Virus record (IMG/VR): IMGVR_UViG_3300012212_000013
Coordinates: 1-20,048 of that record
Length of the DNA: 20,048 bases
Origin: a virus
Reading direction: 5' to 3' (one strand)
The translations under genes were made by a program, and so were the position numbers. A model generated the notes under the pieces. The model did not search any database. It worked only from the letters and a program-made list of their open reading frames with translations, and had not been told where the DNA came from. Shown in pieces: positions 1 to 20,048 of the stretch (the first letter of the stretch is position 1; the number at the start of each line of letters is the position of its first letter).

Positions 1-1
1 C

Positions 2-424
2 AAGCAGAAATTCATCTTTGGCTTTGCTCAAATGCTTGCTAAGGAATTGAAAATTGAAAGGTTTAAAAACGAACTATTCATCTACATCAAACCCGATCTT
101 CTAAAAGATCGGGGATTTCATGGTGTCTCGGGAATGATGGATGGATTTGTCGGTATTGGATTAGATTCAAAACTTAACTTTGATGAGTTAATGTCCACTC
201 TTGCACACGAGATGGTTCATGTCAAGCAACTTCTTCTCGGTAAACTTAAGGTGATTAAACATGGAGAGAAGGACGTCTTCTACTGGAAAGGTGTAGAGCA
301 TCCGACTGACGGCATTCTTTATGTAGATAGACCATGGGAGCTTGAAGCCTACTCTCAGCAAGAAGTTTTAGTACGTAGGATCACTGGTAAACTAGTTGGT
401 GAAGATCAGGTCAAAGTTTCTTAA
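2..424 (+). CDS. Putative zinc metallopeptidase (HExxH), 5' end outside the window
   Basis: The frame is open from the left edge. The first ATG is at 32, but the ten codons before it are also open and there is no Shine-Dalgarno sequence before that ATG, so the real start is probably outside the window. Counting from the ATG at 32, the protein has a zinc-metallopeptidase motif H59-E60-M-V-H63 on a predicted helix (STLAHEMVHVKQ) and a downstream R-P-W-E-L-E-A-Y segment (100-107). In gluzincin-like small peptidases such a segment often carries the third, glutamate ligand. No signal peptide or membrane segment is visible in the part present. The substrate is unknown. The family call rests on the motif alone, and a role in processing phage or host proteins is inference. 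Confidence 0.7.
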   Translation, partial: KQKFIFGFAQMLAKELKIERFKNELFIYIKPDLLKDRGFHGVSGMMDGFVGIGLDSKLNFDELMSTLAHEMVHVKQLLLGKLKVIKHGEKDVFYWKGVEHPTDGILYVDRPWELEAYSQQEVLVRRITGKLVGEDQVKVS

Positions 425-450
425 CACACTCAAACGAACTACAATACACT

Positions 451-891
451 ATGACTACTGCAAACGAACTTTATAGCCGAACAACTGAACAATATCTTTC
501 TTTGGGTATATTGGTCGGATGCTACTACGATTTTATTCCTGAAGCTATGATAGAAAGCTGGGACCTGCAAGACATGACCAGTCCAAAAATCAAAATTCGT
601 TGTTTGAAAGATTTCGATTTTGACTGCCGTAGAATCTGGCGGCTTTGCACCGTATGGTTTGATGGCAAGCCTATCATGATCACTCAAAATGCCGGTCGAG
701 AAGGCGATGATCACGCATGTAGATTTATTACGGATGAAGACGGCTATCGTAATATGATCCAACATCTTGTTTCAATAAAGATTGCAAAGATCAATGAAAT
801 CACTGATGTGATTTCTCCCGACGAAGACATGAAGACTGTTCTGACTTCATTTTACAGCAACAGCCTTGATGGTTACTTCGAACGGTTTTAA
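451..891 (+). CDS. Hypothetical protein, 146 aa
   Basis: I do not recognise this protein. It is a soluble, mixed-composition ORF with several Cys and Trp residues (a CYYDF segment near residue 24; C-R-R-I-W-R-L-C near 60-67) and no predicted membrane segment. The ATG at 451 has no clear Shine-Dalgarno sequence, so the start is less certain than the frame. It lies in line with its neighbours. Its TAA at 889-891 overlaps the AAGGAG ribosome-binding site of the next gene, so the two are probably co-transcribed and perhaps translationally coupled. A 108-aa antisense frame (439-765) is considered a shadow. Confidence 0.7.
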   Translation: MTTANELYSRTTEQYLSLGILVGCYYDFIPEAMIESWDLQDMTSPKIKIRCLKDFDFDCRRIWRLCTVWFDGKPIMITQNAGREGDDHACRFITDEDGYRNMIQHLVSIKIAKINEITDVISPDEDMKTVLTSFYSNSLDGYFERF

Positions 892-901
892 GGAGAATAA
901 A

Positions 902-1522
902 ATGCAAAAGACTGAAGCGATGCGGAGGTTTGAAACTTTCGCCGCCAACTTCAAACAGACCGCTCTGTGGGAAGCAATGGTGAACACTGTTGAGAACTCG
1001 CCGTGGCACCGTGAAGCCAACGTTGGTGTCCATACTGAAATGCTGGATCGCTGGTACATGGAAAATCTGGCGAACAAACGTAGTGATCGTCAGCAAATGC
1101 TGACCCGTGTTGGTTGCCTCTTCCACGATGTTGGCAAGGCTCCTTCTGAAATCCAAAAATACAGTGAAGCGCGGGGTAACTATCGCGCTTACCATGGTCA
1201 CGAGCAAATCTCTGCTCGTATCTGGGTCGACTACGCTCTGCAGAATATGGATCAAGTCAAAGAGCTGTTGAAATTTGATCTGCAAGATGTCGCAAACATC
1301 GCTATGATGATCGAATATCACGTGCCCTTTGATCTGAAAAACAAAGACAAGCGTCGGGCATTGAAGACCGCCATTGTACAGCGCATGGGTGAGTCTGGTC
1401 ATCGTGCCTGGTTGGACATGCTGCTGAGTGATCAGCACGGCCGCATCAGTGACGATCAAGCCGAGAAACTGGCAAAGGTCGACGAGTGGATGAAAGAATG
1501 GGAGTTGGTCGAATGTCAATGA
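902..1522 (+). CDS. HD-domain phosphohydrolase, 206 aa
   Basis: The start is placed at ATG 902 because AAGGAG lies at 890-895. An in-frame ATG at 866 would overlap the previous gene without a good site. HD-superfamily metal ligands are visible in order: H44 in a V-G-V-H-T-E-M segment, the H75-D76 pair in C-L-F-H-D-V-G-K, an H98-G-H100 pair in Y-H-G-H-E-Q, a later I-E-Y-H, and an aspartate in L-L-S-D-Q-H. The spacing and the F-H-D-V-G-K-A-P wording resemble the HD domain of CCA-adding nucleotidyltransferases, which have 2',3'-cyclic phosphodiesterase and phosphatase activity. A nucleotidase of YfbR type is the alternative. The polynucleotide-kinase-like gene just downstream makes an end-processing role attractive but unproven. 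Its 3' end overlaps the next ORF by 10 bp. Confidence 0.85.
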   Translation: MQKTEAMRRFETFAANFKQTALWEAMVNTVENSPWHREANVGVHTEMLDRWYMENLANKRSDRQQMLTRVGCLFHDVGKAPSEIQKYSEARGNYRAYHGHEQISARIWVDYALQNMDQVKELLKFDLQDVANIAMMIEYHVPFDLKNKDKRRALKTAIVQRMGESGHRAWLDMLLSDQHGRISDDQAEKLAKVDEWMKEWELVECQ

Positions 1523-1686
1523 TCACAATTGATGCTCTAATCGACGCTGTCAAGCGCTCCACGCGCTCTATTGACGTCTGCAGCCCATCGCAAGACTACG
1601 ACGCACAGAGGGATGATTGGCAAACAGAGACCATTGAGTTCGTCGATGCCAATTATCTCGTTCAAGAATTGGAGAACATGAAATGA
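1513..1686 (+). CDS. Small hypothetical protein, 57 aa
   Basis: This short ORF overlaps the end of the HD gene by 10 bp, and its TGA overlaps the ATG of the kinase gene (ATGA at 1683-1686). The start at ATG 1513 is preferred because GGGAG lies about 9 bases upstream; ATG 1519 is also possible. The product begins with hydrophobic S-M-I-T-I-D-A-L-I and ends with Y-L-V-Q-E-L-E-N-M-K, and is otherwise polar and acidic. I see no known motif. Its place between the HD protein and the kinase, with overlaps on both sides, suggests it is translated with them. Confidence 0.6.
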   Translation: MSMITIDALIDAVKRSTRSIDVCSPSQDYDAQRDDWQTETIEFVDANYLVQELENMK

Positions 1687-2516
1687 ATAAAGTTGCATAC
1701 CTGTTGATTGGCCCTTCGGGCTCTGGTAAATCCACATACATCGAACAACTGAAGAAGGATCATGCGGGACAAGACGTCGGCGTGTTCTCCCTGGACACCT
1801 GCCGGCTTGCCTACTACGCATTGAACGGCTTCGAGAATAGCATCATGTGCGGTCGTCCTCAGCTTCGCTTCATGAAGCTGAATCTGCCGACTGAGCGCGA
1901 AGAGATGGTTAAGTTCTATAGCGAAGCCTTCGATTTCTGCAATAAGGCAGGCGCAGACTTCAATAACTTTGTCAGCGAGGAATGGATTTATACTCGCAAC
2001 AACAATGATGTGGTGATTGTGGACAACACCAATGTCACTCGTAAATCGCGTTTGCGTTGGGTGAATGATCTGCGGAATGCGCGAACCGCGGGACAGTTTG
2101 GTTTCCATATTGTGGCCGTTGAGTTCCAAACTCCTCTGCGCACCATCGTTGATCGGCAATCTACTCGTCCCGATAAGAGCATTCCTTTCACCGCGTCGAC
2201 TACGCAATACTTCCGTATGGAATCCGCTCTGCTTGGCAGTGAGTGCGATGAAGTGGTAGTCCTCAACACCGCATCCGCAGAATACAACGAGTATCTGCCC
2301 GATGTTATGGCTCGTGCTCTTGTGAAATGGAATCAGTACGTTAACGAGCAGTCCAACAAAAAAAGATTTCGATCCCCATCGGCTACCGTCTTGAGCTTAA
2401 ACCTGGAGAATATCTGCATGAAACCCGTGCAGCATTCTCTATCGAGATTAAGAAGCATGGTGCGCAGATTTGGCCGCTCTTCATTGAACCCCAGCCAAAC
2501 TGCCCTCAAGAAATAG
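1683..2516 (+). CDS. P-loop kinase, polynucleotide-kinase-like; frame probably shifts near 2358
   Basis: Walker A G10-P-S-G-S-G-K-S-T18 opens the protein. An acidic strand end follows (F-S-L-D38-T-C-R), then a V-I-V-D-N-T-N-V-T block (111-119) and an arginine-rich lid region (R153 to R162, ending T-R-P-D-K-S-I-P). The order P-loop, D-x-N/T-N, then R...R...V/I-P resembles the 5'-kinase domain of T4 PseT and related AAA_33 kinases, so ATP-dependent phosphorylation of a nucleic-acid 5'-OH is plausible. The start overlaps the upstream stop (ATGA). Up to about residue 227 the sequence looks like a normal protein. The last 50 residues of this frame are Arg/Ser-rich and look out of frame, while the -1 frame after the A7 run at 2358-2364 reads as ordinary protein to 2629. 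The natural product may therefore be about 315 aa. Confidence 0.8.
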   Translation: MNKVAYLLIGPSGSGKSTYIEQLKKDHAGQDVGVFSLDTCRLAYYALNGFENSIMCGRPQLRFMKLNLPTEREEMVKFYSEAFDFCNKAGADFNNFVSEEWIYTRNNNDVVIVDNTNVTRKSRLRWVNDLRNARTAGQFGFHIVAVEFQTPLRTIVDRQSTRPDKSIPFTASTTQYFRMESALLGSECDEVVVLNTASAEYNEYLPDVMARALVKWNQYVNEQSNKKRFRSPSATVLSLNLENICMKPVQHSLSRLRSMVRRFGRSSLNPSQTALKK

Positions 2517-2629
2517 CAGTGTATTTGGGACGACATTGGGTTCAACCTAAGTACGCTTATGGTTTAGACTTGACAGATTTTGTCCCACTGTATTTGGGGC
2601 CCTGCATTCAGGAGTGGAAAGATGTGTGA
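2363..2629 (+). CDS. Trans-frame C-terminal segment of the kinase (-1 frame), 88 codons
   Basis: In the -1 frame after the A7 run (2358-2364) there is an open stretch of 88 codons ending at TGA 2627-2629. It starts K-I-S-I-P-I-G-Y-R-L-E-L-K-P-G-E-Y and ends P-C-I-Q-E-W-K-D-V. It contains no ATG, GTG or TTG near its 5' end, and the frame is closed by TAA at 2342-2344, so it cannot start independently in the usual way. Its end overlaps the ATG of the next gene (2622) in the style of the rest of the block, which supports it being real coding sequence. It could be reached by -1 ribosomal frameshifting or transcriptional slippage. Alternatively the genome once had, or really has, an eighth A here (mutation or sequencing error). 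Confidence 0.6.
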   Translation, partial: KISIPIGYRLELKPGEYLHETRAAFSIEIKKHGAQIWPLFIEPQPNCPQEIAVYLGRHWVQPKYAYGLDLTDFVPLYLGPCIQEWKDV

Positions 2630-2873
2630 TAATCATGACATGGTAGAAGACGATCGTGGGCCTTGGCATGTTCAAGTATGGAAAGTAGAAGGCAGTAGGA
2701 AAGTCGTGTTGCAATCTGACGACTTTGCCCATGACGTTGCTTTGGAAATTTCTGGCGACTTTGCGTGCTTTGAGCAACGGCTAGAATATGCGCATAAATT
2801 GGCTAAAAGAATGAATGAAATGCCGGGCACTCGGGCAATTGATTATAGGATGGCAGAACGAAATGATCGATGA
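2622..2873 (+). CDS. Hypothetical protein, 83 aa
   Basis: The start is placed at ATG 2622, with AGGAG at 2610-2614. A longer frame from 2580 would lie inside the -1 frame kinase tail. The product starts M-C-D-N-H-D and has a W-H-V-Q-V-W-K-V-E-G-S-R-K-V-V-L beta-rich segment, then a helical E-Q-R-L-E-Y-A-H-K-L-A-K-R-M segment. This resembles small phage proteins with a strand-strand-helix fold, but I do not recognise a family. It overlaps the upstream reading frame by 8 bp and the downstream gene by 11 bp. Confidence 0.7.
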   Translation: MCDNHDMVEDDRGPWHVQVWKVEGSRKVVLQSDDFAHDVALEISGDFACFEQRLEYAHKLAKRMNEMPGTRAIDYRMAERNDR

Positions 2874-3447
2874 TCCGATTGTTATTCGAAAGTCTAAAGG
2901 TAATTTCATCGTAAGTTCGTCCATTCCAACAGATCCCATCCAATTAGTTCGCCAGCTATCTCCTACTGAATTGGAAGTACATTTGAAGAATGGCCACAAG
3001 TATGTGGAAGAAGTTGAAGCTGGCGATGTCCAAGATACAATCTTGGAAATGATGGGCTATAAAAAATTTGTTTTAGAATTTGGCTTTCATACATGGCCTG
3101 ATTCTAACAATGGACTTCTCGAATTTGCATCTGGTCAGTTTCTAAATTTGGCCGCTGAAAATTTTGTCGACTCTATCTTTTCTAAGACTCCATATCTGAA
3201 TAGTAAATTTGTTTCAGTAGATGAGATTGAAGTTTCAGAGGAAGCCGATAAGAAGTATTATGACTGTACTTACAATTCATACGATGTAAATGTTTATATC
3301 ACACTTCGGTGTAGAGTAGATTTCGTTAAGCAGGTCGAAAACTTCGTTTATGAAAATAGACGTGATCTTTATCGCTGCTTTATTCTAGGTGCTAACCGGG
3401 CGCCCGCAAATGAATTCGAAGTCAATATGTTTGAGGAAGACGAATGA
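2863..3447 (+). CDS. Hypothetical protein, 194 aa
   Basis: I chose ATG 2863 (M-I-D-D-P-I-V-I-R-K), which has AGGA at 2847-2850. The frame extends to an ATG at 2815, but that would overlap the previous gene by 59 bp. The protein is soluble and acidic, rich in aromatic residues, and ends in an acidic tail (V-N-M-F-E-E-D-E). No catalytic motif is apparent. Its TGA overlaps the next ATG (ATGA at 3444-3447). Confidence 0.75.
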   Translation: MIDDPIVIRKSKGNFIVSSSIPTDPIQLVRQLSPTELEVHLKNGHKYVEEVEAGDVQDTILEMMGYKKFVLEFGFHTWPDSNNGLLEFASGQFLNLAAENFVDSIFSKTPYLNSKFVSVDEIEVSEEADKKYYDCTYNSYDVNVYITLRCRVDFVKQVENFVYENRRDLYRCFILGANRAPANEFEVNMFEEDE

Positions 3448-3764
3448 CAAAGAAAATTATCGAAGTGGTTGCAAGAGATGATGTCAAGTACGCCTTGAAG
3501 GGAACGCTCGACGAAACTCTGAAAGAAGTAAAACAGCTCATTAAAGAATATGGTAAGGACGCACGGCTTGATATTGACGCCGAGTGCGAATCTTATTCAT
3601 ACACTGATACGCGTTATGCTTATGCGCGCATCTTCGTAAAACGCGAAGAGACAGACGAAGAGTATTCAAAGCGTATGGCACAAGAAGCCCAATACGCTGA
3701 AATGAGAGCTGAACTCGACAAGGCAGAATATGCTAGATTGAAGAAACAGTTCGGAGAAAAATAA
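3444..3764 (+). CDS. Hypothetical charged protein with C-terminal helix, 106 aa
   Basis: The gene starts in the ATGA overlap with its upstream neighbour and ends one base into the coaE-like ATG (TAATG). The N-terminal 65 residues read as a small alpha/beta domain (K-I-I-E-V-V-A-R, then a helix with T-L-K-E-V-K-Q-L-I-K-E-Y). The last 40 residues are a highly charged E/K/A helix that probably forms a coiled coil. The protein encoded just after coaE also ends in an E/K coiled coil, so both proteins flanking CoaE share this feature. The function is unknown. Confidence 0.75.
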   Translation: MTKKIIEVVARDDVKYALKGTLDETLKEVKQLIKEYGKDARLDIDAECESYSYTDTRYAYARIFVKREETDEEYSKRMAQEAQYAEMRAELDKAEYARLKKQFGEK

Positions 3765-4375
3765 TGAGAATTGCGATCACTGGTGGTATGGGCTCGGGCA
3801 AATCAACTGTAGTTGAAGAGCTGAAGAAGCTATTTCCGAAGAGCGCATTTTACTCAATGGACAAGTTCGTCGATGAACTTTACCAGGAGGAAAGCTGGCT
3901 GAATTGGCTTCAAGCAAAATTCAACACCACTGATCGCAAAGCCATCAGCAAGCTGGTGTTTGCAGATGCTACGCTTCGAAATGAGTTGAATTTACAATCA
4001 GCACTAAAAGTGGGTTTGAAGTTGGGCAAAGCTCTGCAAGGAACTGGTGAACTTGTCTTTGTAGAATTTCCTCTGCTTTTTGAAGCACGAATGGAAGACG
4101 AATTCGACATTACCTTCCATATCACTGCCGATTTGGAAACTAGAGTGAATCGTGTTATTGCACGGGATAACAAAAGTAGAGATCACATTCTGATGGTAAT
4201 GAATGCGCAAATGCCCGAAGAAGAAAAACAAAAGCTGGCGTATCGAACCATCGACACTACCTCTGCTACTCCTACTGAATGCGCATCCAAAATTAGAGGA
4301 GCCATCTGCTTCTACATCGCTGTTAAGGCAGGAATTTTTAATGAAGATGGCAGTTTGTCGGAGAACTACAGATGA
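3764..4375 (+). CDS. coaE: Dephospho-CoA kinase (CoaE-like), 203 aa
   Basis: CoaE phosphorylates the 3'-OH of dephospho-CoA with ATP, the last step of coenzyme A synthesis in the cytoplasm. The sequence has Walker A T6-G-G-M-G-S-G-K-S-T15 and D33 in S-M-D-K-F-V-D-E, matching the catalytic Asp of the family's D-A-D motif. It also has the V-F-A-D-A-T-L-R-N-E-L block, the hallmark E-F-P-L-L-F-E (101-107), and the lid R131-V-I-A-R-D135 with a following N-A-Q. The length is typical of CoaE (about 200 aa). The gene is one base into its upstream neighbour and overlaps the next by ATGA. The coaD gene 487 bp downstream supports the assignment strongly. A deoxynucleotide monophosphate kinase is the main alternative, but the PLLFE motif argues for CoaE. 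Confidence 0.85.
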   Translation: MRIAITGGMGSGKSTVVEELKKLFPKSAFYSMDKFVDELYQEESWLNWLQAKFNTTDRKAISKLVFADATLRNELNLQSALKVGLKLGKALQGTGELVFVEFPLLFEARMEDEFDITFHITADLETRVNRVIARDNKSRDHILMVMNAQMPEEEKQKLAYRTIDTTSATPTECASKIRGAICFYIAVKAGIFNEDGSLSENYR

Positions 4376-4866
4376 TCTTACGCACCGAAGGTGACATTGT
4401 TTCAGCGTCAAATGCCGCTCAAAGTCTTACCAACTTAGTTGTTGCGTACTTAGAGCTGTACAAGAAGCATGCTCAAGGCTTAAACGACGTTCGCATTCCC
4501 ACAGAACCTTACACGGTTATTTTTCGGCCAATGAGAACTGAAGGAATGCTAGAAGTAGAACTGATCTATACTCAGACTAGCACATGGAGCGAACCAGACT
4601 ACTATGATGTAGATAGTGATTACTTCGATGAAAGCTTGGGAGCATCAAACGTCAGCGGTTACACTACTCGCTCAAGCTCGAGTATTCGTGAATACGGATT
4701 AAAAATACCATTCGCCGTCTTGCTGCGATCCAAGGAAGATATGGAAAAGCATCTGAAAGATTTCGTAAAGAGGAAGAAGGCAGAAGAAGAAGAAAAAGAG
4801 CGAAAGGCTGAAATTAATAGGCTCAAAGCTAAACTTGCTGAACTTGAAAATGGAGCAAAGTCATGA
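4372..4866 (+). CDS. Hypothetical protein with C-terminal coiled coil, between coaE and coaD, 164 aa
   Basis: I do not recognise this protein. It begins in the ATGA overlap with coaE and ends in the ATGA overlap with coaD, so all three should be made together. The N-terminal 120 residues look like a soluble domain with a helix (A-A-Q-S-L-T-N-L-V-V-A-Y-L-E-L-Y) and strands (Y-T-V-I-F-R-P-M-R; M-L-E-V-E-L-I-Y). A Ser/Tyr/Asp-rich stretch lies at 72-108. Residues 122-160 form a K/E-rich coiled coil ending R-L-K-A-K-L-A-E-L-E-N. It might be a scaffold for the flanking enzymes, but this is inference from position only. Confidence 0.75.
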   Translation: MILRTEGDIVSASNAAQSLTNLVVAYLELYKKHAQGLNDVRIPTEPYTVIFRPMRTEGMLEVELIYTQTSTWSEPDYYDVDSDYFDESLGASNVSGYTTRSSSSIREYGLKIPFAVLLRSKEDMEKHLKDFVKRKKAEEEEKERKAEINRLKAKLAELENGAKS

Positions 4867-5366
4867 CTATTGGTGTAGTTACCGGTTCGTTTGATCCTAT
4901 CACGTTGGGCCATATCCACGTAATTAAGGAAGCCCAACGCGTCGTTGATCAAGTTATCATACTTGTTGCAAACAATCCTGACAAGAAGTACATGTTTGAT
5001 TTCGAAGAACGCTACGACATCGTCGTCGATAGTATCAATGAGCAACTTGGTTTGACAGGTATTAGCATTCACAAATGCCCGCATGACGTGTTCACGGCCC
5101 AGTACGCCCGACTTAGTTTGGGCGCCAGCGTTATCTTCCGCGGGCTGCGCAATGTTGTGGACTTTGAGTATGAACACGGGCAGCAAATGGTGAATGATGG
5201 CATCGAACCAGATGTGTCCACTGTCTTTGTGATGCCGCCGCCGGAGCTCGTCGCAGTGAGTAGCTCTATGATCCGTGGCATGACTAAAATTGCAGGGTGG
5301 CAAAAAGTCGCCCAAAAATATCTGCCAAAGGCTGCACTTAAAGCATTGAAAGAGAAAGTGCTATGA
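4863..5366 (+). CDS. coaD: Phosphopantetheine adenylyltransferase (CoaD), 167 aa
   Basis: CoaD transfers AMP from ATP to 4'-phosphopantetheine to give dephospho-CoA and pyrophosphate. The protein aligns by eye with bacterial CoaD over its whole length (E. coli CoaD is 159 aa). It has G8-S-F-D-P-I-T-L-G-H17 with the nucleotidyltransferase T/HxGH motif, lysines at 41-42 before M-F-D-F-E-E-R, the R93-G-L-R96 motif followed by N-V-V-D-F-E-Y-E, and M-P-P-P-E-L-V-A-V-S-S-S135-M-I-R, equivalent to the ISSS(L/T)(V/I)(K/R) motif. All key residues appear intact, so the enzyme should be active. The start is the ATGA overlap with the upstream gene. Its product is the substrate of the CoaE-like kinase encoded two genes upstream. 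Confidence 0.93.
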   Translation: MTIGVVTGSFDPITLGHIHVIKEAQRVVDQVIILVANNPDKKYMFDFEERYDIVVDSINEQLGLTGISIHKCPHDVFTAQYARLSLGASVIFRGLRNVVDFEYEHGQQMVNDGIEPDVSTVFVMPPPELVAVSSSMIRGMTKIAGWQKVAQKYLPKAALKALKEKVL

Positions 5367-5869
5367 ATTGGGTCGACGTTAAAGATGGCTACCCTGATGA
5401 AGATGGGATGCTAGTAGTGGTGTTCGACCCCTCAGATCATCCAAATGTGTGGTCTGCCAAATGGGACGCAGGGAATAGGTCGTTTGACTGTATAGGTGGA
5501 TGGTTTGAACAGGATGAGGTCACTCATTGGATGCCACTTCCTCCGCCTCCGAAAAGCAAAGAGTGGAAGCAAGGTTTTGATGCAGCTACAAAGGATGAAA
5601 AGGCATCTAAAGAATGGTATGAACGGTCACAGTCTCCTTACTACGATGCGTCAAAAGACCCCTATTTTCTAAATGACTTCACCCATAACCCTTATCAACC
5701 GACGTCGCCTTGGACTTATCCCGATGCGTACGCTGGTCCTCCCACGCGGGAAGCAGTTGAGTGGGAAGCTGGTTATAAGTTTCGAATGGATGAGTACACT
5801 AAAATCAAAATTGTTGTGCAAGTTACCATCGATGATTTAAATGGCGGTAAAATTGTGACTTACATGTGA
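5363..5869 (+). CDS. DUF551-type protein, 168 aa
   Basis: The N-terminal 65 residues carry the DUF551 pattern: a W-V-D-V-K-D-G-Y-P start, a V-V-V-F strand, and the diagnostic V-T-H-W-M-P-L-P-P-P-P end. DUF551 proteins are common in phages and have no assigned function. The middle part is rich in Tyr, Pro and Trp (P-Y-Y-D-A-S-K-D-P-Y-F region) and is probably extended. The C-terminal 30 residues include a K-I-K-I-V-V-Q-V-T-I strand. The gene starts in the ATGA overlap with coaD, so it is probably co-translated with it. Confidence 0.8.
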   Translation: MNWVDVKDGYPDEDGMLVVVFDPSDHPNVWSAKWDAGNRSFDCIGGWFEQDEVTHWMPLPPPPKSKEWKQGFDAATKDEKASKEWYERSQSPYYDASKDPYFLNDFTHNPYQPTSPWTYPDAYAGPPTREAVEWEAGYKFRMDEYTKIKIVVQVTIDDLNGGKIVTYM

Positions 5870-5875
5870 GTGATT

Positions 5876-6166
5876 ATGGGCAACGATAAACCAACAGTAG
5901 TAGATGGTACGCTCACCTGTAGTGTTTGGTGGAAACCAACTGAACGTGGCATGATGTACAATAGAGATTCTCTTGATTATGATCATCCTCAGCAAACATA
6001 TAATTATTTGAAGAGCTATGGTATTCGTCCAGAAGATTTTGGGATCAAGCATCCTCTCGTTGAAATCATGATGCGCGAATATGTGGGTAAAAGCCGTGAA
6101 GACCTAATTGTAGAGAACATGCAGCTTAAGAAAGACTTGGAAGCTGCTTATAGAGCAGGATTTTAA
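5876..6166 (+). CDS. Hypothetical protein, 96 aa
   Basis: ATG 5876 is chosen; a GTG at 5870 in the same frame is an equally close alternative and would add two residues. Neither has a strong Shine-Dalgarno sequence (GTGAG at 5866-5870). The product has a Y-N-Y-L-K-S-Y-G-I-R-P-E-D-F-G-I block and a C-terminal helix (E-D-L-I-V-E-N-M-Q-L-K-K-D-L-E-A-A-Y). No known family is recognised. The stop is followed directly by the next ATG (TAA ATG). Confidence 0.7.
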   Translation: MGNDKPTVVDGTLTCSVWWKPTERGMMYNRDSLDYDHPQQTYNYLKSYGIRPEDFGIKHPLVEIMMREYVGKSREDLIVENMQLKKDLEAAYRAGF

Positions 6167-6409
6167 ATGTGGACTAAGACGAAAGATCAACGACCGCCGG
6201 CAGACGCGCTCATTGTTAAGCGATGGAAAAATGGCGCAGTGTGGGCAGGCAAGTACAGTGGGTCTGAAAAGGACTCGGCATTTGACGAATGGTTTCTTGT
6301 AGAAGACGTTCGTAAAGTGGAGAAAACTATGACCATTGATGAAATGTTTGCCGAGTTGGAGAAGAATTGGCTAATTAATCCATCAGAACTTGCCAACTCA
6401 ATGATTTAA
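6167..6409 (+). CDS. Hypothetical small protein, 80 aa
   Basis: The gene begins immediately after the upstream stop, with AGGA at 6158-6161 as ribosome-binding site. The first 45 residues (M-W-T-K-T-K-D-Q-R-P-P; V-K-R-W-K-N-G-A-V-W-A-G-K-Y; D-E-W-F-L-V) have the look of a short tryptophan-rich domain vaguely similar to the DUF551 domain encoded upstream, though the HWMPLP signature is missing. The rest is an amphipathic helix (T-I-D-E-M-F-A-E-L-E-K-N). The function is unknown. Confidence 0.7.
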   Translation: MWTKTKDQRPPADALIVKRWKNGAVWAGKYSGSEKDSAFDEWFLVEDVRKVEKTMTIDEMFAELEKNWLINPSELANSMI

Positions 6410-6419
6410 GGACTTAAAA

Positions 6420-6605
6420 ATGATTAATCCATTCACTTTGAAAACACGTGGCTTTTTTGAGAAGTTGTCTCGTCCGCCTACTGAAGAAGAACGAATTGGC
6501 GAGCGCAATAATAGAATTCTCGGTTATGCGTTACTAATTGGTTTGGTCGGTTTACTAATTGTCGGGTTGGTGACGGTAGGCAAATTCCTTGTGGGATTTT
6601 TCTGA
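6420..6605 (+). CDS. Small single-span membrane protein, 61 aa
   Basis: AAGGA lies at 6408-6412, a good distance from ATG 6420. The first 31 residues are polar (T-E-E-E-R-I-G-E-R-N-N-R). They are followed by one strongly hydrophobic segment at about 33-60 (I-L-G-Y-A-L-L-I-G-L-V-G-L-L-I-V-G-L-V) with a single Lys at 55. The topology should be N-terminus in the cytoplasm by charge. It could be an inner-membrane modulator or a lysis accessory, but nothing shows which. Confidence 0.7.
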   Translation: MINPFTLKTRGFFEKLSRPPTEEERIGERNNRILGYALLIGLVGLLIVGLVTVGKFLVGFF

Positions 6606-6607
6606 TT

Positions 6608-6787
6608 ATGGAAAGCAAATTCAAATTTGAGCCCATGAATCCCCCGATTGAATTTGATGTTCCTGAAGGATGGACTCTGCGCTCATGGTATTCTCCAAGC
6701 GAAGGAGCATACTACATCTCATACCGAACTATTCCAGAACGAGTACGAGGTAGCGTGATTCCACTATTTGCATCTCCAACAAATTAG
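6608..6787 (+). CDS. Small hypothetical protein, 59 aa
   Basis: A short ORF, ATG 6608 to TAG 6785-6787, starts two bases after the previous TGA. The product begins M-E-S-K-F-K-F-E-P and contains a V-P-E-G-W-T-L-R-S-W-Y-S-P-S-E-G-A-Y-Y segment, which looks like a small beta-rich fold. No strong Shine-Dalgarno sequence is seen, so translation is probably coupled to the upstream gene. It is the last gene before the 275-bp non-coding leader of gene 32. Confidence 0.65.
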   Translation: MESKFKFEPMNPPIEFDVPEGWTLRSWYSPSEGAYYISYRTIPERVRGSVIPLFASPTN

Positions 6788-6799
6788 TTTTTCCAAATA

Positions 6800-7010
6800 A
6801 GAGGATATTTTATAATATCCTCTAGTAGCAAAGCAATATGGTTTTAATTCAAACCTACCGTTAGTTTTTTCCAACTAACATATTGGAGTATAATTACTCC
6901 ATCAACTCTACATTGAGTTGCTTCTCTTTTCCCTCCCGCTGCTTTCGATCACTCTGATCGACATCTGTTGTAAGTCCCTTATAAATAGTCTCGTACGGAG
7001 CAATTCGTAC
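6800..7010 (+). other. Run of seven perfect hairpins in the intergenic region
   Basis: The 275-bp gap between 6787 and 7063 has no ORF but holds consecutive short inverted repeats: 6800-6823 (10-bp stem, loop TTAT), 6840-6855 (5 bp), 6860-6879 (7 bp), 6884-6901 (7 bp, loop TAAT), 6903-6920 (6 bp), 6945-6961 (6 bp) and 6993-7010 (5 bp). All stems are perfect and their sequences differ. The hairpin at 6903-6920 is followed by a pyrimidine-rich run and could terminate transcription. The array may combine terminators of the upstream operon, RNA-processing sites and a gene 32 leader. Confidence 0.6.
6980..6987 (+). promoter_or_regulatory. T4-type late promoter (TATAAATA)
   Basis: A perfect match to the T4 late-promoter octamer TATAAATA, which is recognised by the gp55 sigma factor. 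It lies 75 bp upstream of the gene 32 ATG and points toward it. T4 gene 32 is also transcribed late in addition to early and middle. The start of transcription would be expected a few bases after 6987. Confidence 0.7.
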
Positions 7011-7062
7011 AACTTTCGACTGTTTCATTTTTGTACGTTTATACACTTTAGGAGTTTTACAA

Positions 7063-7938
7063 ATGGCTAAGTTTAATCTCGACGCACTGAAAAACGCATT
7101 CTCGCAAAAAGCAGCAGGTAGCGGTGGTGGCGACCAATCGTGGAAGCTGTTCTACCCATTCTGGAAAATGCCGGACGACTCGATTGCAGTTGTTCGTTTC
7201 CTGCCTGACCTTGACGAGTCCAATTCCCTGGGCTTCCTCGTCGAAAATCTCCAACACGAACTGACTATTAACGGCGAACGCAAGAAGGTTCCTTGCCTCT
7301 CTATGCACGGCGAACACTGTCCTGTTTGCGATCTCTCGCGTAAGTATTACGATGAGAAGAACGAAGAACTCGGCAAGAAGTACTACCGCAAGAAGTCGTA
7401 CATTGGTCAAGTTATCGTTGTTGAATCGCCGATTGATCACGATCAAAATGCTCTGGTCAAACTGATCGAGTTTGGTCCGAAGATCTTCAAACAAATCCAA
7501 TCGGCTTTCCAGTCGGGCGATCTGGAAGATGCACCGTTCGAACTGAAAGGTGGTTATAACTTCCGTATCAAGAAGACGAAATCTGGCCAGTTCGCTGACT
7601 ATGGTACCTCGAGCTTCGCGCCGAAGCAATCTGATCTGGATGACGATGTCATCGAAGCAATGACTCTGTATTCGCTGAAGGATTACCGCACGAAGTATGT
7701 TGATCGCGCAACCATCGAAGCTATGCTGATCGCTGATCAAACCGGTCAAGCTTTCAAAGATAGCGATAATGATGGTGACAGTGGCCCTGCACCAGTCGCA
7801 AAACAAACTGCTGCACCGAAGCAATCTCCAAAGACTGAAGTTGAAGATGCGCCTGCAGCTGAAGCACCTGCAGAAACTGGTAGCAAATCTTCAGTGCTCG
7901 AAGCACTGCGTGCACGAGCTCGCGCTCAACAAGGCTAA
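7063..7938 (+). CDS. 32: Single-stranded DNA-binding protein gp32, 291 aa
   Basis: Gp32 coats single-stranded DNA cooperatively at replication forks and recombination intermediates, and coordinates the polymerase, helicase loader and UvsX/UvsY. The zinc site is clear: H65, C78, C86 and C89 (H-x12-C-x7-C-x2-C), close to T4 H64, C77, C87 and C90. An R-F-L-P-D-L strand and an aromatic-rich core match the OB-fold family. TTTAGGAG at 7047-7054 gives a strong ribosome-binding site. The C-terminal 60 residues are an Asp/Pro/Ala linker that ends in a basic segment (L-R-A-R-A-R-A-Q-Q-G), whereas T4 gp32 ends with an acidic tail. The T4 protein represses its own translation by binding its mRNA leader; the structured leader here is compatible with that. 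Confidence 0.93.
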   Translation: MAKFNLDALKNAFSQKAAGSGGGDQSWKLFYPFWKMPDDSIAVVRFLPDLDESNSLGFLVENLQHELTINGERKKVPCLSMHGEHCPVCDLSRKYYDEKNEELGKKYYRKKSYIGQVIVVESPIDHDQNALVKLIEFGPKIFKQIQSAFQSGDLEDAPFELKGGYNFRIKKTKSGQFADYGTSSFAPKQSDLDDDVIEAMTLYSLKDYRTKYVDRATIEAMLIADQTGQAFKDSDNDGDSGPAPVAKQTAAPKQSPKTEVEDAPAAEAPAETGSKSSVLEALRARARAQQG

Positions 7939-7953
7939 TAAGCTTTGAACTTC

Positions 7954-7977
7954 GGGAGTAGCTATTCTGCTACTCCC
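7954..7977 (+). terminator. Hairpin terminator after gene 32, probably leaky
   Basis: A perfect 9-bp stem GGGAGTAGC/GCTACTCCC with loop TATTCT starts 15 bases after the gene 32 stop. It is followed by ACTTTCCTTCC, a broken U tract, so termination is probably partial. The next ATG (uvsX) is only 28 bases beyond the stem. Confidence 0.7.
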
Positions 7978-8005
7978 ACTTTCCTTCCTAGTTTCAGAGA
8001 AACAT

Positions 8006-9085
8006 ATGACACTTGCATTTCTAAAAGATTTCCATAAAGCTGCGAAGAAGATTGAAACTGTTGCAATTGGCGTGCGTGAAGTTAATGAGTGGTTGTCGTC
8101 AGGCAATTACGCGTTGAACTATTCGCTCACTGGTGATTGGAATAAATTTGTTCCAATCGGCCGTTCTACCGCGTGTGTAGGCCCATCTGGCTCAGGTAAA
8201 TCCTTCCTAGCAACCTCAGCGATTCGCGAAGCCCAGCGAAAAGGCTGGCACATTCTTCTGTTAGATTCTGAAAACGCTCTTGATGTGGGTTACCTTCAAA
8301 AGATTGGCGTTAAGACTGACGAAGACTCCATGACCTACGTTAAGGTGACAATGATTGAAGACGTTAACCAAGTGTTGGCGGAATTCTTCAGCTCATACAT
8401 CAAAGCGTATGGTTCAAACAACTACGAAGCACCTCGTGTCCTAATCGTAATTGACTCCCTGGCAATGCTGGCGTCGACTACTGAAATGGAAAACTACGAG
8501 CGTGATGGTACGGTTAAAGGCGACCAAGGTCAGCTGGCAAAACGTCGTAAAGCCATGCTGAAAATGCTGCACGGTAAGATCGCAATGCTCCCAATGGCCG
8601 TCGTGTTTACTGACCACGTTTACCCACAAGACATCATGGCTGGCGATGGTCAGTGGGCAATGACTAACTCTGTTAAATTCTTCCCTTCTATTACCGCTCT
8701 GGTAACTAAGCTTAAGCTGAAAGAAGGTAGTGACGTTGTTGGTATTCGCATGCGCGTCGAGACTTATAAGTCACGATTTGCTAAACCTGGTTCTAAGATT
8801 GAATTAGAAATCCCGTACGCCACCGGTCTATCTCCATTTTCTGGTCTGGTAGAGTTGCTTGAAAATCTGGGCGTGGTGACCAAATCCGACGTTCCTGGTA
8901 AGAAGCAAGGTTGGATGATGACAACTGAGCCTATTGATGGTGAAGTTTTCTTCTTCAGGCCAAGCGAAATGACCCATGAAGATGTGCAAAAGCTCTTCAA
9001 ACATCCCAAAGCTGCTTGCACTATTGAAGAGCAAGCAGATGACGAACTCACTAAACTGTTGGAATCTGATAAGGACGACGAATGA
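8006..9085 (+). CDS. uvsX: UvsX RecA-like recombinase, 359 aa
   Basis: UvsX forms ATP-dependent filaments on single-stranded DNA and performs strand invasion for recombination-dependent replication and repair, together with gp32 and UvsY. Walker A is G59-P-S-G-S-G-K-S66. A RecA-type L-L-D-S-E-N-A-L strand follows (85-92), and Walker B is V145-L-I-V-I-D150 with S-L-A-M-L. A positively charged loop region (G-T-V-K-G-D-Q-G-Q-L-A-K-R-R-K) matches the DNA-binding L1 area. It is slightly shorter than T4 UvsX (393 aa). The C-terminus is acidic. The ribosome-binding site is weak (AGAGA upstream). Synteny with gene 32 before it and uvsY and uvsW after it strongly supports the call. Confidence 0.92.
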   Translation: MTLAFLKDFHKAAKKIETVAIGVREVNEWLSSGNYALNYSLTGDWNKFVPIGRSTACVGPSGSGKSFLATSAIREAQRKGWHILLLDSENALDVGYLQKIGVKTDEDSMTYVKVTMIEDVNQVLAEFFSSYIKAYGSNNYEAPRVLIVIDSLAMLASTTEMENYERDGTVKGDQGQLAKRRKAMLKMLHGKIAMLPMAVVFTDHVYPQDIMAGDGQWAMTNSVKFFPSITALVTKLKLKEGSDVVGIRMRVETYKSRFAKPGSKIELEIPYATGLSPFSGLVELLENLGVVTKSDVPGKKQGWMMTTEPIDGEVFFFRPSEMTHEDVQKLFKHPKAACTIEEQADDELTKLLESDKDDE

Positions 9086-9300
9086 AATATCTTAATATTG
9101 AAGTGGTAACTGGCGGTTTTGTTCTGTCCTACTCGGTAGAGAGACTCCCTGTAGGAGTAGCTTCTAACGTAACAGGTTTTAACCAAGAGCGAGAAGCCTT
9201 TACCTCACAGTCCAAGCTGACTAAGCGAGTTAAGGAACTGCTCGATGGTTATGCCAGCTCGGTAATTACTCCTACAGACGACGCCAAGGATGTCGAGTAA
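9082..9300 (+). CDS. Small hypothetical protein, 72 aa
   Basis: The gene starts in the ATGA overlap with uvsX. The product begins with a strand-forming M-K-Y-L-N-I-E-V-V and has a Q-S-K-L-T-K-R-V-K-E-L-L-D-G-Y helix, ending in an acidic tail. I see no family motif. Its position between uvsX and uvsY suggests expression with the recombination genes but says nothing about function. Confidence 0.7.
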   Translation: MKYLNIEVVTGGFVLSYSVERLPVGVASNVTGFNQEREAFTSQSKLTKRVKELLDGYASSVITPTDDAKDVE

Positions 9301-9565
9301 CCGAACTTCGGTCACATATTGCGCTAGAGCAAAGCTTCTCAGCCTTCTTAATGGAGGCGAGAAGCAATCAGTAATCTTCAAGTCACACCCTCTTGGTTCT
9401 TTAGATATTCTTTTCTTGGAAGATTCTCCCAAGGGCGAGTGGGTGTTGCTTGAGATGTACCCGCGGATTTATGCTGACTTAGTAACATACAAGAGATTGC
9501 AAATCGAATCGGCAATTGATTTTGATTTTCAATCCCAAGAATTCATCATTAAGAGAACACCATGA
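9290..9565 (+). CDS. Hypothetical protein, 91 aa
   Basis: The frame overlaps the end of the previous gene by 11 bp, and its TGA overlaps the uvsY ATG (ATGA at 9562-9565). The AAGGA at 9286-9290 runs into the ATG and is too close to serve it, so the start is uncertain. The product contains K-L-L-S-L-L-N-G-G and S-L-D-I-L-F-L-E-D-S segments and a C-terminal F-D-F-Q-S-Q-E-F-I-I. The function is unknown. Confidence 0.65.
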   Translation: MSSNRTSVTYCARAKLLSLLNGGEKQSVIFKSHPLGSLDILFLEDSPKGEWVLLEMYPRIYADLVTYKRLQIESAIDFDFQSQEFIIKRTP

Positions 9566-10023
9566 GTTTCATCTTAACTTTAGAGATGGATAAGCTAGAT
9601 CAAATTCTAGAAATCCTGCCAAAGTACGAACAAAAGGTAAAAGATTCAGCGGTGATCTTTGAGTTGGAAGGTCGCAAGCTTGAAGAAATTGCAAGGACTC
9701 TTCCTCACTACCAGCAAAACTACGGCAAAGCTTATCAGGATATGAAAGCTTTGGATGAATGGCTGCAAAATGTCAAAGAGAAAGAGACGGCAAGGCTTTG
9801 GAAAAAGTACGTAGAGGGATATCCAAAACAGCTTAGCACTCGAGACGTCCAAGCTTACATTGCTGGTGAGAAAGTAATTGTTGAATTGAATCAAATTATC
9901 ATTGAAGTTCAACTAATCAAGAATCAACTTTACGAAGTAAACGATGGCTTGAAGACAATGGGGTGGATGGTAGGTCACATCACCAAACTTCGTGTGTCTG
10001 AACTTCAAGAAACAATTCTGTGA
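9562..10023 (+). CDS. uvsY: UvsY-like recombination mediator, 153 aa
   Basis: UvsY helps load UvsX onto gp32-coated DNA. The protein is almost entirely helical, is close to T4 UvsY in size (137 aa), and has the expected order. That order is an N-terminal helix pair with K-x-x-E, a Y-x-D-M-K-A-L-D-E-W-L segment, a basic R-L-W-K-K-Y linker followed by Y-P-K-Q-L-S-T-R-D-V-Q-A-Y-I-A-G (residues about 92-107), and a C-terminal helix with V-N-D-G-L-K-T-M-G-W-M-V-G-H-I-T-K-L-R. The gene lies between uvsX and uvsW. The assignment rests on pattern and context because UvsY is poorly conserved. It starts in an ATGA overlap. Confidence 0.75.
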   Translation: MSFILTLEMDKLDQILEILPKYEQKVKDSAVIFELEGRKLEEIARTLPHYQQNYGKAYQDMKALDEWLQNVKEKETARLWKKYVEGYPKQLSTRDVQAYIAGEKVIVELNQIIIEVQLIKNQLYEVNDGLKTMGWMVGHITKLRVSELQETIL

Positions 10024-10029
10024 GTATTA

Positions 10030-10062
10030 CTGCCGATCTTCCCAGGTTGGCAGTTTTGCTTT
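10030..10062 (+). terminator. Rho-independent terminator after uvsY
   Basis: CTGCCGATCT (10030-10039) pairs with AGGTTGGCAG (10044-10053) in a 10-bp stem with two G-U pairs and the loop TCCC, followed directly by TTTTGCTTT. It starts seven bases after the uvsY stop, as expected for the end of the gene 32-uvsX-uvsY unit. Confidence 0.75.
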
Positions 10063-10082
10063 GAATGAGTTGGTATTACAAT
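10055..10082 (+). promoter_or_regulatory. Possible MotA-type middle promoter before uvsW
   Basis: TTTGCTTTG (10055-10063) matches the T4 MotA box (two A/T bases, TGCTT, T/C, A) except at the last base. TACAAT (10077-10082) lies 13 bases further as a -10 element. The box overlaps the T tract of the terminator. Whether this phage has MotA is not visible here, so the call is tentative. Confidence 0.3.
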
Positions 10083-10146
10083 AACATATCACGTGGTGCC
10101 TTGATGATAACGTTTGATGTAAGGCATCACCCTTCCTTATTTTCCT

Positions 10147-11613
10147 ATGACTAAAAAATGTCACCTCACTGTAAAGGATGAGGTCTGGTGCTATTTCTCC
10201 GGCCTTAGCCCTGAACATATTGAAACACTTTGGAAAGAATTCGGTGTCTATGCAGATGGATATCGCTGGATGCCTGCATTTCGTTTGGGGAAATGGGATG
10301 GTAAGATTCGATTCTTCGAGCGCACTGGCAAAACCTACGTTAGACTATTGGACAAGATTCTCCCCTATGTCGAAAAATGGGGATATGATGTAGAGTTGAC
10401 CGACAATCGGCGTGCTGTAAGACACCCAACAGTTCCCGGCTCCCTAGTTTCGTTTGACGATCACGGTATTTGCGTCGAGGCAAAAGGCAGTGATATTATG
10501 GGATTGGTAGAGGTTAAGCCTGGAGTCATCTTCAAGCTGCGTCCATATCAGCACGAATGCGTAATGGAAGCCGTCGAGGCTGGAAGCGGATTCATTATTG
10601 CTGGTACCGGCGCAGGTAAAACTTCCATCACCGCGGGGATTAGCCACATCTATGGCGAGATGGGATATCGCATCATCACCATTGTTCCATCATCAGATCT
10701 AGTTGATCAGACCGCAAGTTGGTATGATTTGCTTGGGATGGACGTCGGCATTTATTCTGGCACCGACAAGAACATTAACCACACTCACGTAGTGGCTACT
10801 TGGCAAGCATTGCAGTATAACCCTGAAATCATGCAGAACTTTGACGTGCTGATTTGGGATGAAGCACACGGCATTAAAGCCGCAGTTGCTCAAAAACTAA
10901 TCAATGAGAACGGCAAAAACATTGCATTTAGATTCGGCGTTACTGGTACTTTGCCGACTGGTGAAGCAGACAAATGGAGCTTGTTTAGTTCTATTGGTCC
11001 GGTATTGAAGGAAATTCCGGCTAAGTGGCTGATGGATAATGGATATCTAGCGCAGGTAGAAATTCAACCAGTAGAGTTGGACGAGACTTACGTTGATGAG
11101 GAATTCCCAGACTATGCGTCTGAACGAGCATTCCTTACCAAGTCGCCTTCTCGAATGGAGAAAATTGCTGATATCATCATTAGTCAGTGTGCGACAAACG
11201 GTAACACCCTAGTGCTTGTCAATTCAATCCCATTTGGGGAGAAACTAGCTTCCCTTATTAAGGGCGCCGTCTTCCTCTACGGTGAATCACCAAAAGACCT
11301 TCGCAAGGAACACTACGACATGTTTGAAGAGCATGACGATTTGATCGTGATTGCATCTTCAGGCATTGCGTCTACTGGTATTAGCATTGATCGAGTATTT
11401 TGTCTAGTGCTGGTCGATGCCGGTAAATCCTTTATTCGTGCCATCCAATCTATCGGCCGCGGTCTTCGTGTGGCCGATGATAAAAAGAATCTGAAAGCTG
11501 TTGACATTTATTCCAAGCTGAAATGGAGTAAGAAGCACGCTAAAGACAGAAACAAATACTATCTCGAAGCACAATACCCAGTCCTCAAGAAAATTTCCTT
11601 AAAGGTGAAATGA
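10147..11613 (+). CDS. uvsW: UvsW-like SF2 DNA/RNA helicase, 488 aa
   Basis: UvsW is the T4 RecG-like helicase that unwinds R-loops and branched DNA and moves replication from origin-dependent to recombination-dependent mode. The N-terminal domain shows the family signature Y-A-D-G-Y-R-W-M-P-A-F-R-L-G-K-W-D-G-K-I-R (35-55). Helicase motifs follow: Q-like R-P-Y-Q-H-E (132-137), Walker A G153-T-G-A-G-K-T159, V-A-T-W-Q (216-220), D238-E-A-H241, and motif VI I-G-R-G-L-R near residue 440. The length is close to T4 UvsW (about 500 aa). No Shine-Dalgarno sequence precedes ATG 10147; the upstream bases are CT-rich, and a 6-bp inverted repeat (TGCCTT at 10097-10102, AAGGCA at 10121-10126) lies in the leader. 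Confidence 0.92.
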   Translation: MTKKCHLTVKDEVWCYFSGLSPEHIETLWKEFGVYADGYRWMPAFRLGKWDGKIRFFERTGKTYVRLLDKILPYVEKWGYDVELTDNRRAVRHPTVPGSLVSFDDHGICVEAKGSDIMGLVEVKPGVIFKLRPYQHECVMEAVEAGSGFIIAGTGAGKTSITAGISHIYGEMGYRIITIVPSSDLVDQTASWYDLLGMDVGIYSGTDKNINHTHVVATWQALQYNPEIMQNFDVLIWDEAHGIKAAVAQKLINENGKNIAFRFGVTGTLPTGEADKWSLFSSIGPVLKEIPAKWLMDNGYLAQVEIQPVELDETYVDEEFPDYASERAFLTKSPSRMEKIADIIISQCATNGNTLVLVNSIPFGEKLASLIKGAVFLYGESPKDLRKEHYDMFEEHDDLIVIASSGIASTGISIDRVFCLVLVDAGKSFIRAIQSIGRGLRVADDKKNLKAVDIYSKLKWSKKHAKDRNKYYLEAQYPVLKKISLKVK

Positions 11614-11951
11614 TGATCATTACATTATGCGGTAGCGCTAAATTCGAAGAAGAATTTAAAGTGTGGAATGAGAAACTGACACTTGCTAATCATACAGTCT
11701 TCTCACTCTCAGTTTATCCCAGTGATAAAAATGGAGTAAAATGTTGGTATAGCGACGAAACAAAAGTCGCTTTAGACGCTGCCCACAAGCGAAAGATCGC
11801 TGCCTCCGACGCCATCGTTGTTCTTAACCGTTCTGGTTATTATGGCGACTCCACTAAAAGTGAAATTCAATTCGCCCAAGATAATGGGAAGGACATTTAT
11901 TGGCTTTGTCCACCATTTATTGGCGCCCTTGATGTCGAGGCGCTCTTATGA
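11610..11951 (+). CDS. Nucleoside 2-deoxyribosyltransferase-like protein, 113 aa
   Basis: The N-terminal I-I-T-L-C-G-S-A-K-F and the later A-H-K-R-K-I-A-A-S-D-A-I-V-V-L-N followed by G-D-S-T-K-S-E-I-Q-F-A are the pattern of the nucleoside 2-deoxyribosyltransferase/SLOG-like Rossmann fold. In that fold the Ser/Thr and the Glu of the S-E-I segment sit near the nucleoside or nucleotide. The likely roles are base or sugar exchange, or N-glycosidic bond hydrolysis of nucleotides; a sensor function is possible. The start overlaps the uvsW stop (ATGATGA; ATG 11613 is an alternative) and the end overlaps the next gene by ATGA. Confidence 0.7.
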   Translation: MMIITLCGSAKFEEEFKVWNEKLTLANHTVFSLSVYPSDKNGVKCWYSDETKVALDAAHKRKIAASDAIVVLNRSGYYGDSTKSEIQFAQDNGKDIYWLCPPFIGALDVEALL

Positions 11952-12694
11952 ATAAGAAAGAGAAAGAAAACATTGCTCTACTCTACAACTATCGAATTGT
12001 AGAGTGGGATCCTCTAGAAATTGAAGACCCTAACGGATATATTGTTAGGAAAAGTGCCAAAGCACTTCTAAATCACATCCTCCATACATACGAGAAATCA
12101 ATGCAAGACAAAGAAGACCCAACAATTAATTATGTAGACGAGGGAGAGCATCTTCGCGTCGACAAAGAGCTGGAAGATGTTCGTAGCTTCCATCAAAAAT
12201 TTAACTTCATTGATTCAGGTCGAGTGCCAGTTCACGCAACAAAGCGTAAATTAAAAGAACGCACAGAATGTATGCAAGAAGAACTAGATGAGTTCAAAGA
12301 AGCAATTGAGACCCAAGATTTGGCCGCTCAAGCAGATGCACTTATCGACCTGGTCTACTTTGCAAAAGGCACTGCAGTCATTCTTGGCCTACCATGGGAA
12401 AAGTTGTGGGATGATGTTCAGCGCGCAAACATTTCCAAAGAACGTGGCATGACCAAACGTGGTCATGCATTCGACGTGATCAAACCTACGGGATGGGTTG
12501 CTCCAAACGGTGAACGAATTCTATTGGAAGCGGGTTATCATCGTCCAAGTTTTGAAAGTCATGGTCGAATTAATGAGAATCTCTGCACTGATGATCTGCG
12601 GCGAGTCTACTTCAATGACGTTGGAAACAATTCTCTGATTCGCTTCACTGCCAACTATGAAACAAAGTCGGACACTAATGAGGAAACCGAATAA
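11948..12694 (+). CDS. MazG-like nucleotide pyrophosphohydrolase, 248 aa
   Basis: All-alpha NTP pyrophosphatases hydrolyse (d)NTPs to NMP and pyrophosphate. The core is at residues about 80-165: F-H-Q-K-F at the start, the metal-binding E111-E-L-D-E115 helix, a second helix with Q-A-D-A-L-I-D-L-V-Y (D130 and D134), then a G-L-P-W-E-K-L-W-D-D-V-Q-R-A-N-I-S-K motif common to phage MazG/PRA-PH-like proteins. An N-terminal 80-residue extension and a C-terminal 75-residue tail (V-A-P-N-G-E-R-I-L-L-E-A-G-Y) are longer than the minimal fold and of unknown use. It may clean or adjust dNTP or ppGpp pools; the substrate cannot be told from sequence. Confidence 0.8.
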   Translation: MNKKEKENIALLYNYRIVEWDPLEIEDPNGYIVRKSAKALLNHILHTYEKSMQDKEDPTINYVDEGEHLRVDKELEDVRSFHQKFNFIDSGRVPVHATKRKLKERTECMQEELDEFKEAIETQDLAAQADALIDLVYFAKGTAVILGLPWEKLWDDVQRANISKERGMTKRGHAFDVIKPTGWVAPNGERILLEAGYHRPSFESHGRINENLCTDDLRRVYFNDVGNNSLIRFTANYETKSDTNEETE

Positions 12695-13203
12695 TGCAAG
12701 TTCTAGCCGATTTCGGTAAATCATACGTCATTGAAAGCTTGACCAGCCCGGTTGCTATTCGCTATCATTGGATTTTCAATGCACAACTGACTGACTTTCT
12801 ACTCCAGCAAATCACCTATTTGGAAGAAACAACTGGTGCTGCAGTGAAACTGCGGGTCAACGGTACTGAATTTTGGGTACCTTCAACCTGGCATATCCTT
12901 GTAACTGATCGCGACACCTATCAACTAGATACCGTATCTGTCCAATCCTGCTCTAGCTCCAAGCATATTGCGTTCATCTTTGCTCCAGACGAAATGAATT
13001 TGCGAACGCTAGACATTGAAGTGATTGACTACAATGATGACATTTCTCTTGTTCACCCAATGATCAATAAAGGACAAGCCCTTGTTCATCCTGTTGGACC
13101 AGGACAAGGAGTGGGCAAGACACTTCAGTTATCTGTCGTGATTGGTCCGCATGATCTTTACAAGCATCTGTCCAACAAAGTAGTGGGCGACATCACAGGT
13201 TGA
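12694..13203 (+). CDS. Hypothetical protein, 169 aa
   Basis: I do not recognise this gene. It overlaps the previous stop by one base (TAATG) and has GAGG about 10 bases upstream. The product appears beta-rich, with strands such as A-A-V-K-L-R-V-N-G-T-E-F-W-V and A-F-I-F-A-P. It has a Gly/Pro segment (H-P-V-G-P-G-Q-G-V-G-K-T, about 132-143) that is too irregular to call a P-loop, and ends I-G-P-H-D-L-Y-K-H-L. No membrane segment is present. It is the last gene before the endolysin leader. Confidence 0.7.
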   Translation: MQVLADFGKSYVIESLTSPVAIRYHWIFNAQLTDFLLQQITYLEETTGAAVKLRVNGTEFWVPSTWHILVTDRDTYQLDTVSVQSCSSSKHIAFIFAPDEMNLRTLDIEVIDYNDDISLVHPMINKGQALVHPVGPGQGVGKTLQLSVVIGPHDLYKHLSNKVVGDITG

Positions 13204-13207
13204 TTTA

Positions 13208-13292
13208 TTGGGTACTTCATTTGATTAATTCTCTCCGGGATAGAAATAAATATCCCATCAAGAATAAAGGAGAATAAAGATGAAGTACCCAG
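13208..13292 (+). promoter_or_regulatory. Long inverted repeat that buries the endolysin start codon
   Basis: Bases 13208-13222 can pair with 13278-13292 in 15 contiguous pairs (13 Watson-Crick and two G-U). They contain the perfect 11-bp inverted repeat GGGTACTTCAT (13210-13220) and ATGAAGTACCC (13280-13290). The right arm contains the start codon and the first codons; the ribosome-binding site AAAGGAG (13266-13272) is in the loop. A smaller perfect hairpin (GGGATA/TATCCC, 13237-13256) lies inside. RNA entering from upstream genes would fold and hide the ATG, while RNA starting inside the loop would not. Confidence 0.65.
13245..13252 (+). promoter_or_regulatory. Candidate late promoter for the endolysin (AATAAATA)
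   Basis: AATAAATA matches the T4 late octamer TATAAATA at 7 of 8 bases and lies inside the large inverted repeat. Transcription from it would begin after the left arm and just before the AAAGGAG site, giving mRNA that cannot form the start-codon stem. Confidence 0.45.
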
Positions 13293-13861
13293 ACGGCTTT
13301 GTGCAGGCCTTCAATCATGCAATGCTTTATGAGGTAGGCGGTTTCTTTAACTCGACTGATCCTGACGTAATCGCTGGTAGAATTTCTACCAAAGAGCAGC
13401 GTCAGAAAGTCGGGTACGTTAACATCCCGAATGATAGGGGCGGCGAGACCAAGTTTGGTGTGGCACAGAAAGCAAATGTTGATGTGAATGTTAATGCATT
13501 GACGTTAGATGGGGCAATGCAGGTGTATTTCTCCAATTACTGGATTAAAGGTAAATGCGATCAACTTCCTTATCCATTAGCGTTGATTCATTTTGATGGG
13601 TGCGTTAACCATGGCGTTGGACGTGCTAATAAATTTCTTCAACGTGCGGTTAATGTCGCAGAAGATGGTGTGATTGGCCCAATCACACTGCAGTCAATCG
13701 CTAAAGGCAATCAAAAAGACTTGATTACCAAAATTTCCTCCTACAGGGCTGACTTCTACAATGCAATCGTTCAGCGTGATCCATCACAAAAGATGTTTCT
13801 TAATGGCTGGATGAGAAGAATTAACGAAGTAACCAGCTTTACTCTCGCATCTCTCAAGTAA
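13280..13861 (+). CDS. Endolysin, GH108 muramidase with C-terminal peptidoglycan-binding domain, 193 aa
   Basis: This is a cell-wall hydrolase, probably an N-acetylmuramidase that cleaves glycan strands at lysis. The N-terminal half has the GH108 signature: Y-E18-V-G-G-F with E18 as candidate catalytic acid, followed by D-R-G-G-E-T-K-F-G-V (52-61), which corresponds to the family's D-x-G-G-x-T-x-x-G-I/V. The C-terminal half has F-D-G-C-V-N-H-G-V-G-R-A, F-L-Q-R-A-V and V-A-E-D-G-V-I-G-P-I-T-L, typical of the PG_binding_3 domain. There is no signal peptide or N-terminal anchor, so it needs a holin to reach the wall. AAAGGAG at 13266-13272 sets the start. Its translation is probably kept low until late RNA is made (see the leader structure). 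Confidence 0.9.
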   Translation: MKYPDGFVQAFNHAMLYEVGGFFNSTDPDVIAGRISTKEQRQKVGYVNIPNDRGGETKFGVAQKANVDVNVNALTLDGAMQVYFSNYWIKGKCDQLPYPLALIHFDGCVNHGVGRANKFLQRAVNVAEDGVIGPITLQSIAKGNQKDLITKISSYRADFYNAIVQRDPSQKMFLNGWMRRINEVTSFTLASLK

Positions 13862-13869
13862 TTTTTATC

Positions 13870-13893
13870 TTCTAGGTGATTTTTTACCTAGGG
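13870..13893 (+). terminator. Hairpin after the endolysin gene
   Basis: CTAGGTGA (13872-13879) pairs with TTACCTAG (13884-13891) in an 8-bp stem with one G-U pair and loop TTTT, extendable by two outer G-U pairs. It begins 10 bases after the stop. The bases after it are not U-rich, so efficiency is uncertain; it might act mainly as an mRNA 3' end. Confidence 0.5.
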
Positions 13894-13942
13894 CAGTCCA
13901 TCATTTTCCCTGGTTGAAGTTAATTTAATTAGGGTGAAATAT

Positions 13943-13967
13943 TATAATTTTATGTAGCAACATAAAG
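13943..13967 (+). promoter_or_regulatory. nrdA leader: TATAAT box and 7-bp hairpin
   Basis: TATAAT at 13943-13948 is a consensus -10 box, but no good -35 lies 16-18 bases upstream (TTGAAG at 13914 is too far), so host-type promoter activity is only possible. Directly after it TTTATGT and ACATAAA (13949-13966, loop AGCA) form a perfect 7-bp stem. The ribosome-binding site TTGGAG follows at 13977-13982. Confidence 0.35.
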
Positions 13968-13992
13968 CATTTTAAATTGGAGCAAAACACAC

Positions 13993-16335
13993 ATGACGCA
14001 AGTAATTCACGTCATCAAGCGTAATGGAGAAAGGGTACCACTCGAACTCGAAAAATGGTCTAACCAAATCGCAAAAGTTTGCGAAGGCATTGATGGGGTA
14101 TCCACTTCGATGATTGAGATCGCCGCACAGGCGAACTTTTATGATGGAATGCCAACTCGCGAGCTCGATCAAATGGCACTACGTGCAATGATTGACCTCA
14201 TCGACGAAGAAGAACACCCGGAAACCGGCAACGTCAACTACCAGTACGCAGCTGGTAAGCAACGAATCTCGATGCTAAGAAAAGACGTTTACGGTACATA
14301 CACCCCACCGCGCTTGTATGACATTGTTAAGAAGAACATCGACAACAATTTCTACACCAAAGAACTTCTAGAATGGTACACTGAAGCAGAATGGGATCAA
14401 ATTGAAAAATTTGTTGATCATGATAAGGATGAGCACCTTCCTTACGCCGCAGTTGACCAACTCATCGAGAAATATCTTGTCCAAGACCGCACCAAAGCTG
14501 GTTACGTTGTAGAAACCCCACAAGTTCGTTATGCGGTTGCTGCTGCTACGGCATTCCATGCAGAGAAGAAAGATCGTCTGCGTTGGGTTCGTGACTTCTA
14601 CAACTCGGCATCAGATGGTTTGTTCACGCTTGCTACTCCTGTTCTTGCAGGATTGGGAACGAAAACCAAACAGTTTTCGTCTTGCGTGTTGATCAAGAGT
14701 GACGATACCCTGAAGTCGATTTTTGCTTCTGGCCAAATCATGGCTGACTACGCAGCTAAGCGAGCAGGCATTGGTTTGGATATCGGTCGTCTTCGTCCAC
14801 TTGGCGCACCTATTCGTGGCGGCGAAGTAAAACATACCGACATGGTTCCGTTCCTGAAGAAATGGTTCGCAGACCTTCGCTCGTGTTCACAAGGCGGTAT
14901 TCGTAACGCATCTGCGACTACGAACTTCCCATTCTGGCATGCACAGGTTGAAGACCTTCTGGTGCTAAAGAACAACCAAGGCACTGACGAGACGCGTGTT
15001 CGCCATCTTGATTACTGCGTCGGTGTCAGCGCATTGATGTGGAAGCGATTTTACCACCAAGGCGTCATCTCTCTGTTTGATCCGAATCAAGTTCCAGACT
15101 TGTACGAGGCTTACTATCGCGACTACGATCTGTTTGAGCAACTCTACGCAGAATACGAGCAGCGTAGGGACATCACGGTTAAGCAGATTTCTGCTGAGAC
15201 CTACGTCAAAGACCTCTTCAATAAAGAGCGTTCTGACACCGGTCGTTACTATGTCTTGAACGTCGACAACGTCGCAAAGCAAGGTCCGTTTAATCCGCAA
15301 ATCCACCCAGTGTACATGACAAATCTCTGCACGGAGATCATGCAACACACTCGTCCATTCCAGACGGTGGAAGACCCAGAAGGTCGTATTGCCCTTTGCA
15401 CGTTAGGTAGTTTGAACTGGGGTTGCTTCCGTAATCCAGAAGATATCAAACGTCCAGCAGTGGTATTGCATCGGGCACTGCACAACCTTCTGCAGTACCA
15501 AGATTTCCTGTCCATTCACAGCGAACTGCACAACAAAGAATTTGAACCTCTGGGTATCGGCATTACCAATCTTGCTTACTGGCATGCCAAGCGCAAGATG
15601 AAGTACGGTGAAGCAGATGCATTGGCTGAAGTCAAGCGTTGGATGGAACACCAAGCATTCTATCTGACCGAAGCGTCCGTGATGCTTGCGAAAGAGAAAG
15701 GTCCTTGCGAGATGTCTTCGCAGACCCGCTACGGTCAAGGTATCTTCCCATGGGAGATGCGTGCTGCCGGTGTTAATGAACTGACTGACTTCACTCCGTC
15801 GGAAGATTTGGATTGGGAAGGCCTACGTACGAAGCTGAAGATGTATGGTATCCGCAACGCAACGCTGATGGCCATCGCTCCAGTTGAATCTTCTTCGGTG
15901 GTTATCAACTCGACGAACGGTATTAACCTCGTCAAGCAGCTGATCATCATCAAGGAATCCAAAGCAGGTGCATTCGCTCAAGTCGTTCCTGAGTATCGCA
16001 AGCTGAAGAATCACTATCAGCTTCTGTGGGATCAGAAAGACTGCATCGACTACATCAAGACCACCGCGGTTCTGCAAGTGTACGTGGACCAGGGTATCTC
16101 GTCTGACACATACTACTCGCCCAAGTGGTTCCCTGAAGGTAAAATCCCTGTCACGCTGGTAATTGGTAACTTGATGAGAGCACACAAATATGGCTTAAAG
16201 TCCCATTACTATGCGTTGACAGATAAGGAGGGAGCAAAAGAGATGCTTTCGCAGAATGACCATCAAGTAAATAGTAATAACAACATTACTATGGAAGATG
16301 ATGGAGAAGATTTTTGCGAATCATGCGTCTTGTAA
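13993..16335 (+). CDS. nrdA: Class Ia ribonucleoside-diphosphate reductase large subunit, 780 aa
   Basis: NrdA reduces ribonucleoside diphosphates to deoxy forms with the NrdB radical. An ATP-cone fills residues about 3-90 (V-I-K-R-N-G at the start, Y-Q-Y-A-A-G-K-Q-R at the end), so overall activity should be allosterically controlled. Active-site residues are visible: C231 in S-S-C-V-L, N444-L-C446-T-E448, C469 in A-L-C-T-L-G-S-L-N, the P-V-E-S-S-S block, and a Y-Y pair near the C-terminus for radical transfer. The terminal C775-E-S-C778-V-L is the redox-active pair re-reduced by glutaredoxin. The length is like T4 and E. coli NrdA. The last 45 codons are more AT-rich than the rest, next to the inserted endonuclease gene. 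Confidence 0.96.
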   Translation: MTQVIHVIKRNGERVPLELEKWSNQIAKVCEGIDGVSTSMIEIAAQANFYDGMPTRELDQMALRAMIDLIDEEEHPETGNVNYQYAAGKQRISMLRKDVYGTYTPPRLYDIVKKNIDNNFYTKELLEWYTEAEWDQIEKFVDHDKDEHLPYAAVDQLIEKYLVQDRTKAGYVVETPQVRYAVAAATAFHAEKKDRLRWVRDFYNSASDGLFTLATPVLAGLGTKTKQFSSCVLIKSDDTLKSIFASGQIMADYAAKRAGIGLDIGRLRPLGAPIRGGEVKHTDMVPFLKKWFADLRSCSQGGIRNASATTNFPFWHAQVEDLLVLKNNQGTDETRVRHLDYCVGVSALMWKRFYHQGVISLFDPNQVPDLYEAYYRDYDLFEQLYAEYEQRRDITVKQISAETYVKDLFNKERSDTGRYYVLNVDNVAKQGPFNPQIHPVYMTNLCTEIMQHTRPFQTVEDPEGRIALCTLGSLNWGCFRNPEDIKRPAVVLHRALHNLLQYQDFLSIHSELHNKEFEPLGIGITNLAYWHAKRKMKYGEADALAEVKRWMEHQAFYLTEASVMLAKEKGPCEMSSQTRYGQGIFPWEMRAAGVNELTDFTPSEDLDWEGLRTKLKMYGIRNATLMAIAPVESSSVVINSTNGINLVKQLIIIKESKAGAFAQVVPEYRKLKNHYQLLWDQKDCIDYIKTTAVLQVYVDQGISSDTYYSPKWFPEGKIPVTLVIGNLMRAHKYGLKSHYYALTDKEGAKEMLSQNDHQVNSNNNITMEDDGEDFCESCVL

Positions 16336-17218
16336 GTGGCTGAATCATTATGAGAGATTGATAGAACGAGGAAGGTCTCGTTCTATCAGTGAAGGAGAAT
16401 ATTATGAGAGGCACCATATTGTTCCAAAATGCATTAGTGGAACAGATGATTTGGAAAACTTGGTGTCTCTCACTCCTGAAGAACACTACACTGCTCATTT
16501 AATCCTGTGCAAGCTATTTCCTAATAATGGGAAATTATATCGCGCAGTAGCTATGATGACAGTTGATAGTCCTTCAGCTCCTCGAAACAACAAGATGTAT
16601 GGGTGGATAAAGCGCAAACTCAGCATTCATAATTCTAAAAGAATGAAAGAGTGGCATAAGAATAATACTCATCCTATGCTTGGTAGAAAGCAGTCTGCTG
16701 AAGCTAGACAGAAAATAAAAGATTCTTTCAAGAACAAGCCAAAGAAACTTGCCCATTATTATTCACCTGCGACCGGTGAATATCTTGGTACGTGTAATTC
16801 TGTTAAAGAGGCAGCGGAGAAATTCGACATACACCATCAAACAATTTTCTCATGCATTAGAATTCCTGGTAAACGAACTGCTGGTGGATATTTTTGGTCA
16901 TACGAAAAGGTTCTTAACATAGGGGCGACTTCTAAGTTCATTAACGGAAAGCCAAGTTTGAGACTAGGTAAGTCCTTAGCACCTGATATTCCTAGACGAG
17001 ATATGTTTTACTCGTCTAAAGTAAAAAGTGATGATGAAGTGAAAAGATGCTGGGTGTTAGCTGATGAGATCAGTAAGAATCTAGATGTACTTCCACAATT
17101 TACCCAAAATAACAAACTTCGAATTTCTCCTACTAGAAACATAGCAAAACGAATTAAACAAGGTTGGAATCCAACTTTAGATCCAGAATGGTTAACATGG
17201 AAAGAAGCAAATAAATGA
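16298..17218 (+). CDS. Free-standing HNH homing endonuclease, 306 aa
   Basis: The HNH core is H39-H40-I-V-P-K with N54 and H63 (E-E-H-Y-T-A-H), the pattern of phage HNH homing enzymes. A NUMOD3-like DNA-binding motif follows (H-P-M-L-G-R-K-Q-S-A-E-A-R, about 125-137), then a NUMOD1-like helix-turn-helix (Y-L-G-T-C-N-S-V-K-E-A-A-E-K-F, about 162-176) and a basic Trp-containing C-terminus. Such enzymes cut related genomes lacking the gene so that it is copied in. The gene overlaps the end of nrdA by 38 bp, and its TGA overlaps the nrdB ATG (ATGA). It is more AT-rich than its neighbours and uses AGA, TTA and ATA codons, which marks it as acquired. The exact start (16298 or 16301) is uncertain. 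T4 mobE occupies the same nrdA-nrdB gap. Confidence 0.9.
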   Translation: MMEKIFANHASCKWLNHYERLIERGRSRSISEGEYYERHHIVPKCISGTDDLENLVSLTPEEHYTAHLILCKLFPNNGKLYRAVAMMTVDSPSAPRNNKMYGWIKRKLSIHNSKRMKEWHKNNTHPMLGRKQSAEARQKIKDSFKNKPKKLAHYYSPATGEYLGTCNSVKEAAEKFDIHHQTIFSCIRIPGKRTAGGYFWSYEKVLNIGATSKFINGKPSLRLGKSLAPDIPRRDMFYSSKVKSDDEVKRCWVLADEISKNLDVLPQFTQNNKLRISPTRNIAKRIKQGWNPTLDPEWLTWKEANK

Positions 17219-18351
17219 ATCGAGATTTTACCAAAGTACCCGAATACTCCAAGCGTCAAATGTTCCTTGACCCGGCCGGTCAAGTTACTACCCAACGATT
17301 TGACGACTACGCATACCCCAAGATTGCCAAGTTCGATGAAACTCAACGAGGCGCATTCTGGGTTCCTGAAGAGATCACCCTTACTAAGGACAAGATCGAC
17401 TTCAAAGAAGCAAGTAAAGCAGTCCGCCACATCTTCACTTCTAACCTCCTGCGTCAAACAACCTTGGACTCCATTCAAGGTCGTGCTCCAGCTCAAATCT
17501 TCACTCCAGTAATTTCTATTCCTGAGCTTGAGAACATGGTCACTACATGGACTTGGTTTGAACAGATCCACTCGCGTGCTTACTCGCACATCATCCGGAA
17601 CATTTACAACGTTCCTAAGGACGAGTTCAACAAGATCCACGACAACAGTGAGATCATGTCGATGGTTAGTTCCATTGGCGACTACTACGAGGATCTGCAC
17701 GAGCTGAACTGCCGCAAGGAAACGCTGAAGCAGCTGAAGACGCAAAAGATCCAGCTCTCCACTGATATCGAACGCGCACTGCAAGTTACCGAGCATGAGC
17801 ACATCAAAGCTATTTGGCTGGCGATGGTTGCATCCTATGGTTTGGAAGCTATTCGCTTTACGGTATCTTTTGCTACTTCATTGGCAATGGTAGAGAACAA
17901 AATCTTCATCGGCAACGGTAACGAGATTGCACTGATTCTCTCCGATGAAATGCTTCACGTGGATTGGACTTCATACATCCTTAATACTCTCGTCAAGGAT
18001 GATCCTCGCTTTGCGCAAGTTGCGCAAGAGACGAAGAAGGAATGTTTGGATATGCTTCTCTCCGTTATTGACGAGGAGAAGAGCTGGGCCAAGTACCTCT
18101 TCAAAGAAGGTAGCGTTATTGGTATGAACGAGCGAGTGATGGTAGGACTTGTTGATTGGACTGCACAGGGCAGACTGAAAGAAATCGGTCTGAAGTATGA
18201 TGCAGGTGTCAAGTCTACCCCAGCCCCATGGTTCAACAAGCACATGAACACCAACAAGAAGCAAACTGCACTGCAAGAAAATGAGTCCGTTGCTTACGTG
18301 ATCGGCTCTATGACTAACGAAATTAACTACGACGAACTGCCGGAATTTTAA
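17215..18351 (+). CDS. nrdB: Class Ia ribonucleotide reductase small subunit, 378 aa
   Basis: NrdB carries the di-iron site and tyrosyl radical used by NrdA. All metal ligands and the radical tyrosine can be read at positions offset by only 1 or 7 from E. coli: D85, E116, H119, Y123, E211, E245 and H248, in the contexts L-D-S-I-Q-G-R, F-E-Q-I-H-S-R-A-Y-S-H-I-I-R, L-E-A-I-R-F and S-D-E-M-L-H. The acidic C-terminus (I-N-Y-D-E-L-P-E-F) fits the tail that docks on NrdA. The start overlaps the endonuclease stop by ATGA, and no strong Shine-Dalgarno sequence is visible in the endonuclease's last codons, so nrdB translation probably depends on ribosomes finishing the inserted gene. Confidence 0.96.
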   Translation: MNRDFTKVPEYSKRQMFLDPAGQVTTQRFDDYAYPKIAKFDETQRGAFWVPEEITLTKDKIDFKEASKAVRHIFTSNLLRQTTLDSIQGRAPAQIFTPVISIPELENMVTTWTWFEQIHSRAYSHIIRNIYNVPKDEFNKIHDNSEIMSMVSSIGDYYEDLHELNCRKETLKQLKTQKIQLSTDIERALQVTEHEHIKAIWLAMVASYGLEAIRFTVSFATSLAMVENKIFIGNGNEIALILSDEMLHVDWTSYILNTLVKDDPRFAQVAQETKKECLDMLLSVIDEEKSWAKYLFKEGSVIGMNERVMVGLVDWTAQGRLKEIGLKYDAGVKSTPAPWFNKHMNTNKKQTALQENESVAYVIGSMTNEINYDELPEF

Positions 18352-18352
18352 A

Positions 18353-18604
18353 ATGACTTTTACTGTATACTCCAAACCGAACTGCCCACAATGCGATAAA
18401 GCAAAAGACCTGCTTAAGAAGAAAGGCACTCAATTCAATGAAGTGATTGTCGATGTAGGTCAAGAAAAAGTCGAAGGTGTAACATATATCACTGCACAGG
18501 AATTGAAAGCAAAGATTCCTACTGCAAAGTCTGCCCCGCAGATTACGTTAGATGACAAAGTAATCGGCGGCTTTTTGGAACTACAAAAACTAATAGGTGC
18601 TTAA
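18353..18604 (+). CDS. nrdC: Glutaredoxin, NrdC-type, 83 aa
   Basis: This is a small thioredoxin-fold reductant that would supply electrons to the NrdA C-terminal cysteines. The active site is C11-P-Q-C14 in Y-S-K-P-N-C-P-Q-C. The cis-proline segment S-A-P-Q-I and the G-G-F-L-E-L glutathione-side motif follow in the right order. The length matches T4 NrdC (87 aa). CPQC differs from the CPYC of classical glutaredoxins but is common in NrdH/phage types. It is encoded one base after the nrdB stop, and the close linkage with nrdA and nrdB supports the role. Confidence 0.92.
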   Translation: MTFTVYSKPNCPQCDKAKDLLKKKGTQFNEVIVDVGQEKVEGVTYITAQELKAKIPTAKSAPQITLDDKVIGGFLELQKLIGA

Positions 18605-18763
18605 ATGGCAACTCTCGGCGAATTGATGAATGAAGATCAATTGAAGTGGTGGAATGAAGGTTTAGACTGGCACCCAAATTATCTTGATGACTGTCCATAT
18701 GAAGTAGGTAGTGAAGCTTACGCCTACTTCGAGGATGGTTGGTGGTACGCCGATAACGAATAA
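18605..18763 (+). CDS. Small acidic Trp/Tyr-rich protein, 52 aa
   Basis: A short ORF begins directly at the nrdC stop (TAA ATG) and ends at TAA 18761-18763, just before a terminator. The product is acidic, with paired tryptophans (L-K-W-W-N-E near 13-18 and D-G-W-W-Y-A-D near 44-50), two Asp-Asp or Asp-Glu clusters and one Cys. No family is recognised. Its position at the end of the reductase operon makes it a candidate small regulator or partner of the reductase, but this is inference. Confidence 0.65.
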   Translation: MATLGELMNEDQLKWWNEGLDWHPNYLDDCPYEVGSEAYAYFEDGWWYADNE

Positions 18764-18791
18764 AGAGGGGAGTATTCGGACTCCTTTCTTT
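18762..18791 (+). terminator. Rho-independent terminator of the nrd operon
   Basis: AAAGAGGGGAGT (18762-18773) pairs with ACTCCTTTCTTT (18780-18791) in a stem of up to 12 bp including two G-U pairs, loop ATTCGG, with a perfect GC-rich core GGAGT/ACTCC. The T-rich side supplies the U tract. Confidence 0.75.
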
Positions 18792-18810
18792 TGCTCCGGA
18801 TTTGGCCCAG

Positions 18811-18818
18811 GATAAATA
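18811..18818 (+). promoter_or_regulatory. Candidate late promoter for the holin-like gene (GATAAATA)
   Basis: GATAAATA differs from the T4 late octamer TATAAATA at one base and lies 20 bp beyond the nrd terminator and 31 bp before the ATG at 18850. A late start would suit a lysis gene. Confidence 0.45.
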
Positions 18819-18849
18819 TATTCATCTCTATACTTTCATAGCACAGAAC

Positions 18850-19233
18850 ATGAATTCAATGGTAACTATCATGGGTATCACTTTTAACATTTATGGCGCG
18901 ATTATCGGCGGGCTGCTACTATTTTTTGCAGGAGCTTTCTGGCGCGCTAGTCGCAAAGGACATCTTAACTGGACTGACATGATTACTAGGGATGGTAATA
19001 AGGTCAGTGCGACAAAAGTATTACAACTAGTTGGCGGAGTAGTTGGTACTTGGATTATGGTTCAAATGACTTTGAACAATACGCTGAATTGGGACTTGTT
19101 CGCCATCTATCTCGGCTATGTTGCGTCGATCGACGGCTTCAGCAAGTTGGTGCTGGCCAAATATGGTGCTTCGAATGATGCATATAAGCCACAAGACTCC
19201 ACACCACCTCCATCACCTAAAACTCCAGAGTAA
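18850..19233 (+). CDS. Holin-like membrane protein with three predicted spans, 127 aa
   Basis: Three hydrophobic segments are seen: about 9-31 (I-T-F-N-I-Y-G-A-I-I-G-G-L-L-L-F-F), 56-75 (V-L-Q-L-V-G-G-V-V-G-T-W-I-M-V) and 82-103 (L-F-A-I-Y-L-G-Y-V-A-S-I-D-G-F). They are followed by a polar, Pro-rich C-terminal tail. The size and three-span layout fit class I holins that open the inner membrane for the endolysin, but there is no diagnostic motif, so holin is a likely rather than certain call. ATG 18850 is chosen because a possible TTG start at 18802 lies upstream of the candidate late promoter; ATG 18859 is also possible. It is not adjacent to the endolysin gene, as is usual in T4-type phages. 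Confidence 0.65.
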   Translation: MNSMVTIMGITFNIYGAIIGGLLLFFAGAFWRASRKGHLNWTDMITRDGNKVSATKVLQLVGGVVGTWIMVQMTLNNTLNWDLFAIYLGYVASIDGFSKLVLAKYGASNDAYKPQDSTPPPSPKTPE

Positions 19234-19261
19234 GAAAATGGCCGCACGTGCGGCCATTTTC
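19234..19261. terminator. 28-bp perfect palindrome, bidirectional terminator between convergent genes
   Basis: GAAAATGGCCGCAC (19234-19247) is followed immediately by its exact reverse complement (19248-19261). GC-rich stem cores flanked by AAAA on one side and TTTT on the other make a symmetric terminator for the + strand holin-like gene and the - strand gene ending at 19265. Confidence 0.85.
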
Positions 19262-19264
19262 ATT

Positions 19265-20041
19265 TTAGCGATTATTGTGATCTCTAATAATGCTCCAGAA
19301 CTTTGCAACGCCTGATGGCATGTACGCTTTGAAGCGGTAGTCCTGTACAATAATGTGAGTGGGACTTAGTCTAGTAGCAGGAATGATCGAACCATTGTGG
19401 AAGCGAAGTTCCAATGTTTGAGCCTTATGCCAAGTGCCATGCATAGGATTCTGTTTGTAGGTAGTTCCCACGACTACAACTTCTGCCATCGGATTTGGAT
19501 CGCGTTCACCATTACTGCCCATGTAGTAAAGCTTTCCATTCTTTTCATGTGCAAAGCGAAACACAGACCCAATAAAGTCAGGATCTATTCTTTCACCGCT
19601 TTTCAATCGCTTAATTCTCTTATCGTAACCAGTATGACCATACAGATCATCAGTACTTGGTGTATTAAACTCAGAAATTAAATCAGATTTTGATTTAGTC
19701 TTCAGAATTTTAGCATCAGTCATATGAACAACGGCCCCCATGTTGAAGTTCGCTGCGTCAGTCTTAGCTCGATAATCAGGTAGAACAGAAATCAGTTCAT
19801 CGTCAGCATGAACTTGAATGACGATACCTTCTACGTTCTTGCCGGCCATACCTTCAGCCTTACTGACTTTACCGCTAGCAGTATACTCTACTCGCTGACC
19901 GACTTCGAATTTAGTCTGTTTTGCCTTGATTGGGACTGCTGGGGTCGTGTCTTTCTTCGGTAACCTGCGGATAGACTTGCCGTCTTTATCGATGTATTTC
20001 TTGGCTTCGCCCGAAGCTTCGAATAGCTGTGCTAGTTTCAT
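19265..20041 (-). CDS. Hypothetical protein, possibly capsid-targeted, 258 aa
   Basis: This is the only convincing minus-strand gene of the window. The N-terminus is M-K-L-A-Q-L-F-E-A-S-G-E-A. It resembles the short leader of T4 internal head proteins (M-K-T-Y-Q-E-F-I-A-E-A), which the gp21 prohead protease removes after L/I-x-E; here L-F-E followed by A would fit. The body is basic at first (R-R-L-P-K-K-D; K-A-K-Q-T-K-F), then mixed with beta-strand segments (G-I-V-I-Q-V-H-A-D-D-E-L-I-S-V-L; A-E-V-V-V-V-G-T-T-Y). No enzyme motif is seen. Packaging into the head is inference. Only seven bases upstream of the start are in the window, so its promoter and ribosome-binding site cannot be judged. 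Confidence 0.8.
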   Translation of the reverse strand: MKLAQLFEASGEAKKYIDKDGKSIRRLPKKDTTPAVPIKAKQTKFEVGQRVEYTASGKVSKAEGMAGKNVEGIVIQVHADDELISVLPDYRAKTDAANFNMGAVVHMTDAKILKTKSKSDLISEFNTPSTDDLYGHTGYDKRIKRLKSGERIDPDFIGSVFRFAHEKNGKLYYMGSNGERDPNPMAEVVVVGTTYKQNPMHGTWHKAQTLELRFHNGSIIPATRLSPTHIIVQDYRFKAYMPSGVAKFWSIIRDHNNR

Positions 20042-20048
20042 GGAGAAA

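Follow-up and report, generated by a model that had tools for sequence, protein, structure and literature searches.

A hairpin enclosing a late promoter covers the start of a GH108 endolysin gene and is predicted to act as a T4 gene e-type RNA switch

The start of a GH108 endolysin gene in a 20-kb viral fragment (IMGVR_UViG_3300012212_000013; all 20,048 nt were analysed and are referred to as the window) is held in a long hairpin with a late promoter motif inside it. The hairpin is real and exceeds what chance would produce. Judging from folding predictions and comparison with related loci, it is very probable that an RNA switch of the T4 gene e type controls this endolysin. The mechanism is already known from T4 e, soc, 49 and I-TevI; the novelty lies in its having been rebuilt repeatedly on the GH108 endolysins of T4-like phages, and here in a left arm lying wholly upstream of the promoter.

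T4 gene e encodes a GH24 lysozyme and is under translational control by a hairpin spanning late promoters (PMC3014915). T4 soc, gene 49 and I-TevI are likewise late genes located in early or middle transcription units, with ribosome sites hidden by hairpins and late promoters inside them (PMC3014915, PMC2988022), and a review of homing endonucleases adds segB and Aeh1 mobE to the hairpin-controlled cases (PMC2988022). The open-access literature yielded T4 cases only, and nothing in it described such control of a GH108 endolysin.

Results

The window carries the T4-type genes UvsX, UvsY, a gp32-like SSB, the N-domain of UvsW, NrdA and NrdB. The endolysin gene (13280-13861, plus strand) encodes a 193-aa protein matching Glyco_hydro_108 (4.9e-17), PG_binding_3 (1.3e-11) and PHROG endolysin (4e-46). 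As originally proposed, this enzyme is unrelated to the T4 e lysozyme: it falls outside the GH24 family and consists of GH108 plus PG_binding_3. Searching the DNA of the locus against cultured phages returned no match. The upstream gene, phrog_11279 (12694-13203, plus strand), is a possible source of read-through RNA. The genes on both sides of the endolysin lie on its strand and a terminator scan found nothing convincing in the gap (13204-13279), so read-through into the endolysin is plausible. Further along the window, a homing endonuclease gene (phrog_655, 16298-17218) lies between nrdA and nrdB and overlaps the end of nrdA; the 5' part of its reading frame contains a perfect 12-bp hairpin (16359-16388).

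Positions 13209-13220 (TGGGTACTTCAT) are the exact reverse complement of positions 13280-13291 (ATGAAGTACCCA), giving a 12-bp core that is extended by the pairs 13208-13292 (U-G), 13221-13279 (U-G) and 13222-13278 (U-A). The outer stem (13208-13222 with 13278-13292) therefore has 15 pairs, two of them wobbles, at the coordinates of the original prediction. Its right arm holds the ATG (13280-13282) and codons 2 to 4. An inner stem, overlooked in that prediction, pairs ATTCTCT (13228-13234) with GGAGAAT (13269-13275), which holds the Shine-Dalgarno sequence. Also overlooked was a small hairpin around the promoter octamer, GGGATA-loop-TATCCC (13237-13242 with 13251-13256, spanning 13237-13256), which appears in the predicted fold of the window. 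The inner stem refines the earlier reading, the fold supporting a lock on the Shine-Dalgarno as well as on the ATG. The minimum free energy of 13190-13310 was -38.0 kcal/mol, whereas dinucleotide-shuffled sequences gave -22.9 +/- 2.9 kcal/mol (z -5.2; 0 of 200 as stable). No known RNA family was matched in an Rfam search.

The late-promoter octamer AATAAATA (T4 late consensus TATAAATA) was found between the arms at 13245-13252 on the plus strand, where it had been reported. The heptamer ATAAATA occurs three times in the window against 2.8 expected by chance; the octamer carries weight as evidence through its positional conservation ahead of the gene in relatives and not through motif frequency. 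T4 spacing places the probable late transcription start at 13257-13258 (plus strand), and the initial sequence ATCAAGAATAA is common to the window and its nearest relative, L001. ATCA, present at 13257-13260, also occurs a few bases after many late-promoter motifs in another relative record (L292-L321, the record of L011) and may be a shared transcription start sequence. Matches to gp55-like proteins were present in 8 of 12 relative records, including the 343-kb record of L001 (PHROG late sigma factors, 2e-27); none was seen within the 20-kb fragment itself.

Accessibility of the ribosome site was calculated as the free energy cost of making positions -14 to +3 around the AUG single-stranded. 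For the window this cost was 12.0 kcal/mol when the RNA was read through and 0.3 kcal/mol when it started after the octamer. When the upstream part was shuffled, the value was about 4.1 +/- 2.2 kcal/mol, and p was about 0.004-0.012 over four runs. T4 gene e, used as a positive control, gave 15.6 kcal/mol for read-through RNA and 3.8 or 0.9 kcal/mol from its two late promoters (p 0.008). The effect originally predicted, a start closed in read-through RNA and open in late RNA, was obtained: the predicted mean unpaired probability of the start region was 0.30 in the former and 0.94 in the latter, and the Shine-Dalgarno and AUG were both unpaired in the fold of 13258-13310.

More than 50 loci with related endolysins were found in viral contigs, some of them in records of 240-385 kb, and were clustered at 75% protein identity into 31 clusters. 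The TAAATA promoter motif stood at the expected distance upstream of the start in 29 of these, the same position as in the window, and was absent from this range in two. Read-through RNA was more closed than shuffles across the clusters overall, with about half not reaching p 0.05 individually. The 19 clusters treated as co-directional had a mean occlusion z of 2.6 (Wilcoxon about 1e-5); some occlusion was still seen (mean z 1.5) in the 10 treated as divergent, where read-through is less expected, the split being rough enough that a few mixed clusters could fall on either side. No significant lock was found in relatives L008, L026, L048 and L206. Two geometries recur. The left arm is wholly upstream, with the promoter in the loop, in the window, L001, L052 and L188; in the second geometry, seen in T4 e, L007, L021 and L042, it starts within the octamer. 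The left arm of T4 e is AATACCTTC, beginning in the promoter. Arm sequences vary by lineage while pairing with the Shine-Dalgarno or AUG persists, and most of the distant relatives appear to have rebuilt the lock with different sequences. The GH108 endolysins of the Pelagibacter T4-like phages HTVC008M and Mosig had no comparable motif or hairpin at their start.

Joint variation of the left and right arms, the test set in advance by the original prediction, was observed in relatives: three pairs together showed five compensatory changes affecting both sides of a stem, a small number of events in arms aligned by hand. The endolysin of L001 is 81% identical to that of the window. Between these two loci, one G-C pair of the outer stem is replaced by A-U, the change in the right arm being silent (codon 3, TAC to TAT), and one A-U pair of the Shine-Dalgarno stem is replaced by G-C; a further 11 outer pairs are unchanged, and only two end pairs are broken. 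Two both-side changes separate L009 from L011, in which a Thr to Ala change at codon 2 is matched in the left arm, and one A-U to U-A change separates L052 from L188. Each change falls where the lock model requires it. Scans with other subfamily queries added few new close relatives, so the covariation rests on pairs of relatives and not on a deep alignment.

To place the endolysin among other late genes, genes behind a late-promoter motif were scored in five large relative records, with lists that are incomplete and may include some wrong starts. The endolysin had the highest opening energy among the scored genes in four of the five: 20.4 in G001 (first of 24), 21.6 in G003 (at most 9.9 for the 20 other genes), 18.9 in G004 (first of 25) and 12.4 in G008 (first of 24). 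It was second of 13 in G009. Late genes with a Shine-Dalgarno and p<=0.05, endolysins included, numbered 6 of 17 in G001, 5 of 8 in G009 and 0 of 13 in G003. A tentative extension, which we regard as somewhat doubtful, is that in large T4-like phages the promoter region of many late genes is complementary to the ribosome site, only promoter-begun RNA being translatable, with the endolysin locked most tightly and its arms repeatedly rebuilt.

Several observations were made on other late genes. In the record of L042 (L273-L291), TAAATAGG...CCTATG recurs at several late genes that are unrelated to one another, the end of the promoter pairing there with the bases immediately preceding the start codon. 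Of the 13 genes scored in that record, 5 had p<=0.05. A small membrane protein of the window (phrog_1322, 18850-19233), holin-like by hydrophobicity only, is preceded by a late-promoter motif at 18811-18818. A lock on this gene was not significant (p 0.25); the start of its L001 counterpart (around 9640-10110) was occluded by pre-promoter sequence (p 0.012). An N-terminal pattern, MKxxELLE (e.g. MKLAQLFEAS), was seen in the window at 19265-20041 (minus strand) and in many late genes of the L001 record (L064-L093). It resembles the capsid-targeting leaders of T4 internal proteins and possibly marks a large set of packaged head proteins.

Discussion

Collectively, the fold, opening energies, covariation and conserved motif lend in silico support to the original T4 e-like reading of the hairpin and late promoter. 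Read-through RNA from early or middle genes upstream would fold into the long hairpin, pairing the Shine-Dalgarno and AUG so that ribosomes could not start. Late in infection, a gp55-type phage sigma factor would start RNA at about 13257, inside the hairpin; such RNA, without both left arms, would be unstructured at the start site and translated. We infer the read-through transcription, the late start, the repression and its timing. Three features of gene e-type control have their counterparts here: pairing of the Shine-Dalgarno and AUG in read-through RNA is indicated by the predicted fold, opening energy and covariation; a late promoter inside the structure by the motif and its conserved position; and a late RNA without the 5' strand and open at its start by prediction from the presumed start site.

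An inverted repeat around a promoter might instead act at the DNA level, as a protein operator or a cruciform over the late promoter, with the RNA fold as a by-product. The repeat does flank the promoter symmetrically in the window, L188 and L052, and T4 I-TevI binds an operator that covers the late promoter of its own gene (PMC2988022). A shared operator would not be expected to differ in its arms among lineages while Shine-Dalgarno/AUG pairing persists, and the use of G-U pairs and the asymmetric arms starting inside the octamer in many relatives also make this explanation highly improbable.

Long RNA stems are possible nuclease substrates, and the hairpin has such a stem; it could therefore be an element for mRNA stability or processing (e.g. 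an RNase III site), or an attenuator, rather than a translation lock. The stem is not followed by a T run, however, and no terminator was reported at this site by the terminator scan. The Shine-Dalgarno and AUG are themselves paired in the window and several relatives, and removing the pre-promoter part specifically opens both, leaving little room for a role in stability or attenuation, which we consider very unlikely. That the inverted repeat merely arose by chance beside an unrelated AT-rich octamer is barely credible: ATAAATA is about as frequent as chance in the window, and the similarity of the window and L001 left arms could reflect recent common descent, but the fold z of -5.2, the compensatory changes in three separate pairs of relatives and the top rank of the endolysin in four of five genomes all stand against it. 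The covariation and rank results largely refute it.

The system works like gene e but is not a gene e homologue. Both control a lysis enzyme gene through pairing of the Shine-Dalgarno and start region in long RNA, with a late promoter in the 5' part of the structure, a late RNA without the 5' strand and comparable computed opening energies. In contrast to T4 e, the window has an unrelated GH108 enzyme, different neighbours (T4 e follows nudE), a single promoter preceded by the entire left arm, where the T4 left arm begins in the promoter, and an additional long stem into the coding sequence. The other known cases (T4 soc, 49 and I-TevI, segB, Aeh1 mobE) concern genes of other functions. The original prediction had left open whether the control arose on, or was moved to, a different lysis gene. 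Independent, repeated origin is favoured over transfer of the e leader, because the arms differ per lineage and lie partly in coding sequence, and the enzyme and neighbours differ from those of T4 e.

Two cultured Pseudomonas phages, Astolliot and Milchi, have a GH108 endolysin with a Shine-Dalgarno-hiding hairpin (CCTCCGAC-TAAATATG-GTTGGAGG) around a promoter-like motif, with significant occlusion (p 0.017 and 0.004), and a gp55-like gene. They differ from the window in protein sequence (about 38% identity over 70% of the query) and in having a shorter hairpin and no AUG stem. Both look like cultured test cases.

Many T4-type phages are listed as having no apparent gene e (PMC3014915), and such phages could have the same control by way of, for instance, GH108 endolysins. 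The comparisons made here also allow late-locked genes to be sought in uncultured phages from sequence only. In divergent T4-like phages, gene e-type control appears to recur on a lysis enzyme unrelated to that of T4, with arms rebuilt per lineage. This pattern points to strong selection, acting repeatedly, against the expression of lysis enzymes from read-through RNA.
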